Of a DNA stretch of 44,600 nt, positions 1-44,600 are shown piece after piece; positions within the stretch are counted from its first letter, which is position 1; the number at the start of each line of letters is the position of its first letter. The notes under the pieces are model-generated. The model saw only the letters and a program-made list of their open reading frames with translations. It ran no database searches and was not told the DNA's origin. The stretch comes from a virus: the IMG/VR virus record IMGVR_UViG_3300047388_000268, positions 1 to 44,600 of that record; one strand, 5' to 3'. The position numbers and the translations under genes are program-made.

Positions 1-127
1 GCCGTGCAGCAGCCGCAGATGCGTCGGTTTCGGCTTCGTGCCTCGCGCTCCCATCGTCGCCTCCCAATCGCTCGGCGCGCACGTCGACGAAGGAGCGGCC
101 GTCGCCGTCGAGCGTCGCCGCGCCGCC
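1..127. repeat. Terminal direct repeat, copy 1 (circular closure)
   Basis: These 127 bases are identical to the last 127 bases of the window (44474-44600). 127 is a common largest k-mer in short-read assemblers, so this is best read as the overlap of a circular contig and not as biological terminal redundancy. Unique length is then 44,473 bp. Two reading frames run through the junction (methyltransferase 1 and terS) and both stay open when the ends are joined, which supports closure. A circularly permuted headful-packaged or cos-cut genome would both assemble this way. Confidence 0.95.
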
Positions 128-1441
128 AATGAAGTTTTGCCAGCGCAGCACCGCGACGTCGACATAGGCCGGCTCGAGTTCGACGGCCAGGACAGCGCGC
201 CCGGTCTGCTCGCCCGCGATAATCGTCGTGCCTGAGCCACAGAATGGATCATAGACCGCATCACCCGCGCGGCTGTTGTTTTCCATAGGCCGCCGCATGC
301 ACTCGACCGGCTTCTGCGTGCTATGGCCCGTGTCGCTTTTCAGATGCTCGATGAACCAGACGGTCGACTGCTTGCGCCCGCCCGACCATGACGCCGTCGC
401 GCCATCCTTCACGGCATAGCCGGCGACCTCATGCTCGGGCACAAAGCGCCACTGGTCGTCGCCCTCGCCCTCGCGCACGCCATACGCCAGCGGCTCATGC
501 TGCCAGTGATAGTGCCCGCGCGAGACGATTGGTCGGGTCTTCACCCAGACGATCTGAGCCCGAAGGCCGAAGCCGGCGACCTTAAGCGACGTCGCCACAT
601 CAGGCGCATGCAGGCCGCCGTGCCAAACGTAAACCACCGAGCCGGGGAACAACGCCCAGGCTTCACGCCAATCGGCCCGGTCATCGTTCGTGACCTTGCC
701 GTGTGCTCCGGTCTTTTGAAGGCCAGCCCGAGTGCGCCACGCCGCGTCATAGGCGACGCCATAGGGCGGGTCCGTGACCATGAGATGCGGTCGCGCTCCA
801 GCGAGGCACCGCTCGACGGCTACGGGATCAGTCGCATCGCCGCAGACAAGCCGATGATTGCCGAGCAGCCAGACGTCGCCCAGGCGTGTCGCCGCCTTGG
901 CCGGCAGCATCGGCGCCTCATCGGGATCTGTGAGCCCCGCCTTGATCGCCTGCCGAGCGAATAGCTCGTTGATCTCACCTTCGCCAAACCCCGTCAGACC
1001 CAGGTCAAACCCGGCGCCCTTCAGTTCGCCCAACCCGAGCGTCAGCAGCGCGGCGTCCCATCCGGCGTTGAGCGTGAGCTTGTTGTCGGCAATGACGTAA
1101 GCGCGCTTCTGATTTTCAGTCCAGCCGCGCGCCACCATCACCGGGATCGTGGTGAGGCCGAGCCGCTGCGCCGCGAGCACGCGCCCGTGGCCGGCGATGA
1201 TCTCGTCGCGCTCGTCGACCAGCACCGGCATCGTCCAGCCCCACTCGCGGATCGACGCCGCGATCTGGGCGACCTGCTCCTCCGAGTGCGTGCGGGCGTT
1301 GCGCGCGTAGGGGACCAGCCCGGCGACCGGCCGGCGCTCGACCTTGTCGGCCGGCCAGGCGGCAAGCTGTGGAGCTTCCTGGGCCGCGACAGGGGCCGAT
1401 TTTCTGGCCAACGCGGGGGATCGGGCGGCTTTCTGGGGCAT
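1..1441 (-). CDS. ParB-domain DNA methyltransferase (partial; crosses circle junction)
   Basis: Adenine/cytosine-N DNA methyltransferase with an N-terminal ParB/sulfiredoxin-like domain, the common phage and prophage type. The ATG at 1441 follows AGGAG. Residues about 35-125 are the ParB-like part, with EIIAGHGR at 80-87 and ADNKL at 118-122. The catalytic DPPY motif is at residues 224-227 and the SAM-binding FCGSGTT loop at 400-406, so the motif order is IV before I (permuted class). In the window the gene is cut at base 1. Across the circle join it continues to a TGA at 44445-44447, giving 489 residues. The gene overlaps terS by 83 bp. Likely role is protection of phage DNA from host restriction; the target sequence cannot be read from the protein. 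Confidence 0.93.
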   Translation of the reverse strand, partial: MPQKAARSPALARKSAPVAAQEAPQLAAWPADKVERRPVAGLVPYARNARTHSEEQVAQIAASIREWGWTMPVLVDERDEIIAGHGRVLAAQRLGLTTIPVMVARGWTENQKRAYVIADNKLTLNAGWDAALLTLGLGELKGAGFDLGLTGFGEGEINELFARQAIKAGLTDPDEAPMLPAKAATRLGDVWLLGNHRLVCGDATDPVAVERCLAGARPHLMVTDPPYGVAYDAAWRTRAGLQKTGAHGKVTNDDRADWREAWALFPGSVVYVWHGGLHAPDVATSLKVAGFGLRAQIVWVKTRPIVSRGHYHWQHEPLAYGVREGEGDDQWRFVPEHEVAGYAVKDGATASWSGGRKQSTVWFIEHLKSDTGHSTQKPVECMRRPMENNSRAGDAVYDPFCGSGTTIIAGEQTGRAVLAVELEPAYVDVAVLRWQNFIGGAATLDGDGRSFVDVRAERLGGDDGSARHEAETDASAAAAR

Positions 1442-1453
1442 CAGGCGCTCCTG

Positions 1454-1489
1454 GGCCAGAAATTGGCCGTGTGGGGCCAAATCGGCCCC
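1454..1489 (-). promoter_or_regulatory. Tandem hairpins in methyltransferase 1 leader
   Basis: The 159 bp between the preceding gene and the methyltransferase start contain GGGGCC/GGCCCC arms (1473-1478 and 1484-1489, 5-nt loop) and GGCC/GGCC arms (1454-1457 and 1465-1468), ending just before the AGGAG ribosome site. There is no U-tract, so they are not a classical terminator. They may shape translation or slow polymerase. A run of eight C (G on the transcribed strand) lies at 1561-1568. Confidence 0.35.
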
Positions 1490-1600
1490 CTAACGAAAAC
1501 TCGCGGCCGCATGTCTCTGGCGCGCCACGGGGTTTCCCGCCGAGCCTGAGTTTTCGACCTCCCCCCCCTACCCCTGACGGCGGCGACGGGCCGGTCGTCG

Positions 1601-1903
1601 TCAGTTCTGCATGTTCACCTGGGCAAGCGGGCTGATGGTCGTGTCGACTTGCGCCGTGGTATCGGCAGCGATGGTGATGGTGCCGTTGACTGCATCGACT
1701 GCGTTCACGAGACGAGTGCCGGGGTTGTAGCCATCGAACAGCGCCCAGCCCGGACTGTAGACGTGGACGTAGACGCCGACGGCAACACGCGGATGGATGG
1801 GGCGAGCAGCAGCAGCCAGCGTGATGACTGCAGGGTTTGCTTTGCTGATCGAGGTGATAGCACCGATGAGTTGGTATTGCGATTGGCCCAACATGCTGGC
1901 CAT
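1601..1903 (-). CDS. Hypothetical protein, 100 aa
   Basis: Not recognised. The start is the ATG at 1903, which has GGAGGG five bases upstream; an open frame extends further but overlaps the HNH gene. The product is rich in Ala, Val, Thr and Ile with few charges (AVITLAAAARP, VAVGVYVHVYSP, TITIAADTTAQV), which looks like a beta-rich structural or virion-associated protein. It lies between the HNH nuclease and methyltransferase 1 in the leftward operon, not far upstream of terS. No signal peptide or clear membrane segment is seen. Confidence 0.7.
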   Translation of the reverse strand: MASMLGQSQYQLIGAITSISKANPAVITLAAAARPIHPRVAVGVYVHVYSPGWALFDGYNPGTRLVNAVDAVNGTITIAADTTAQVDTTISPLAQVNMQN

Positions 1904-1920
1904 GGCAGCCCTCCATTCAA

Positions 1921-2265
1921 TCAGTGTTGTTTGCGTCGTGCGTATCCGAAGCCCTGGTCGCGTGCCGTGCGTCGTGCATGACATGCGTGGCAGTAGGCTC
2001 TGAGGTTGCGCCATTCGAGGCGCAGGTCCGGTCTCTGCTTCACACTCTCGATGTGGTCCGCATCGGTGCTGGGCTTGCCGCAGCGTGGTGTCGAGCAGGT
2101 CGGATGGTAGGTGATGAAGCGCAGGCGCAGCGCACGCCAGTCGCTATCGTAGCCACGCTCGACGGATGATGGACGGTTGGCGTCCTTGCTGCGCTGACGT
2201 TCGCGCTCGGCCTGTTGCGGTGGCTTCCACCACGGCGGCCTGTGCGTGGGTGCGCGTGTGGGCAG
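1921..2265 (-). CDS. HNH endonuclease
   Basis: Small HNH nuclease of about 114 residues. The metal-binding core is clear: a CSTPRCG knuckle, then DADHIESV (the H of HNH), WRNLRAYCHACHARR with N, two Cys and the final His, and a basic tail. Small HNH proteins encoded near terminases in HK97-type phages help the packaging motor cut DNA, and this gene is two genes upstream of terS in transcription order. No ATG or GTG is available; a CTG at 2265, two bases after the upstream stop, gives the usual N-terminus (PTRAPTHRPPWW). The start is therefore uncertain, the catalytic half is not. Confidence 0.85.
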   Translation of the reverse strand: MPTRAPTHRPPWWKPPQQAERERQRSKDANRPSSVERGYDSDWRALRLRFITYHPTCSTPRCGKPSTDADHIESVKQRPDLRLEWRNLRAYCHACHARRTARDQGFGYARRKQH

Positions 2266-2267
2266 GC

Positions 2268-2570
2268 TTAGGCCCGCCGCGTGCCTTCGGCCTCGGGCGG
2301 TGGCGGCAGATGCTCGGCAGCGGCGCGCGCATAGTCGGCCTGCAGCGTAGCGAACGCTTCGTCGCTGGTGTTGGCGTGCTGATGGAAGGCGATGACGCGT
2401 TCGTAGAGCATCGGGTCGCAGGTCTTGCGGAAGTCGTAAACCTGCTGGTTGAGGCGGGCCTGCTCGGCTTCGGCCTCGGCGTTGCGCTGCTCGACGGCGC
2501 TGCGTTCGCCCGGCTGCCGCGGCGCTTCGGGTGCGTAGTACGTGGTGCCCATCGGCTGCTGGTCGGCCAT
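2268..2570 (-). CDS. Hypothetical protein, 100 aa, charged helical
   Basis: Not recognised. The ATG at 2570 follows AAGGGGAT. The middle (residues about 20-50) is a Glu/Ala/Arg-rich stretch with heptad-like spacing (VEQRNAEAEAEQARLNQQV), predicted here as a coiled coil or long helix. The second half is helical with a Pro-rich end. It is two bases upstream of the HNH gene, so the two are probably translated together. Confidence 0.7.
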   Translation of the reverse strand: MADQQPMGTTYYAPEAPRQPGERSAVEQRNAEAEAEQARLNQQVYDFRKTCDPMLYERVIAFHQHANTSDEAFATLQADYARAAAEHLPPPPEAEGTRRA

Positions 2571-2628
2571 CGTGATCCCCTTCGGACACAACTACCCGTT
2601 CGCTTTCTGTCAAACTGCAATGCTGATG

Positions 2629-3147
2629 TCAAATAATGTTGCGCTCGGCGACGATGGTATGGCGCTCGCGGTTGCTCGAATTGGCGCGGTCTACGTTGCC
2701 GCGAGCGGCATCCCACAGATTGAGCGCGCCGGTCAACAGCGGCATGGCGTCGAGGTCGATGTGCCGCTCGTCCTCGATCCATTCGACGACGATGTGGGCG
2801 CGGCGCATGAACCGGCGCTGAAACATCGTGGCCCAGGCGAGATAGATCGTTGCCAGCCGTAGGTCGCGCGGTCCCATCTCGACGGTGCCTCGACCAACGC
2901 GTTCGAGGTCGAGCGGCCGATAGCCAAGCTCTTTCGTCAGTGCCTTGAACGCGTCGACGATCTCGACGCCGGCTTCGTGCTGGTTGGGATCGATGCCGCC
3001 GGCTTCAGGACCGAGCCGCAGCAGTTCGGCCATCGTCCACGGCCTGAGCTTCGCCAGTGTCTCGGGCGTGGGCTGCACGCGCTCGGCACGTTCGACGCGG
3101 GCTCGACGTCGGCGCTCGGCACGGCGCTTGGCGTGGTTCTTGGCCAT
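2629..3147 (-). CDS. Hypothetical basic protein, 172 aa
   Basis: Not recognised. The ATG at 3147 has GGAGG upstream. The first 25 residues are very basic (KNHAKRRAERRRRARVERA), consistent with nucleic-acid binding. The rest is a mostly helical domain with conserved-looking aromatic residues (WTMAELL, GYRPLDLERV, IYLAWATMFQRRFMRR). Its place between the replication genes and the packaging genes would fit a regulator of late transcription, but nothing in the sequence shows that directly. Confidence 0.7.
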   Translation of the reverse strand: MAKNHAKRRAERRRRARVERAERVQPTPETLAKLRPWTMAELLRLGPEAGGIDPNQHEAGVEIVDAFKALTKELGYRPLDLERVGRGTVEMGPRDLRLATIYLAWATMFQRRFMRRAHIVVEWIEDERHIDLDAMPLLTGALNLWDAARGNVDRANSSNRERHTIVAERNII

Positions 3148-3152
3148 GGCGG

Positions 3153-3350
3153 TCAGCCTCCAATCGTGAGGAAAAATGCGACAGCGAAGCAGGCGGCGCC
3201 GAACGTCGCCAGGAAGCCGAGCCACGCCAGCAACTGGTAATGCGGCGGGATCGGCTGGCGCGGCTGCATTCGGCCCAGCAGGCGGCAATAGGCGAACAGG
3301 CACAGCGCACCGTAGCAGCCGAGCGCGAGTGCCACGGTGCTGGCGCTCAC
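3153..3350 (-). CDS. Small membrane protein, two TM segments
   Basis: 65 residues with two hydrophobic stretches: ALALGCYGALCLFAYC (residues 7-22) and LLAWLGFLATFGAACFAVAF (40-59), separated by a short basic Pro-containing loop. The GTG start overlaps the upstream stop (GTGA), with AGGACC as the ribosome site. It sits among replication genes, away from the lysis cassette, so it is less likely to be the holin than the pair at 20 kb. Function unknown. Confidence 0.7.
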   Translation of the reverse strand: MSASTVALALGCYGALCLFAYCRLLGRMQPRQPIPPHYQLLAWLGFLATFGAACFAVAFFLTIGG

Positions 3351-3550
3351 AGCAGGTCCTGCTGCGGCGGGGTTTCACGTGAAACCGTGACCGAGTGCCA
3401 TTCGGCCCAGGTGATCGGCAGATCCCACTCGGCGGCGATGGTTTCGATCTGCTGCCACCACTTGCCGGCGTCGGCCGGGATATTGCCGAAGCGGGCAGCG
3501 CGGGCGCTGCTGAGCAGGCGGGCGCGGTGCAGCAGCTCGCGGCGCGTCAC
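3347..3550 (-). CDS. Hypothetical protein, 67 aa
   Basis: Not recognised. The GTG start at 3550 overlaps the stop of the replication initiator (GTGA), and its own stop overlaps the next GTG, so it is coupled on both sides. A short basic N-terminus (TRRELLHRARLLSSARAARF) is followed by a Trp-rich segment (WWQQIETIAAEWDLPITWAEW). No known domain is apparent. Confidence 0.65.
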   Translation of the reverse strand: MTRRELLHRARLLSSARAARFGNIPADAGKWWQQIETIAAEWDLPITWAEWHSVTVSRETPPQQDLL

Positions 3551-4245
3551 GAGCCGAACCGCTTCAGGAATTCGGCCCGCTTGGCGGCGGTGATCTCGGC
3601 CAGGCGCTCGCGGGTGGCCCTGGCCTCGGGCGACTCCGGTCGCGGGGCACGCTCGGGCTCGGGCTGGGCATGCGCGCGAGCCGGAGCAGTTTGATCCGGC
3701 GCAGGCTCGTGCGCGGCATCAGTAAGACTCTCTGAAAGAGAAGATATGATAGTTGATGGTTGATGGTTACGAACGGGCGTTCGGCTTAAGTCTTTGTTTT
3801 TCCTAGATGGCGACCCCATTGGATATGAGTTGGCTCGCGGTTGGCTCGCGGTTGGCTTTCGGTTGGCTCTTTGCTGACCGCTGACAAAGCCAGCCTTTAT
3901 CGAGCTTTTAATGCGGTCTTGGGCTTTGGTTAGCTCGTGGTTGGCACGCCCATTTGTGAGCCCATCACTGTCGGTCGGCTGCAACTTGCCTAGTTCGATC
4001 AAGCGGTCGATGGCCCGGCGGACACGCACGGTGGACGCCGCTCTCTGTTGACGAGTGGCATTCATTGGCAGGTCGCTCCTAAAGTGGCGATCAATATAAG
4101 CGGCATCATTCGGGCATTCGCCGCCGCGTGAATAGATCACCATGAGCACGACCATGTAGACGGCATATTCGGGCTGGGTGAGCAAGCCGAAGGTGCCAGC
4201 GATCCACTCGTCGGGCGACCAGTCGATGCGGCGCACCTTGCTCAC
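3547..4245 (-). CDS. Phage replication initiator (DUF1376/O-like)
   Basis: 232-residue replication protein. The N-terminal 90 residues (WSPDEWIAGTFGLLTQPEYAVYMVVL, with a Gly-Gly-Glu turn and YIDRHFR) resemble the winged-helix DUF1376-type domain seen in phage initiators and helicase loaders. The middle is a low-complexity linker of RAN/KPT repeats, and the C-terminus is a charged helix ending KRAEFLKRFGS. GTG start at 4245 overlaps the stop of methyltransferase 2. The linker is encoded by 11-bp DNA repeats out of step with codons, followed by an AT-rich stretch, which is the layout of lambda gene O with its internal origin. A separate loader or helicase may be supplied by the host. Confidence 0.8.
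   Translation of the reverse strand: MSKVRRIDWSPDEWIAGTFGLLTQPEYAVYMVVLMVIYSRGGECPNDAAYIDRHFRSDLPMNATRQQRAASTVRVRRAIDRLIELGKLQPTDSDGLTNGRANHELTKAQDRIKSSIKAGFVSGQQRANRKPTASQPRANSYPMGSPSRKNKDLSRTPVRNHQPSTIISSLSESLTDAAHEPAPDQTAPARAHAQPEPERAPRPESPEARATRERLAEITAAKRAEFLKRFGS
3721..3828. other. AT-rich segment next to iterons (candidate unwinding element)
   Basis: About 43% GC by hand count, in a genome that otherwise looks near 65%. It contains GTTGATG twice in tandem (3751-3766 area) and a T-rich run TCTTTGTTTTTCC. It lies directly beside the iteron array inside the initiator gene, the expected place for a DNA unwinding element. Confidence 0.6.
3829..3950. repeat. 11-bp iterons, candidate replication origin
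   Basis: Four head-to-tail 11-mers on the plus strand: GTTGGCTCGCG (3829-3839), the same (3840-3850), GTTGGCTTTCG (3851-3861), GTTGGCTCTTT (3862-3872). A second cluster has GTTAGCTCGTG (3929-3939), GTTGGCACGCC (3940-3950) and a degenerate copy at 3918-3928. Period 11 is not a multiple of 3, so the repeats are kept at DNA level and not for the protein. Spacing of one helical turn fits binding of an initiator on one face of the DNA. Confidence 0.75.
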
Positions 4246-5216
4246 GGCTGCGTCTCGACGTCGGTAAACAACGGCGCGTCGTCGGTGATGCGCTCGGTCA
4301 TCATCACCGCGTAGGCCGGGTTCAGCTCGATCAGGATGGCGTCGCGTTGCAGGCGATCAGCCACGAGGCCGGTGGTGCCGGCGCCGCCAAATGGATCAAG
4401 GACCGTGCCGCCCTTGGGGCATCCCGCCTTGATGCAGGGCTTGATCAGGTCGGGCGGGAACGTCGCGAAGTGGGCTTCCTTGAAGGGCTGCGTCGCGACA
4501 GTCCAGACCGAGCGGCGGTTGCGTCCTGCTTTCCCGTCGCCCCGAAACGCGGAAAGGCCCTGATCGCCACCTCTGCCAGCGGCATCGGCATATTGTTCGG
4601 GCACGCCCGAGTTAACGCCGGAGGCGCCCTGTCGCTCATCAGCAAACGCCTCCGCAATCGCCTCCGCGTCGTAGTGATAGCGGGCGCTCTTGCTCAACAG
4701 GAACAGGTACTCATGCGCCTTCGTGCAGCGGTCGGTGACGCTCTCCGGCATCGGGTTGGGCTTGGCCCATATGATGTCCTGCCGCAGGTACCAGCCATCG
4801 GCCTGCAGCGCGAAGGCCACGCGCCAGGGGATGCCGAGTAGGTCTTTGGGCTTTACCCCGCTCTCTCGCTTTGGTGCGGAGACCGATTTTAGGTTGGATT
4901 GCCGGGCTATTTTGTCAGGGCGAGTGCCACCGAACGCCTTAGATCCGTCGCCACCGGACAATCCATTGCCATGGTAGCTATCCCCCAGATTGAGCCACAG
5001 CGTGCCATCCTTGCGCAACACGCGGCGGACCTCGCGGAAGACCTCGACCATCACCGCCACGAACTCGGCCGGCGTCGGTTCAAGGCCGATCTGCCCAGCA
5101 ACCCCATAGTCCCGAAGCCCGAAATACGGAGGGCTCGTCACGACGCAATGCACGCTCTCGTCCGGAAGCTCGGCCAGCTTCTCGCGCACGTCGCCGATAA
5201 TGATGCGCACCGTCAT
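4242..5216 (-). CDS. DNA methyltransferase 2 (TSPPY type)
   Basis: 324-residue site-specific DNA methyltransferase, a second one in the genome and without the ParB domain. The catalytic motif is TSPPYFGLRDYG at residues 27-38 (the SPPY form is usual for N4-cytosine and some N6-adenine enzymes), and the SAM-binding motif DPFGGAGTT lies near the C-terminus, again the permuted order. The ATG at 5216 overlaps the upstream stop (ATGA); an upstream in-frame extension is not used because it lies inside the resolvase gene. Likely protects phage DNA from restriction or marks it for replication or packaging. Confidence 0.93.
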   Translation of the reverse strand: MTVRIIIGDVREKLAELPDESVHCVVTSPPYFGLRDYGVAGQIGLEPTPAEFVAVMVEVFREVRRVLRKDGTLWLNLGDSYHGNGLSGGDGSKAFGGTRPDKIARQSNLKSVSAPKRESGVKPKDLLGIPWRVAFALQADGWYLRQDIIWAKPNPMPESVTDRCTKAHEYLFLLSKSARYHYDAEAIAEAFADERQGASGVNSGVPEQYADAAGRGGDQGLSAFRGDGKAGRNRRSVWTVATQPFKEAHFATFPPDLIKPCIKAGCPKGGTVLDPFGGAGTTGLVADRLQRDAILIELNPAYAVMMTERITDDAPLFTDVETQP

Positions 5217-5719
5217 CGCATCACCATCGCCAACTGCGACGGCTCGCAATGTTCAAAAGCGACCAGGGCGACGCCGCACGCGTCGGCCTCGTGCTCGGTG
5301 GCGACGATGAAGTCGCGGCGCACGGCGGCGGCAACCATCTGCTTCTTCGACGCCTTGCCGTTGCCGGCGAGCGCGACTTTCACGGTCGACGGATGGCATT
5401 CGACGCAGCGCAGGCGGGCCACAGCGGCAACCTTTTCGGTCATGCAGGCAAAACCGTATGACATTCGGATCGCGCGCTGCTTCTGAAAAATGCGCGTGCG
5501 CGGCAGGATCGGCGCTTCGAAGGCCAGGACATGCGGCCGGTTGTCGATAACCATCAGCGCGAGCCATTTCTCGAAGGCGACGAACATCGGGCCGAAGTCG
5601 TCGCGCTTTTCCCGGCTGCGCTCGGGCGCGTGCCACGTGTTGCAAGTGGGCTTTGCCCGGCTGTGCGCGAAGAACGCCCAGCCTACATGGGTCGAGAGGT
5701 CGAGCGCGAGCAGGCGCAC
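5213..5719 (-). CDS. RuvC-like Holliday junction resolvase
   Basis: 168-residue RNase H-fold nuclease. Strand 1 carries LLALDLSTHVGW with the first acidic residue at D7. The second acid is in LAFEAP (E68), and the C-terminal helix has TEHEADACGVA with E144/D146. These are the metal ligands expected for RuvC-type resolvases, which cut four-way junctions before packaging. A conserved serine/lysine segment (HPSTVKVALAGNGKASKKQM) also matches the family. Start is GTG at 5719, two bases after the preceding stop; the frame extends upstream but within the neighbour. It sits between the helicase fusion and the origin gene, a recombination/replication setting. Confidence 0.85.
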   Translation of the reverse strand: MRLLALDLSTHVGWAFFAHSRAKPTCNTWHAPERSREKRDDFGPMFVAFEKWLALMVIDNRPHVLAFEAPILPRTRIFQKQRAIRMSYGFACMTEKVAAVARLRCVECHPSTVKVALAGNGKASKKQMVAAAVRRDFIVATEHEADACGVALVAFEHCEPSQLAMVMR

Positions 5720-5720
5720 C

Positions 5721-6290
5721 CTACTGGTCGATTTCTTGCCGGAAGGTATCGCGCTCCTTTTGGCTCGCCTTGCGCCACGTCGCGCGCAGCACGTCGAGCG
5801 GCGATTGCTGTTTCCTAAAGCCCGCCTTGATGGCGGCGGCGTTGGCCGACATTTCACCGGCAACAACCCTGGCGAACAGGTCGGGTCGTTCACGCTTCAG
5901 GCGCGACAGCACGTAGGCGCGGGAGGTGCCTCGCTCAGGATGGATAGTGATATTATCACTATCCTGCTTTGTGTATTGGTTGGTGCCCTTCGCCGCGGTG
6001 ATGGCGTCGCGGAACATGGCGTCGACCTCGGGCTCATCCTTCAGCAGCGCCCGAACCTTCTCGACCGGCCAGCCGCAGCCCTGCAATGGCTTAGTGGTGA
6101 TGAACTGCAGGAAGCTGTCGTTGTGGTAGGGCCTGCCGTCGACTTCGCGATCACGCCAGGCTTCGGTTTCCAAGAGGGTCCGAATGATCTTGGGCACGCG
6201 AACGAGAGCAGCGCCGCCATTGTTCACCGAGGTCCATAAACCCTGGACGATGCCCTGCTTGTCGCCGGGACTGAGATCACGGGTCTCCAT
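5721..6290 (-). CDS. Phage replication-region protein, 189 aa
   Basis: Family known to me only as a hypothetical phage protein. The C-terminal half has the characteristic GTSRAYVLSRLKRERPDLFARV segment followed by SANAAAIKAGFRK, which looks like a DNA-binding helical motif and occurs in several alphaproteobacterial phages and ICEs. The N-terminal half is mixed and contains LQFITTKPLQGCGW. ATG at 6290 is chosen because GAGAG precedes it; an ATG 12 bases further upstream is possible. The first 14 bases overlap the helicase gene. Confidence 0.7.
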   Translation of the reverse strand: METRDLSPGDKQGIVQGLWTSVNNGGAALVRVPKIIRTLLETEAWRDREVDGRPYHNDSFLQFITTKPLQGCGWPVEKVRALLKDEPEVDAMFRDAITAAKGTNQYTKQDSDNITIHPERGTSRAYVLSRLKRERPDLFARVVAGEMSANAAAIKAGFRKQQSPLDVLRATWRKASQKERDTFRQEIDQ

Positions 6291-8211
6291 GTTTGCTCTC
6301 ATCGAGTGAGGCAAGCTGTTCCGCGATATACAGAAGGCGATTTTTCAGTTGGTCGAGGGTGGCACTTTCAGTGCTGCGACAGCCGCAGGCAGCATTGGCT
6401 TTTTTCACGCACTCCCTGAACATCGTTGGATCGTCGTTGCCGCCAAGCTTGTATGCCCAGGCATTGCAACGCTTCGCATTCAGTCTTTTCAAATCATCCA
6501 GTCTGTCTTCGAGCGGCGCTTCCTTGTAGGTGTCATCGTCATGCCGCGGGGGCTGCGACTGTGGCTTGTCTGTCAGGCCATCCCGCAAAATCTGTACGGC
6601 AAGACGCTCAGTCGCGCCGGTTGACCGATAGCGAGTCATGAACCTTTCAACCGCCGCAGGGTCAACCACGCCGTTATTGTTTGGCACAATGATGTCGCGC
6701 AGCGCGGCATCGCTGTCGCCCAAGAGAACCGTTGCAGGCTCCTGATCGCCGGGGCCAGGGCCGTCCCCTGTTCCCTTGGGCTTGATGGCTATGGCCTGTA
6801 GTTCCTCGATTTTCTTGGCGTACTCGACGAGCTCGTGATGGTTCGGAATATAAATATAAGCCTCTTTGTCAAATTCAGTTCGCTGGCTTCTCATCACGCG
6901 GCCGACAAATTGGCGGAAGTAAAGCTCGGTTCGCCAGTTCGTCAAAAATACGCCGACGATTAACCGAGGAACGTCCACTCCTTCGGAGACCTGGCGGACT
7001 GAAACGATCCAGGTGCCTCTCTCCCTCTCGAAGTCATCGACGTCCCGCCGTGTCGTTTCGTCGTCGTCATCATCACCGAGCTCGGACACGATAAGGTGCG
7101 GTTTGATGCCCGTGATCTGTTGCAGTTTCTTCGTTATCCGTTGAGCGGCCGGGATGTCCTCGCAGACCACCAAGCCTGCTGCATCGGGCTTAAGCGAGCG
7201 CACTTGCATCAACTTGTCATTGGCCTCCCTGATCATTTCCTCGACAAGCCGGTCACTCCTGATAGCGCCGGTCAGCCACATGTCCTGCTGCTTGTGACTG
7301 AGGCTACCCCGGCTATCTAGTGTAAATTCCTCGCGACTGTCTCGGTCAAGGTAACTGACGGAAGCATCAAAGGTACGAAACGACAAAATGCGGATGCATC
7401 TATATCCGTTCTCATCGATTTCCTCGAGCGCCAGCGGCCAGTCGAACAGATGGTCCGCGACGTAAGTCCCATCGTCGTTGCGCGCAGCAAAGGGGATGGC
7501 ACCGTAGTCTGAACGCCATGGCGTTCCGGTCATCAGCAACCGACGTATGGCAAACTCCAGAGCGTGCTTGGCCCTTGCACCCCAAACCGCATTCACCTCC
7601 TCGCTCATGTGATGCGGTTCGTCAAAGATAGCCATGATCTCATATCGTGAGCAGAGAGCGCGAATGGCATCGGCAGCGCCGGCAAGCCCTGCATAAGTAA
7701 GGGCAACGCCGGACATCCCCTCCTTTAGCCGCCCATCAAAATTGGTTTGTAATTCAAGGCCGAAGTGGGCCTTGTATATCCGCTTGGCGCCTATCTTCAG
7801 GCCACGCAGGGGCGCGACGTAAACAACAATGCGCCGCTTCGGGCTTGGCTCGTCGAGCCACTTGGAGGCGGCATAGAACGCTGCAATCGTCTTGCCGCCG
7901 GCCGGCAGGCACACCAGCAGGAAGTTTTTTTTCGCGCTCACACCAAAGTCGGTGGCAAATTCCCGTTGCCAAGGGCGCAACGTACCTTTGAACCGCGTCC
8001 GATCACTCATGTCATGCGCTCCCTTCTCAAGGTTGCATTTGGGACAAAGGGCTTCGCCGTTAGTGACGTCAGTGATGCCACCTCTGGACCAAGCGAGAAC
8101 GTGATCCGCGTGCCACCCATCAGGCAGATCGGCTCCACATTCCTCACACTGGCCGCCCGAAACGACATAGAGCGCCCTACGTTGTTGCAGCGTGAACCGC
8201 CGCCGAGCCAC
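6277..8211 (-). CDS. HNH nuclease fused to SF2 helicase
   Basis: 644-residue two-domain protein. Residues 20-70 are an HNH nuclease with CEEC (22-25), HADHV (34-38) and CPKC (56-59). From residue 75 runs a superfamily 2 helicase: LRPWQREF (Q-like motif), Walker A PAGGKT (103-108), DEPH box (197-200), TGTPWRSD (motif III, 228-235), VSEGVDVP (motif V, 408-415) and QFVGRVMR (motif VI, 434-441). The C-terminal 150 residues are unassigned. GTG at 8211 has GAGGAG upstream; the longer open frame lies in the neighbouring gene. In this replication block it may open DNA at origins or forks; the HNH could nick the same substrate or act against competing DNA. Confidence 0.88.
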   Translation of the reverse strand: MARRRFTLQQRRALYVVSGGQCEECGADLPDGWHADHVLAWSRGGITDVTNGEALCPKCNLEKGAHDMSDRTRFKGTLRPWQREFATDFGVSAKKNFLLVCLPAGGKTIAAFYAASKWLDEPSPKRRIVVYVAPLRGLKIGAKRIYKAHFGLELQTNFDGRLKEGMSGVALTYAGLAGAADAIRALCSRYEIMAIFDEPHHMSEEVNAVWGARAKHALEFAIRRLLMTGTPWRSDYGAIPFAARNDDGTYVADHLFDWPLALEEIDENGYRCIRILSFRTFDASVSYLDRDSREEFTLDSRGSLSHKQQDMWLTGAIRSDRLVEEMIREANDKLMQVRSLKPDAAGLVVCEDIPAAQRITKKLQQITGIKPHLIVSELGDDDDDETTRRDVDDFERERGTWIVSVRQVSEGVDVPRLIVGVFLTNWRTELYFRQFVGRVMRSQRTEFDKEAYIYIPNHHELVEYAKKIEELQAIAIKPKGTGDGPGPGDQEPATVLLGDSDAALRDIIVPNNNGVVDPAAVERFMTRYRSTGATERLAVQILRDGLTDKPQSQPPRHDDDTYKEAPLEDRLDDLKRLNAKRCNAWAYKLGGNDDPTMFRECVKKANAACGCRSTESATLDQLKNRLLYIAEQLASLDESKHGDP

Positions 8212-8212
8212 G

Positions 8213-8740
8213 CTATGCGCTCCTCGAGTTCTGTTGGTTTGCCTCCTGGCCAAGATCGTAGCCGGTGCGCCACGCGGCGAAGGTGTTGGTGCCGGGTTCG
8301 AACGGGCATTCGTCGAGGCCGCCGGTGGCTTTACCAACGCGATAGCCCTGCAGGCAGGCGGTCGCGGGATCAAGCCACTCGGGCTGCTTGAACAGATCAA
8401 GCTGGACAAGCGGGCTGTTCATCAGGCGCAGCCAGTCGCAGGTCGCGACGTAGTCTACGCCGACGTCGACTACGTCGCGCTTGTCGAGCTTACGCGCCTG
8501 CTTCAGCCCGGCAATGTTGAGGCCGTCTTCCTCGCCGGCTTGATAGATCAACCGCAGTTCGCGCTTGCGCTTCCTGGCAAGCTCGGCGGCGTGGTCATGG
8601 GCGATCTCGGCAACGTCGACCTTAGCCAGGAACAGCCGCTTGGCCTCGTCCGATGGCTCGGCGGCGCTGTTGTGGCCCTTTCCGTTTGCCGTCTTTGGCT
8701 TGCGCTTTTTGGGCGCGCTTGCTCGGGCTCGCTCGGCCAT
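8213..8740 (-). CDS. GapR-like and RMF/CrpP-like two-part protein
   Basis: 175 residues. After a basic tail (KKRKPKTANGKG), residues about 28-85 are a charged helical segment (LARKRKRELRLIYQAGEEDGLNI) similar to GapR/DUF2312, an alphaproteobacterial protein that binds overtwisted DNA. Residues about 131-166 (GYRVGK, DECPF, AAWRTGYDLG) match the short RMF/CrpP-like fold found in ribosome modulation factor and many phage proteins. ATG at 8740 follows GGGAGGG. Its first 119 bases overlap the end of the HTH gene in another frame. The domain assignment is by eye and moderate in strength. Confidence 0.72.
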   Translation of the reverse strand: MAERARASAPKKRKPKTANGKGHNSAAEPSDEAKRLFLAKVDVAEIAHDHAAELARKRKRELRLIYQAGEEDGLNIAGLKQARKLDKRDVVDVGVDYVATCDWLRLMNSPLVQLDLFKQPEWLDPATACLQGYRVGKATGGLDECPFEPGTNTFAAWRTGYDLGQEANQQNSRSA

Positions 8741-8984
8741 CGGTGTCCCTCCCAGGTTGTTCTTCTTCTTCGAGGACCGACGGCACCGACGCATCGAGCC
8801 ATTCCAGCGGCAGCTTGGCGCCGTGCCGATTGGCGACGACACGGAAGGCGGCGCGATAGCGGAAGGGGATGCCGCGGTGCCGCCAGTTGAAGATGCGCTT
8901 ATCGGTGCTGCCGAGCTCGCGCGCCGCGAGCTTCGGGCTGCCGGCCTGGGCGATCAGCCAGTTGATGAGTTCGTGGTCGGTCAT
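8622..8984 (-). CDS. HTH DNA-binding protein, first gene of leftward operon
   Basis: 120 residues. The first 60 (LINWLIAQAGSPKLAARELG then STDKRIFNWRHRGIP) form a helix-turn-helix of the Cro/YdaS or carph-isopro kind. The remaining half is an acidic patch (EEEE) and a basic disordered tail that is read through the start of the next gene in a different frame. It is the promoter-proximal gene facing the control region, a usual position for a Cro- or CI-like regulator, but it is short for a CI repressor and has no peptidase domain. GAG before the ATG is a weak ribosome site. Confidence 0.72.
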   Translation of the reverse strand: MTDHELINWLIAQAGSPKLAARELGSTDKRIFNWRHRGIPFRYRAAFRVVANRHGAKLPLEWLDASVPSVLEEEEQPGRDTDGRASPSKRAQKAQAKDGKRKGPQQRRRAIGRGQAAVPG

Positions 8985-9056
8985 GCTCGCGCTTTAAGAA
9001 ACGTTGCGTAGTTAGTCCATAGGTTTGGGGCGCGTGAAAAAAATATTCTCGGCGTT

Positions 9057-9106
9057 CTTCGCGCACCTTCGCGCAGCTTCGCGCAGCATCGTGCAGCTTC
9101 GCGCAA
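9057..9106. repeat. Five tandem 10-bp repeats
   Basis: CTTCGCGCAC, CTTCGCGCAG, CTTCGCGCAG, CATCGTGCAG, CTTCGCGCAA in direct succession at 9057, 9067, 9077, 9087 and 9097. The period is one DNA turn and the array is in non-coding DNA between divergent genes, so it looks like a cooperative operator. The HTH protein at 8622-8984 is the nearest candidate ligand. Confidence 0.8.
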
Positions 9107-9139
9107 CTCACACCGATAGGCGCACTTGCCGTCGCGTTT

Positions 9140-9159
9140 TGACTCGGCGTAGTGAGTCA
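9140..9159. promoter_or_regulatory. Inverted repeat TGACTC-N8-GAGTCA
   Basis: Perfect 6-bp arms (9140-9145 and 9154-9159) with an 8-bp spacer, 23 bp before the first rightward ATG. Size and place suit a dimeric repressor operator over the rightward promoter or leader. Confidence 0.5.
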
Positions 9160-9182
9160 GAACGAACGCAAGGACCCACGCC

Positions 9183-9314
9183 ATGTTTCTAGACGCCCCG
9201 CTGGTGCCCGCCGCCAAGCGCCGCCGCCGTCGCCGGCTGATCGGGCTCGGCTGGTTCACGCTGGCGACGTTTCTGATTTTCGTCTGCTTCTTCGACATGG
9301 TGACGCTGCGATGA
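9183..9314 (+). CDS. Small single-TM protein, 43 aa
   Basis: ATG at 9183 with AAGGA upstream. A basic run (AAKRRRRRRL, residues 10-19) precedes one hydrophobic segment (IGLGWFTLATFLIFVCFF, 20-37), so the protein should insert with the N-terminus in the cytoplasm. Its stop overlaps the next start (ATGA). First gene of the rightward block. No family recognised. Confidence 0.7.
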   Translation: MFLDAPLVPAAKRRRRRRLIGLGWFTLATFLIFVCFFDMVTLR

Positions 9315-9526
9315 GGCCGGTCGAGATGCTGGCGTGCCCATGCGGCACCGCCTACTCGCCGGTGGCGTGGCGCAGCGGCTCGAAGTCGTATCTCTATCGC
9401 TGGCGCTGCCCGCGCTGCGGGCTGCAGTCGAGCGTCGCGGCGGCGCGGCCCGAGCGGGCGATCCTGATGTGGAACGAAGCCGTGCAGGCAAAGCGCGACG
9501 CGATAATGGCGCGGAGCGTGCGATGA
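9311..9526 (+). CDS. Lar-like zinc-ribbon protein
   Basis: 71 residues with CPC (9-11), then WRCPRCG (C33, C36) and the terminal WNEA signature, the layout of the Lar restriction-alleviation family (CPxCG ... C..CG ... A...WN). Lar proteins of Rac prophage lower type I restriction by enhancing modification, so this fits beside two phage methyltransferases. The first knuckle is CPC rather than CxxC, so zinc binding may differ. ATG overlaps the upstream stop. Confidence 0.7.
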   Translation: MRPVEMLACPCGTAYSPVAWRSGSKSYLYRWRCPRCGLQSSVAAARPERAILMWNEAVQAKRDAIMARSVR

Positions 9527-9897
9527 CCGATCCCATCCAGATCGGCGTGCCGGTCACCGGCTATTACAAGACCCGGCTCGTCAACAGCGGCGCCTGGGTT
9601 GCTGTGCGCATCTGGTTCGGCGCCCCCATCATCGACGGCGAAGAGCAGGACCGCAGCCCGCGCTGGTGCGTCGAGGTTGACGGCCGCACCGACCGCTTCG
9701 ACAGGGAAGCCGGCCATCGCGTGCCGCTCGACGCGCTCGATGTCTGGCCGTGGTGCGCCGGCCATCCGATCAGCCGCCACGAATACGGCTTCCTGCGCAA
9801 GCGGGCCGCCTGGGCGCGGGACCACGCGCCTGAGCACCCGGCGGCAAACCCGTTCGAGCGCATCGACCTGCGCGCTATGAAGCCGGTCGAGCCATGA
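9523..9897 (+). CDS. Hypothetical protein, 124 aa
   Basis: Not recognised. ATG overlaps the preceding stop (ATGA) and its stop overlaps the next start. The N-terminal part reads like a beta-strand domain (GYYKTRLVNSGAWVAVRIWFG) with several Trp; the end is basic and helical (GFLRKRAAWARDH). Probably a conserved accessory phage protein. Confidence 0.7.
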   Translation: MTDPIQIGVPVTGYYKTRLVNSGAWVAVRIWFGAPIIDGEEQDRSPRWCVEVDGRTDRFDREAGHRVPLDALDVWPWCAGHPISRHEYGFLRKRAAWARDHAPEHPAANPFERIDLRAMKPVEP

Positions 9898-10070
9898 AGA
9901 TAAGAATTCGCCGCGTCAGCGCCACGATCTCCACTGCGCGCAAGGGAAAAAATTACGCCGATGTGCGGCTGGATTTTCCCGACGCGTCCGCCATCGAGAT
10001 CAGAGGCGGCCGAATAGAGTTTCTCGTTCCACCGCCGCGCAAGCGGCCAGCACGGAAGAAGCCGCGATGA
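9894..10070 (+). CDS. Hypothetical basic protein, 58 aa
   Basis: Not recognised. ATG at 9894 is in an ATGA overlap and the TGA at 10068 overlaps the next ATG. Highly basic, with a short beta-like centre (YADVRLDFPDASAIEIRGG) and a Lys/Arg/Pro tail (RKRPARKKPR) that could bind nucleic acid. G/C use at third positions matches neighbours. Confidence 0.7.
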   Translation: MKIRIRRVSATISTARKGKNYADVRLDFPDASAIEIRGGRIEFLVPPPRKRPARKKPR

Positions 10071-10798
10071 ACGATGCAGATCGCTTTGGCGTCGGCGGAA
10101 ACCAGCCGCCCGAGCGCTGGGCTGAGCTCGTCGACAACTGCAACACATGGTCGAAGAGCGTTGTCATGATTGCCAACGCCGAGCAGGCCGGACGCGCGCA
10201 GGCATTCATCGACCAGCTTCGCCTTACCACCGCCGACGTCGAGGGCGCATGGAAAAAAGAGCGCGAGCCGCACGACCTGGCTCTGGTCGCGCTGCGCTCG
10301 AAATACCGGCCGCCGCTCGAACTGCTGGGCATCGCGCTCGACCGCATGAAATGGCTGGCCGGCGCTTGGCTCGACCGGGAAAGGCTGCGGCTCGAACACG
10401 AGGCCGCCGAGCGCAAGCGCATTGCGGCCGAGGCGGAAGTCGCCGCGCGGCAGGCGCGCGAGCAAGCGGCCAAGGCCGGCGCCACGGTCGAGGCCGAAGC
10501 CGAAGCGCGGCGCATCGAGGAAGAGGCCGAGGCGTTGCGGGCGGCGGCACTGAAGCCGGTCGAGCGGCCGCAGATCAAGGGCGAGCTTTCAGCGAAGGCG
10601 ATGTCGCTGCACGTCTACTGGCGCGCCGTCATCACCGACGAGGCGAAGGCGCTCAAGCACTTCGCCAAGCATCCGGCGATCAGGGCGGCCGCGCTGGCGG
10701 CTATCGTGAAGGTCGCAACGGCCCACGCCAAGGCTTGCAAGGACGCGAGCAAAGCGCCGCCCGGCGTGCGTTTCGATAAGGAGGAAAAGGCAGCATGA
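10067..10798 (+). CDS. Coiled-coil protein preceding RecT
   Basis: 243 residues. A helical N-terminal domain is followed by a long Ala/Glu/Arg coiled coil (about residues 100-165: RLRLEHEAAERKRIAAEAEV and AEAEARRIEEEAEALRAAA) and a C-terminal helical domain (LHVYWRAVITDEAKALKHFA). Proteins of this shape often lie directly before recT in phage recombination operons and have no settled function. Coupled to recT by ATGA overlap, so a partner or accessory of the annealing protein is likely. Confidence 0.75.
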   Translation: MNDADRFGVGGNQPPERWAELVDNCNTWSKSVVMIANAEQAGRAQAFIDQLRLTTADVEGAWKKEREPHDLALVALRSKYRPPLELLGIALDRMKWLAGAWLDRERLRLEHEAAERKRIAAEAEVAARQAREQAAKAGATVEAEAEARRIEEEAEALRAAALKPVERPQIKGELSAKAMSLHVYWRAVITDEAKALKHFAKHPAIRAAALAAIVKVATAHAKACKDASKAPPGVRFDKEEKAA

Positions 10799-11835
10799 CT
10801 GACAACAAACCCGTCGCCGTCGTGAAGCCGCCGCTGGTGTCCGGCGGCCAGATCGCCGCCATCATCCCGAACAGCTTTGAAAGCGCCTTCAGGATGGCCC
10901 AAGTCATCGTCGCCGCGAAGATGGCGCCGGCCAGCCTCGACACGCCTGAGAAGGCGTGCGTTGCCATTATGCACGGGCTCGAAGTCGGCCTGACACCGAT
11001 GGCGGCGCTGCAGTCCATCGCCGTGATCAACGGCATGCCGACCATCTGGGGCGACGGCATGCTGGCGCTGGTTCGCGCCAGCGGCCTGCTTGAGGAAATC
11101 ATCGAGGATGTCGAGACCGACGACAAAGGCGAGCCGACCATCGCCGTGTGCAAGGTCAAGCGGCGCGGCGAAGCGCAATGGGCCATCAGCTCATTCACAC
11201 GCGTCGAGGCGCAACGCGCCGGGCTCTGGAACAAGCGCGGGCCGTGGGAAGGCTACAAGGCGCGCATGTTGAAGATGCGGGCGCGCTCGTGGGCGCTGCG
11301 CGACAAGTTTGCCGACGTGCTGCGCGGCCTGCACATGGCCGAGGAAGCGATGGACATGGGGAGCGTCAGCATCGCGCCGCCACCACGCGAGCCCCGGCGC
11401 AGCGATGTTGACGATTTGGAAACGGCGTCGGCGGCGGCTTCGTCTCCAGCCGTCGAGGCCGGGCCGGCGGCGGCGTCAGCGTCCCTGCCTGACGCGCCGC
11501 CGGTTTCCGAAGTCGACGAACCTTCCGCCGAGGTCGAGTCGGAACCGACCCATGGCGGCCCGGCGGCTGGCATTCCTGCCACCCACTCTCCCCCGGCTGC
11601 GCAGGGCCAGCCGCCGGATTTGTCGATGCCGCTCGAACAATGGCGCGTCGCTGCCGACATGATCGGCCAGGAGAACATCATCAAGCGCCTCGAAAAGCTG
11701 ATCGGGCTCGCCGAGACGTTGGCCGACGTCGACGCCATCGTGAGCTTGAACGCCGAGCGCATCGTCAAGATCACCGGCAACCGGCGCGCCGCGTTGAACG
11801 TCGCATTTAGGGACAAGCGGGAGAGCCTGCGGTGA
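10795..11835 (+). CDS. recT: RecT-family single-strand annealing protein
   Basis: 346 residues. Residues about 20-190 carry the RecT signature: AIIPNSFESAFRMAQVIVA, then EKACVAIMHGLEVGLTPMAA, ALQSIAVINGMPTIWGDGML and the KMRARSWALRDKF end of the core. RecT binds single strands and anneals them, repairing or circularising phage DNA. A Pro/Ala-rich linker (about 200-270) joins a C-terminal helical domain that may bind host SSB or a partner. No RecE or lambda-Exo-like exonuclease was found nearby, so a host nuclease or an unrecognised gene would have to supply the 3' tails. Confidence 0.92.
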   Translation: MTDNKPVAVVKPPLVSGGQIAAIIPNSFESAFRMAQVIVAAKMAPASLDTPEKACVAIMHGLEVGLTPMAALQSIAVINGMPTIWGDGMLALVRASGLLEEIIEDVETDDKGEPTIAVCKVKRRGEAQWAISSFTRVEAQRAGLWNKRGPWEGYKARMLKMRARSWALRDKFADVLRGLHMAEEAMDMGSVSIAPPPREPRRSDVDDLETASAAASSPAVEAGPAAASASLPDAPPVSEVDEPSAEVESEPTHGGPAAGIPATHSPPAAQGQPPDLSMPLEQWRVAADMIGQENIIKRLEKLIGLAETLADVDAIVSLNAERIVKITGNRRAALNVAFRDKRESLR

Positions 11836-12035
11836 TCGACGCCACGCAGCAGTACATCGCGCGGCTCGAACACGTCGTGACGATGGGCAAGGACATGCGG
11901 CGGCTGCAGCGCGCCTTCTTTCGCATGCAAGGCAAAAGCCCGGAAAAGCAGGGCGCGCTCGACGCCGCGCGAGTGGCCGAGCAGGCGTTCGACAAGGCAA
12001 TTGCTGACCTCAAGACACCGGGGTTTGAACTATGA
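11832..12035 (+). CDS. Hypothetical protein, 67 aa
   Basis: Not recognised. GTG start overlaps the recT stop (GTGA). Entirely helical and charged (IARLEHVVTMGKDMRRLQRAF, AARVAEQAFDKAIADL). Its size, helix pattern and coupling with the next gene suggest the two come from one duplicated small helical family (both end in a helix with Glu-Gln-Ala-Phe/Glu-Ala-Gln-Phe). Confidence 0.65.
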   Translation: MIDATQQYIARLEHVVTMGKDMRRLQRAFFRMQGKSPEKQGALDAARVAEQAFDKAIADLKTPGFEL

Positions 12036-12250
12036 GCAGCCAGGACGAGATGCTGATCGTGCTGCGGGCCGCGACGACGATGCGCAGCGTCCAGAAGGCG
12101 CGCGACGACTTGCTGGATCGCGGCGACCGATACGGCCCAGCCTATCAGCGACTATGCGCGGCGGCGCGGCAGGTCGAGGCGCAATTCGACCTCGCGCTCG
12201 AAGCGCTACAGGGTGAACTCTCGCGCGGAGACCCGGCGAATGACGACTGA
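12032..12250 (+). CDS. Hypothetical protein, 72 aa
   Basis: Not recognised. ATGA overlap with the previous gene. Helical; AARQVEAQFDLALEALQGEL resembles the VAEQAFDKAIADL end of the preceding product, so the two may be distant paralogues. Confidence 0.65.
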   Translation: MSSQDEMLIVLRAATTMRSVQKARDDLLDRGDRYGPAYQRLCAAARQVEAQFDLALEALQGELSRGDPANDD

Positions 12251-12256
12251 GAGTCG

Positions 12257-12637
12257 ATGATGCCAACGCGGAGGCGAGCCGACGCCAATGGGCTGCGCTG
12301 CTTCGTCTGCGGCGGTGGCATCCTGGCGGTGAAGGACAGCCGACACGCGCGCAACTCGGTGCGGCGGCGGCGCAAATGCGTCGTCTGCCGCGCCAGCTTC
12401 ACGACGTTCGAGATCATGTCGCCGACTCGGGAGGACACTCACCGGCTGTTCGCGGCGCTGGATTTCTACGAGCAGATGGCGTCGCTGCCCGAGGCTCAGC
12501 GCACGGTGGTGCTGGCATTGCTGACGGCGCTCACGCCGCCCAAGCCGGCGCTTTCAAGCCCGCCGCCCGATGCCGGCCAACTATCGCTCGACGCCGCGCT
12601 GGTGCCGCCCGAGCCCGAGGAGGCCCCATTTGCCTAG
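12257..12637 (+). CDS. NrdR-like zinc-ribbon protein
   Basis: 126 residues. Residues 13-52 match the zinc ribbon of NrdR: C15-x2-C18, VKDSRHARNSVRRRRKC with C41-x2-C44, then FTTFE. NrdR proper follows this ribbon with an ATP-cone that senses nucleotides; here the cone is absent and a helical segment plus a Pro-rich tail replaces it. The ribbon could still bind DNA, perhaps the host NrdR boxes before ribonucleotide reductase genes, but that is inference. The two Met codons at the start (ATGATG) are equally possible. Confidence 0.75.
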   Translation: MMPTRRRADANGLRCFVCGGGILAVKDSRHARNSVRRRRKCVVCRASFTTFEIMSPTREDTHRLFAALDFYEQMASLPEAQRTVVLALLTALTPPKPALSSPPPDAGQLSLDAALVPPEPEEAPFA

Positions 12638-12640
12638 GTT
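12620..12640 (+). repeat. 21-bp direct repeat, copy 1
   Basis: GAGGCCCCATTTGCCTAGG plus TT, identical to 12895-12915. The copy contains part of the ribosome site and the TTG start of the RHH gene. Copies are 275 bp apart and bracket that gene. Confidence 0.85.
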
Positions 12641-12896
12641 GGGCCGGCCGGCCACCGTCAACCGAGGCGGTCGCCCGCGCACGCGGCCGGTCCAAGCGGG
12701 CGAGAAGGCGGCAATCACCCTGCTCGTTTCGCCCAAGGTCCGTAAGCTGCTCGAACGGCTCGCCGCCCAGTCCGGAAGAAGCCTGACACAAGAGACTGAG
12801 TTCTGGGTTGAGCGTGCTCTCTATGACGCTTCGCTCGCAGCGCAGATTGCGGGGCTGCGTACGGAACTCGCCAAAGTTAAGGGAGGAGCGCCGTGA
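12630..12896 (+). CDS. Ribbon-helix-helix DNA-binding protein
   Basis: 88 residues. After a basic tail, residues about 32-70 (AITLLVSPKVRKLLERLAAQ, then GRSLTQETEFWVERAL) show the strand-helix-helix of Arc/MetJ-type regulators. Start is TTG at 12630: GAGGAGG lies six bases upstream, whereas the longer open frame would overlap the NrdR-like gene further. RHH proteins often repress their own promoter, and the 21-bp repeats before and after the gene are possible sites. Lies between NrdR-like and integrase modules. Confidence 0.78.
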   Translation: MPRLGRPATVNRGGRPRTRPVQAGEKAAITLLVSPKVRKLLERLAAQSGRSLTQETEFWVERALYDASLAAQIAGLRTELAKVKGGAP

Positions 12897-12915
12897 GGCC
12901 CCATTTGCCTAGGTT
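12895..12915 (+). repeat. 21-bp direct repeat, copy 2
   Basis: Exact second copy of the repeat at 12620-12640. It again places a TTG after the GAGG motif at the same distance, opening the 26-codon frame at 12905. Confidence 0.85.
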
Positions 12916-12985
12916 TCTGCGCGACTTGAGAAACAAAGTGTTTCTCTATATATATAAGGCAGCCCCGAAGGGCGGCCGGAATTGA
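12905..12985 (+). CDS. Possible 26-aa leader peptide
   Basis: TTG at 12905 sits in the duplicated ribosome-site sequence and the frame ends with TGA at 12983-12985, overlapping the TTG start of the next gene (TTGA). The peptide starts LPRFLRDLRN and has a Leu-Tyr-Ile-Tyr patch. It could be a coupling or attenuator peptide, or the scar of a duplication of the RHH gene start. Third-position G/C bias is weak. Confidence 0.3.
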   Translation: MPRFLRDLRNKVFLYIYKAAPKGGRN

Positions 12986-13001
12986 ACCGCCGGCCGACCA
13001 A
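12967..13001. promoter_or_regulatory. Hairpin enclosing a TTG start; tRNA T-arm-like sequence
   Basis: GGCCGG and CCGGCC arms enclose AATTGAACCG, so the TTG start of the HTH gene lies in the loop. Read on the minus strand the loop is GGTTCAATTCC, which matches the tRNA T-loop pattern, though the T-stem has one mismatch and no CCA end is visible. Just upstream of the integrase, so an attP derived from a tRNA end is possible but weakly supported. Confidence 0.3.
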
Positions 13002-13206
13002 CCGGGCCGCCACGCAACCACGACGCGGGCTCGATCATGACGAGGCAAGCCTTTACATCGGCGTCAGCCAAACGGTCTTCGACCAGATGGTGCGCGATGG
13101 CCGCCTGCCTCCAGCGACCGAGTTCGACGGCGAGCTTGTGTGGGACCTGGTGCAGCTCGATAGGGCGATGGATCGCCTGACCGGGTTGCGCCGCAGCTCA
13201 CTCTGA
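12982..13206 (+). CDS. AlpA/excisionase-like HTH protein
   Basis: 74 residues. The pattern DEASLYIGVSQTVFDQMVRDGRLP followed by a short wing and a terminal helix (LVQLDRAMDRL) is that of small MerR/AlpA-type DNA-binding proteins commonly found directly before integrase genes, where they serve as excisionase or integrase activator. Start is TTG at 12982; no ATG or GTG gives a full-length domain. Ten bases separate it from the integrase, so the two are co-expressed. Confidence 0.75.
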   Translation: MNRRPTNRAATQPRRGLDHDEASLYIGVSQTVFDQMVRDGRLPPATEFDGELVWDLVQLDRAMDRLTGLRRSSL

Positions 13207-13216
13207 CGAGGCAACC

Positions 13217-14410
13217 ATGAGGCTCAAGTTACCCTACCGGATCAAGAAAACGGGCTACCGCGACGACGGCCTGCCCTATTTCGACCTGCTCATACCGGGG
13301 CAAAAGACAAAGCGGCTGCAGGCCACCGACAAGGCGGCCGCCGCCGCAGAGGCCGCCACGCTCTTCGAGGCGCTCGCCGCTCAGCCGGCGGTGAAGCCGA
13401 CCGCTCACGCGCACAGCCTGCGGGACGCCTTCACGACCTATCTCGCAAGCGACGCCTTCGCGCTCTACGGTCGGCTGACGCAGAGCCAGCGCCGGTCGCA
13501 GATCGGGATCGTGCTCGCCATGCCGTCGTCGGGCGGCACGCACGCGCTGGGCGAGAGCCTGCTGGCCGACTGGCTGCATGGCCCTGACGCGGCCGATGCG
13601 GTGCGCCGGGTGATGGCGCGCTGCGGGGCCAAGGCGGCGCAGGCCAACCATTTGAGGAAGGCGCTCGACCAGTTCTTTCGCTGGCTGCTCGGCGAGGAGC
13701 CGCAGGCCGCCGAGGCCCGGCTGGCGTTCGGGGTGGGCCGCCACGCCCTCAACCCATGCCGAGACGTCGGCAAGGCGCAGCCCAAGCGCTCGAAGGACGG
13801 CAGCCTAAGCCGGGGCTATACGCCGTTCACGGGCGATCAGGTCGGCGACTGGCTGACCGACTGCCGCGATGACGCCGAGCAGCACCGGGTGGTGCGCCTG
13901 CTGCTCATGACGGGCGCGCGGCTCGGGGATCTGCGCCGGCTCAACCGTAGCATGATCAAGCAGACGCCCGAGGGCCGCGTGCTGACCTACACCTGCGAGA
14001 AGGGCAAGGACTCGGCTTTCCGCCCGCCCAGCGTCGCCGTGGTGCCGATGGTGCCCGAGCTTGAGGCTCTGATTGCCGAGATACCGAGCGAGCGCTTCAT
14101 GTTCGTCCATTCCGAATACGGCAAGCCCTTCTCGTGCAACGAGGGGCTCGGCAATCGCATCCGCCTCTGGCGGCGGCAGGCCGGGCTGCCCGAGGGGCTG
14201 AGCGCCCACGGCATGCGCAAGGCGGCGACCCATTGGTGGCTGCGCCATCACCGCGACCTGATCGCCAACAACTTCTCGCTGAAAACGATTTTCGGCTGGG
14301 CGACCGACAAGGAGTTGTCGCGCTATACCGCCGACTTCGACCGCGCCGAGGAAGCGCGCGGCATGCTGATCAGGCTGGCCGACCGGCGCAAGGAGAGGAC
14401 AGCCCAATGA
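13217..14410 (+). CDS. int: Tyrosine integrase
   Basis: 397-residue site-specific recombinase that would insert and excise the phage. The N-terminal arm region (1-60) and a SAM-like core-binding domain (about 65-165) precede the catalytic domain. Catalytic residues visible: R235 in TGARLGDLRRL, H331 and R334 in SAHGMRKAATHW, W361 in IFGWATDKE, and the nucleophile Y370 in LSRYTADFD. The whole set is intact, so the phage should be able to form lysogens. ATG at 13217; the stop overlaps the next gene (ATGA). Confidence 0.95.
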   Translation: MRLKLPYRIKKTGYRDDGLPYFDLLIPGQKTKRLQATDKAAAAAEAATLFEALAAQPAVKPTAHAHSLRDAFTTYLASDAFALYGRLTQSQRRSQIGIVLAMPSSGGTHALGESLLADWLHGPDAADAVRRVMARCGAKAAQANHLRKALDQFFRWLLGEEPQAAEARLAFGVGRHALNPCRDVGKAQPKRSKDGSLSRGYTPFTGDQVGDWLTDCRDDAEQHRVVRLLLMTGARLGDLRRLNRSMIKQTPEGRVLTYTCEKGKDSAFRPPSVAVVPMVPELEALIAEIPSERFMFVHSEYGKPFSCNEGLGNRIRLWRRQAGLPEGLSAHGMRKAATHWWLRHHRDLIANNFSLKTIFGWATDKELSRYTADFDRAEEARGMLIRLADRRKERTAQ

Positions 14411-14622
14411 CCGACCATAAAGCCGCGCGCAAGCGCTTCTCGCCACCGACCAAGGCGGACCTGCAGGCCGAAGCCGCCCGCGCCATGCTGGCCGCGCTGA
14501 AGGTGGCATGGCACGAGATGCGGCATACGACAGCCACACGCAGCAGCTTCACGGATGCACTCGATGCCGTGGACGCCGCCATCGCCCAGGCCGAAGCGGC
14601 AGGCATCAAGGCGGAGGGCTGA
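14407..14622 (+). CDS. Hypothetical protein, 71 aa
   Basis: Not recognised. Starts in an ATGA overlap with the integrase. Helical, ending AVDAAIAQAEAAGIKAEG, which is nearly the same as the end of the next protein (AIAQAEAAGI), so the two are probably paralogues. Confidence 0.65.
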   Translation: MTDHKAARKRFSPPTKADLQAEAARAMLAALKVAWHEMRHTTATRSSFTDALDAVDAAIAQAEAAGIKAEG

Positions 14623-14625
14623 GCC

Positions 14626-14805
14626 ATGACCCATCCCAATGAGAAAATAGTAATCACGTTTGCCCAATGGGAAGCCGTCCGCGCCCTGCTGGCGGCCTGT
14701 CAACTGATGATCGACGGCGATTGGATCACGGCTTGCGCAGCGGCCCGCGCCGCCATCGCCCAGGCCGAGGCGGCCGGCATCAGCACCACGGCGGCGGCTG
14801 ACTGA
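14626..14805 (+). CDS. Hypothetical protein, 59 aa, paralogue of neighbour
   Basis: ATG at 14626, three bases after the upstream stop. Contains FAQWEAVRALLAACQLMIDG and ends AARAAIAQAEAAGISTTAA. It shares the AIAQAEAAGI tail with the previous protein and its N-terminal half resembles a short helical hairpin. Function unknown. The strong terminator follows. Confidence 0.65.
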   Translation: MTHPNEKIVITFAQWEAVRALLAACQLMIDGDWITACAAARAAIAQAEAAGISTTAAAD

Positions 14806-14848
14806 GCGCACGCGTCCCGCCTCGGCGCGGTTCGCTCGGTAGCCGCTG

Positions 14849-14890
14849 GGGCCGCTGGGGAGGTTCACCCCGGCGGCCCTTTCCGTTTGG
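14849..14890 (+). terminator. Rho-independent terminator after integrase operon
   Basis: Twelve-bp stem built on GCCGCTGGGG (14851-14860) and CCCCGGCGGC (14868-14877), extended by GG/CC at the base, one G-U pair and a 7-nt loop, then CTTTCCGTTT. It separates the integrase operon from the next gene group. Confidence 0.75.
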
Positions 14891-15189
14891 AGTGCCGCAA
14901 TCAGAATGCCGTTTTGCCCACGCCGAATGCCGGCATAAGTCTTTGAAACTGCGCACTTCCATTAGCCCGCCCCCAGCTACCATTCCCCGTTTTATCTAAT
15001 GATTTCAAAGTGTTGAAAACGGCATTTTGAGGGAATGCCGCTTTCAGTTGCCGGGGCGTTCGCGCGCCCGGCTGCCAAAAAATTGCGTGCCCGCCGGGCG
15101 CATTTTGTAGTAACGTTGCGTGGGCAGACGTAGTAAGCAGACTGTGTGAGGGGCCGGCCCGGCGGCCCTCGCTGATCAGGGAGGAAGCC
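14891..15189. promoter_or_regulatory. Intergenic region with repeated AATGCCG motifs
   Basis: Three hundred bases without a gene. AATGCCGTTTT (14905-14915) has an exact inverted partner at 15016-15026. AATGCCG also occurs at 14926 (inside the palindrome ATGCCGGCAT) and 15034. TTTCAA-agtg-TTGAAA (15003-15018) is a perfect palindrome in an A/T-rich patch. A 9-bp stem with TTCG loop lies at 15050-15072. Looks like an operator/promoter region for the gene at 15190 or an arm-site region for the integrase. Confidence 0.5.
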
Positions 15190-15435
15190 GTGGCCGAACG
15201 CAGACTGCCCTCGTCCCCCCCCCCCCCCCCGCAAAGTCGGCTTTATAGCCTAAAAGAGCTAAGCGGCGCCCTTAGGGTCAGCCTTCGCTTCCTCGACGCC
15301 CAGATCCGCGCCGGCAGCTTTCCCATCGTTCGGGTGGGCAGACAGCGCAGGGTTTCCTCGGCGGTATTCGAGCGTCTGTCACGCGACGGCCTGCCGCCGA
15401 ATGGCGCCCGAAAAAAACCGGGCCGCGCGCGATGA
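15190..15435 (+). CDS. HTH (excisionase/MerR-like) protein with poly-C tract
   Basis: 81 residues. GTG at 15190 follows GGGAGGA. Residues about 17-65 (LYSLKELSGALRVSLRFLDAQ, then IVRVGRQRRVSS) form a winged HTH of the excisionase/DNA-binding type. Codons 9-14 are a run of 16 C bases that encode five Pro. Gaining one C gives a TAG six codons later, and losing one gives a TAA eight codons later, so tract length decides whether the protein is made. Candidate phase-variable regulator or excisionase; a sequencing error in the run cannot be excluded. Confidence 0.72.
   Translation: MAERRLPSSPPPPPQSRLYSLKELSGALRVSLRFLDAQIRAGSFPIVRVGRQRRVSSAVFERLSRDGLPPNGARKKPGRAR
15215..15230 (+). repeat. C16 homopolymer in coding sequence
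   Basis: Sixteen consecutive C near the 5' end of the HTH gene. Runs of this length are rare in coding DNA and are the typical substrate of slipped-strand mispairing. Confidence 0.9.
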
Positions 15436-15959
15436 CGGCGGCACGCAAGTGCGGCGCCTGCCAGCATTGCTGCAAGGTGCTGCCGACTAAGGAAATCGAT
15501 AAGCCGGCGAACCAGCGATGCCCGCACCAGCGGCACGGCGTCGGCTGCGCGGTCTACAAAAGACGCCCGGTCAGTTGCCGGCTCTGGTCATGCCTCTGGC
15601 TGATGGGCGAAGACCTGGGCGAACGGCCAGATCGCTCGCGGCTTATCGTCGACCCGATGCCCGACTACGTCGTGGCCGTGAGCGACGAGACGGGCGAACG
15701 GACCAATGTGCCAATCATCCAAGTGTGGTGCGAGAGCCGCGACCGCGACGCGCACCGCAATCCGGCTTTCCGTGCGTGGCTCCGGCGCAATGGCCACGCC
15801 GCGCTGATCCGCTTCGACAACAAAGTGGGCCTGTTCCTGGCTTGGCAACATGGGGAGTGGATCGAGAAATGGTCGAACTGGTTGGAGAGCGAGCACACGC
15901 TTCAGGAAAAGCTGGCGGCCGGCTGCGGCTTCGAGATCGAGATCGAGGTCGCGCGATGA
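15432..15959 (+). CDS. YkgJ-like Cys-rich metal-binding protein
   Basis: 175 residues. The N-terminal third has C7-x2-C10-x2-CC (13-14), C30, C39, C49 and C54, with GCAVYKRRPVSCRLW typical of the YkgJ/UPF0153 zinc- or iron-chelating family. The rest is an ordinary mixed domain ending in an acidic helix (GCGFEIEIEVAR). Role in phage unknown. ATGA overlaps on both sides. Confidence 0.78.
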   Translation: MTAARKCGACQHCCKVLPTKEIDKPANQRCPHQRHGVGCAVYKRRPVSCRLWSCLWLMGEDLGERPDRSRLIVDPMPDYVVAVSDETGERTNVPIIQVWCESRDRDAHRNPAFRAWLRRNGHAALIRFDNKVGLFLAWQHGEWIEKWSNWLESEHTLQEKLAAGCGFEIEIEVAR

Positions 15960-16162
15960 TCAGCCTGCCGCCGACGCGCGCGTTGATCGACAAGCTGAGC
16001 GACGACCGGGACCACCTGCGCGCCGAATTGCTCGTGAGCCAGCAGGCCAACGCCGAACTGCTCGATGCGCTGCACGCCATAGCCAGCGCCGACGCCTTGG
16101 ATGCCGCGCAGGAAATTGCCTGCGCCGCCATCGCCATCGCCATCGTCAGGGGTGAGCGGTGA
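15956..16162 (+). CDS. Hypothetical helical protein, 68 aa
   Basis: Not recognised. ATG at 15956 overlaps the upstream stop. A charged helix (LIDKLSDDRDHLRAELLVSQ) likely forms a coiled coil; the C-terminal half is Ala/Ile-rich (EIACAAIAIAIVRG) and might lie along a membrane. Confidence 0.6.
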   Translation: MISLPPTRALIDKLSDDRDHLRAELLVSQQANAELLDALHAIASADALDAAQEIACAAIAIAIVRGER

Positions 16163-16368
16163 CGATCTGGGACCGTTGCACCGAAGCCCAGCGCCAGGTC
16201 CTCGTCGTGCTTGCCGAGCATGGCTGGGGGAATAGCCGGATCGCCCGCGAGCTGGGCAGCACTGAGGTCGCGGTGAAAGGCCATGTGCGTACGATGTGCG
16301 CCAAGCTGAAGCTCAAAGGGCGCACGGCACTCGCCGTGGCCTACATCGCCGAGTGTCGCGCGCCATGA
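16159..16368 (+). CDS. LuxR-type HTH protein
   Basis: 69 residues consisting only of a GerE/LuxR C-terminal helix-turn-helix: LVVLAEHGWGNSRIARELG, then STEVAVKGHVRTMCAKLKLKGRT. No sensor domain is attached. Stand-alone domains of this type can act as phage transcription regulators. GTG start in a GTGA overlap. Confidence 0.8.
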   Translation: MTIWDRCTEAQRQVLVVLAEHGWGNSRIARELGSTEVAVKGHVRTMCAKLKLKGRTALAVAYIAECRAP

Positions 16369-16652
16369 CTGGCAGCCTCGACGAGTGGGGTTTCATCCCG
16401 TCGTTCCTCCACGGCGACGACCCACGCCCGGCGCGCGAGCAGTTCAACGAGCGCTATCCTGGCGGCTGGCTGCCGGGGCCGCCGGGGCTGAGCTTCGACT
16501 TTGATACGGTGACGCTGAGCTATCCCGGCGACCCGCCGATGTCGCCGATCAGCGCCATGCAGTTCCGGGCCGAGATAATCCTGCTGTTCGAGTCGTCGTG
16601 GGTGGTCATCCTTCAGCCGGGCGGGTCGTGGGAAGTCGCGAGGATGGACTGA
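16365..16652 (+). CDS. Hypothetical protein, 95 aa
   Basis: Not recognised. ATG at 16365 overlaps the preceding stop. Pro/Gly/Trp-rich first half (PGGWLPGPPGLSFDFDTV) and a hydrophobic strand-like C-terminal half (AEIILLFESSWVVILQPGG). No domain assigned. Confidence 0.65.
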   Translation: MTGSLDEWGFIPSFLHGDDPRPAREQFNERYPGGWLPGPPGLSFDFDTVTLSYPGDPPMSPISAMQFRAEIILLFESSWVVILQPGGSWEVARMD

Positions 16653-16654
16653 GC

Positions 16655-16888
16655 ATGGATTTTTTTCCTGTCTACGTCGTCGGCTTCGCCGTCATCGTGA
16701 TCGCCATCCTGGCGGCGTGGCTATTCGCGATCAGTTGCATGGACCTGATGCGCGAAGCGTGGGAGGCGATGCGGGGCCGGGAGTGGCGTCAGCCCGAGGG
16801 GCCACTGTGGGGTCCGGGCAAACAGCCGCCGAAGCCGCCGCGCGAGACGTTCACGACAGGGCGTGCGCGCAACGGGGATGCGCCGTGA
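16655..16888 (+). CDS. Single-TM protein, 77 aa
   Basis: N-terminal membrane segment VYVVGFAVIVIAILAAWLFA (residues 6-25) followed by a basic, Pro-rich cytoplasmic part (WEAMRGREWRQPEGPLWGPG). Overlaps the next gene by GTGA. Function unknown; with the next gene it forms a pair of small membrane proteins that could be an accessory lysis or exclusion pair. Confidence 0.65.
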   Translation: MDFFPVYVVGFAVIVIAILAAWLFAISCMDLMREAWEAMRGREWRQPEGPLWGPGKQPPKPPRETFTTGRARNGDAP

Positions 16889-17016
16889 CCGCGCGGGCGG
16901 CCCGAGCCGCCATCGCCATCGTTGCCGCCGTGCTGATCCTGGTCGGCTTCTACGCCATTGGCGGATGGGCCGAGCACGAGGCCGAACGCCTGGAATGGAA
17001 GCGGTCAACGCAATGA
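16885..17016 (+). CDS. Single-TM protein, 43 aa
   Basis: GTG at 16885. One hydrophobic segment (AAIAIVAAVLILVGFYAIGGW, about 8-28) and a charged tail (EHEAERLEWKR). Size and topology resemble small spanin- or holin-like proteins but no signature is present. Confidence 0.6.
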   Translation: MTARAARAAIAIVAAVLILVGFYAIGGWAEHEAERLEWKRSTQ

Positions 17017-17231
17017 CCTGCCTTTGCCAGGCCTGCCAGGCTCTCCGCGCCGAGTGCGGCAGTCACTTTTCGTGGCTATCCCGTAAACTCCTGCAGCGTG
17101 GCTGGGCCGGCGTGGTGTCGCCGGCTGAGAAGGCCTACCGAAAGGCCCACGCCGCCCCGCCGACTCGAAGTCAGATGGCATCGCGGGCTCGGTTCGGGCA
17201 GAGGTACCGGAAACCGGGCAATGGCGTTTGA
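17013..17231 (+). CDS. Hypothetical Cys-containing basic protein, 72 aa
   Basis: ATG at 17013 in an ATGA overlap. The N-terminus has three closely spaced Cys (TCLCQACQALRAEC), suggesting metal binding. The rest is basic. Last gene of the rightward block. Confidence 0.6.
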   Translation: MTCLCQACQALRAECGSHFSWLSRKLLQRGWAGVVSPAEKAYRKAHAAPPTRSQMASRARFGQRYRKPGNGV

Positions 17232-17263
17232 CGTTCGGTCCTGGCCGCCCTGGCGGCGAAACG

Positions 17264-17302
17264 AAAAAAGCGCCCGCCAACCCCGAAGGGCCGGCGGGCG
17301 CT
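17264..17302 (-). terminator. Terminator of the late (leftward) operon
   Basis: Perfect 10-bp stem AGCGCCCGCC (17269-17278) / GGCGGGCGCT (17293-17302) with a 14-nt loop. On the minus strand it is followed by six T. It lies between the two convergent gene blocks, after the last minus-strand gene. Confidence 0.85.
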
Positions 17303-17349
17303 CATAGGAGCCGCTCAGCAGGGCTGCGCGCTGGGCGGTGGCTGGGTCG

Positions 17350-17805
17350 TCAGGTCTTTGGCGCGGCGGTCGGCGGCAACGGCGTGCCGGCGGTGCCCGG
17401 AGGCGTCCCGGCAATCGGTGGCGTCGGCATCGGTGGCAGAGGATTTCCTACCGACCCGGCCGGAGCCGAGTGGTAGTGCCAAACCCCACCGGCATCGCGC
17501 ACGAGCACGATGACCTGGCCGGGCGTTGGGGTGGGCGGCGGACCAGATGGCAAACTGTTGTCAGGGAATACCGGATGGCCGGAACCGGGCGGCCGGTTGC
17601 CAGGATGCGCGGGATGGACTGGCAGCCCATGATCGGGGTGTCCCGGATGATAGATCGGGCCGCCGCCCGGATGCGGCGTGCCGCCGGGCAGGCCCTGGTC
17701 AGGATGCGGCAGGCCGCCGACGCCGAAGCCGGGGTCGCGCGCATCGAGGAAGTGGACGTGGTAGAGCCCGGACTCGCCGGCCTGGGTAATTCTCGCCATA
17801 GGCAT
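17350..17805 (-). CDS. Pro/Gly/His-rich protein, 151 aa
   Basis: AAGGAGA precedes ATG at 17805. A short N-terminal segment (ITQAGESGLYHVHFLDAR) leads to a long low-complexity part with PHPDQGLPGG, HPGGGPIYHPGHPDHG and HPGNRPPG, then a small folded piece (IVLVRDAGGVWHYHSAPAG) and a Pro-rich end. Histidine density suggests metal binding. No signal peptide. Last gene of the late operon; function unknown. Confidence 0.7.
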   Translation of the reverse strand: MPMARITQAGESGLYHVHFLDARDPGFGVGGLPHPDQGLPGGTPHPGGGPIYHPGHPDHGLPVHPAHPGNRPPGSGHPVFPDNSLPSGPPPTPTPGQVIVLVRDAGGVWHYHSAPAGSVGNPLPPMPTPPIAGTPPGTAGTPLPPTAAPKT

Positions 17806-17865
17806 TGTCTTCTCCTTGGGTTGTCGAAACGCGTCGTAACACTTCTCGGGCTGAGTTGGTGTGAA

Positions 17866-18219
17866 CTAACGGCGACGTCGGCGCAGCACGCGGCGCTGAT
17901 GCTTTGGGCGCTCAGGCAGTGAATTGCGCTTGTGCCGCTGATAGCCGCCGATCAGGGCGCGGCCCAGGTCGAGCAGGCGGGCGCGCTCGGGCCGGGCGTC
18001 GATCTCAAGCCAGCCTTTCGTCTGGCCGAGAGCGAGCGCGGCGCGGATCAGCATGGCGTCGAACGGCAACCGGCGGCGCAGCACGTGCACCAGCACCCAG
18101 CGGTCGTGCTGGCCGGCGCTCGCGTCGTCGAGCTCCAGCACCAGGCGGCGGGCGGCGCCCTCGTATTCACCGTCGTCGAGCGCGATGCGTGGCCGTTCGC
18201 CGCCTTGCGTGTCCGTCAC
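17866..18219 (-). CDS. Hypothetical protein with Arg-rich tail, 117 aa
   Basis: GTG at 18219 overlaps the hydrolase stop. A folded-looking part (ARRLVLELDDASAGQHDRWV) precedes a very basic tail (KRNSLPERPKHQRRVLRRRRR). Could bind nucleic acid or membrane; not recognised. Confidence 0.65.
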   Translation of the reverse strand: MTDTQGGERPRIALDDGEYEGAARRLVLELDDASAGQHDRWVLVHVLRRRLPFDAMLIRAALALGQTKGWLEIDARPERARLLDLGRALIGGYQRHKRNSLPERPKHQRRVLRRRRR

Positions 18220-19340
18220 TTAACGGGGCTCAGCGTGATCGTGCCATTCAGCGTCCCGGTGAACGTGCCGGTGTAGGGCGGTGCCGGTGCCGGTGTTCCA
18301 CCGCCGGCTTCGGGCGGGATGACGGGCGGCGTCGTGCCACCCGACATCGCACCGAACTGCGCCACCGTGCCTGCCGTCGGCTTGCAGTTGCCGAGGACGT
18401 AGCACACGCCGAAGAAGCGCTCGACGTTGGCCATGTCGGGCTGGTCGAGCATCTCGTAGACGGTGACCTCCTGAAATACATCGGCGTACTTGGTGACGAC
18501 TTCGTTGAGCGCCTGCGTCAGCGAGGTCTGGCAGTTGCCCGCGCCGTCGGTGTTGCCGTCATAAATTTCGCCGCAGTTCACTTCATTGAAAAATACCGGC
18601 ACGCCGAATTTCTTTGACGCCGCCTTCGCCTGGCCAAGATATTTGTCCATCCAGAACCCAACATCGTGGACGCGCGGGTAGTAGTGGAACGTCACGTAGC
18701 TGAAATTCCAGCCGCTCGCCCTGGCCATGTCGAGGAACCACACCGCGCCGTTGGCATCGCCCTCGCAGTGGCTGCCGCTGCCCGCCTCGTTGTTGCAGCT
18801 CATGATGTTGATCGAGGTTTTGAGCCCGGCGTGCAGCTCGGCCTCGGCCTGCTCGACGCCGCGTACCGAGGGCATCATGGCGTCGATGCGACCCTGCGCG
18901 CCTGACTTGGGCGCGTCCTGCTCGTTGCCGATTTCCCAAATCTTGATGTCGTTGGCGTAGCGCTTGACCAGGTTATAGGTCGCTTCCTGCGATCCCGGAT
19001 ACAGCATCGGTCTGACGACGACCCCGTATTTTTTCGCGAGCGGCACGAGCTTATCCAGGATGTCGGTGGAGGACGTGCCCACATCGGTGCGCCAGTTCAC
19101 AAGGTGGTTGGCTTGCATCCATTGCATGCGCTGCTCGATCTCCGACAGCGGATAGTAGGTGCGACCGTCGTGGCCGTTAAGCCCAAACGTGATGTTCGTC
19201 GTCCCGTTGGCGTGCGGTCGCGGTATGCCGATATGCCCGGCGATCTTCCCCGGCGGGGCCTTCGGCGGTTCGGGGGGCTTTTGCTGGGCATAGGCAGGAG
19301 CGGCGAGAACCAGCAGCAGGATGGCGGCGAGTTTCAGCAT
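18216..19340 (-). CDS. Secreted glycoside hydrolase (clan GH-A fold)
   Basis: 374 residues. MLKLAAILLLVLAAPAYA is a clear signal peptide with predicted cleavage after A18, then a Pro-rich linker. The catalytic part looks like a TIM-barrel GH (GH39/GH5-like): acid/base E140 in IWEIGNEQD and nucleophile candidate E253 in VFFNEVNCG. A thin beta tail (TGTFTGTLNGTITLSPVK) ends the protein. It is encoded next to the endolysin, so it may help release progeny by cutting periplasmic or capsule polysaccharide; the substrate is unknown. Start ATG at 19340 with AGGAAG upstream. Confidence 0.85.
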   Translation of the reverse strand: MLKLAAILLLVLAAPAYAQQKPPEPPKAPPGKIAGHIGIPRPHANGTTNITFGLNGHDGRTYYPLSEIEQRMQWMQANHLVNWRTDVGTSSTDILDKLVPLAKKYGVVVRPMLYPGSQEATYNLVKRYANDIKIWEIGNEQDAPKSGAQGRIDAMMPSVRGVEQAEAELHAGLKTSINIMSCNNEAGSGSHCEGDANGAVWFLDMARASGWNFSYVTFHYYPRVHDVGFWMDKYLGQAKAASKKFGVPVFFNEVNCGEIYDGNTDGAGNCQTSLTQALNEVVTKYADVFQEVTVYEMLDQPDMANVERFFGVCYVLGNCKPTAGTVAQFGAMSGGTTPPVIPPEAGGGTPAPAPPYTGTFTGTLNGTITLSPVK

Positions 19341-19351
19341 GGGCTGTCTTC

Positions 19352-19807
19352 CTAGGCGAAGCCGGTCGTGGTGCCGGCGTTGGTGATGGTGAGGCATTCG
19401 CATTCGGCCGGCTCGCCGGGCGCGGCAATGGCCAGGTGAACCCAGTCGTCGTACTCGTGGATGAGCTGGTCGACCCCGAGCGTGTCGAGATGGGGCTCTA
19501 GCGTGTGACAGACATCGAGCGGCGTGCCGTAGGAGGGCACGATGAAGTCGCAGGCGAGGCCGGAAATATGGGCGCTGTTGGTGCTGCCGCCGACCAGGGC
19601 GTTGACCTGGGCGTTACGATAGCCGGAGGTGATGATGACGGGAAAGTCGTCGCATATGCTGCGAACCGCCTCCATGACTTCAGCAAGCGCCTGTAGGTTG
19701 CCATAGGCTTCCTTCGTCGGCGTGTTGTCGATGCCGGCTCGGGATGCTGTCTGCGAGTACGTGAACTCGGCCAGGGTGAAGTGCTCACTGAGCGGCTTAC
19801 TGGTCAT
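19352..19807 (-). CDS. Endolysin, peptidase M15 type
   Basis: 151 residues. The zinc ligands of the M15A carboxypeptidase/endolysin family are present: SAHISGLACD with H80 and D87, and WVHLAI with H124. SGYRNAQVNALVGG is the conserved stretch before them. It would cut peptide crosslinks in peptidoglycan. No signal peptide, so it needs the holin for export. ATG at 19807 is chosen over the adjacent GTG because AAGGA is better spaced; it overlaps the holin stop. Confidence 0.92.
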   Translation of the reverse strand: MTSKPLSEHFTLAEFTYSQTASRAGIDNTPTKEAYGNLQALAEVMEAVRSICDDFPVIITSGYRNAQVNALVGGSTNSAHISGLACDFIVPSYGTPLDVCHTLEPHLDTLGVDQLIHEYDDWVHLAIAAPGEPAECECLTITNAGTTTGFA

Positions 19808-20043
19808 CACTTGTCCTTCTTGCTGACGCCGGCAAAAGCCAGGGCGGCCGCCAGGGCGGCAGCCAGCAGGCCCATCAGCCGCGAGTTGGGATCACAGTTG
19901 ATGTCGGTCTTCACGATGATGATCTCGGAGTGCCAGATGCAGGCGGCGCTGAAAGCGAGGATCACCACCGCATGCACGGCGATGACGCCGGCCACCAGCA
20001 GGAAGGCCGCGCGTATCGGATCGAACGGCGGCCGGTCGCCCAT
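19807..20043 (-). CDS. Putative holin
   Basis: 78 residues with two membrane segments: AAFLLVAGVIAVHAVVILAF (residues 12-31) and LMGLLAAALAAALAFAGV (56-73), a polar loop with Cys, and a Lys/Asp C-terminus (SKKDK). Placed directly before the endolysin and translationally coupled to it, which is the usual holin place. The fold class is a two-TM holin by topology only. Confidence 0.75.
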   Translation of the reverse strand: MGDRPPFDPIRAAFLLVAGVIAVHAVVILAFSAACIWHSEIIIVKTDINCDPNSRLMGLLAAALAAALAFAGVSKKDK

Positions 20044-20044
20044 G

Positions 20045-20212
20045 TCATCGCAGCGGCGGCCCGAACACCTGCCAGCCGAGCAAGGCGAACAGCAGGAACG
20101 GGATCAGCGCGATGCCGAGCACGCCATAGGTGCCGAGCAGCGCGAAGTGCCAGGCGATGCCGACGACGAGCCAGATAATCATGAGCACCCAGAACGCGAG
20201 ACCTCGTGTCAT
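20045..20212 (-). CDS. Small membrane protein of the lysis cassette, 55 aa
   Basis: GGGAGG precedes ATG at 20212. Two hydrophobic segments: LAFWVLMIIWLVVGIAWHFA and GIALIPFLLFALLGWQVFG. It is one base upstream of the putative holin. Could be a second holin or antiholin. Confidence 0.75.
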   Translation of the reverse strand: MTRGLAFWVLMIIWLVVGIAWHFALLGTYGVLGIALIPFLLFALLGWQVFGPPLR

Positions 20213-20241
20213 GGTGAACCTCCCTTGTTGAACGTCGACGC

Positions 20242-21117
20242 CTAGCCGACCGGAAACGCCGTGAACATCCCGCCATTCGAAGCCATGCCCGCAGCGGCGT
20301 TGGCGACAAACTCGAAATAGTCGGTGCCGTTGGCGTCGACATAGAGGCCGCAGGTGATCGGAACGAGAAACAATGCGCTGCCCGACCCGGAGAGGGCGAC
20401 ACCGCTGACAGGCGTGCCGTTCTTGCGCGGCGTGAGGCTCCAAGTTCCGTTGCCGCCAGATGGCGCTTGGAGAATACCCGTGCACTGAATGAAATAGCGT
20501 CCGGCGGGCGGCGTATAGCGACCGTTGGTGGTGTTGTACCAACTGCCGGTATTGCCCGAGACAATCGTACCGCAAACGACGGGTTGGTTGGTGCCAATGA
20601 TTATGGAACCGTTCCCTGCCGTTACCAGGCCGAGGTTCGGGGCTTTCGTGACCGTGCCGTCACGGTTGAACGTGATCGACTGCTGCAGCACGCCCGCGTC
20701 GCTGTACGAGGACAGCACCAGCGCGCCCGCGCCGTTCACGATCATGCGCCAGTTTTTGAGGTCGACGCCGTTGCCGGTGGCGTTCCACTGGACCTGCGGG
20801 CTGGCGGCGGCCTGGGCGAGCAGGACGGCGGCGGCGAATTGGCCACCCGCCGAGGCGCTGATCGTGATTGCGCCGGTCGTGGTGTTGAGGGTGAACAGCG
20901 GCACGTCGCCGACGGTCGGCGAGACGTACCACGACAGCACCCACGCGCTCGCGCCGCCCGCGGTGTTGATCCACAACATGCCGGGCACGACGTAGGGCGG
21001 ACGCCCGCTCCCCTGGTGCAGCGAGTTGATGGCGCTACGAAACTGGTTGAGGTCGTCGGCAAGTTGGACGCCGTCCACGACATAGGGGTCCATCGTGCCC
21101 CAATCGAACTGGCTCAT
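20242..21117 (-). CDS. Tail fibre/receptor-binding protein with C1q-like C-terminus
   Basis: 291 residues. N-terminus (MSQFDWGTMDPYVVDGVQLADDL) is the attachment type seen in fibres downstream of gpJ. The middle has a beta-repeat segment. The last 140 residues (AGRYFIQCTGILQAPSGGNG, GSGSALFLVPITCGLYVDANG, FEFVANAAAG) resemble a trimeric C1q/TNF-like jelly roll that often binds a receptor. ATG at 21117; weak ribosome site. It is the last structural gene before lysis. Confidence 0.8.
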   Translation of the reverse strand: MSQFDWGTMDPYVVDGVQLADDLNQFRSAINSLHQGSGRPPYVVPGMLWINTAGGASAWVLSWYVSPTVGDVPLFTLNTTTGAITISASAGGQFAAAVLLAQAAASPQVQWNATGNGVDLKNWRMIVNGAGALVLSSYSDAGVLQQSITFNRDGTVTKAPNLGLVTAGNGSIIIGTNQPVVCGTIVSGNTGSWYNTTNGRYTPPAGRYFIQCTGILQAPSGGNGTWSLTPRKNGTPVSGVALSGSGSALFLVPITCGLYVDANGTDYFEFVANAAAGMASNGGMFTAFPVG

Positions 21118-21229
21118 AAGGGTCTGCCCCGTTTTTTTGAAGGTTGGCTTAGATGTCGGCGTGCGTGCGGCCGGCGACAATTTCGGTGATCGTGGTCTTG
21201 GCGACGTGGTTTCCAGACTTCTGTTGTCA
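21118..21229. other. Short gap with coding-like sequence after gpJ
   Basis: Between the fibre and gpJ genes. In the gpJ frame, just after its TAA-TGA double stop, 20 further codons end mostly in G or C (KSGNHVAKTTITEIVAGRT) before a TAA. No start codon fits. May be a remnant of a shorter stop or of a lost small gene. Another open frame from an ATG at 21230 has poor third-position bias. Confidence 0.3.
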
Positions 21230-24200
21230 TTAGCTGTGCCCGCCAAAACCTTGCACGAAATAATCAATGCTGCCGCCGGCGTGCGGCGCGCCGGATGCGT
21301 CGCGGTTCTCGACCTTGAAGTGGTTGCGGTCGCTCTCGGTGATCACGACGTTACCGCCGGGCGCGAGCGACTGGCGCGCGGTGAGCTGCACGGTCGGCGT
21401 CACCAGGAACGGCGCGACGTAGGTCACGGTGAGGTGCCCGGTGCCATCCATCGCCACGTCGCTGCCCTGCACGTTGCGCAGCGGCACCTCGATGATGACG
21501 CCTGCCTGCACGACACGCATCGAGGTCTGGAGGTCGTAGACCGCGCCCACCATGCGCCAGCGGAACGCCTGCCCGGTGATGACGGTCGACTTCAGCGGAA
21601 ACCAGTCGCCATAGGTCGTGCCGTCCATGCTCACCTGGGCTTCAATGCGGCCGTCCCATGCCGTCGAGCTGCCGAGCGCCATCGGCTGCGCCATTGCCAG
21701 CGGTATCCAGTCAGAAATCGAGACATGGTCGCCCTGAGCCAGCGGGGCCTGCGCGGCCAGCGGCACCCAGGTCGCCATGAAATCGCCGTGAGAAAATGAG
21801 CCGTAGCCTTCGAGGTAGCCGGTCATGGTGACGAGTGTCGACGCGCCAAGGTCGAAACCCGCGTCGAAGCTATAGATGCCGACACGCGTCGGTGACTGGT
21901 TGAGCACCGTTGCGCGGTCGCTGGCGAAGATGCCGGGCGGCAGGGGCTCGGGCGCACTTGGCGGCGGCAACACCAGCTCGTCGAGATTGTGATGCCAGTA
22001 CGGGCCAAGGTCGCCCGCCCAGGCCGGCTCCTGATGCTCGTCGAAGAAGATCGAGGTCTCGGTCTGCTGCGGCTGCAGGATGGCCTCGGCCCACTCGGCG
22101 CTTTCCTGCCCGAGGCTGTCGATGGTCTTGACCATGAACGTGCCGGCCAGCGTCGGCGTGTTGATCTGCGTGGTGTTGTAGTCGACGCGGGCTATGCTGG
22201 TGGTGGCGCGCTCCCAGGTGGCGTCGGTCAGCTTCGGCGTCCACTTCACCCAATAATACGCCACGTCGATTTCGCCCGTGACGGTCCAGATCAGCGTCGA
22301 CAGGTTGCCGCCCTGCGGCGTGATGTAGAGCGCGGTCGGCGCGAGCGGCAGCGCGCTGAGGCCGATAGGCGTGAAGTCGTATTCGATGATGGCCGAGCGG
22401 CGGCCGATGTTGTCGAAGGCGCGGATCTGCACCTTCCACGGCCCCTGGCTCATCGCCGGCACATCCTGCGTGACGCCAACCAGCGAACTGAAGCGCAGAT
22501 ACTCGCCGCGCGGCCCCGACATCTCGATCTGATAATTGGAGACGCGCGGATCACTCGATGCCGTCCACGAAAGCACGACGCCGAACTGCACGAGGCCGGC
22601 GCTGTCGCGATAAATGTACTCGGTGTCGGTGACGTTGGTCGGGCCGAGCAGCGGGCCGGTCGGCAGCAGCGAGAACGGCGGCTCCGGGCGCAGCCAGCCG
22701 TAGTCGACATAATCAAACTTCTCGTTGTGATACTCCGTCGCCATCACCTGATATTTGCTGCCGCCTGCGTCCATGATCGAATTCACGCGCCACGGCGTCG
22801 GCTCGACGGCCGGACTGTTGAGCATCCACGCGGAGCCGACCGGGAAGGCGGTCGGGCTCGGCTTGCCGCTGACGACCAGTTGGCCGGTCGTGCCGACCCA
22901 ACTGGAAACGCCGACGCTGTAGACGATAGGCTTCGCGCCTTCGGCCGCCGAGCCCACCGTGACGTAAAGATACCAGCCATATTCAGGGTGGGCATATAAA
23001 TCGGCCGGGGCCTGATCGAGCGTCACGGTGTTGGCGCCGTGGTCGTCGAGCAGTCGCCCGGCAAGGCGCGCGCCCGCCCGGCCCGGATCGTTGATGGCGA
23101 TATAGTCGCCCGGTCGAAGGTCGGCGTTCTCAAGCCCGACCGTGAAGCTCACGACCTCGGTCTCGAACTGCGACGTGTAGATGAACCACCGGCCGACGCG
23201 GATCGCCTGACTGCGTGACGTGCAGCCGAACGCCTGCTGCTGCGGCGCCTCGCGATAGCCCTGTTGCGCGACCAGCGCGGGATCGACGACGAGCTCGACG
23301 GCCGCCTGATACTTGTCGTCGGGATCGACCCAGCCGACCGGCACGGCCGTCCAGCGCGCGCGGATGTCGGTGCCTGTGTAGGTGAACATTCCTTGCTCGA
23401 CCTCGGCCGGCCCGAAGATGCGCGTCGGGTTGGCGATGAGCCGGTCCTGCACGAGAAAGATCGTTCCGTTGGCGAAGTAGAGCGTCGCCAGCATCGACGA
23501 GGCGACGGCGCTCAACACCTGCCAGGCGTCCTGGCGCGTGTTAATCACGCAGTTGCACGTCCAGCGCGGCTCGTAGCCGCCCAGCCCATCGGGAATATAT
23601 TGGTCGTTGTAAAGCTGGGCCTCGTAGAACGACCACTTGTCGACGGCGGTGGCATCAATGTCGCGGCCGACGCCCCAGCGGTCGTTGACGATCAGGTTGT
23701 AGAGCACCCACGCCGGGTTGTTGGTCCACGCGACGTTAAACGTGCCGTCCCAAGTGCCGGGGTCGGTGTGGCCGCGCGAGTCATAGCTCGTCGGGACCTG
23801 TAGCAGGATGCCGTCGAGCAAGTAAGACCGCTGCGGCAGGTTGGGAAATTCCTGCGCGTTCACCGTGACAGCGATCACGCAAGTATCTTCGTAGTTGATC
23901 AGGCCGTCGACGACCTCGGTGTAGGTTGACCAGACCAGATCGTTGGTGATCGTCAGCATGTCATTAAAGTCGAGCCGAATTAGCCGGATGTTAATGCTGG
24001 TGGTCGCGGTCCCGCCCGTCGATACGCCCACGGTCACGAAATAGGGCGACATCGTTTTGCCTTCGATGCGCTCCGTAACGGCGTTGGTCCACACGCCGCC
24101 GTCAATCTGGACGTCGAACGCATAGGCGACGCTCGCCGGGATAACGTCGCCATCGCCCTCCTGCGTATAAAGCGCCGGGATTTCGAGCGTGTAGCGCACC

Positions 24201-24622
24201 GTCGTGATGCGCGGGTCGCTCAAAGTGCGGACGATGGGAATGGCGTAGAGCGTTTTTATGCCGACCACCGTTTCACTCTCGGAGATCGGAAAGCCGACAA
24301 GCGGGTCCTGGAACGGGTACCCGTAACTGAATTGCCCATCAAAAAGCGTAAAGTTGAAATTGCCGGCGGGATCGCAGACCGCCGTGTCGTCGAAATAGAC
24401 GCTGTTCCAGAACTGACCGTTAGTCGCCGTCGTGTGCATGCCGGCGACGATGCCCTCGCTCAGGACCTCGGCAATGCGCGCCGTCGACAGGCTGACCAGG
24501 GTATTAGGGCTTGTCGTCGGCTGATGCGGCGGCGTCTGTGCGGCGGGCGCGCCGCCCTTGCCGGCGCCCTTGCGCGCAATGGTCGGCAGCCCGCGCGGAT
24601 CGGGGATGCGCCGCCGGATCAT
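21230..24622 (-). CDS. Tail tip attachment protein (lambda gpJ-like)
   Basis: 1130 residues, the largest gene. N-terminal two thirds match central tail tip proteins: NTLVSLSTARIAEVLSEGIV, the RWGVGRDID and WQVLSAVASSMLATLYFANG segments, and FGPAEVEQG. Around residues 660-830 there are fibronectin-III-like beta domains. The C-terminal 300 residues carry the host-range region with WVPLAAQAPLAQG and WIPLAMAQPMALG repeats. Binds the receptor and organises the tail end. ATG start in a TGATG overlap with the I-like gene. Confidence 0.93.
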   Translation of the reverse strand: MIRRRIPDPRGLPTIARKGAGKGGAPAAQTPPHQPTTSPNTLVSLSTARIAEVLSEGIVAGMHTTATNGQFWNSVYFDDTAVCDPAGNFNFTLFDGQFSYGYPFQDPLVGFPISESETVVGIKTLYAIPIVRTLSDPRITTVRYTLEIPALYTQEGDGDVIPASVAYAFDVQIDGGVWTNAVTERIEGKTMSPYFVTVGVSTGGTATTSINIRLIRLDFNDMLTITNDLVWSTYTEVVDGLINYEDTCVIAVTVNAQEFPNLPQRSYLLDGILLQVPTSYDSRGHTDPGTWDGTFNVAWTNNPAWVLYNLIVNDRWGVGRDIDATAVDKWSFYEAQLYNDQYIPDGLGGYEPRWTCNCVINTRQDAWQVLSAVASSMLATLYFANGTIFLVQDRLIANPTRIFGPAEVEQGMFTYTGTDIRARWTAVPVGWVDPDDKYQAAVELVVDPALVAQQGYREAPQQQAFGCTSRSQAIRVGRWFIYTSQFETEVVSFTVGLENADLRPGDYIAINDPGRAGARLAGRLLDDHGANTVTLDQAPADLYAHPEYGWYLYVTVGSAAEGAKPIVYSVGVSSWVGTTGQLVVSGKPSPTAFPVGSAWMLNSPAVEPTPWRVNSIMDAGGSKYQVMATEYHNEKFDYVDYGWLRPEPPFSLLPTGPLLGPTNVTDTEYIYRDSAGLVQFGVVLSWTASSDPRVSNYQIEMSGPRGEYLRFSSLVGVTQDVPAMSQGPWKVQIRAFDNIGRRSAIIEYDFTPIGLSALPLAPTALYITPQGGNLSTLIWTVTGEIDVAYYWVKWTPKLTDATWERATTSIARVDYNTTQINTPTLAGTFMVKTIDSLGQESAEWAEAILQPQQTETSIFFDEHQEPAWAGDLGPYWHHNLDELVLPPPSAPEPLPPGIFASDRATVLNQSPTRVGIYSFDAGFDLGASTLVTMTGYLEGYGSFSHGDFMATWVPLAAQAPLAQGDHVSISDWIPLAMAQPMALGSSTAWDGRIEAQVSMDGTTYGDWFPLKSTVITGQAFRWRMVGAVYDLQTSMRVVQAGVIIEVPLRNVQGSDVAMDGTGHLTVTYVAPFLVTPTVQLTARQSLAPGGNVVITESDRNHFKVENRDASGAPHAGGSIDYFVQGFGGHS

Positions 24623-25257
24623 CAGAGGCTCACATTGGTGATGCTGGCCGAGACCACGATGCTGCCGGTCAGGTGGGTGCCGAACACCAGAGGCACCGGG
24701 CCGCCCTGCTGGCTGTTATTGGTGACGCCCTGGAAAAAGAACGACGGTCGATCACCAGGTGCAGCCATGTCGGTCGACTGCTGGCCGGGTTGCACCTGAG
24801 GCGTCGGCGTGAGCAGGCCCGCGATGCCGGTCGCGATCAATCCGACGCCGATCATGGCTATTCCGCCATAGGTCAATCCAATCGAGCTCATTGCTGCCAG
24901 CCCAACGGCGAGCGACGTACCGGCCGTGAACGGTGAAAGCACAACCGCTGCGGCGACGATGGCCACACCGGCAATGATGGTAAAGACGCCCGCGTCGCCG
25001 CCGCGCGGCTGGGTGGCGGGCACGATGTGAACGGCCTGCGCGCCCAGGCTCATGTGCAGTTGGCCGACCGGGATCGCGTTGTCGTAACGCGGCGGCCCGA
25101 CGATAACGCGCCAGTAGCCCGCGCGGATGGCTTCGCGAAAACCCGGTCGCAAGGTGCAAAGCGCGCGCACCGCCTCGGCCGGCGAATGAATGTCGAGGCG
25201 GAACTGGCGGCCGAAGCGCCGACCGGCCTCGCCATAGAGATGCACGTCGCGGATCAT
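24622..25257 (-). CDS. Tail assembly protein (lambda gpI-like)
   Basis: 211 residues. N-terminus MIRDVHLYGEAGRRFGRQFRLDI is diagnostic of the lambda tail assembly I family (beta-grasp). The middle contains two hydrophobic segments (IIAGVAIVAAAVVLSPF and IGLTYGGIAMIGVGLIATG) typical of this family. The C-terminus (GGPVPLVFGTHLTGSIVVSA) is also typical. ATG at 25257 in an ATGA overlap with the K-like gene. Confidence 0.9.
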   Translation of the reverse strand: MIRDVHLYGEAGRRFGRQFRLDIHSPAEAVRALCTLRPGFREAIRAGYWRVIVGPPRYDNAIPVGQLHMSLGAQAVHIVPATQPRGGDAGVFTIIAGVAIVAAAVVLSPFTAGTSLAVGLAAMSSIGLTYGGIAMIGVGLIATGIAGLLTPTPQVQPGQQSTDMAAPGDRPSFFFQGVTNNSQQGGPVPLVFGTHLTGSIVVSASITNVSL

Positions 25258-26015
25258 ACGTGCCTCACCGCCACCACGGCATGCCGCCAGAAGCGGGCGC
25301 GCGGCACCAGGGTCGAGAGCCGGCTGGCGTCCACGGCGCGCGAGCCCGAGGCGTGATGGATCAACAGGTCCTTGTCGACGACCAGGGCGGCGTGCATCGG
25401 CACTTTGTAATTGAAGGCGAACAGCAGGCCGTCGCCGCGCTGCGTCGCCTCCGTAACGGCGATCTTGACGAAGCCGGTCTTCTCGAAGTTGTCGGCGTAG
25501 AGGTTCTGTCCGCGATGCCACCACTCCCAGCCGCGCGGCCATTCGTCGAGATCGACGATGCCGGCCTCGCGATACCAGTCACGCACCAGGCTGTAGCAAT
25601 CGTGCACGCCGTGCCGGAAACCCCGGCCGAGCAGCGGCGCGCGCGCCAGCGTATCGCCCCACGCGAAGCAATCGTAAATCGGCAGGCACATGACCACGAA
25701 CGGGATGCCGAGCTGCTTCTGATAAATCATGTCGTGCTCCGACGGCACGCCGGGCGCGTCGGGATGGCTGTGAAAGAACACCTCGGCATACTTGGCGACA
25801 CGCATGAGCTCGTCATCACTCAGCTTCACGTCTTCGCCCGGCGTGCCGCTGCGGTTTTCGAGCCGCACGTAGACGCCGCGCTCGACGATGCCGGCGGCCT
25901 CGTGGGGATAGACCTCGACGGCGTGGTTATAGGCGGCCTCCGCGACATCGTGCGTCCACGCTTCGGGCATGGCGGGCGACATCGGCGCGGGCTCGCGGCG
26001 GATCGGCAGTTGCAT
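25254..26015 (-). CDS. Tail tip peptidase (lambda gpK-like: JAB + NlpC/P60)
   Basis: 253 residues. N-terminal JAMM metallopeptidase-like motif: E39 in HEAAGIVE, FHSHPDAPGVPSEHD with H82, H84 and D95. C-terminal NlpC/P60 domain: C140 in HDCYSLVRDWY, H208 in HAALVV, H220 in LIHHASG. Such proteins are part of the tail tip and open peptidoglycan during DNA entry. Start ATG at 26015 overlaps the L-like stop. Confidence 0.92.
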   Translation of the reverse strand: MQLPIRREPAPMSPAMPEAWTHDVAEAAYNHAVEVYPHEAAGIVERGVYVRLENRSGTPGEDVKLSDDELMRVAKYAEVFFHSHPDAPGVPSEHDMIYQKQLGIPFVVMCLPIYDCFAWGDTLARAPLLGRGFRHGVHDCYSLVRDWYREAGIVDLDEWPRGWEWWHRGQNLYADNFEKTGFVKIAVTEATQRGDGLLFAFNYKVPMHAALVVDKDLLIHHASGSRAVDASRLSTLVPRARFWRHAVVAVRHV

Positions 26016-26698
26016 CACTTCACCTTTCCGACGCCGGGAAAGAACCATGCCGGCAGTCCTGCCCAGCGACCGAAGCGAAGCGTGCAGCCGTTGAATGAGC
26101 GCGAACACTGGTCGTTCTGATTTCCTGCGGGACGGTCGAGCGTGTCGTAAGCCGCGCCACCCGTGTAGGGACAGGTTGCCTTGCTGTAGTCGAAGCCGGT
26201 CCCCGTCCAGACGCGATAGGTGTGGCCGCAGACATTGCGCAGGATTTGCCGGCGCGGGATCTGCGCGCCTTCCTGGTCCATCCGCGAGGCAAGCTTGAAG
26301 CTGATGCTGATGGCGTTGTGACTGGTCTTCTGCGCAATCACGAACACGTCGCGCGTGATGTAGGCATTAGGGTCGGGCGTCGAACCGTCGTCGAGGAAGC
26401 GCCGCCGCGTCAGGATGCGCGTGATCTGCGCGCCGACCAGCCCGTTGTAGGTGTCGAGCAGCGTGTTGCCCGCGCCAAATAAGTTGCTGATGGTGACAAC
26501 GGGCTGCGGCAGCGCGCCCTTGCTGCTCATCTCGAAGCCCTGGGCTTCCATCGGCACCGGGAAGTATTGCTGGCCGCCCCACATGATCACAGTGTCGAAG
26601 TCGGTGGCGCTGGTGAAGTAGTGGATCGGGCCGCCGAAGAAGGCCATGTCGAGCTGGTAGAGCGTGACGAGCCCGGTGGTGACAAGCTGCTCGGTCAT
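26015..26698 (-). CDS. Minor tail protein (lambda gpL-like)
   Basis: 227 residues. The conserved Cys set of gpL is present: C in NVCGHTYRVW, then ATCPYTGG, DQCSRSFNGCTLRFG, known to bind an iron-sulfur cluster in lambda L. N-terminus (LYQLDMAFFGGPIHYFTSAT) is also typical. Part of the tail tip ring. ATGA overlap with the upstream gene. Confidence 0.9.
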   Translation of the reverse strand: MTEQLVTTGLVTLYQLDMAFFGGPIHYFTSATDFDTVIMWGGQQYFPVPMEAQGFEMSSKGALPQPVVTISNLFGAGNTLLDTYNGLVGAQITRILTRRRFLDDGSTPDPNAYITRDVFVIAQKTSHNAISISFKLASRMDQEGAQIPRRQILRNVCGHTYRVWTGTGFDYSKATCPYTGGAAYDTLDRPAGNQNDQCSRSFNGCTLRFGRWAGLPAWFFPGVGKVK

Positions 26699-27873
26699 GG
26701 CACGTTAAGCGGCTGCGGGTTGAACTGCTGGACGAAGGTGGCCTGCAAGGTGCCGACGACGTCGGTCGTCAGGTTCTTGTCGGTGATCGAGGCCGACCAC
26801 GCATCGGCGGTGACGAACACGTTGCCGTCGCTGTCGGGCGGCTGAAACTGGAAGCCGCGCGCGCCATTCGCCTTCAGAAAGGCGTTCATGTCGTTAAGGC
26901 GGCCCATGCCGACGAACGGGAATTGATAACTCATCGTGGGCCTCACCGGGTCAAGGCCGCGCGTCGAGCGGTGGCAGTAGCCGTCACCGAATTGCACAAC
27001 GTCGACCGCGAGCGTGCTGGTGCGGGCCGCCCCCGGCGCCGGGCACCACTCGTGCGGCCAGGAGGTCGGAAGGACCGATATGCCGCCAGACGCCTGCAGC
27101 GTGAGCGCGTCGAGCGTGATGCCTAAAGTGCCGGTGCGGCGCGCTGTGGTGATGTGGCCGACGCCCGCCAGCGTCAGCCCGCCCAGGGTCGCCGACAGCT
27201 TGCCTTTGACGTAAGCCTTGCCGTTGCTTCGCAGCGTCAGCGTGTCGAGCGTCGCCGCCAGCACGCCGGAAGAGATCACCCCGCCCGTGATGCTGCCAGC
27301 GCCCGCCAAGGCGAGCGGCGAGAGCGTTGCCGCTAACGTGCCGGTGAAGACGTGATTAGTCGCCGTGCCGGCGGCAGCGAGCGCCAACGACCCGAGCGCA
27401 AAAGGACCGGCGAGCGGCTTCGCAGACGCCAGGGGCGTCCACTGCACCATTTCCGCCGATGTCGCACCAAGCGTGCCCTGCACAAGCACGCCCGCCGAGC
27501 CTGAAAGCGCGAGCGGGCCAAGCGTCTGCGCCAGCGTGCCATGCGAATGATTGACGACCGTGCCGGTGCCAATCAGCACCACCGGGAACAGGGTGCCGGC
27601 GGCGGTGCCCTGGACCGTGACCTTGCCGGTTAAGGTCGGGTTGAGCGCGCCGAGCGTGACGCCCAACGTCCCGGTGAAGATTTGATTGCGAACCGTGCCG
27701 GTGGCCGCGAGCGTCAGCGGCGATAGTTGATACGGACCTGCAAGCGGCTCGGCGGTGGCCAAAGGGCGCCATTGCGCCATCGTCGAGTGCGCCAGGTGCC
27801 CCGTCGTAGGCGGCGGCGGAAAGCCCGTGAGCGCCGCCAGCGGGCCAAAGGCAATCGGGCCGCGACCAAGCAT
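26695..27873 (-). CDS. Second gpM-like protein with N-terminal repeats
   Basis: 392 residues. Residues about 1-270 consist of repeated Gly/Thr/Leu/Ala units such as GTLAATLSPLALAGAG and GTLGITLDALTLQASG, about eight copies, with two copies of a W-x-PLA-x-A-x-PLAGP motif. The last 115 residues (FGDGYCHRSTRGLDPVRP, NVFVTADAWSASITDKNL, GTLQATFVQQFNPQPL) are a full minor-tail-protein-M domain, closely similar to the separate M gene at 30106-30477. The fusion joins a fibre-like beta-repeat shaft to a tail-tip adaptor. Confidence 0.85.
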   Translation of the reverse strand: MLGRGPIAFGPLAALTGFPPPPTTGHLAHSTMAQWRPLATAEPLAGPYQLSPLTLAATGTVRNQIFTGTLGVTLGALNPTLTGKVTVQGTAAGTLFPVVLIGTGTVVNHSHGTLAQTLGPLALSGSAGVLVQGTLGATSAEMVQWTPLASAKPLAGPFALGSLALAAAGTATNHVFTGTLAATLSPLALAGAGSITGGVISSGVLAATLDTLTLRSNGKAYVKGKLSATLGGLTLAGVGHITTARRTGTLGITLDALTLQASGGISVLPTSWPHEWCPAPGAARTSTLAVDVVQFGDGYCHRSTRGLDPVRPTMSYQFPFVGMGRLNDMNAFLKANGARGFQFQPPDSDGNVFVTADAWSASITDKNLTTDVVGTLQATFVQQFNPQPLNVP

Positions 27874-27884
27874 GGGCTATCTCC

Positions 27885-29684
27885 TCACGGCACCACCTCT
27901 TGAATGACGATGCTGGAGGCCAGGACGCCACCGAAATTGCGATTACCGCTATTTCCGTTGAAGGTGGTCGTGCCCGCATTGTTACCGCCCGCCCGAACTC
28001 TAAATGTCGTACTGCTCGTGGTGCCGCTGGTCATCGCGTGACGTAGCGAGCCGGTCACCGGAGAGGTCCCGGTCGGCATCGTTGTCGTGGTTACCGCCAA
28101 AGCATTGGCTGTCGCGTCCTGGAACAGGGCGACGATCAGATTGTTGGTGACACTGGACGAAGCAACGAGCACCACCTCGATGATCAGTCTGCTGGTCGCG
28201 CTCTTGGGCGTGATCGCCAGCGTCATATACTGGTCGCCCTCAGTGATCTGCGGGATGGTGTCGTCGAACGGGATCTGTGTCGTGCCGGTCGCCAGCGCGC
28301 CCGTCTCGACGCTGACGGTTTGCAGCAGCTTGTTCGTCGCAGTGCCGACCGCCGTCGCCACGAAGGCCGTCGTCGCGATCTGAGTGTCGTTGGTGCCCGG
28401 CGCTGGCGTCGGCGCGTCAACTCTGCTGCCCATTAGCGCCAACGGCTGGTACGAAGTGACCCCGGTAATGTCGACGCCTTGCATAGAAATGCCGCTGGCG
28501 CTACTGACGATGCGTAGGGCTTGGGTCGTACCGGCAAAGAACCCCAGCCAATTACTGTCAGTGCCACGCACTTCAAGCGACTGCGATACACCGGCCGTAC
28601 CGATGACAGTGATGCCAGTGCCGGTGACGGACAACTTCGCAACGCTGCTGACGTTAAACTCGTGGTAGCCAATCTCGGCGTTGTAGTTCAGACGGTCGGT
28701 CAGGTACCCGATGTACCCGACACGCGAATTATCAGGGTCGCGTATTTCAAGGTATCCCGAATTAGTCGTGCTGCCGTTGTTGAGTGCAGCGGCGCCATAG
28801 CCGGATGCACCTGCTTTGACGGCCACGTTAGCATTAACCGTGCTGCTGAACGTCGCCGTCGTGCCGGTGAGCGTCCCGTTGGTGTTCAGGCTGCCGACAA
28901 AATCATGGTAGCCAACATCGGCATTGTAAACGAGCCGATCAGTAAACAGGCCGATATAGCCGACGCGAGTTCCATCTGCCTTGTCGAACTCGATGTATCC
29001 GGCATTAGTCCCGCCACTGTTTAATTTCGCCGAGCCAGTACCGCTGCCGCCAGCCTGCGCGCTGGTGGCAAACGTCGCCGTCGTGCCGGTGAGCGGGCCG
29101 CCCAGAAGCAATGTCCCCCATGTGCTGCCCGTCCAGTAGCCCATGGCCGTCGTATCAGTAAGCGCCTCTGGTTTGACGGTGAAGAACTTGCCGCCGCTTG
29201 AATTTAAAACGATGAAACTGTCGACAGCGTCGGTCCCGTGAACGCTAAACCTGTTCGATCCTCCATTCGTACCGGCATCCACACTGCCGTTGAATGTCGC
29301 CGTCGTGCCGGTCAGCGCGCCGGTCAGCGTGCCGCCGGCGAGCGGTAGAAACGGGCCGCCTATTCCAACCTTGTTGGCGAAGTAATAGCCGATGACATCA
29401 ATGAAGACCGACTTTGCGTTGGCCGCGAAGCTCACCAGGGCGCCGGCATTGGTCGAGGCGCGCACCGTCGAGCGTGTGACGGTGTTGGCGGCGCTGTAAG
29501 TGCCTTCGCCCGTCTCCCAGGCGCCGGTAATCGGATCGTAAATCGTGTAGTAAAACGCGTCGCCAACCGCGCACGCCGTCGAGAATGTGCGCCAGCCGAG
29601 CGGCGAGGTGCCCGACAGCGTGAGCGCGCCGGTGCCCGCCGTTACCGAGGTATCAAGCACGCGGTCGGCAAAGACCCAGGCCAT
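27885..29684 (-). CDS. Tail fibre protein, 599 aa
   Basis: N-terminal 100 residues (AWVFADRVLDTSVTAGTGAL and GEGTYSAANTVTRSTVRAS) are the common fibre N-terminal domain. The shaft has LTGTTATF repeats and two 40-residue repeats around TRVGYIGLFTDRLVYNA and SRVGYIGYLTDRLNYNA. The C-terminus (about 430-599) is a beta sandwich with LRHAMTSGTTSSTTFRV resembling head domains that bind receptors. It is inserted between M and L in the lambda order. ATG at 29684, two bases after the upstream stop. Confidence 0.85.
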   Translation of the reverse strand: MAWVFADRVLDTSVTAGTGALTLSGTSPLGWRTFSTACAVGDAFYYTIYDPITGAWETGEGTYSAANTVTRSTVRASTNAGALVSFAANAKSVFIDVIGYYFANKVGIGGPFLPLAGGTLTGALTGTTATFNGSVDAGTNGGSNRFSVHGTDAVDSFIVLNSSGGKFFTVKPEALTDTTAMGYWTGSTWGTLLLGGPLTGTTATFATSAQAGGSGTGSAKLNSGGTNAGYIEFDKADGTRVGYIGLFTDRLVYNADVGYHDFVGSLNTNGTLTGTTATFSSTVNANVAVKAGASGYGAAALNNGSTTNSGYLEIRDPDNSRVGYIGYLTDRLNYNAEIGYHEFNVSSVAKLSVTGTGITVIGTAGVSQSLEVRGTDSNWLGFFAGTTQALRIVSSASGISMQGVDITGVTSYQPLALMGSRVDAPTPAPGTNDTQIATTAFVATAVGTATNKLLQTVSVETGALATGTTQIPFDDTIPQITEGDQYMTLAITPKSATSRLIIEVVLVASSSVTNNLIVALFQDATANALAVTTTTMPTGTSPVTGSLRHAMTSGTTSSTTFRVRAGGNNAGTTTFNGNSGNRNFGGVLASSIVIQEVVP

Positions 29685-29686
29685 GA

Positions 29687-30091
29687 CTAGGCGTTGCCGT
29701 CTGTCAGCGTAAACGCCGTGATGCTCACCGTCTGGCCGGCGACGAGCGTCGCGTTGTCGAGCTGCAGGTCGCCCGTGCCCTGGCCGACTGTGCCTTGCAT
29801 TTCACAGACGGTGCCCGCCGTGTTGTGGATGCGGAAATGAGCGGCGGTGCCGCTCGCGTCGGCGCTCACGTCCTGCCACGGCCCGCCGGCAATCGACTTC
29901 ACGCCGCCCGATGCCGCGGCCATCCAGTCCGATGGCAAGTTGATCGTCGCAAGCACGGTGCCCACGTTCGCCGCCGCGCAGTTGGCGGGCGGCGCAAGCG
30001 TGCGAATGGTCATGAGCGGCGCGGTGCCGAGTTGCGTTTCGATTGCTTCAAGTCTCAAGTTGCGCGTGAGCACGCCTAGTTGAACGGCCAT
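29687..30091 (-). CDS. Tail-associated protein, 134 aa
   Basis: Not recognised as a named family. A helical start (LTRNLRLEAIETQLG) is followed by beta-rich sequence (GTVLATINLPSDWM, AAHFRIHNTAGTVCEMQG, QTVSITAFTLTDGNA), similar to proteins of unknown role that accompany fibre genes in alphaproteobacterial phages. Possibly a fibre adaptor or chaperone. Confidence 0.75.
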   Translation of the reverse strand: MAVQLGVLTRNLRLEAIETQLGTAPLMTIRTLAPPANCAAANVGTVLATINLPSDWMAAASGGVKSIAGGPWQDVSADASGTAAHFRIHNTAGTVCEMQGTVGQGTGDLQLDNATLVAGQTVSITAFTLTDGNA

Positions 30092-30105
30092 GCGTCAATC
30101 CCCTT

Positions 30106-30477
30106 TTACGAAAGCGGTTGCGGATTGAAGCACCGCACGAACGTCGCCTGCAGCGTGCCGACAATGCCGTTCTGCAGATTTTTGTCGGCGATGGTCGACG
30201 ACCACGCGTCGACGGTGACAAATACATCGGCGCTGGCGTCGGGCGGCCGCATGTAAAAACCCGCCGTTGCGTTGGCGACCAGAAAGTCGTCGTAGGCTTG
30301 AAGCTCGGCAGGCGACGTGAAGGGAAACGCCAGCGACCAGCTTGGGCGCACCGGGTTGAGCCCGCGCGTCGCGCGATGCACGTAACCGTCGCCCAGGGCG
30401 ACAGTATCGACGGCCAGCGCCGTGCTGCGCGCCGCGCCAGGCATCGGACACCACGACCAATAGGGAGTGTTTGCCAT
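30106..30477 (-). CDS. Minor tail protein (lambda gpM-like)
   Basis: 123 residues: LGDGYVHRATRGLNPVRP, ADVFVTVDAWSSTIADKNL, GTLQATFVRCFNPQPLS, the normal M position right after the tape measure. Over half the residues match the C-terminal part of the 392-residue protein at 26695-27873, so one arose by duplication. Confidence 0.88.
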   Translation of the reverse strand: MANTPYWSWCPMPGAARSTALAVDTVALGDGYVHRATRGLNPVRPSWSLAFPFTSPAELQAYDDFLVANATAGFYMRPPDASADVFVTVDAWSSTIADKNLQNGIVGTLQATFVRCFNPQPLS

Positions 30478-30484
30478 TGCAGCC

Positions 30485-32497
30485 TCACGCGCTCAGGCGG
30501 CTATAAAGCGTGCCGCCCGGCCGCTTCTCGTTGTTGATGACGCTGACCACGGCCTGCTTCACGCGACGGCCGAATTCCATCGCCTGGTTGGGATCGGTGC
30601 CGCTGCCGCCGCTGCCGCCCATGTCGACGTTGACGGTGACGCCGCCGCTGGTGGCGCTGGCCTGGCTCGACGGCACGATGTTGCCGGCGGCGCTCGGCAC
30701 GAACATCTCCGGGCCTTGCTCGCCGACGAGGTAGGACTGGCCGGCGCTCACCGGGCCGCCGGCCGCCCTTGTGCCAGCAACCGGAACGAGCCCCATGATC
30801 GCGTCGGCGCCGCCGGCACCGCCGCCTATCGCGCCGAAGATCGCCTTGAACGCCGCTGAAGCCGCTGCCTGCAACGCGATCTGCGCCAGCATGTTGGCGA
30901 AGTCGGCGGCGATCTGCTGGAAGCTCTTCTGGCTCTGGCCCTCCAGCGCCTTCAGCCCTTCCATCATGGAACTGGTAAGCCCGCTGAATATCTGCTCGCC
31001 TGCCGAGTAGAGATCGTTGGCGCGACTGTAGGCATTGGCGGCATGCGCGAAGCCGGCGGCGAGCGATCCCAGGTCGTCGTCGTAGCGCTGCGCGGCGAGG
31101 GCGGCCTGCTGGATCGCCTCGGTGCCCTCCTTGGTCGCGCGGTTTGCTTCGGTCTGATTGATCCGGTGCGTGTCGAGCTGCAGGGCGAGGTCTTTGTGCA
31201 GCTTGGTCAGCGCCACCGTGCCGTCGCCGTATTTCTTATCGGTTTCGACCGCGGCGATGTTGACGTCGAGTAGCTTTTGTTCGGCGGCGCGCTGTGTCTC
31301 GGCCGCCGTGACGGCTTCAGTCAATCGCTTTTTCTGATCATCGCTGATCTGGATGTGCTTGGCTTCCAGCTTGCCGGTGATGTCGTCGACCTGCTGCTGC
31401 ACCGTCACTTGGCGCTTGAGGTCTTCGATGGCCTGATTGTTATTTTCGCTGATTGTCTTTTGTGCCTTGGTCGCAGCATCAGCCAGCGCGTTGTAGCGCC
31501 TGATCTGGGCCTCGATGGAGTCGGAGTCGGCGGCACCACCGCCACCACCGCCGCCCTTTGGCGGTGCGTTGGCCCCGCCCGCGTCGAAGCCGAGCGGCAC
31601 GCCGAGGCCCTGTTGCGTGCCGTAGCGCCTGCCCAGCGCCTGCTGTGTCGCCTGTTGCTGGCGCGCCGCCTCGGCCGCCGTGGTGGCGTTGCCTTGCGCG
31701 TCGAACATGCCGAACGCGCCGCCCGCGCCGGTCGGCGGAGTCGGCTGATTTTGTCCGGTGTTGTAGCCGCGCGCCTTGGCGGCGTCGCGAGCCATCTGCT
31801 CCAGCGCACTACCTGAAACCGTGGCCTGCGTCGCGACCTTCGCCAGCCAGTTATATAGATCGACCGTCGCAGCGATGACGAGCCGAAGGCCATTCGCCGT
31901 GGCCACAAGCTGGATCACAAAACCTTTTGCGAGGGCATCGACTGCGTTGTTGATGGCGGGCACGAGCTTTTCCAGCCAGTCGAAGAGTCCGTTCGCCTCC
32001 TTGCTGGCCCAGTCCATCACGCTGCTGTCGCCCGGCCGCTGCGTCAGTTCGAGGTAAAGATTGTGCAGGCGTTGCCCCAGCACAAAGCTCTTAGCGCTGA
32101 AGTCCTCGCTCGCGTCCTGAGCCTTTTGCACGCGCGCGAGATAATCCTGGGTCCACTCGACGCCGGCCGCCTTATAAAGCTCGGCGAGTCTTACACTTTC
32201 TTCAGTGAGACCGCGCGTCGAACGCGCAGCCGCATCGGTACGCAGCGAATACGCGGCCAGGGCCTCGCCCGACTTCTGCATCTGGTCGTTGAAGGCGATG
32301 GCCTGCTTGATCGCCTCGCCAATCGCCAGCGCGCCGCCGACGCGCGTCGCCAGCGCGATGAAGCCCTGGACGCTCTGGCCAGCCTTGCTGATGCTCTGCG
32401 CCCAGCTTTCGATGTCCTTTTGGCTCTTGCCCATGTTCGCCGAGAATTCGGCGAAGTCGGCGACGAATTTTACGAGGACGTCGCCGATGGCAGCCAT
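30485..32497 (-). CDS. Tape measure protein (lambda gpH-like)
   Basis: 670 residues. Long helical/coiled-coil stretches (DLKRQVTVQQQVDDITGKLE, LTEAVTAAETQRAAEQKLL), a Gly-rich linker (PPKGGGGGGGAADSDS), a C-terminal hydrophobic region (FANMLAQIALQAAASAAFKA) and the family motif AGGPVSAGQSYLVGEQGPEM. Sets tail length; at 0.15 nm per residue the tail would be about 100 nm, shorter than lambda. This size fits a siphovirus. Confidence 0.93.
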   Translation of the reverse strand: MAAIGDVLVKFVADFAEFSANMGKSQKDIESWAQSISKAGQSVQGFIALATRVGGALAIGEAIKQAIAFNDQMQKSGEALAAYSLRTDAAARSTRGLTEESVRLAELYKAAGVEWTQDYLARVQKAQDASEDFSAKSFVLGQRLHNLYLELTQRPGDSSVMDWASKEANGLFDWLEKLVPAINNAVDALAKGFVIQLVATANGLRLVIAATVDLYNWLAKVATQATVSGSALEQMARDAAKARGYNTGQNQPTPPTGAGGAFGMFDAQGNATTAAEAARQQQATQQALGRRYGTQQGLGVPLGFDAGGANAPPKGGGGGGGAADSDSIEAQIRRYNALADAATKAQKTISENNNQAIEDLKRQVTVQQQVDDITGKLEAKHIQISDDQKKRLTEAVTAAETQRAAEQKLLDVNIAAVETDKKYGDGTVALTKLHKDLALQLDTHRINQTEANRATKEGTEAIQQAALAAQRYDDDLGSLAAGFAHAANAYSRANDLYSAGEQIFSGLTSSMMEGLKALEGQSQKSFQQIAADFANMLAQIALQAAASAAFKAIFGAIGGGAGGADAIMGLVPVAGTRAAGGPVSAGQSYLVGEQGPEMFVPSAAGNIVPSSQASATSGGVTVNVDMGGSGGSGTDPNQAMEFGRRVKQAVVSVINNEKRPGGTLYSRLSA

Positions 32498-32500
32498 GGG

Positions 32501-32803
32501 CTATTCTCCCCGCCATTGCGCGCGCAGCCGGTCGATCTCGGGCACGGGCTCGTCAGCCGGCCGCTCGGTGCGGTCACGGATCACGTAGAAGTCGGACGGC
32601 AGCACGGGCGCACTTTCGGGCGCGCGGTTTAGGTTCACCATCGCTGACAGGATCATGCCGTTATGGATGTCAGCGAGCCGGTCGGGCAGCGGCTCGTTGG
32701 TCGCGTCGAACCACTGCCAGTTGCGCAACTCGCGCAGTGACATCGTGCCTTCGATTTCCGCTACGGTCTTGTGCAGCGCCATTGCCAGCCGGTGCAGGAA
32801 CAC
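32501..32803 (-). CDS. Tail assembly chaperone, T-like (DUF4035)
   Basis: 100 residues with MSLRELRNWQWFDATNEPLP, the DUF4035/minor tail protein T signature. Reading backwards the same frame stays open, without stops, well into the G-like gene and is -1 relative to it. In lambda the G and T frames are joined by a programmed -1 frameshift; the same may happen here, with CCCTTCC before the G stop as a non-canonical slip site. Independent GTG start at 32803 is the alternative. Confidence 0.82.
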   Translation of the reverse strand: MFLHRLAMALHKTVAEIEGTMSLRELRNWQWFDATNEPLPDRLADIHNGMILSAMVNLNRAPESAPVLPSDFYVIRDRTERPADEPVPEIDRLRAQWRGE

Positions 32804-32814
32804 CCGCGCCGGCT

Positions 32815-33147
32815 TCAGTGGGAAGGGTGCGGCGCTCCGGCGTCGAGCCCGTTGGCAGGCGGCAGCGGTGCATCGGGGTCGACGTCCTGCAGGCCGTTTT
32901 CAAACGCAGCCTTGGCCGCCAGGCGCTGCAGCGCCAGCCAGTGACGCAGCGGCTGGCCGCGGACCTCGGCGACGCTGGCGAAGACGCGCTCCTTGGTGTC
33001 CGACCACTGCATGGTGGCGACCAGCAGGCCGTAGCGCCCGGCCCGTGCGTCGCCGGCCGCCATGATGTCGATGATCGGCTCGCCTTCCTCGATTGTGAGG
33101 TTGCGGAAGCTGACGGGCCTGCCGTCCCAGATATCGCGCTCGCTCAT
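32815..33147 (-). CDS. Tail assembly chaperone, G-like
   Basis: 110 residues (IWDGRPVSFRNLTIEEGEPI, GRYGLLVATMQWSDTKERVF) in the position of lambda gpG between tube and tape measure. It should coat the tape measure protein during tail assembly. ATG start overlaps the tube gene stop (ATGA). Confidence 0.82.
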   Translation of the reverse strand: MSERDIWDGRPVSFRNLTIEEGEPIIDIMAAGDARAGRYGLLVATMQWSDTKERVFASVAEVRGQPLRHWLALQRLAAKAAFENGLQDVDPDAPLPPANGLDAGAPHPSH

Positions 33148-33881
33148 GCTGCCATCGCCGGCTGGTTAGTCTGCGGCCTGGGCGACATGAACGCCTGCTC
33201 GCCGACCAGCGGCACAAAGCCCGGCGCGGGCGTCTTGTAGAAGTTGACGCGGCCGTCGATCTGGCCGCCGATGGTGTTCGCCACCGCGACGTTGATGCCG
33301 AGCGTCACGTCGTAGGTGTTGACGATGGCCATGAAGCTGAAGCCGCAGCCGTCGGGCAGGCGCACATCGAGCACCACGTCCTCGCCCGAGCGGTAGGCAT
33401 CGCGGGCGCGCGCGAGCGCCATGTCCTGGCAGTCGTAGAAGCCCGCCGCGGTCCACGTGCCAATCGCCGGCAGCCCGGCGACGATGCGGTGCGCGACATC
33501 GCACAGCGTGGTGACGTCGATGGTGGCACCGGCCGGCTGGTTGGCGGTGAAGGTGCTGCGACACAACTCGAGAAACTTGGGCACCTCGATGGTGCCCGGC
33601 GGCGTGCCCGTCGTGTTGATGACGTTCGCCTCGCGCGAGGTGTCGCTGTCTTCCAGCGTCAGCGCGCCTGCTGCTACCGCCGAGACCTTGAACGGCATGC
33701 CCTCGATGCTGTTCCAGCCCGTGTTGCGCGGCACGATGATGTCGCCGACCACGGGCGCGCCCGCGCCGGTCGCCACGGTGAGCACGCACGGCTTGGCCTT
33801 GGTCGCGCTGACAATGTCGATTGGAACCAAAACGCTGGCGTCGTCGATCATGATGATGGTGCCCTGAGACGAGATGCGCAT
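33144..33881 (-). CDS. Major tail tube protein (lambda gpV-like)
   Basis: 245 residues. AGGAGG precedes ATG at 33881. The beta-rich sequence (GDIIVPRNTGWNSIEGMPFK, AHRIVAGLPAIGTWTAAGFYD, GFSFMAIVNTYDVTLGINV) and location match tail tube proteins. C-terminus lacks a clear Ig-like extension as in lambda V. Polymerises to form the tube. Confidence 0.88.
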   Translation of the reverse strand: MRISSQGTIIMIDDASVLVPIDIVSATKAKPCVLTVATGAGAPVVGDIIVPRNTGWNSIEGMPFKVSAVAAGALTLEDSDTSREANVINTTGTPPGTIEVPKFLELCRSTFTANQPAGATIDVTTLCDVAHRIVAGLPAIGTWTAAGFYDCQDMALARARDAYRSGEDVVLDVRLPDGCGFSFMAIVNTYDVTLGINVAVANTIGGQIDGRVNFYKTPAPGFVPLVGEQAFMSPRPQTNQPAMAA

Positions 33882-33892
33882 GACAAGTCCTC

Positions 33893-34489
33893 CTAGCGTT
33901 TGGGCATGGCGCTCACCGCCGCGTCGATGAGCTTTTTGATGGTGTCGCGGCACGTGTTGATGGCGTCGACGGCGGTGGCGTCGAATGACGGCTTGAGCCA
34001 CGGCATCGGCCTGATGCCGCCGCGCGACGGTGCCGCTTCCCAGCGGGCGCGGGCTTTCAGCGAGCGCGGCCGCTGGCTCTTACCCCTCGGCGTGCGCACC
34101 GACTTGCGCTGCTTCGTTCCGCGTTCGAGGAAGAGCCACCAATACGCGGTCTGCCTGACGTCGACCTTTTTCCGCGCTCCCGCCCGGCGCTTGCGCACCA
34201 TCGCCTTGAACGGCGTCTCAGCGCCCGCGATGCTTTGGGGATATTCGACGACGTAGGCTTTGAGCTCGTCGGCCTTCGGGTCGTGCTGCACGGCGACCGA
34301 CAGCCCTTGCCGGATGGCGCCCGTGATGCGCTTGAAGCCGGTCGTGTAGGTCGCGCCGCGCATCGCGTCGGCGATCACCCAGCCCGCCTCGCGCAGCGCC
34401 TTGCCGGCAAGCTCCTGCTGGGTTTGCGTGTCGAGCTTTTTCAGGTTGTCGAGGCACTGCCTGAGCCCCGTGACTTCGACGCCGGCCAT
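33893..34489 (-). CDS. HK97 gp10-like tail/neck completion protein
   Basis: 198 residues. GLRQCLDNLKKLDTQTQQEL then ALREAGWVIADAMRGATYT is the gp10-like N-terminal helix pattern; a basic middle (RKRRAGARKKVDVRQTAYWW), a FLERGTKQRK segment and a C-terminal helix complete the family look. Acts in head-tail completion. ATG at 34489, two bases after the previous stop. Confidence 0.82.
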   Translation of the reverse strand: MAGVEVTGLRQCLDNLKKLDTQTQQELAGKALREAGWVIADAMRGATYTTGFKRITGAIRQGLSVAVQHDPKADELKAYVVEYPQSIAGAETPFKAMVRKRRAGARKKVDVRQTAYWWLFLERGTKQRKSVRTPRGKSQRPRSLKARARWEAAPSRGGIRPMPWLKPSFDATAVDAINTCRDTIKKLIDAAVSAMPKR

Positions 34490-34491
34490 CG

Positions 34492-34968
34492 CTACGGCAC
34501 CGGCAAGGGTGGCGGCGGCGTGTCGGGAAAGCCCGGCCAGTTGCCGTAGCCTGGTCCGCTCGCGTCGCGCCGCGTCTGGAACGTGTAGCGGGCGGTCAGC
34601 GAGACCTGCCACCACTCGCCGGTCGCCGCCGGGTCCATGTCGTGCGGGCCGTCGACCTGCAGCACCAGCAAGCCGTTCGCGCGATAGCCGTGAAAGACGG
34701 TGCGCACATAGTCGACCGCCTGGTCGAGCGCCGCCGGCCCGCTGCCCGAGCGGGTGAACAGGCCGATCAGGAACGTGCCGCTCTCTTCGACCCACGGCTG
34801 GCTGCCCAGCGTGACGTCGGTGCGCTGCTCGGGTTGCACCACCGTCGCCGCCCACGGGTCGGGCGCGTCGTTCACGTCGAGCGGATTGTTGACGGCTTCA
34901 ATGTAGGTAATCACGGAAGTCGGGATCGCGGCCTGCCAGCGCGCCAGGAAGATTTCGAGCGGCGTCAT
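34492..34968 (-). CDS. Tail terminator-like protein
   Basis: 158 residues. TPLEIFLARWQAAIPTSV at the N-terminus and the strand pair EESGTFLIGLFTRSGSG / EWWQVSLTARYTFQT are typical of tail terminator (lambda gpU, DUF4128) proteins, which stop tube growth and join the tail to the head. ATGA overlap upstream. Confidence 0.78.
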   Translation of the reverse strand: MTPLEIFLARWQAAIPTSVITYIEAVNNPLDVNDAPDPWAATVVQPEQRTDVTLGSQPWVEESGTFLIGLFTRSGSGPAALDQAVDYVRTVFHGYRANGLLVLQVDGPHDMDPAATGEWWQVSLTARYTFQTRRDASGPGYGNWPGFPDTPPPPLPVP

Positions 34969-35306
34969 TGCGAGCCGCCGCGCAACAGCAGCTTGAAAAA
35001 CACCGGCGCGTCGTCGTTGGGCGAGCCGCGCCATTCCTCGACAGCGTAGGACATCGTGGCGGTGCGCAGCCGGTCGTAGCGCGCCGGGATCGGCCGCGCC
35101 GGGAACAGGGCGGCGAATTCGGCCGCGTTGACGACGGCGGCGACGTCCTGCTGCACGGCGCTGGCGAACAGGTCGTCCGAGCGCACGCCGCGGATGAAGG
35201 CGAGCAGCGCGGCCGACGCGCCGTTGCTGGGCGCATAGGTCGCCGGGCGCGCGAACAGCGTGAAGGCGAAGCGCAGCGGTCCGGCGGTGGCGTCGACGAG
35301 GTTCAT
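34965..35306 (-). CDS. Putative head closure protein
   Basis: 113 residues. The C-terminal part (YDRLRTATMSYAVEEWRGSP, VFFKLLLRGGSQ) has the strand-loop-strand form of small head-completion (stopper) proteins such as SPP1 gp16 or HK97 gp7. It sits between the head-tail connector and tail terminator, which supports this. Assignment by position and shape. Confidence 0.65.
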   Translation of the reverse strand: MNLVDATAGPLRFAFTLFARPATYAPSNGASAALLAFIRGVRSDDLFASAVQQDVAAVVNAAEFAALFPARPIPARYDRLRTATMSYAVEEWRGSPNDDAPVFFKLLLRGGSQ

Positions 35307-36115
35307 GGCGGCACGACCGCCGTCGTCACCGGGATCAGCGGCGAGCCCATCTGCACGCGCACGTCGACATAGCTGTCGAGCAGGGTGATCCACGGGCCGA
35401 GCATCGGATCGCCGCCGCCGCGGGCGCGCGAAGCGGCTTCGACGAAGGCGCCTGCGGTGTCGAGATCGACTTCGCCCACGTCGACGATGTTGATGCGCGA
35501 GATGGTGCCGCCGCCGAAGCCGCCACCGGCCTGCTGCGCGACGCGGCCCTGCCACATCGGCATGATGATGTTGAGCAGCGCCTCGTAGAGATCGCCAGGG
35601 CACTCGGTCCAGCCGGCGGTGTAGGTGATGCGGAAGGCGCCCTGGCGCAGCCAGCCGGTCACGTCATGCGCCCACGGCGCGCCGGTCGAGCCGCTCAGGC
35701 CAAACAGTTTCCCGCTCGCAGGCTCGAACATCACCTGGGTCGGGTCCAGGTCGGCGGTCTGGCCTGGCCAGCCGCTGGTGATGGCATCGATGCTGACCAC
35801 CGGAGTGTAGCGGAGGAACGGCGAGCCGATTGGCCAGTGGTCGAGCACCCACGGCTCGACGCGGTTGGAATGCTCGGCGATCAGCGTCCAGTCGTCGATG
35901 AACTGAGCCGGCGGCACCGGCAGGGCGCGGCAGCAATACTTCTCGAAGCGCGCCCACACGTTGTCGATGCGGCGCTGCAGCCAGGCGTCGTTCGTCGTGT
36001 CGGTCGGCGGGATGTTGAGATCGTCCTTGATCATGTCGAGCAGGCCCGGCGGCGCTTCTTTGGCCACGGCTTGCCCTTCGGACGCGACGAGGCGCGGCCC
36101 GTTCGGTTCGTCCAT
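35303..36115 (-). CDS. Head-tail connector (HK97 gp6-like)
   Basis: 270 residues. DMIKDDLNIPPTDTTNDAWL with QRRIDNVWARFEKYCCRAL is the typical gp6-like/DUF3199 start; the C-terminal half has FRITYTAGWTECPGDLYEAL and LLDSYVDVRVQ. It should form a ring under the portal. ATGA overlap with the next gene. Confidence 0.85.
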   Translation of the reverse strand: MDEPNGPRLVASEGQAVAKEAPPGLLDMIKDDLNIPPTDTTNDAWLQRRIDNVWARFEKYCCRALPVPPAQFIDDWTLIAEHSNRVEPWVLDHWPIGSPFLRYTPVVSIDAITSGWPGQTADLDPTQVMFEPASGKLFGLSGSTGAPWAHDVTGWLRQGAFRITYTAGWTECPGDLYEALLNIIMPMWQGRVAQQAGGGFGGGTISRINIVDVGEVDLDTAGAFVEAASRARGGGDPMLGPWITLLDSYVDVRVQMGSPLIPVTTAVVPP

Positions 36116-36130
36116 GCGGGTGCTCCGTGG

Positions 36131-36790
36131 TTAGGCAGCTTTGCCGAGATGCCTGGCGAGCGCTTCCTCGACGACGCTGAGAAGCCCAGGCCGGATCGAG
36201 CCGACGTCGCGGCCGTTCTCGGACAGCATCAGGCTCGCCTCGTCGAGCGCCCAGGTGAGGGCGCGGGCGTACTTGCCGCCGACTTTCTCCCACACGCCTT
36301 CGGCCTCGGCGCTGGTCGGGTCGATGCCGAGCGACATCTTGACCGCCGAGTGCTCGCCGTAACGGAACACGCGGTCGCCGGGCAGGTAGTTGGTCTCGGC
36401 ATTCCAGTAGCCGCGCACGATGGGCACGGCGATCTCGCGCTCTGTCTCGACCAGGCGACCGTCCGAGAGCCGCGCCATGCAGACGAACTTGTGATCGTCG
36501 ATCCAGCGCATGTCGAAGCCGGCGAGGCCCACGATCAGCGGCAGCCACGAGCCGTCATCGTCGCCGGGATGCTCGGTCGTGTCGCGGCGCGCATAGAAGA
36601 TGCCGCCGTGCGCGCGCACGACGCTTCCGGCGCCGTGCCTGCCTTCGGTCCATACCGGCGGCGGCAGGAAAGGCGGCAGCGGCTTGGCCGCAATCGCGCG
36701 CTCGATCAGCGCTTCGAGGTCGGCTCGCAGCCGGGCGAAGTGCTCCGCCATCACGTCGGCGACCAGGGCGTCGGCCTCTTCACGTGTCAT
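36131..36790 (-). CDS. Virion-region protein with CBM5/12-like modules
   Basis: 219 residues. Two carbohydrate-binding-like units (PVWTEGRHGAGSVVRAHGGI..., and GYWNAETNYLPGDRVFRYGE...VWEKVGGK) show the Trp and Gly-Asp pattern of chitin-binding type 3 modules. The N-terminal helix (EEADALVADVMAEHFARLRA) may anchor it to the head. It is encoded between portal and connector, where such proteins are seen in some alphaproteobacterial phages. Could be a decoration protein of the capsid that sticks to surface glycans. Confidence 0.7.
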   Translation of the reverse strand: MTREEADALVADVMAEHFARLRADLEALIERAIAAKPLPPFLPPPVWTEGRHGAGSVVRAHGGIFYARRDTTEHPGDDDGSWLPLIVGLAGFDMRWIDDHKFVCMARLSDGRLVETEREIAVPIVRGYWNAETNYLPGDRVFRYGEHSAVKMSLGIDPTSAEAEGVWEKVGGKYARALTWALDEASLMLSENGRDVGSIRPGLLSVVEEALARHLGKAA

Positions 36791-38226
36791 GCGGCTCTCC
36801 GTGTCAGGCGTTGGCGCACCAGCGCGCGCAGCCGCGCCGGATCGGGCGCGCTCTCGGTGGTGGCAGGCGATGGTGGCTGCTCAGGCGGCGTGGGCGTCGG
36901 CGCAGGCTCACCTGGCTGCGGGCCGCCCGGCTCGCCGGGACCAGGACCGACCGTCGATGCCGGGTCGGGCGCCGCGTCGATGGGCACGTACTGCATCTGC
37001 ACGCGCGGCACCTCGCCGCCTTCAACCGGCTCCAGTCCTTCCTGCGCCCGCACCTCGTTGATCGACTGCCAGCCGGCATTGAGTGACTGCTGATAAGCGG
37101 CATAGCGAATGTCGATCTCGGTGCGCAGCAGTTGCGTGAGGTCGAACTTGATTTCGTAGTCGAGCGGAAACTGGAACGCGCGCTCGAAGCGCTCCTCAAG
37201 CGCCTCGATGTGCGACGCGAGGCAGCCGGTGAGATAGGCGCGGGCAAGCTGCTCGCTGTTGCGGTAGGTGACTTTCGAGACGTCGCCCAGCATGAACGTC
37301 GGCACCCGGAAGACGCGGGCGACGTCCTCGACCGACCAGCGCAGTTGCTCGATCAGTTGCGCGTCCTGGGCGGTGATGGTGATCGGCTTCCAATCGAGGC
37401 CGTTCGGCAGGATCGCGACCTTGCCGTATTCGCGGCCACGATAGGCGATGTCCCATTCCTCTTTGGCCTTGCGCTTCTGCTCGTCGCCCAGGTTGATGGT
37501 CGACTGCAGGAGGCCCGAAGGCCGCGCCGAGTTGGCGAAAAACTGCTGGCTGTCCTGCAGGATTTTGATGCCGACCGCGCTCGACGCCGCGGCGGCGAAG
37601 ATGGGCGTCACGCCAACCAGCGGATAGCCCGGCAGCAGCGGCAGACGATGATGGATCATGTCGCGCTCGGGCACGACGGTGTTAGGCGCCATGCCGGCCA
37701 GGAAATCCTCGCCGCACTCGTAGAACACCGTGCCATCGAAGGCGATCATCGGCTTGACGCGATACGGGTTGAGCACATGAAGCTCGATGGTCTCGCCGCG
37801 GCCGTTGCGCTTGCCCATGTAGCAGTACGCGTTGCCCTGCAGCAGGTAGCTCTGCACGAACGCGTAAAGCAGATCGGCGTGCGTCTGATACTGGTTGGGT
37901 TCGCGGAAAAGCGCCGCATAGTAGTCGGCGCGCTGCAGCGCGCGCGCGCCGGTCTTCTGGTCAACCTTGTAAATTTCAATCGGCAGTTTGGCGACGTCGC
38001 TGGCGATGGTGTTGACGCACGCATACACCGCCGAGAACGCCACCAGTTCGAGGTGTCCTTGCGGCCCGTTGCGGTTCATCTGCCACGAGCCGAGCGGGCC
38101 GCGGTCGCCGTTGCCCCACCACGCCGGATTGGCCTGCGACGGCCACAGCCAGCCGCCGACCGCCTTCTGGTACGCCGCCGGAAACAGCGACGCCGCGACG
38201 CGGGACAGGAGCGCAGGCGCGGGCAT
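36787..38226 (-). CDS. Portal protein (HK97 family)
   Basis: 479 residues. AVYACVNTIASDVAKLPIEI, the LLYAFVQSYLLQGNAYCYMG segment, GILQ-like PSGLLQSTINLGDEQKRKAK, and the VPTFMLGDVSK segment are hallmarks of HK97-type portals. The C-terminus is Pro-rich and charged. Forms the dodecameric channel for DNA entry. ATGA overlap with the CBM-like gene. Confidence 0.95.
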   Translation of the reverse strand: MPAPALLSRVAASLFPAAYQKAVGGWLWPSQANPAWWGNGDRGPLGSWQMNRNGPQGHLELVAFSAVYACVNTIASDVAKLPIEIYKVDQKTGARALQRADYYAALFREPNQYQTHADLLYAFVQSYLLQGNAYCYMGKRNGRGETIELHVLNPYRVKPMIAFDGTVFYECGEDFLAGMAPNTVVPERDMIHHRLPLLPGYPLVGVTPIFAAAASSAVGIKILQDSQQFFANSARPSGLLQSTINLGDEQKRKAKEEWDIAYRGREYGKVAILPNGLDWKPITITAQDAQLIEQLRWSVEDVARVFRVPTFMLGDVSKVTYRNSEQLARAYLTGCLASHIEALEERFERAFQFPLDYEIKFDLTQLLRTEIDIRYAAYQQSLNAGWQSINEVRAQEGLEPVEGGEVPRVQMQYVPIDAAPDPASTVGPGPGEPGGPQPGEPAPTPTPPEQPPSPATTESAPDPARLRALVRQRLTRRAA

Positions 38227-38228
38227 GG

Positions 38229-38426
38229 TCAGCGATCCGCGCGCATGTCGCGGCGGCTGTAGCGCCGCACGAAGTTCAACGCTTCGAGGTCGAAGGCGTC
38301 GCTCGTCGTCATCACGAGCTTCTGGCCGGGCCGAACATAGACGCCGTTGTGACGAAACTGCGCGACCACCTCGACCCTGGTCTGGTCAGGCGCGAGCTTG
38401 TCATCGGCCTTGCGCTTGTCAGGCAT
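38229..38426 (-). CDS. Hypothetical protein between capsid and portal, 65 aa
   Basis: AAAGGAGC precedes the ATG at 38426. Sequence (VEVVAQFRHNGVYVRPGQKL, DAFDLEALNFVRRYSRRD) looks like a small SH3-like or beta domain; possibly a minor virion protein or head accessory. It follows a terminator after the capsid gene. Confidence 0.72.
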   Translation of the reverse strand: MPDKRKADDKLAPDQTRVEVVAQFRHNGVYVRPGQKLVMTTSDAFDLEALNFVRRYSRRDMRADR

Positions 38427-38442
38427 CGCGAAGCTCCTTTGG

Positions 38443-38502
38443 AAAAAAGCGCGCGCCCGGCTGCTTGGGTTACCGGGGAGGCAGGGGAGCCGGTGCGCGC
38501 GC
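38443..38502 (-). terminator. Terminator after the major capsid gene
   Basis: On the minus strand a GC-rich stem pairs 38488-38502 (14 of 15 bases) with 38449-38462 across a 25-nt loop and is followed by six T (38443-38448). It lies in a 120-bp gap between capsid and portal genes and would limit read-through so capsid mRNA is more abundant. Confidence 0.75.
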
Positions 38503-38546
38503 AGTTCACATCGCCTCGGGATCAGATTACCGAGGCGACGCCCTCG

Positions 38547-39950
38547 TTACGGATGGAAGCCGGTGATTTCCTGCACCGCAGCGACGCGGCGCATGAGCCA
38601 GTAGATGTATCGCTCGGCCCGGATGCCCAGCATGTTCTGCTGCCACAGCGAGATCAGCGGCGTCGGCGGCGTCGCCGGCGCGGTATCGAGCTGCAGCGAG
38701 GCTTCGTTCGACGTGTCGACCGTCACCTGGCCGTCGTCGGCGACCATCAGCTCGGTCTGTTCGAGCAGCGTGATCGACGACGTGACCGGCGTGCCGGCGA
38801 CGGTCGGCACGTTGCCCGACACGAGCACCGGAATGCCCATCAGCATCGGCACCGGCGCAATCGCTCCCGGCTGGCCCGACATGCTCATGCTCGGGAAAGC
38901 GAAGACGTCCTGCGCCGTGCGCAACGCCGCGAGGAACGCGGCCGCGTTGGGATGCATGATCCAGATCGGGTTGCGCATCTGGATATTGGCGGCGGTCATC
39001 GCCAGGACGGCAGCCGCCAGGTCGTTCGTCACCGCGGCGACGGTCGCCCCGCTCGACGGGATGTTCGGCGAGGTGTTGTTGATCGACCCCGGATGCACGC
39101 CGGCCACCGCCGCCACGCTGCCGTCGATGAACTGCTGGTCGATGAACTGCGAGATCGCCGCGATCAGGTCGTCGCGCACCAGCATCTCGGCGCTCGGCAC
39201 CGAGAAGCGGGCGAGCTCCTGGGTGATGACGACGATGACCGCGATCTTCGCCCACGGGATCGTCACCTGGTCGAACGTGAGCTTGCTGACCGGCTTGCTG
39301 AGCCCTTCACCGACCCACCCGGCCGTCGCGCCCGCCGTCTCGCGCGGGATCTTCACGTTGAACGGCACGGTGCGATAGCCGGTGAGCCTGCCGACGATGG
39401 TCGCCGGCCGCAGCAGTTCGATGAACTCGTCCGACATGATGCGGTAGTTGACCAGCGGTGCGGCCCACGTCGGGTCCTGCGTGGTGCCTGCCGCGACGGC
39501 GGCGCGCTGCAGCCATTGGTCGCCCGTCGTCGAGCCGACCGAAACCGCGTGGCGCAGCACGACCCCGACTTCGGGCGTCTCGTTGTCCCAGCGCTTGGCC
39601 AGTTCGACCGCCTGCATCAGGTTGCCCTTTGCCATGGCGAGCGCGCCGACCATGCGCGTGAACGCCTGGCCGGGAAACGGCTTGAAGGCGCGGGCTTGCA
39701 GCCCCGGCGTCGGGTCGAGCGGCGACAGTGCCGGCACGGCGCGCTTGCCAATCATCTTCTCGGCTGCCGTCAGGCGCTCCATCTGGGCGTCGATGTCGTC
39801 GACCTCGCCCTTGTCCTTGTCGAACGCCTTTTGCTCGTCCTCGGTAAACAGCCGCTCTTCGCCGGCCGCCAACTCGGACAGCGCGGTCATGGCGTCGAGG
39901 TGCTTGTTCCTCTTGGCCTGCAGGCTGTCGATCTGTTTTCTAAGCGACAT
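38547..39950 (-). CDS. Major capsid protein (HK97 fold)
   Basis: 467 residues. The first 100 residues (KQIDSLQAKRNKHLDAMTAL, EDEQKAFDKDKGEVDDIDAQ) are a coiled-coil scaffold (delta) domain that the protease removes. The mature part starts near residue 105-125 and has the E-loop and P-domain signatures (YRTVPFNVKIPRETAGATAG, AVIVVITQELARFSVPSAEM). GGGGGA precedes ATG at 39950; an ATG 12 bases upstream is possible. Overlaps the protease gene by 11 bp. Confidence 0.95.
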   Translation of the reverse strand: MSLRKQIDSLQAKRNKHLDAMTALSELAAGEERLFTEDEQKAFDKDKGEVDDIDAQMERLTAAEKMIGKRAVPALSPLDPTPGLQARAFKPFPGQAFTRMVGALAMAKGNLMQAVELAKRWDNETPEVGVVLRHAVSVGSTTGDQWLQRAAVAAGTTQDPTWAAPLVNYRIMSDEFIELLRPATIVGRLTGYRTVPFNVKIPRETAGATAGWVGEGLSKPVSKLTFDQVTIPWAKIAVIVVITQELARFSVPSAEMLVRDDLIAAISQFIDQQFIDGSVAAVAGVHPGSINNTSPNIPSSGATVAAVTNDLAAAVLAMTAANIQMRNPIWIMHPNAAAFLAALRTAQDVFAFPSMSMSGQPGAIAPVPMLMGIPVLVSGNVPTVAGTPVTSSITLLEQTELMVADDGQVTVDTSNEASLQLDTAPATPPTPLISLWQQNMLGIRAERYIYWLMRRVAAVQEITGFHP

Positions 39951-40602
39951 AGGTTCCCCCATGACTGCGCGGCCGCAGCCGCGCGATGGTGAGTGTGTTG
40001 CGCCGCTGCTGAGCGGCGACGCGGGCAGATGCCCTCTCGTCGAAGATCAGCAGTCGGCGTTGCGTCGCTTCACTGAGATGAAGCGCGCGGGCGAGGGCGA
40101 GCGCCTGCGGGTTGGCAGGCACCGGCACCACGCTTAATTCGAGCAATTCCTGTCCGACGAATTCGTAGCCGGTCGGCCACTCCTCATGCTTGGGATCGTC
40201 GGCGGCCCAGATCATGTTGGGCGCTTTGGTCGGCAGGAAGCCGACCGACACCGCGCTCAGGAAGCCGCCCTGCAATGCGCTGTAGACATCGTCGGCGGCT
40301 TCGCTGTCGCCCTCGGGCCGGAATTCGACGTCGGCGACCAGGCGCGTGCCCTCGACGCGGATGTCAGGCACGCGGCCGATGGGCACCGACCTCGAGTCGT
40401 GGCCGAACAGCAGCACCGGGTTGCGCTGGAAGTTGGCGAGGTCCCAGCCGCTGGCGCGGATAATGTCGCCGTAACGGTCGACGCTCTCGTCGCTGGCGAC
40501 GAACGTCATGCCGCGCTTGCTGCTGTTGGCTTCGCTCGTGGCGACCAGCGAGCCGTCGCGCGTGCGGCGCTCGCCGACCTTGGGCGTTTCGCGCTGGTTC
40601 AT
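39940..40602 (-). CDS. Prohead protease (HK97 gp4 family, S78)
   Basis: 220 residues. FVASDESVDRYGDIIRASGW at the N-terminus, catalytic H68 in VLLFGHDS, and the nucleophile Ser in FLSAVSVGF (about 116-119) define the U35/S78 family. Cleaves scaffold during head maturation. ATG overlaps the small upstream gene. Confidence 0.93.
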   Translation of the reverse strand: MNQRETPKVGERRTRDGSLVATSEANSSKRGMTFVASDESVDRYGDIIRASGWDLANFQRNPVLLFGHDSRSVPIGRVPDIRVEGTRLVADVEFRPEGDSEAADDVYSALQGGFLSAVSVGFLPTKAPNMIWAADDPKHEEWPTGYEFVGQELLELSVVPVPANPQALALARALHLSEATQRRLLIFDERASARVAAQQRRNTLTIARLRPRSHGGTYVA

Positions 40603-40757
40603 TTGTCCCTCCGGGCGACCGTGTTGGGCTTGGGCTTGGCGCTCTTGACGGCGGCCGACGTGACCTTGCCCGGCCGCTTCTGGACGCTCGCTGCGGGCAT
40701 GTTCGAGGCGAGGCCGAGGCCCGCGCGCGGCCGGGTGAGGCCGGTCTTGGTCGGCAT
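40599..40757 (-). CDS. Hypothetical basic protein, 52 aa
   Basis: ATG at 40757 with AGGAG seven bases upstream, 10 bases after the terL stop; TGA overlaps the protease start (ATGA). Lys/Arg/Ala-rich (VQKRPGKVTSAAVKSAKPKP). Coupling on both sides and third-position bias support it. Not recognised. Confidence 0.65.
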   Translation of the reverse strand: MPTKTGLTRPRAGLGLASNMPAASVQKRPGKVTSAAVKSAKPKPNTVARRDK

Positions 40758-40767
40758 GTCGCTGCTC

Positions 40768-42456
40768 CTAGATGACGAAGATCGACTGGTCGCCGCCGGT
40801 CATCGACGCGGTGTAGCGGCCGATGGCCATGATGAGCGCGCACATGCCGTCGATGCGGCCGATGCTGTGCTGCTTGTGCGGCATCTCGTTGAAGTTCTTG
40901 TCGCGCTGCACCTTCAGGTTCGACGCCATCACGGTCAGCACCGGATTGTTGCCGTGGTCGAGCTTGCGGCCGGCGAGCAGCGCCTGCAGTTCCTTGGTCG
41001 GCGCGGTGTAGGAGCGCAGGCCCTGTATGAACTCCACCATGTTCACGCCATCGGACGTGAGCTCGCTTGAAAGCTGCGTCGCGTTCCACGGATCGAAGGC
41101 GATGTCCTGCAGGTCGAAGTGCTTGCTGTCGGCCAAAACAGCCGCCTTGATCTCGGCATGATCGATGACATTCCCCGGCGTCACCTCGATCCACCCCTCG
41201 TCAACCCATCGCCGATAGGGCATGCGATCCCGGTCGGCCCTCTCCTCCAGCGTGTCGGCCGGCATCCAGAAGCGCGAGGCGACACGCATGACGCCCGCTT
41301 CGTCCGGCTCGAACAGTTTTACGAACGCCGTGATGTCGATCTTCGACGACAGGTCGAGCCCGCCCCAGCAGCGCGCCCGTTCGAGCTTGTCGGGGTCGAA
41401 GCGGCCGCGGCTGTTCCTCGCCCACGTCGCCATGTCGATGGCGGCCTCGGCCGGCGCCGTGCGCACGTTGAGCCGCAGCCGCTTGAATGCCGAGAGCGCG
41501 CCCGGCGACTTGCCGGCCTTGCGCGCCTGCCGTTCGAGGTCGTCGCGCTTGACGCTGATGCCGAGGTTCGGATTGGCCTTCGCCCAGGCCACCGGGTCGT
41601 CCCAGCGGTCGCCCTTGTCGATGGTGGCGATGAAGGCGAACACGTCGTCGTCCTCGAGCACGCCTTCCAGCACCTTGGTGGCGTAGTCGTTCTCCGATGC
41701 GTAGACGCTCTCGGGACTGTCGTCGCCGGCCGTCGTGATGATCCACAGCAGCGGTTGGCGCCTGGAGCCGAGCGCGGTGTCCATCACGTCGAGCAGCGCG
41801 CGCGTGCGGTGGCGGTGGAGCTCGTCGACCAGCACGCCGTGCGGGTTGAGGCCGTCGAGCGTGCGGTCGTCCGATGACAGCGGCTCGAACTTCGAGTTGG
41901 TGACGTCGACCGAGAGGTTGAGCTTGAAACGGCTCACCACGCGCAGCAGGTCGGGCGACGTCGTTACCATCCGCTTCGCTTCGTCAAAAATAATGCGCGC
42001 CTGGTCGCGCTTGGTGGCGGCGGCGTAGATTTCCGCGCCCTGTTCGCCGTCGCACGTCAGCAGGTCGAGGCCGACGCCCGCGAGCAAGGTGCTCTTGCCG
42101 TTCTTTCGCGGCAGCTCCTGATAGACGTAGCGAAAGCGGCGCGTGCCGTCGCGGCGCTTCCAGCCGAACACCGAGCCAATCACGAAACGCTGCCAGGGGC
42201 TGAGCGACACCGGCTTGCGCGCCCATTCGCCTTTGCTGTGCCGCAAGAAGCGCTCGTAAAACCCGATGCGGTGCTGGGCGACGGCGGGCCGCCATGTCAG
42301 CCCGCGCTTCGGCCCGCGCTTCAGGTCCGTCAGGTGCCGCTTGCAGGCCAGCCGCACCAGCCGGCAGGCGACGACCTCCTTAGCGCATACGGCGCGCGCA
42401 TAGGCCGTCGCGTCGTCAAGCGCAGGCGGCCCAGCAGCCTTACTTTTCCGGGGCAT
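40768..42456 (-). CDS. terL: Terminase large subunit
   Basis: 562 residues. ATPase part: Walker A PRKNGKST (116-123) and Walker B VLVDELH (208-214). Nuclease part: GGLDLSSKIDIT (365-376) with the first metal-binding Asp. The family is the HK97/Terminase_1 (YmfN-like) type, whose relatives usually package from cos sites, although this must be tested. First minus-strand gene after the plus-strand cassette, so it needs a promoter in 42457-42561 or read-through from terS across the cassette. Confidence 0.95.
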   Translation of the reverse strand: MPRKSKAAGPPALDDATAYARAVCAKEVVACRLVRLACKRHLTDLKRGPKRGLTWRPAVAQHRIGFYERFLRHSKGEWARKPVSLSPWQRFVIGSVFGWKRRDGTRRFRYVYQELPRKNGKSTLLAGVGLDLLTCDGEQGAEIYAAATKRDQARIIFDEAKRMVTTSPDLLRVVSRFKLNLSVDVTNSKFEPLSSDDRTLDGLNPHGVLVDELHRHRTRALLDVMDTALGSRRQPLLWIITTAGDDSPESVYASENDYATKVLEGVLEDDDVFAFIATIDKGDRWDDPVAWAKANPNLGISVKRDDLERQARKAGKSPGALSAFKRLRLNVRTAPAEAAIDMATWARNSRGRFDPDKLERARCWGGLDLSSKIDITAFVKLFEPDEAGVMRVASRFWMPADTLEERADRDRMPYRRWVDEGWIEVTPGNVIDHAEIKAAVLADSKHFDLQDIAFDPWNATQLSSELTSDGVNMVEFIQGLRSYTAPTKELQALLAGRKLDHGNNPVLTVMASNLKVQRDKNFNEMPHKQHSIGRIDGMCALIMAIGRYTASMTGGDQSIFVI

Positions 42457-42491
42457 TCAGGGGCCTCCGCAGGGTGCGACAGTCTGGCATA

Positions 42492-42520
42492 TTGGCCCTA
42501 TTTCTATGGCCGACCATATT
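42492..42520 (+). promoter_or_regulatory. Candidate promoter of the five-gene cassette
   Basis: TTGGCC (42492-42497), 17 bp, CATATT (42515-42520), 41 bases before the GTG start. ATATT also occurs at 42489 in the same phase-like repeat with GGCC. It is in the divergent 105-bp gap before terL, unusually A/T-rich for this genome. Confidence 0.5.
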
Positions 42521-42561
42521 AGTAAGACCAGCGGCGAACACCGCCCAGAAGGAGACGATCA

Positions 42562-42819
42562 GTGAAAAGCCCGCTTCCCCCAGTCGCTTACGACCCGACC
42601 GCTTACTACCCTATCACGGTGAGCTTCGGCGCCATGATTGACGACATGATCGAAACGGTCGGCCCCGAGGAAACCTTGAAGATCGCCGGCCGCGCCATCG
42701 GCATCCCGGCCTCAGCCCTCAGCCTCATGCTCGGCCAGATCGTCCACCAAGGCCGCGTGATTAGGGCCGGCGACCGTCGCCGGGTGCGCGCCGCGATCAA
42801 TCAGGCGATGGAAATATGA
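42562..42819 (+). CDS. Cassette gene 1, small helical protein, 85 aa
   Basis: GTG at 42562 with the repeated leader. Residues about 20-85 (GAMIDDMIETVGPEETLKIA, GIPASALSLMLGQIVHQGRV, RRRVRAAINQAMEI) read as a small helical, possibly DNA-binding protein. Not recognised. Overlaps cassette gene 2 by ATGA. Confidence 0.7.
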   Translation: MKSPLPPVAYDPTAYYPITVSFGAMIDDMIETVGPEETLKIAGRAIGIPASALSLMLGQIVHQGRVIRAGDRRRVRAAINQAMEI

Positions 42820-43034
42820 GCCAGAAACTTCTACAGGCCGCCGGCACCGCATTGTGGGGTCCGCAGTATCGCTCGGAAATGGCCCGCCAGCTTGGCCGCA
42901 ATCTGCGGACGGTGATGCGCTGGGACAGCGGCGAGCGCCCGGTGCCCAAGGATGCGTTGGCGCGATTAGCCGACCTTCTGAAAATCCGGGCCGTAGAAAT
43001 TATCGAAGTACGCCGCAAGTTGCGCGGCAAGTAA
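42816..43034 (+). CDS. Cassette gene 2, HTH protein, 72 aa
   Basis: SEMARQLGRNLRTVMRWDSG followed by ERPVPKDALARLADLLKIRA looks like a Cro/YdaS-like helix-turn-helix, and the tail (VRRKLRGK) is basic. May regulate the cassette or the phage switch. ATGA overlap with gene 1 suggests one operon. Confidence 0.72.
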   Translation: MSQKLLQAAGTALWGPQYRSEMARQLGRNLRTVMRWDSGERPVPKDALARLADLLKIRAVEIIEVRRKLRGK

Positions 43035-43046
43035 GGAGACGATCAG

Positions 43047-43118
43047 CCCTTCAGGCCCGCCACCGCAAGGTGCGCGGGCTTAGGGCAGTGGGGGCGCACT
43101 TCCGCCGGCCCGTTATCA
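43047..43118 (+). other. Orphan leader followed by alternative hairpins
   Basis: After the leader copy at 43035-43046 there is no start codon. AGGCCCGC (43053-43060) can pair with GCGGGCTT (43074-43081), and AGGTGCGC (43068-43075) with GCGCACTT (43094-43101). The two stems overlap by two bases and exclude each other. The next gene begins at 43129. Confidence 0.4.
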
Positions 43119-43128
43119 GGAGACGATC

Positions 43129-43353
43129 ATGGCTACCAAGACTGACAAGCCCGCCAAGAAGGCCAAGTCGGCGGCACCGGCTCAGCGCGCCTTCAAGCGC
43201 AACCAGCCAGTCCGCATTCAACACGCCGCCGGCAAATTCGAGACTGGCCGCATTGTGCGCGCGGATCACCAGTTGACCGGCTGGTATATCGTCCGCTTCG
43301 ACATGGACGGGGCGACGCTCTGCGTTGCCGCCACCAGCCTGACGGAGGGCTGA
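43129..43353 (+). CDS. Cassette gene 3, small basic protein, 74 aa
   Basis: Lys/Ala-rich N-terminal tail (TKTDKPAKKAKSAAPAQRAF), then a beta-rich part (QPVRIQHAAGKFETGRIVRA, GWYIVRFDMDGATLCVAA) that resembles a KOW/SH3-like barrel. Preceded by the repeated leader. Not recognised. Confidence 0.72.
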   Translation: MATKTDKPAKKAKSAAPAQRAFKRNQPVRIQHAAGKFETGRIVRADHQLTGWYIVRFDMDGATLCVAATSLTEG

Positions 43354-43404
43354 TCCGCGCAGCCCGCGCCGGTCAATAAATTGTCGGCAAAGGTCAATGG
43401 GCGT

Positions 43405-43438
43405 CAGCCCCGCTCCGGGTAAAACGGACGCGGGGCTG
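43405..43438 (+). other. Long hairpin in the cassette
   Basis: CAGCCCCGC (43405-43413) pairs with GCGGGGCTG (43430-43438), extended inside by TCCG/CGGA across a GGTAAAA loop with one bulge. No T-run follows. It lies in the 133-bp gap before gene 4 and may end or stabilise the upstream transcript. Confidence 0.5.
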
Positions 43439-43486
43439 CTCCCGTGCCGGGGCTCAATCCCGAGACCCCTATTTGGAGACGATCAG

Positions 43487-43711
43487 ATGATGGTGTTGAT
43501 CTTAGTGGGCGCGCTGCTCGCGCTCGTCGTTATTGGCATATTCGCGCCCGCGCGCGCTCGCCGTGCCCGCGAGCAAGCCGGTCGGCAACATGTCGATATG
43601 CTGCGCGCCATGGGCGCTGAACCGCCAAAGGCCGACACCCGCAAATGGTCGAAGGCCGACAAAGCCCGCCTAAGCGCAAAACCTGACCTTGCCATCAAAC
43701 TAGACAACTAG
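43487..43711 (+). CDS. Cassette gene 4, single-TM protein, 74 aa
   Basis: Hydrophobic N-terminal segment VLILVGALLALVVIGIFAP (residues 3-21) then a basic cytoplasmic part (ARARRAREQAGRQ, DTRKWSKADKARL). ATG follows the leader at 43475-43486; a second ATG comes directly after. Membrane location plus the adjacent lipoprotein fits a superinfection-exclusion pair. Confidence 0.75.
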   Translation: MMVLILVGALLALVVIGIFAPARARRAREQAGRQHVDMLRAMGAEPPKADTRKWSKADKARLSAKPDLAIKLDN

Positions 43712-43722
43712 GAGACGATCAG

Positions 43723-44019
43723 ATGAAGTTTTTCCTGTCCGCGCTCGCCTGCGTGCTGGCCGTCCTCGGCGCAGCCGGTTGCGTCACCGTCGATGACGGC
43801 CGTCGCGTAGGGGCTGACGGGTCGCGCGAGGTTTCTGTGATCCTCAATTACCCGAAAGCGACGACGCAGGAGGGCGCCCTGCGAGAGATCGAGGCGCACG
43901 CTGACGCGCGCATGACGGCGACGTGTACTGCGGCGGGACAGGACGCGCCGGTCGTCATGCACCGTGTCTGGATGGCAATCAATTTTCTGATGGTCACTTA
44001 CAGGTGCGGCGCGGCATAG
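43723..44019 (+). CDS. Cassette gene 5, outer-membrane-type lipoprotein, 98 aa
   Basis: MKFFLSALACVLAVLGAAGC is a lipoprotein signal with lipobox LGAAGC (Cys20). The mature part (SVILNYPKATTQEGALREIE, DAPVVMHRVWMAINFLMVTY) is a small mixed domain with two Cys in its second half (TATCTAAG and YRCGAA). Residue 21 after the Cys is Val, which does not match an inner-membrane retention Asp. Phage lipoproteins of this kind often block infection by relatives. The stop is one base from the convergent terS stop. Confidence 0.8.
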   Translation: MKFFLSALACVLAVLGAAGCVTVDDGRRVGADGSREVSVILNYPKATTQEGALREIEAHADARMTATCTAAGQDAPVVMHRVWMAINFLMVTYRCGAA

Positions 44020-44020
44020 C

Positions 44021-44527
44021 CTACTCGTCGAGCTTGTCCGGCTTCTCGGCGAGATATGCGGCGAGCGGCGTGCCGGCGATCTGGCCGGCGCGCCCGGTCC
44101 CAGGCAACGGCTCGCCGCGCCCGATGCTGGCGCGCGATGACGGGCTGAAGCCCATCTCGGCGCCGGCCCGCAACATGATCAGCGCCTGCCTGTTTACCAC
44201 CGGCAGGAATGGATTTTGGATCGCGTTGCCTTCCTTCGTCTTGACCACCTGGCCAAGCTTGCGGACCTCCTGAGCGGCGCGCGCGTGCTCGACGCTGGCC
44301 ACCGTCCACACCACCAGCACCTCGCGGTCGGTTCCTGTCAGCAAGCCCGGCGAGGCGTTCTCAATGGCGTAATTCCACTGCGCGCGCTGCTCGTCGTCGA
44401 ACCACGCGGGCGGTGCCCACAGGATGCCGACGCCCTCGGGCTCGTCAGTCGGCAGCGGTTCCTTCCGCGGGTTGCCGTGCAGCAGCCGCAGATGCGTCGG
44501 TTTCGGCTTCGTGCCTCGCGCTCCCAT
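44021..44527 (-). CDS. terS: Terminase small subunit (P27 family)
   Basis: 168 residues. MGARGTKPKPTHLRLLHGNP is the diagnostic P27 start; PAWFDDEQRAQWNYAIENAS, GTDREVLVVWTVASVEHARA and a C-terminal FSPSSRASIG... segment follow. Recognises the packaging start and guides terL. GGAGG five bases before ATG at 44527, inside the end of methyltransferase 1. The plus-strand cassette separates it from terL, whereas in relatives the two are adjacent. Its first 54 bases are also present at the window start. Confidence 0.93.
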   Translation of the reverse strand: MGARGTKPKPTHLRLLHGNPRKEPLPTDEPEGVGILWAPPAWFDDEQRAQWNYAIENASPGLLTGTDREVLVVWTVASVEHARAAQEVRKLGQVVKTKEGNAIQNPFLPVVNRQALIMLRAGAEMGFSPSSRASIGRGEPLPGTGRAGQIAGTPLAAYLAEKPDKLDE

Positions 44528-44600
44528 CGTCGCCTCCCAATCGCTCGGCGCGCACGTCGACGAAGGAGCGGCCGTCGCCGTCGAGCGTCGCCGCGCCGCC
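44445..44600 (-). CDS. C-terminus of methyltransferase 1 (junction copy)
   Basis: This is the end of the ParB-domain methyltransferase, read from the duplicated window end; the TGA at 44445-44447 closes it after ARQPAEGTAAD. The rest of the gene is at 1-1441. The last 83 bases overlap the start of terS in another frame. Confidence 0.9.
   Translation of the reverse strand, partial: GGAATLDGDGRSFVDVRAERLGGDDGSARHEAETDASAAAARQPAEGTAAD
44474..44600. repeat. Terminal direct repeat, copy 2 (circular closure)
   Basis: Identical to bases 1-127. See copy 1. Confidence 0.95.

Follow-up and report, generated by a model that had tools for sequence, protein, structure and literature searches.

Five open reading frames (ORFs) on the plus strand, at positions 42562-44019 of a 44.6 kb virus record (hereafter the window, meaning the whole stretch of DNA that was analysed), lie between the minus-strand genes terS and terL. 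The initial annotation had described them as an oppositely oriented five-gene cassette splitting the two terminase genes; the ORFs were found where it had placed them, and the identities of terS and terL were confirmed by Pfam and PHROGs (Table 1). The gap between the terminase genes spans 42457-44020. Along the window, genes lie on the minus strand up to about 9 kb, on the plus strand between about 9 and 18 kb, and on the minus strand again in the remainder, and the cassette thus forms an isolated plus-strand island in the late region. Its ORFs are small, lie in DNA of 63% GC, and have a GC3 of 0.76 compared with 0.84 in the late genes. The window also encodes an integrase (13217-14410), RecT, an exonuclease and an endolysin, a gene content that indicates a temperate phage. 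Two DNA methyltransferase genes were additionally observed, one (2-1480) fused to a ParB-like nuclease domain and the other at 4242-5249.

Table 1. Features of the terS-terL junction in the window.
Feature	Position	Strand	Basis or remark
terL, flank	40768..42456	-	Pfam, PHROGs
5′ leader from terL start to orf1, ending in start motif; putative promoter region	42457..42561	+	
Start motif copy 1 (GGAGACGATCA), before orf1	42551..42561	+	exact match
orf1, 85 aa, GTG start, no family	42562..42819	+	no IMG/VR relative
orf2, 72 aa HTH, Aca2/YdiL-like	42816..43034	+	family profile vs PDB, Pfam
Start motif copy 2, orphan, no ORF after	43035..43045	+	exact match
Two-hairpin leader 1: bulged GNRA hairpin 43053-43081, then second hairpin	43046..43118	+	
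Start motif copy 3, overlapping orf3 ATG	43119..43129	+	exact match
orf3, 74 aa chimera	43129..43353	+	DNA/protein similarity to L011, L209
Two-hairpin leader 2: bulged hairpin 43405-43438, second hairpin directly downstream, then TATTT	43398..43474	+	fold z -4.4
Start motif copy 4, before orf4	43475..43485	+	exact match
orf4, 74 aa, one N-terminal TM helix	43487..43711	+	max KD19 3.09
Start motif copy 5, before orf5	43711..43721	+	exact match
orf5, 98 aa predicted lipoprotein	43723..44019	+	signal peptide, lipobox LGAAGC
terS, flank	44021..44527	-	Pfam, PHROGs

Searching with TerL retrieved 69 loci (referred to by L and a number, as are the other contigs compared), and a TerL tree was built of 35 sequences. 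Where terS could be located, the terS-terL junction was closed (0-14 bp, for example in L012, L017, L019, L021, L023, L024, L033 and L048), short (23-192 bp) or filled (0.5-4 kb). The two genes had been said to be normally adjacent, and in cassette-less relatives they do abut (L012, 5 bp; L017, 2 bp; L048, 11 bp). A gap of at least 400 bp was present in 16 of the 35 TerL relatives, with 3 changes on the tree compared with about 12 when labels were shuffled. Within the nearest TerL clade, eight of nine phages have a 0.7-2.2 kb gap filled on the opposite strand, the exception being L012, and most genes in filled gaps are oriented opposite to terL. Presence or absence at the site varied among related phages, a comparison that the initial annotation had proposed, and the pattern it had set against its own reading, namely related phages all carrying the same genes in the same orientation, was not found: the orientation is the same, the genes differ. 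A DNA search of named phages and plasmids gave no match, and GTDB contigs contained no close relative, only distant TerLs in Firmicutes. One relative, L037, encodes at 1874-2899 a 341-aa protein that lies in the terS-terL gap on the terL strand and has no PHROG match.

The lipoprotein, single-TM and HTH genes that had been proposed for the cassette were all recovered, with a lipobox (LGAAGC), one TM helix and an HTH. The accompanying claim that all five products fall outside recognised families held for orf1, orf4 and orf5, while orf2 is Aca2/YdiL-like. For orf4 there was no Pfam family (PF14373 included), for orf5 no Pfam or PHROGs family, and none of these three genes had relatives in IMG/VR. 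The mature part of orf5 has two further Cys. A single-sequence model of orf1 was all helical at low confidence (pLDDT 67), and single-sequence folds of orf1 and orf5 were of low confidence and too weak for structure searching. orf1 runs into orf2 through an ATGA overlap. The best PDB matches of the orf2 HTH family profile were YdiL (5e-5) and Aca2 (0.008), and Pfam Aca2_YdiL (PF08965) was matched by 5 of 6 family members with a best E of 7.7e-5, whereas orf2 of the window fell below the cut-off (13.4 bits versus 23.8, E 0.087). Judged by these profiles, orf2 is related to Aca2/YdiL, not a filed member of the family. Its dN/dS of 0.10 against the nearest homologue, L207, indicates purifying selection. 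The HTH homologues in L208-L210 sit in other contigs, and in L208 and L209 the homologue precedes a terS-like gene and points the same way. orf3 joins a Lys/Ala-rich start, with DNA 91% identical to the start of L011's DUF3489 protein, to an SH3/KOW-like body nearly identical to L209 3021-3236, the latter with a dN/dS of 0.26 against its nearest homologue, again indicating purifying selection.

A short sequence, GGAGACGATCA, has five exact copies in the window, all of them within the terS-terL gap and in plus orientation. Four copies are at a start codon (0-2 nt off, or overlapping it), and the remaining copy is an orphan, whose counterpart in L007 follows the homologous HTH end and is itself followed by a secreted-protein gene. 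When up to one mismatch was allowed, the window contained 6 matches versus 1.0 expected, and 0 of 100 shuffles had as many. The motif is not common to the late genes of the window, whose upstream 22 bases all differ. Its common form, AGGAGACGATCA, combines a Shine-Dalgarno core with a conserved tail that abuts the start codon. The 16S tail has the complement AGAAAGGAGGTGATCC; AAGGAG of the motif matches it, GATC matches again, and the AGGAG part is at normal Shine-Dalgarno spacing. Inserted bases after GGAG in L008 (GGAGAGACGATCAATG) and L009 (GGAGACGACGATCATG) leave the motif tail beside the start codon, and because the tail stays there despite the insertions, we think it may be kept for its own sake. 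The seven relatives L005-L011 have 1-3 exact copies per record, on one strand only and all but one (in L010) in the gap. Scanning IMG/VR for the motif followed by ATG gave 8 stretches, 2 of them from this phage group; another such match, in L078, looked like chance. A second repeated junction, GGCGGAGGGCTGAGCCATG, joins short ORFs in the cassettes of L005 (2791-3250) and L007 (2547-2949), where one gene ends in ..KAEG or ..AEG and the next ATG follows, and the end of orf3 in the window (..LTEG, GGAGGGCTGATCC) is similar to it.

These observations bear on whether the ORFs are genes at all. Small ORFs in 63% GC DNA could be spurious products of the antisense strand of a long terS-terL spacer, and three of them (orf1, orf4 and orf5) are orphans. 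We regard this explanation as very improbable, since the start motif is present at four starts, the GC3 pattern and the purifying selection on orf2 and orf3 argue against it, and there are homologues in unrelated phages as well as Pfam families in the relatives.

The closest known thing to the motif is the pair of start-associated elements, SAS and ESAS, of Cluster K mycobacteriophages, which likewise have no settled function (PMC3203893). In both systems a short repeat, asymmetric and built around AGGAG, stands a few nucleotides before starts (PMC3203893), and both serve non-structural genes of different families, mostly in one orientation and with larger intergenic gaps. They also share conserved bases beyond the Shine-Dalgarno pairing and an occasional orphan copy. 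About half of the mycobacteriophage copies have an imperfect inverted repeat just upstream, compared with copies 3 and 4 of 5 in the cassette. The sequences differ, however (GGGATAGGAGCCC for SAS, AGGAGACGATCA here), and SAS has 11-19 copies over the right genome half, whereas the cassette motif has 1-5 copies in one antisense island. The inverted repeat of ESAS is 17 bp long and conserved in sequence, while the cassette leaders contain a pair of hairpins, with a bulge and in most cases a GNRA loop, and the two groups of phages are unrelated. By analogy, the start motif and hairpins would work like SAS/ESAS while belonging to a different sequence family, and the phenomenon would reach beyond mycobacteriophages into a phage group unrelated to them, in which the RNA structure covaries.

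The structured leaders have a common plan. The first hairpin is GC-rich, with a single base bulging out on the 3′ side and an upper stem of 4 bp that is usually capped by a GNRA loop; a second hairpin and then the start motif follow. They precede orf3 and orf4 in the window (motif copies 3 and 4 of 5) and also genes in L005, L006, L008, L009, L010 and L015; leader 2 is common to L005 (93%), L006, L008 and L009. In 790 kb of loci a strict descriptor matched 8 hairpins, each lying in a terS-terL gap and on the cassette strand, compared with 2 in reversed controls, and a covariance model gave the same hairpin places and one more in the gap of L031. Among 11 distinct aligned sequences, 97% of cells were paired and 7 of 12 pairs had changed on both sides, a count that leans in its own favour because the sequences were aligned to fit the structure and some of them came from the descriptor, which requires pairing. 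The covariation score was 0.514 against 0.164 ± 0.033 (0 of 500 as high), and shifting the partner by one column reduced pairing to 40-47%. No Rfam family reached its gathering score for the leader. We rejected the hairpin shape as a unique signature, as 35 sequences with a complementary upper stem were present among the at least 119 IMG/VR matches listed; since many matches in unrelated phages precede T runs, like ordinary terminators, the shape alone is not specific. Separately, twelve IMG/VR contigs of other phages (L096, L099, L101, L113, L115, L126, L140, L155, L160, L162, L163 and L199) have a bulged GNRA hairpin followed by CATTTGCTTTGGAGACC and ATG, with downstream genes of similar starts, and represent another conserved structured leader.

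Small genes in one orientation, separated by imperfect hairpins with an extrahelical base, also bring to mind an integron-like cassette array in which the hairpins are attC-type recombination sites. That reading is extremely improbable, as no paired GTTRRRY/RYYYAAC cores were found at the hairpins, and attC-type sites were rejected because such cores do not flank them. Moreover, the gap contains no integron integrase, the integrase of the window being of phage type and far away, and the hairpin is absent from some junctions.

A promoter of its own had been claimed for the cassette, and this part of the initial annotation was not confirmed: no sigma-70 consensus promoter was found in the gap of the window or in three relatives, for a host whose promoters may differ. 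The best hand-picked hexamers, TTGGCC-17-CATATT in the 5′ leader, had only 8 of 12 matches. The stretch 42401-42562, which includes this leader, is 89% identical to its counterpart in the sister phage L005. Alignment of the upstream regions of the relatives gave two sub-groups only, with no leader common to all, and thus no promoter could be inferred from conservation. At the other end, the operons of L005-L011 finish shortly before the terS stop in a strong terminator of the AGCCCCGGC-loop-GCCGGGGCTTTT type. This terminator, conserved in those seven relatives, is absent from the window, where a single base separates the TAG stop of orf5 from the end of terS (44005-44025), and a terminator search of the window gap itself called none. 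The missing terminator suggests a deletion in the window, and without it cassette transcripts may run antisense through terS.

Leader hairpins could still act as terminators. The leader as a whole might be a conditional terminator or attenuator, with hairpin 2 and a T-rich stretch placing the cassette under RNA control, a reading compatible with the moron-type interpretation developed below and one that we consider possible but doubtful. TATTT, TTTTTT or ATTTT comes after hairpin 2 and directly before GGAG in several copies, the third hairpin 1 copy of L015 ends in TTT after a gene end, and the same hairpin shape with T runs in unrelated phages resembles an ordinary terminator; however, leader copy 1 of the window is without a T run and no terminator was called in the gap.

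Comparison of the window with L005 showed a common 5′ leader, first part of the HTH gene, second leader and signal-sequence start of the last gene, and little else. Three similarity blocks (42401-42562, 43370-43489 and 43711-43762) end at the motif. Block ends were within 5 nt of a motif copy in 16.7% of cases versus 4.8% expected by chance (no simulation out of 5000 reached the observed value), in a test that is biased because a conserved motif between unrelated sequences itself attracts alignment ends. In many other relatives the first place of the cassette is taken by a Lys-rich DUF3489 (HTH-like) protein. The slot of orf4, behind the same second leader, is filled in L006, L008 and L009 by proteins of PF14373 (56-58 bits versus a cut-off of 27.9), which were found in these three only and always in the gap; they also match phrog_1039, 'immunity to superinfection', at 4e-21. 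The last cassette gene has a signal peptide or lipobox in the window, L005, L007, L009 and L010.

It is well supported that the cassette is accessory, swappable and self-contained in its translation signals, and we consider it probable, judging from sequence comparison, that its small, interchangeable genes make up an accessory operon of moron type, which lies antisense at the junction of terS and terL in a temperate phage. An antisense orientation to lytic genes together with an own promoter is characteristic of moron loci (PMC7067206). The moron layout that had been proposed was upheld by the isolated opposite-strand patch, the integrase, the presence/absence pattern, the turnover of content and the lower GC3. 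Absent from the initial annotation were the start motif, the hairpin leaders, the Aca2/YdiL-like nature of orf2 and the loss of the terminator. The cassette shares with morons (PMC7067206) its position on the opposite strand among late genes, presence and absence, lower GC3 and products of the lysogenic-conversion type. It differs from them in being a multi-gene island with a shared start motif, in which no sigma-70 promoter was found and, in the window, the terminator is missing. A moron-like accessory island is thus supported; the term in its strict sense requires expression in the lysogen, which we infer.

In this moron-type operon, each gene or gene pair would start at the common AGGAGACGATCA, in several cases behind a leader with two RNA hairpins. 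With this leader in common, any inserted gene would receive an identical translation signal and perhaps identical regulation, and the leader may serve as a joint for homologous recombination, by which genes would be traded as modules between phages. The end near terL would be regulatory, with the Aca2/YdiL-type HTH or, in relatives, the DUF3489 protein, and the end near terS would in several genomes be directed to the envelope, with a TM or Imm protein followed by an exported protein or lipoprotein.

Exclusion of related phages had been suggested from the lipoprotein and TM genes. The suggestion gained indirect support from the Imm gene in the same slot of three relatives; in the window itself, neither the TM protein nor the lipoprotein could be assigned to a family. 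Imm_superinfect (PF14373/phrog_1039) occupies the TM-gene slot in those close relatives behind the same leader, whereas the TM protein of the window is outside this family. Lipoprotein exclusion factors do exist, for example Ltp of TP-J34 (PMC3952083). Superinfection exclusion is our best guess for the envelope half, on grounds of slot equivalence and protein type, and the products most likely confer superinfection exclusion or other host-surface or defence-related traits in the lysogen.

For the orf1-orf2 half, the main rival is an anti-defence (anti-CRISPR-like) operon, in which orf1 and the small ORFs of relatives would be early anti-defence proteins, orf2 an Aca-type autorepressor, and the hairpins perhaps RNA or DNA operators. 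Variable small ORFs do run into a conserved short HTH gene (by the ATGA overlap in the window, and as three ORFs then the HTH in L005 and L007), as in acr-aca operons with Aca2-type regulators, where a small ORF overlaps a short Aca2/YdiL-type HTH gene. The YdiL and Aca2 matches of the HTH profile, and Pfam Aca2_YdiL in 5 of 6 members, point the same way, as do the same strand, gaps below 250 bp and proteins below 200 aa, three of the features by which AcaFinder defines short-gene operons (PMC9765179). In archaeal viruses, anti-defence genes have been located through the regulatory sequences that they share (PMC11065993). Nevertheless, we judge this reading unlikely. A PADLOC search, which covers defence proteins and not Acrs, gave only an HTH match, orf2 of the window alone scores under the Pfam cut-off, and the envelope-protein genes set the operon apart from acr-aca loci, the TM and lipoprotein genes suiting exclusion better. 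The hairpins and the HTH do not co-occur across relatives: L007 has the HTH without a hairpin, and L006, L008, L009, L010 and L015 have hairpins without such an HTH. The hairpin was accordingly dropped as a target of the Aca2-like protein.

A bolder form of the moron-type interpretation, speculative and rather unlikely in our view, is that leader and motif make up an undescribed, covarying RNA plug-in socket, which would combine regulation in RNA form with a recombination joint for trading exclusion or anti-defence genes, and on which the phage's Aca2/YdiL-like or DUF3489 proteins would act. The role of such leaders becomes testable here in a compact 1.5 kb system. In addition, the start motif combined with the terS-terL position may provide a sequence handle with which candidate genes for exclusion and anti-defence could be collected from uncultured phages; most such genes belong to no family.

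DUF3489-like genes were also seen elsewhere. In L017 and L021, which have no terS-terL gap, a Lys-rich, weak DUF3489 relative lies antisense between capsid and portal (L086 3381-3806 in the L017 record and L087 3460-3831 in the L021 record), a second antisense insertion site within the late operon.
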